From contig CAMPCK010000079.1 in assembly GCA_946645735.1 (NCBI GenBank), positions 1 through 5,474 on the forward strand: a stretch of DNA of 5,474 nucleotides, in the 5' to 3' direction. Each line of letters starts with the position of its first letter. The first letter of the stretch is position 1. Made by a program: the position numbers and the translations under genes. The notes under the pieces were generated by a model, which was not told the DNA's origin, ran no database searches, and saw only the letters and a program-made list of their open reading frames with translations. Shown here one piece after another: positions 1 to 5,474 of the stretch. This stretch comes from an uncultured Clostridia bacterium. GTDB taxonomy: Bacteria > Bacillota_A > Clostridia > Peptostreptococcales > Anaerovoracaceae.

Positions 1-227
1 GTTTCATCACAAAAACACCACCGGCTGCGGTATTATTAAAGAAAGCCTGCAACATTAAGTCCGGTTCCGGCGAGCCTAACAGAGTAAAGGTTGCTACCAT
101 CTCTAAAGATAAGGTTCGCGAGATCGCAGAGACGAAGATGCCTGATCTGAATGCGGCAAGCATTGAAGCAGCCATGAGCATGGTTGCCGGAACAGCACGA
201 AGCATGGGCATCGTTGTTGAGGACTGA
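1..227 (+). CDS. rplK: 50S ribosomal protein L11, C-terminal half (5' end outside the window)
   Basis: L11 binds the GTPase-associated region of 23S rRNA at the base of the L7/L12 stalk. The window opens inside the gene; complete codons start at base 3 and the TGA stop is at 225-227, giving 74 visible residues of a protein that is normally about 140 aa. The visible part contains the proline-rich hinge ([13 protein letters not shown]) and the rRNA-binding C-terminal domain, with the family hallmarks GSGEPN, KMPDLNA and GTARSMGI near the end. It is followed by a 90-base gap and rplA on the same strand, the standard L11-L1 operon, and no convincing terminator separates them. Identification is by direct recognition of conserved L11 blocks. 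Nothing is odd apart from the truncation by the window edge. Confidence 0.98.
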
Positions 228-271
228 TCGAAAGATCATATTTTAAGTCAGAATATCAGATGATTTTTATA

Positions 272-304
272 GATAGTGGGAGGGTCGCTCCCGATAATAC
301 CACA
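272..304 (+). promoter_or_regulatory. Ribosomal protein L1 mRNA operator (23S rRNA L1-stalk mimic) before rplA
   Basis: Seen: GTGG (276-279) pairs with CCAC (300-303). An asymmetric internal loop follows, GA (280-281) opposite GATAATA (293-299), then GGG (282-284) pairs with CCC (290-292) under the loop TCGCT. Both strands copy the L1-binding region of bacterial 23S rRNA: GATAG and TGGGAG on the 5' side and AATACCAC on the 3' side match the rRNA sequence as I recall it for E. coli. Known: L1 represses its own operon by binding such mimics. Inferred: because the lower helix abuts the rplA Shine-Dalgarno (304-309), bound L1 would block initiation at rplA. An alternative simple hairpin, GGGAG (278-282) with CTCCC (288-292), is also possible and would compete with the L1-binding fold. 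Confidence 0.82.
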
Positions 305-309
305 GGAGG
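304..309 (+). promoter_or_regulatory. Ribosome binding site of rplA
   Basis: A perfect AGGAGG ends 8 bases before the ATG at 318. It fixes the rplA start and directly touches the 3' side of the L1 operator helix, which is what makes translational repression by L1 plausible here. Confidence 0.93.
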
Positions 310-317
310 TTCTTATA

Positions 318-1007
318 ATGAAAAGAGGAAAAAGATATCAGGAAGCTGCAAAGCTGAGAGATAAAACTAATTTATACGAAGCACCGGAAGCCATCGCCAT
401 CGTTAAAAAGGCAGCCAGTGCAAAGTTCGATGAGACGATCGAGGCACATTTAAAGATGGGTCTTGACGGACGTCACGCTGATCAGCAGATCCGTGGTGCA
501 GTTGTACTGCCTCATGGAACCGGCAAGAAAGTTCGCGTTCTCGTTTTCGCGAAGGGTGAGCAGGCAGACCAGGCTGCAGCAGCAGGCGCTGATTACGTAG
601 GAGCTGAGGAGTTAGTTCCGAAGATTCAGAAAGAAGGCTGGATGGAGTTTGATAAGTGTGTAGCTACACCTAACATGATGAGCGTTGTTGGACGTCTCGG
701 ACGTATCCTCGGACCGAAGGGTCTCATGCCAAACCCGAAAGCCGGAACAGTAACCATGGACGTTGCGAAAGCAGTTCAGGAACTGAAAGCCGGTAAGATC
801 GAGTACAGACTTGACAAGACAAACATTGTCCATGTACCGATCGGAAAAGCTTCCTTTACAGAGGAGCAGTTACAGGAAAACTTCCAGACATTAATAGATG
901 CGATCGTTAAGGCAAGACCTGCAGCAGCAAAAGGTCAGTACATCAGAAGTGCCACAATCACCTCCACGATGGGCCCTGGTGTTAAGCTTAACGCAACAAA
1001 GTTCTAA
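318..1007 (+). CDS. rplA: 50S ribosomal protein L1
   Basis: L1 is the protein of the mobile L1 stalk at the E site of the large subunit, helps release deacylated tRNA, and acts as a translational repressor of its own operon. The product is 229 aa, the normal length for the family. It starts [10 protein letters not shown]; the L1 signature [17 protein letters not shown] is at residues 125-141, followed by AGTVT, and the C-terminal segment has the usual [16 protein letters not shown]. The ATG at 318 is chosen because it follows AGGAGG by 8 bases; the reading frame stays open to 276, but those extra codons fall inside the L1 operator and have no ribosome binding site. The gene ends with tandem in-frame stops, TAA TGA (1005-1010), and then an intrinsic terminator. 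It is co-transcribed with rplK upstream. Confidence 0.98.
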
Positions 1008-1031
1008 TGAGAGCGGATTTTCGCACGATAT

Positions 1032-1078
1032 AAGAACATTTCAGGCCGTCTTCCTCGCGAAGGCGGCTGTTCTTTTTT
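1032..1078 (+). terminator. Intrinsic terminator of the rplK-rplA operon
   Basis: Seen: an upper stem of nine pairs (1045-1053 with 1059-1067, one G-T) closes a five-base loop. A lower stem, AAGAACA (1032-1038) with TGTTCTT (1068-1074), continues it, and the left arm has a six-base bulge TTTCAG (1039-1044). Six T residues follow at 1073-1078. It lies 25 bases after the rplA stop and separates the ribosomal operon from the two genes downstream. Confidence 0.88.
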
Positions 1079-1100
1079 GCTGCCCCATATAATTTCTTTC

Positions 1101-1129
1101 TTGTATGGGAGTATACTTTGTTGTATCAT
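1101..1129 (+). promoter_or_regulatory. Candidate promoter of the acetyltransferase-LicD operon
   Basis: TTGTAT (1101-1106) and TATCAT (1124-1129) are 17 bases apart, a moderate match to sigma-A elements, and would start transcription near 1136. TATACT at 1112-1117 is a better -10 but has no matching -35. The region is AT-rich and lies just after the rplA terminator, where a promoter is expected. The -35 overlaps an inverted repeat, CCCATA (1084-1089) with TATGGG (1104-1109), and the predicted start lies in the palindrome ACATATATGT (1133-1142), so a repressor site is possible. This is inferred from sequence alone. Confidence 0.42.
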
Positions 1130-1167
1130 AAGACATATATGTGTAATTAAGGACAGGGAGACGTTTT

Positions 1168-1953
1168 ATGATTAAATGTACAAAAGAAAACGCGCAGGAG
1201 ATTTTTGACTATATCGGTAAAGATTACGGCAAGTGTGCCTATCTTTATATTGATCTTAAAAAGTACGGATTTGATAACGAGAATGTGAATATCTGGTACC
1301 AGAAAGAAGAGGACCGGATCAAAGTGCTGATGTTCCAGTACTACAACGGCATGCATGTTTTCAGCCGGGATAATATCTTTGACGCGCAGGATGCCGCAGC
1401 CCTCATTGAGGAGAGAAAGCCGGCTCTGGTGTGCGGTATGGGAGAGACGATCAGCCAGATCAAACCATTTGTTTCCGAGGAAGAGTATGAGCCGGAGTAC
1501 GGCGATGTTGTTCGGTTGGAAGAATACAATGGGATTGCCGGAGACGACGTATATCTTGCTTCCCGGGAAGAGCTGAAGGAAGTTGCCCGGCTGCTGGCTG
1601 AGGATGAAGAACTGGGAGGACCTTACGGGTTTGACCTGCTTTACAAGCAGCTGCTGGAGAGATATGATGACGGATTCGGAAGAAGCTGGATCAGAAAAGA
1701 TGAGACCGGCGTGATCTCACACAGTGCAACTTACGCAGAGAACGAGGACCTGGCCGTGATATCCGGCAGTATTGTCAGACCGGACCATCGGGGCAGAGGC
1801 GAGTTTGCGGGCCAGCTGGGCGCAACATGCCGGGACCTTCATAACGAAGGCAAGGAAGTGATTTCCTATCTTTATGACGAGAGAGCCAAAAGGACGAATT
1901 ATAAAGTAGGATTCCGGGTACTTGGTGAATGGGCGAAATTGATTCGAAAGTAA
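1168..1953 (+). CDS. GNAT-family acetyltransferase (C-terminal GNAT domain, about 130-residue N-terminal extension)
   Basis: Predicted to transfer an acetyl group from acetyl-CoA to an unknown acceptor in the cytoplasm; no signal peptide or membrane segment is visible. The 261-aa product has a recognisable GNAT core at about residues 130-261: strand and pyrophosphate-loop motif VRPDHRGRGEF (203-213), helix AGQLGATCRDL, then the late motif NYKVGFRVLGE (244-254) with Tyr245. R208-x-x-G211 fits the acetyl-CoA loop, but Phe213 stands where Gly or Ala is usual. Residues 1-130 alternate predicted strands and helices (for example NVNIWYQ, IKVLMFQYYNG, ALVCG) and may be a worn GNAT-like lobe, as in double-GNAT proteins; that is inference. 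ATG 1168 follows GGGAG (1156-1160) by seven bases. The LicD gene begins 11 bases after the stop, so the two are almost surely co-transcribed. The substrate cannot be told. Confidence 0.8.
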   Translation: MIKCTKENAQEIFDYIGKDYGKCAYLYIDLKKYGFDNENVNIWYQKEEDRIKVLMFQYYNGMHVFSRDNIFDAQDAAALIEERKPALVCGMGETISQIKPFVSEEEYEPEYGDVVRLEEYNGIAGDDVYLASREELKEVARLLAEDEELGGPYGFDLLYKQLLERYDDGFGRSWIRKDETGVISHSATYAENEDLAVISGSIVRPDHRGRGEFAGQLGATCRDLHNEGKEVISYLYDERAKRTNYKVGFRVLGEWAKLIRK

Positions 1954-1957
1954 GGGG
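1952..1957 (+). promoter_or_regulatory. Ribosome binding site of the LicD gene, overlapping the upstream stop codon
   Basis: AAGGGG includes the last two bases of the acetyltransferase TAA stop (1951-1953) and lies seven bases before the ATG at 1965. This tight arrangement suggests translational coupling of the two genes. An out-of-frame ATG at 1961 is not used; the frame from 1965 begins MNPMHEE, matching the start of the second LicD repeat (NPIQMEQ) and so supporting this start. Confidence 0.8.
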
Positions 1958-1964
1958 TAGATGA

Positions 1965-4826
1965 ATGAATCCGATGCATGAAGAAATCCTGATGATGCTC
2001 AAGGAGATTGATGCCATCTGCAGGAAATACGATATAACATACTATGCAGCCGGGGGAACAACGATCGGCGCGATCCGCCATCGCGGTTTCATTCCCTGGG
2101 ATGATGATGCAGATATCTATATGACGAGGCAGGAGTTCCTCCGCTTCCGCGAAGCGTTTAAACAGGAACGGCCCAAGGATCGTGTCCTGGAATCCACCAT
2201 GGATAATGACTATTATCCGGCGACCATTCCCAGGTATATTGATGACACGACAACCATGGTCGGAAAGTTCCATGTCCTGAATACATGCTCTGCCGGCATG
2301 GTGATCGATGTGTTTATCCTGGATCCCGTTCCGGACGATGAGGAAGCACAGAGAGAATATATTGCCAAGCTGTTCGTATATTCTGATTTTGTCATGCCTT
2401 ATTACATGTACAGCCTGAGGACAGATGACAAGTACCTGGAACTGTACGACCACTATAAGCAGATCGAGAAGGAAGAAGGCAGGATCAAGGTTCTTCGGCT
2501 CCTCGAGAAAGAACTGTTCTGCCATCGGGAGGAGGACTGCAACCATTATGTTCTTCGATGGGGAACCCTTCCTCACGTGTTTAAGAAAGAAATGTTCGGG
2601 GAACCCATTTATTTTGACTATGAGGACATGCAGATCCCGCTTCCGAATATGTGGTATGAGTATCTGGTCCAGCTCTACGGTCCCAAGTGGATGTACATTC
2701 CCTACCATGACGACCAGGCAGCTCACAGCCATATCATAGATATTGAGCACAAATACACCAATTACCTGATCGACGCAGATCGTTTTATCCCTAAGGAAGA
2801 GACATTGGAACTCTATCGGGAACGAAAGGTCAATAATATCCACAGAAACCAGAAGCTCAGACCTTACCAGAATTATGTCACGATGGAGAATCGGGGAGCG
2901 ATTCTGGCAGCGCAGAGGAAGTACGAAGAGCTTAACGGGATCGACATGGAAGCCCTCTTTGAAAAGAAAGCTTACGGAGAGGTTGTGACCGGTTTTGGCA
3001 AGTATCTGAGCTACCAGCTCAGCACCAACTATATCGGAGCGATGAGGCACAGCCAGATGTACCGTTTCCGCAACAGGATATTTATCCCTCTGGAAGACGA
3101 CAGACTGTATATGCTCCTCTATTCCCTACTCATGACCGGCCAGTATGCAAGGGCCAGGACTCTGGCAGACCTCCGAAAGAAGGAAGGGCCTCTTGGCGAT
3201 GATCTGAAAGCTGTGGACGAGAAGATCACTCTGGTCTATGATATCTTCCAGTCATTTTATTCTGAAGATTATGACAGGACCCTGGAACTGATCGGCCGTC
3301 TGGAAGAAAATGAACAGGAAAGCATGTCGGATATCATCAAGATGCAGCTGCAGATCCATATTGCTTCCGTGGACAGTGATGAAGCAGCCAAGGTGATCGG
3401 CGAGGTGGAGAGTCTCGTTAAAAACTTCCCTGATGACGCAGAGTATCAGAAGATCCTTGGAGACTACTATTTTAAAGCCGGGGAACCGGATGTGGCCAGG
3501 GAATGTTATGAACAGGCAGAGCCTGGGCTTGCAAACGGGATGATGCTGCTGGATATCGCGGATAAGATGGGCATTGAACCCAACTATGATACCCAGGACA
3601 GACCGGAACTTCTGAACCCCATCCAGATGGAACAGCAGAAGCTGCTTGCCGAACTGGATGCCCTGTGCAGGAAATATGGCATCAAGTATAATCTTTACGG
3701 TAAGTCACTCTGGTATGCATGGTACCTGAACAGTTTCCCTCCGAACAACTATGCGACGATCATCATGACGCCGGAGAATGCCAAAGCCTTCCTTGCGGCC
3801 TTTGAGAAGGAACAGCCCAAAGACAGAAGGCTGAACTATGCCATGAATAATGAGGACCATCACTCCTTTACGATCGATTATGTCGATGACGGATCCACCC
3901 ATATTTTCTGGCAGTATCCGGAGAATATCACGTCTATGTACGTCCGGATCTATATTCTGAAGCATGTTGATAAGAATAAAATGAAGATGCGCCAGGTGAG
4001 ACTCATGGATACCGCCCTGGCTGTCAGAAGAGAAAGACTCGGTGATGACAAGAAAAAAGAAGGCTTATGGCATAAGATCATAACCGCGCCCATGTATCTT
4101 GTGTACGGCAAGCGGAAGCTGGCGGCTAAAGTTTTTGAGGCTTATCTCAATATGGAGCCCAAGAAGCCGGGAAGCGGCTATTTCCTGACGGAGTCGGATG
4201 CCACCAGAAGTTACGGAAAGAAGATGAAGGCGGTCTATTTCGATGAGCCGGATGAGTTAGAGTTCCAGGGACTTAAGTTATTTATTCCCTGTAATATGGA
4301 ACGATACCTGAAAGATTACTACGGCGTGGATCCGGAATTGAAGCACAAGCCGGAGAGTGCCGCTCTGAAGCCTATGGCCTTTGTGGACTGCGATATCTCC
4401 CCGGAGGAGTTCCTTGAGGTGGCGAATACGGAAGTCCATGATATGAAGATCTATCAGGACTACCTGGAAGGCATGGAGATGACGGATGATATCAGAGCCT
4501 TCAACAAAATGGTCCGCCATAACATCGCGATCCTTCACCGGGCAGAAGACCGGTTCAAGCTCTATCTGGAATATATGCCTATGAAAGAAGAGATCATGGA
4601 AGCATATAAGAAAGAAGACGTAGAACGGCTGGATATCCTCTTTGAAGACTATTATGCCAAGGCGAAGCATAATCTTCATTATCATAATCTGGGAATCTAC
4701 TTTGATCCGGATATCTTCGAGGCTTTCCTCTACTGCCTGCGCAATACCAAGCATAAGAGGATGGCGGAACGGCTGGAAGAGTCGATACCGGAAGAGCATC
4801 TGGAGCCGATTCAGATCCTCGATTAA
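1965..4826 (+). CDS. Double LicD-family protein: active-type N-terminal LicD domain, TPR-like linker, degenerate C-terminal LicD domain
   Basis: LicD proteins belong to the nucleotidyltransferase-like fold and move phosphocholine or similar phospho-groups from CDP-activated donors to glycans. This 953-aa product has LicD domain 1 at about residues 15-258: G30-G31, RHRGFIPWDDDAD (D46, D47, D48, D50), VIDVFILD (D115), and the late PLPNMWYEYLVQLYG block. Helices follow to about 405, then a TPR-like stretch whose best unit is residues 492-523 (L498, G499, Y502, A511, Y515, A518). Domain 2 (about 564-805) repeats CRKYGIKY, QPKDR, YVDD and the MERYLKDYYG block, but NNYAT (594-598) replaces DDDAD and R661 replaces D115, so it should be catalytically dead. 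A helical tail like that of copy 1 ends the protein. No membrane segments are seen, so it is probably cytoplasmic. The acceptor is unknown. It is coupled to the upstream acetyltransferase, and no terminator follows it. Confidence 0.9.
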   Translation: MNPMHEEILMMLKEIDAICRKYDITYYAAGGTTIGAIRHRGFIPWDDDADIYMTRQEFLRFREAFKQERPKDRVLESTMDNDYYPATIPRYIDDTTTMVGKFHVLNTCSAGMVIDVFILDPVPDDEEAQREYIAKLFVYSDFVMPYYMYSLRTDDKYLELYDHYKQIEKEEGRIKVLRLLEKELFCHREEDCNHYVLRWGTLPHVFKKEMFGEPIYFDYEDMQIPLPNMWYEYLVQLYGPKWMYIPYHDDQAAHSHIIDIEHKYTNYLIDADRFIPKEETLELYRERKVNNIHRNQKLRPYQNYVTMENRGAILAAQRKYEELNGIDMEALFEKKAYGEVVTGFGKYLSYQLSTNYIGAMRHSQMYRFRNRIFIPLEDDRLYMLLYSLLMTGQYARARTLADLRKKEGPLGDDLKAVDEKITLVYDIFQSFYSEDYDRTLELIGRLEENEQESMSDIIKMQLQIHIASVDSDEAAKVIGEVESLVKNFPDDAEYQKILGDYYFKAGEPDVARECYEQAEPGLANGMMLLDIADKMGIEPNYDTQDRPELLNPIQMEQQKLLAELDALCRKYGIKYNLYGKSLWYAWYLNSFPPNNYATIIMTPENAKAFLAAFEKEQPKDRRLNYAMNNEDHHSFTIDYVDDGSTHIFWQYPENITSMYVRIYILKHVDKNKMKMRQVRLMDTALAVRRERLGDDKKKEGLWHKIITAPMYLVYGKRKLAAKVFEAYLNMEPKKPGSGYFLTESDATRSYGKKMKAVYFDEPDELEFQGLKLFIPCNMERYLKDYYGVDPELKHKPESAALKPMAFVDCDISPEEFLEVANTEVHDMKIYQDYLEGMEMTDDIRAFNKMVRHNIAILHRAEDRFKLYLEYMPMKEEIMEAYKKEDVERLDILFEDYYAKAKHNLHYHNLGIYFDPDIFEAFLYCLRNTKHKRMAERLEESIPEEHLEPIQILD
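1968..3170 (+). repeat. Internal duplication, unit 1 (LicD domain plus helical tail, intact acidic motif)
   Basis: Residues 2-402 of the LicD protein. It aligns with unit 2 at 3615-4778: NP..(10 residues)..L.KEIDAICRKY against the equivalent segment ending LDALCRKY, ERPKDR against EQPKDR, YIDD against YVDD, YFDYEDMQIPLPNMWYEYL against YFDEPD..FIPCNMERYL, and MEALFEKK against MEAYKKED in the tail. The acidic motif is encoded at 2100-2114. The copies are diverged in DNA, apart from short runs such as TGCAGGAAATA, so the duplication is old. Confidence 0.75.
3438..3533 (+). other. TPR-like repeat segment linking the two LicD halves
   Basis: Residues 492-523 fit the 34-residue TPR pattern: Leu and Gly at positions 7 and 8 (498, 499), Tyr at 11 (502), Ala at 20 (511), Tyr at 24 (515) and Ala at 27 (518). 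Flanking residues, about 380-490, are helical with weaker TPR-like spacing. TPRs bind proteins or peptides, so the linker may hold a partner or set the geometry of the two halves. Confidence 0.6.
3615..4778 (+). repeat. Internal duplication, unit 2 (LicD domain plus helical tail, catalytic acids lost)
   Basis: Residues 551-938. Around the active site the two units align without a gap at a constant offset of 548 residues (G31 with G579, M53-T54 with M601-T602, QERPKDR with KEQPKDR). In that frame D46, D47, D48 and D50 correspond to N594, N595, Y596 and T598 (codons 3744-3758), and R38 to W586. D115 corresponds to R661 (codon 3945-3947) after a two-residue shift. The structural blocks remain, and the frame is unbroken. 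Confidence 0.75.
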
Positions 4827-4848
4827 ATTGTTCCTTAAAAATTATTCC

Positions 4849-4877
4849 TTGACAAACGATTCGGTGGATGGTATTCT
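4849..4877 (+). promoter_or_regulatory. Strong sigma-A promoter of the rplJ (rplJL) operon
   Basis: A perfect -35 TTGACA (4849-4854) and -10 TATTCT (4872-4877) are separated by exactly 17 bases. The 24 bases upstream (4825-4848) are very AT-rich, like an UP element, as expected for a ribosomal protein promoter. Transcription should start near 4883-4886. The -35 begins only 22 bases after the stop codon of the LicD gene. Confidence 0.88.
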
Positions 4878-4882
4878 CTTTG

Positions 4883-5000
4883 GGTACGAACGCCGAAGAC
4901 AGCAGGTGCCGGATGGCATAAGTGGATACGCCTGCCGAGGAAGTTTATTCATTTTTTTTATCATGGAGCGCGAGCCTGTGATAGATGTGATGATATTATG
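4883..5000 (+). ncRNA. L10 leader: ribosomal protein L10(L12)4-binding mRNA element
   Basis: The 5' leader of rplJ has the marks of the L10 leader family. The conserved strands CGCCGAAGACAGCAGG (4891-4906) and CCTGCCGAGGAAG (4931-4943) face each other, with GCAGG/CCTGC (4902-4906, 4931-4935) as stem, flanked by the GA-rich sides typical of the kink-turn. A small perfect hairpin, TGCC-GGAT-GGCA (4907-4918), lies inside. Known in Bacillus: bound L10-L12 complex favours the downstream terminator, lowering rplJL expression when L10 is in excess. A possible antiterminator pairing is GGAGC (4965-4969) with GCTCC (5000-5004), which would use the left arm of the terminator; this part is inference. 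Confidence 0.85.
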
Positions 5001-5027
5001 CTCCCCGTCTTTGGACGGGGAGTTTTT
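5001..5027 (+). terminator. Attenuator terminator of the L10 leader
   Basis: A perfect nine-pair GC-rich stem, CTCCCCGTC (5001-5009) with GACGGGGAG (5014-5022), a TTTG loop and five T residues (5023-5027) form an intrinsic terminator inside the leader, 67 bases before rplJ. It is the switch of the L10 attenuation system. Since no other terminator follows the LicD gene, it would also stop transcripts arriving from that operon. Confidence 0.92.
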
Positions 5028-5075
5028 CCGTTTGTCGCTCCCTGCGGCAGCTGAGCGTCGGTACACAAATTTTTT

Positions 5076-5084
5076 AAGGAGGTG
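5076..5084 (+). promoter_or_regulatory. Ribosome binding site of rplJ
   Basis: AAGGAGGTG is a nine-base match to the 16S anti-Shine-Dalgarno, ending ten bases before the ATG at 5095. It decides the rplJ start. Confidence 0.93.
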
Positions 5085-5094
5085 CACCAGGACA

Positions 5095-5474
5095 ATGGCT
5101 AATGTTGAGTTGAAGCAGCCTATCGTTGATGAGATTAAAGCCCAGTTAGATGGCGCTAAATCTGTGGTAGTTGTGGATTACCGTGGTATTTCCGTAGCTG
5201 ATGTTACTGAGCTTCGTAAGCAGTGCCGTGAGGCTAACGTTGTTTACAAAGTTTTCAAGAATACTATGGTGAAACGTGCAGTAGAAGGTACAGAGTTTGA
5301 AGGAATCACAGCAGATCTTGAGGGAACTAACGCATTTGTGATCTCCAAGGAAGACGCTACCGCACCGGCCAGAATTATTGCGAACTTCTCAAAGAAGAAT
5401 AAGGTTTGCAAGCTTAAGAGCGGAGTTGTTGAAGGTACATACTATGATGAGTCTGGTATCAACACCATCGCAAC
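5095..5474 (+). CDS. rplJ: 50S ribosomal protein L10, N-terminal part (3' end outside the window)
   Basis: L10 forms the base of the ribosomal stalk: its N-terminal domain binds 23S rRNA beside L11 and its C-terminal helix carries L7/L12 dimers. 126 complete codons and two bases are visible of a protein usually about 165-175 aa. The N-terminus MANVELKQPIVDEI is followed by VVVVDYRGISVADVTELRKQ and VYKVFKNTMVKRA, which are standard L10 blocks, and by the FVISKEDATAPAR segment. The C-terminal L12-binding helix lies beyond the edge. Of the five visible Arg codons four are CGT, typical of a highly expressed gene and unlike the CGC/AGG/CGG mix in the LicD gene. It is controlled by its own promoter, the L10 leader and the attenuator; rplL is expected next, outside the window. 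Confidence 0.98.
   Translation, partial: MANVELKQPIVDEIKAQLDGAKSVVVVDYRGISVADVTELRKQCREANVVYKVFKNTMVKRAVEGTEFEGITADLEGTNAFVISKEDATAPARIIANFSKKNKVCKLKSGVVEGTYYDESGINTIA

Follow-up and report, generated by a model that had tools for sequence, protein, structure and literature searches.

The 5,474-nucleotide stretch of DNA analysed here (the window) carries a fused LicD gene located between rplA and an L10 leader RNA, with all features on the forward strand. The rplA gene, encoding ribosomal protein L1 (276–1007; TIGR01169, 335.3 bits), is followed by a terminator-like hairpin (1044–1068) that was identified by pattern scan only, and by a GNAT-like gene (1168–1953) whose Pfam match of 14.1 bits falls below the cut-off. 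Directly 3' of the GNAT-like gene lies the open reading frame of the fused protein (1965–4826), which encodes 953 amino acids and is open throughout, in agreement with the unbroken frame of the original prediction. The L10 leader RNA (4875–5038; Rfam RF00557, 67.9 bits) lies downstream, and the gene 3' of it is presumably rplJ. The fused protein was the sole LicD protein found in a search of its genome (assembly 87.5% complete), the searched assembly differing from the window at 9 of 5,474 bases.

Members of the LicD family (PF04991) are phosphocholine and alditol-phosphate transferases with FKRP among their relatives, and these enzymes decorate teichoic acids and capsules as well as human dystroglycan (FKRP, fukutin). 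To our knowledge, the characterised LicD members possess one active LicD domain each. The window protein is organized into an active LicD domain (residues 1–262; 1965–2750), a linker with TPR-like helices (residues 263–551; 2751–3617), a pseudo-LicD domain (residues 552–815; 3618–4409) and a helical C-terminal domain (residues 816–953; 4410–4823) that alignment A2 showed to be common to split pseudo-LicD genes. In the genome search, the Pfam LicD profile matched twice in the same frame, with 125.9 bits for the first copy and 28.2 bits (E 1.8e-6) for the second, both above the cut-off of 22.6 bits, and a whole-protein Pfam search gave 130.7 bits for copy 1. Profile-profile comparison of the two copies (hhalign, homologue set) aligned 226 columns with an E value of 1.2e-16, demonstrating their homology of fold. 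Copy 1 also possesses the DDDxD motif (DDDAD, residues 46–50; 2100–2114) and the third metal-type acid D115 (2307–2309) expected of the family, whereas copy 2 matches the profile without the catalytic acids. Judged by its profile matches and residues, copy 2 is a LicD member by fold and not an active LicD.

Matches outside of the LicD family were weaker. TPR families matched the linker, within residues 446–520, at E values of 8.8e-5 to 0.27 that were all below curated cut-offs, and no TPR family passed its cut-off in the whole protein (best 23.3 bits against 23.5). The Mf1-type cholinephosphotransferase model NF045866 scored 81.3 bits, short of its equivalog cut-off of 225 bits, and a sequence search of the PDB returned one weak match, to Fukutin-related protein (E 0.029).

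The original prediction had described the second half as a copy of the first that had lost its metal-binding acids, and the residue changes were found as claimed, with D46, D47, D48 and D50 corresponding to N594, N595, Y596 and T598 (NNYAT replacing DDDAD, residues 594–598; 3744–3758) and D115 corresponding to R661. The constant gap-free offset of 548 residues proposed between the halves held at residues 594–598 but not at residue 661, where the offset is 546, so gaps exist; the profile alignment of the two copies placed a one-residue gap near 598. With the offset of 546, D120 faces K666 (R661 to K666; 3945–3962).

A protein search with the full architecture returned 24 proteins, comprising one identical to the query (P0002), 20 further full-length proteins of 934–966 amino acids (P0003–P0022), a 746-amino-acid protein that stops inside the second LicD domain (P0023) and two glycosyltransferase-LicD proteins of far lower score. 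Alignment A1 was composed of the query and P0003–P0023 (22 rows). All 22 rows retained D46, D47, D48, D50, D115 and D120 in copy 1, while at the D50 position of copy 2 aspartate occurred in 0/22 rows and glutamate in five (P0016, P0017, P0019, P0020 and P0023). The acid set was absent from copy 2 across homologues and present in copy 1. Mean pairwise identity within A1 (P0023 omitted) was 0.595 for the first LicD domain, 0.305 for the linker, 0.281 for copy 2 and 0.338 for the C-terminus; copy 2 is by far the faster-diverging of the two copies. A recent random loss of the acids in one strain was ruled out by the 22-row alignment.

Residue counts were extended to a first set of 28 dead domains (16 fused, 6 split and 6 of 10 stand-alone database proteins) and a second set of 8 genus domains (L175–L180, L182 and L183), in all of which the placement of a single residue hinges on the alignment. 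In the first set, aspartate was found at position 50 in none, at position 48 in one and at position 115 in three, with glutamate at position 50 in five and lysine or arginine at the D120 position in 23. None of the eight added domains had the DDD.D pattern, four had lysine or arginine at the D120 position, and the L175 domain had aspartate at position 50. Overall, the 36 dead domains included one with aspartate at position 50, two with aspartate at position 48 and none with both; a basic residue at the D120 position (27/36) is frequent and not universal. Active domains had aspartate at positions 46, 47, 48 and 50 in 37 of 37 cases, and position 115 was aspartate in 35 and glutamate in two. The glutamate at the D50 position in 5/22 A1 rows and the aspartate at position 115 in 3/28 dead domains could be interpreted as signs that the second domain is catalytic through migrated residues, using another set of acids, but no common replacement acid was apparent at the six tabulated positions and we regard this explanation as extremely improbable.

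In relatives, the active and dead halves are often neighbouring genes, and either can come first. Scanning 187 loci with a profile built from the active LicD-TPR half gave 24 rows, two of which (L131 and L002) are pieces of the window, leaving 22 distinct LicD-TPR loci, some of which were covered by longer stretches; two of the 22 (L033 and L181) end at contig ends, so that 20 could be judged. A dead partner was present in 19 of the 20 judged loci, five of them fused (the window, L174, L113, L114 and L175) and 14 split, although the 22 loci are not independent, as the window's genus contributes 12 of them and the profile itself incorporated rows from several. The active gene preceded the dead gene in L115, L035, L161, L176–L180 and L182–L184, where L161 holds two active/dead pairs within one cluster and the dead frame of L184 reaches the contig end; the reverse order was seen in L034 and L036 only. 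Stop-to-stop frames of the split pairs were separated by -112 to +80 bp. The exception was L162 (genome G639), in which LicD-TPR is followed by a 116-amino-acid open reading frame that matches the C-terminal domain only, with no dead LicD. Locus L116 is frameshifted within the gene and was not counted. A database search with the dead-domain alignment additionally returned 10 stand-alone proteins of 399–467 amino acids, of which P0026 is probably the protein of the L035 gene because it has the same length and scores. The fused and split arrangements are equivalent forms of one pair, and since the dead half stands as a separate gene in 14 loci, a role as a protein partner is likely; it looks like a kept partner and not junk.

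Phylogenetic analysis of 60 domain rows in a careful tree, which omitted several fused and database rows as well as SP_L161a, a dead-domain row with the longest branch in the quick tree, placed 17 window-type dead domains, fused and split, in one clade (100/99) and 11 TPR-type active domains in another (99/93), the two clades being sisters (99/93). This topology indicated one old duplication, and on the basis of these sequences the dead half is a genuine, very ancient duplicate of the active half. Agreement with a quick 65-row tree was partial: that tree grouped 23 TPR-type active domains (97) and separated the dead domains from every active one (99), and did not unite the dead domains into one group; deep placements are less sure because branches are long. 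The dead domains of L174–L184 were in neither tree. A recent internal duplication was ruled out, as fused and split dead domains form one clade.

The ratio of non-synonymous (dN) to synonymous (dS) substitution was calculated by the Nei-Gojobori method for split gene pairs. Between genomes G699 and G683, dN/dS was 0.094 for the dead gene versus 0.084 for the active gene, where frames were taken from the first possible start codon and may include some non-coding sequence. In the G687/G690 pair, in which dS reached 2.0, the dead gene gave 0.120 for its LicD-like part and 0.191 for its C-terminus, and the active gene gave 0.058 for LicD and 0.158 for the rest. Saturation of synonymous sites affected three of the four parts in the G686/G690 comparison, the fourth (the dead C-terminus) giving a dN/dS of 0.268, and all four parts of the comparison of the window with G693, in which copy 2 had a pN of 0.412 versus a pS of 0.800. 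The dN/dS values of 0.09–0.19 in two pairs indicated that split dead genes are maintained under purifying selection. In these split relatives, loss of the catalytic residues is combined with purifying selection, the combination expected of a pseudoenzyme partner, and the original proposal of a maintained pseudo-enzyme domain is supported by this result together with the missing acid set in the copy 2 domains of homologues. For the split genes, decay of the dead half was ruled out by dN/dS. More generally, the second copy might be a decaying relic of duplication that is kept only because the reading frame runs through it, and both its low identity among homologues (0.281) and the lack of a dead LicD domain in L162 fit such decay. 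It is nonetheless a very unlikely account, given that the dead half stands as an independent gene in 14 loci, that two split dead genes have dN/dS values of 0.09–0.19 and that the dead domains share one old origin.

A second lineage of dead LicD domains was found in L179, L180, L181 and L187, where a protein of about 1030–1050 amino acids contains four LicD-fold regions, the first three without the motif and the last with it; the corresponding array protein of L186 ends at a contig end. Profile comparison of array regions 1–3 with the LicD profile gave E values of 8e-16, 7e-16 and 2e-17. The best 120 of 154 array homologues were classified by domain count, with 'active' meaning the motif pattern only: 59 had three dead and one active domain, 43 one dead and one active, nine two dead and one active, and one four dead and one active, while seven had two motif-bearing domains and one had none. 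PF01128 or PF04464 domains occur as fusion partners in some of the array proteins. Dead domains of the arrays formed one clade in the careful tree and active domains of the arrays another, and these two clades joined in one group separate from the window type; by this phylogeny, dead LicD domains have arisen a second time, independently. That dead LicD partners arose twice independently suggests an arrangement of some use. As speculation with a small chance of being correct, dead LicD domains could even act generally in polymer handling and have arisen at least twice, with one dead LicD paired to an active LicD-TPR in the window type, one to four dead domains placed before one active domain in the second lineage, and the number of dead domains setting the holding or length of the acceptor chain.

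The array lineage also bears on the possibility that the helical C-terminal domain is the working part and that the dead LicD is mostly a spacer delivering it. L162 retains a short C-terminal-domain open reading frame without a dead LicD, and identity among homologues is higher in the C-terminus (0.338) than in copy 2 (0.281). Yet a dead LicD is present in 19/20 judged loci, constraint in the G687/G690 pair is weaker on the C-terminal part than on the dead LicD-like part (0.191 versus 0.120), and the second lineage places its dead LicD domains before the active one, which together leave this possibility unlikely.

The distribution of the architecture is patchy. In the window's genus, 14 of 24 genomes matched the query when LicD-only matches were counted and 12 of 24 possessed LicD-TPR, many of these genomes being incomplete so that absences may be gaps. 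In the family (299 genomes), matches starting at residue 5 and extending at least to residue 531 were obtained in G226 (two), G263 and G000. Full-length LicD-TPR was found among 391 genomes of the class in G000, G639 and G644 (two copies in G644), and two of these three genomes (G000 and G644, not G639) had a dead LicD; among the matches listed for the dead-domain alignment, those from other genomes all stopped at or before model position 300. Among 398 genomes of the phylum, full-length LicD-TPR was found only in G000.

Neighbourhood mapping covered 21 places, as L161 holds two of the 22 loci. Donor-type enzymes, of the kinds that make CDP- or CMP-activated donors, were found in 15 of the 21 places, the rest including contig ends. 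Fusions of cytidylyltransferase and GFO_IDH domains lay near the pairs in L115, L036, L161, L162 and L175–L178 (TIGR01518 was below its cut-off for the L115 and L036 fusions), and IspD-like genes were present in L035, L179 and L180. L035 also had a fused NTP-transferase/choline-kinase-like gene, kinds that occur as separate genes in L184; L034 had an NTP-transferase/aminotransferase about 3 kb away, and the NTP-transferase-like gene of L113 matched the L034 protein with 56 bits. On the opposite strand of L114 were genes for a PEP mutase with a cytidylyltransferase domain, phosphonopyruvate decarboxylase (Ppd) and PhnW. A donor enzyme was absent from the window; elsewhere in its genome, contig C109 encodes a cytidylyltransferase/GFO_IDH fusion, which as a first guess may be the donor enzyme of the window's LicD. 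GNAT-like genes adjoin the module in the window, L033, L034, L113 and L116, and a GNAT-like gene is fused to it in L114.

We consider it somewhat probable that the window protein is a one-chain pair of active and inactive LicD phosphotransferases, in which the dead half associates with its active counterpart and deals with the acceptor polymer. The N-terminal LicD domain, with its DDDAD motif and D115, would take a phospho-group from a donor activated with CDP or CMP and add it to an elongating surface polymer, and the second LicD fold, its metal acids lost, would pair with the active half as a pseudoenzyme, the TPR-like linker and helical C-terminus serving as a putative frame. The dead fold probably replaces the second subunit of a dimer, and it probably holds or positions an acceptor chain rich in phosphate; the D120 position of dead domains is often basic. 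The L162 exception, the aspartate at position 50 of L175 and the lower share of basic D120 residues among the eight added domains weaken this reading slightly. Alternatively, the dead half may be a sensor that binds a nucleotide or the CDP-donor without catalysis and so regulates the active half. Its fold is kept, basic residues are frequent at the former catalytic site, and dead paralogues that activate a live partner are known elsewhere, according to the accessible part of one report (PMC5201418). Nothing in our data ties the dead domain to regulation, and we judge such a sensor to be distinctly unlikely.

A search of the literature, with most subscription journals outside its reach, found no published description of a LicD protein with a dead LicD partner. 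Inactive and active nucleotidyltransferase domains do occur in one protein in TUT4/TUT7 and OAS, which would resemble the one-chain pair in that their chain includes an inactive domain with the same superfamily fold; unlike the window protein, they are eukaryotic, act on RNA or nucleotides and are not LicD proteins. The closest biochemical parallel found is Cps7C, which, in the accessible text of its description, joins a TPR part to an FKRP-like domain, takes a CDP-polyol as donor and a polyol phosphate as acceptor, and requires D247 and D293 (PMC11666461). The window protein may be likened to it in combining a TPR part with an FKRP-like nucleotidyltransferase domain, whose aspartates are essential in Cps7C, and would differ in that the TPR part of Cps7C is N-terminal and the accessible text mentions no dead second domain (PMC11666461). 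Phosphonate tailoring combines PntC cytidylyltransferases with LicD-like transferases, as far as the accessible text of that source describes it, and this would parallel the cytidylyl activation near LicD seen here (compare the L114 genes); unlike the window type, no dead LicD partner is named there (PMC6697681).

Some proteins that are labelled only as 'LicD family protein' (for example P0027) look non-catalytic. As the same active/inactive pair occurs either fused or as two genes, the contribution of the dead gene is testable by removing the dead gene alone, and the family offers a direct route to the role that a dead transferase plays for its live partner.

Ribosomal protein genes often surround the module of active LicD, TPR-like linker, predicted dead LicD and helical C-terminal domain, as seen in the window and at four other loci (L174, L115, L182 and L183). 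The module in the window (positions 1007-4875) is flanked by rplA and the L10 leader RNA; at L174 it lies downstream of rplK-rplA, and at L115 nusG-rplK-rplA, judged by eye, lie downstream of it. At L182 and L183 the neighbouring gene is presumably secY-like, as recognised from its sequence. In other genomes of the window's genus, an rplJ-like match was located approximately 0.3 kb (L250, L251) or 1.2 kb (L241, L243) from rplA, and its assignment as rplJ is only putative because identities were 43-47%.

A GNAT-like gene (window 1168-1953) was found repeatedly beside the module across loci, and at L114 it is joined to the end of the module as a fusion. L162 is missing the dead LicD and has an ORF with the C-terminal domain alone (6134-6484) after LicD-TPR, and at L116 (6388-9436, genome G205) a frameshift breaks the module gene.

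Array proteins at L179 (3476-6604), L180 (10517-13609), L181 (1515-4637) and L187 (6415-9564) each carry three predicted dead LicD domains ahead of a single active one, and most of their relatives have one to four dead domains. These proteins represent a second, independent dead-LicD lineage.

Donor-type enzymes included a cytidylyltransferase and GFO/IDH oxidoreductase fusion at L115, L036, L161, L162, L175-L178 and L120, which suggests a CDP-linked donor, with a TPP enzyme close to the fusion at L115, L162 and L175-L178.
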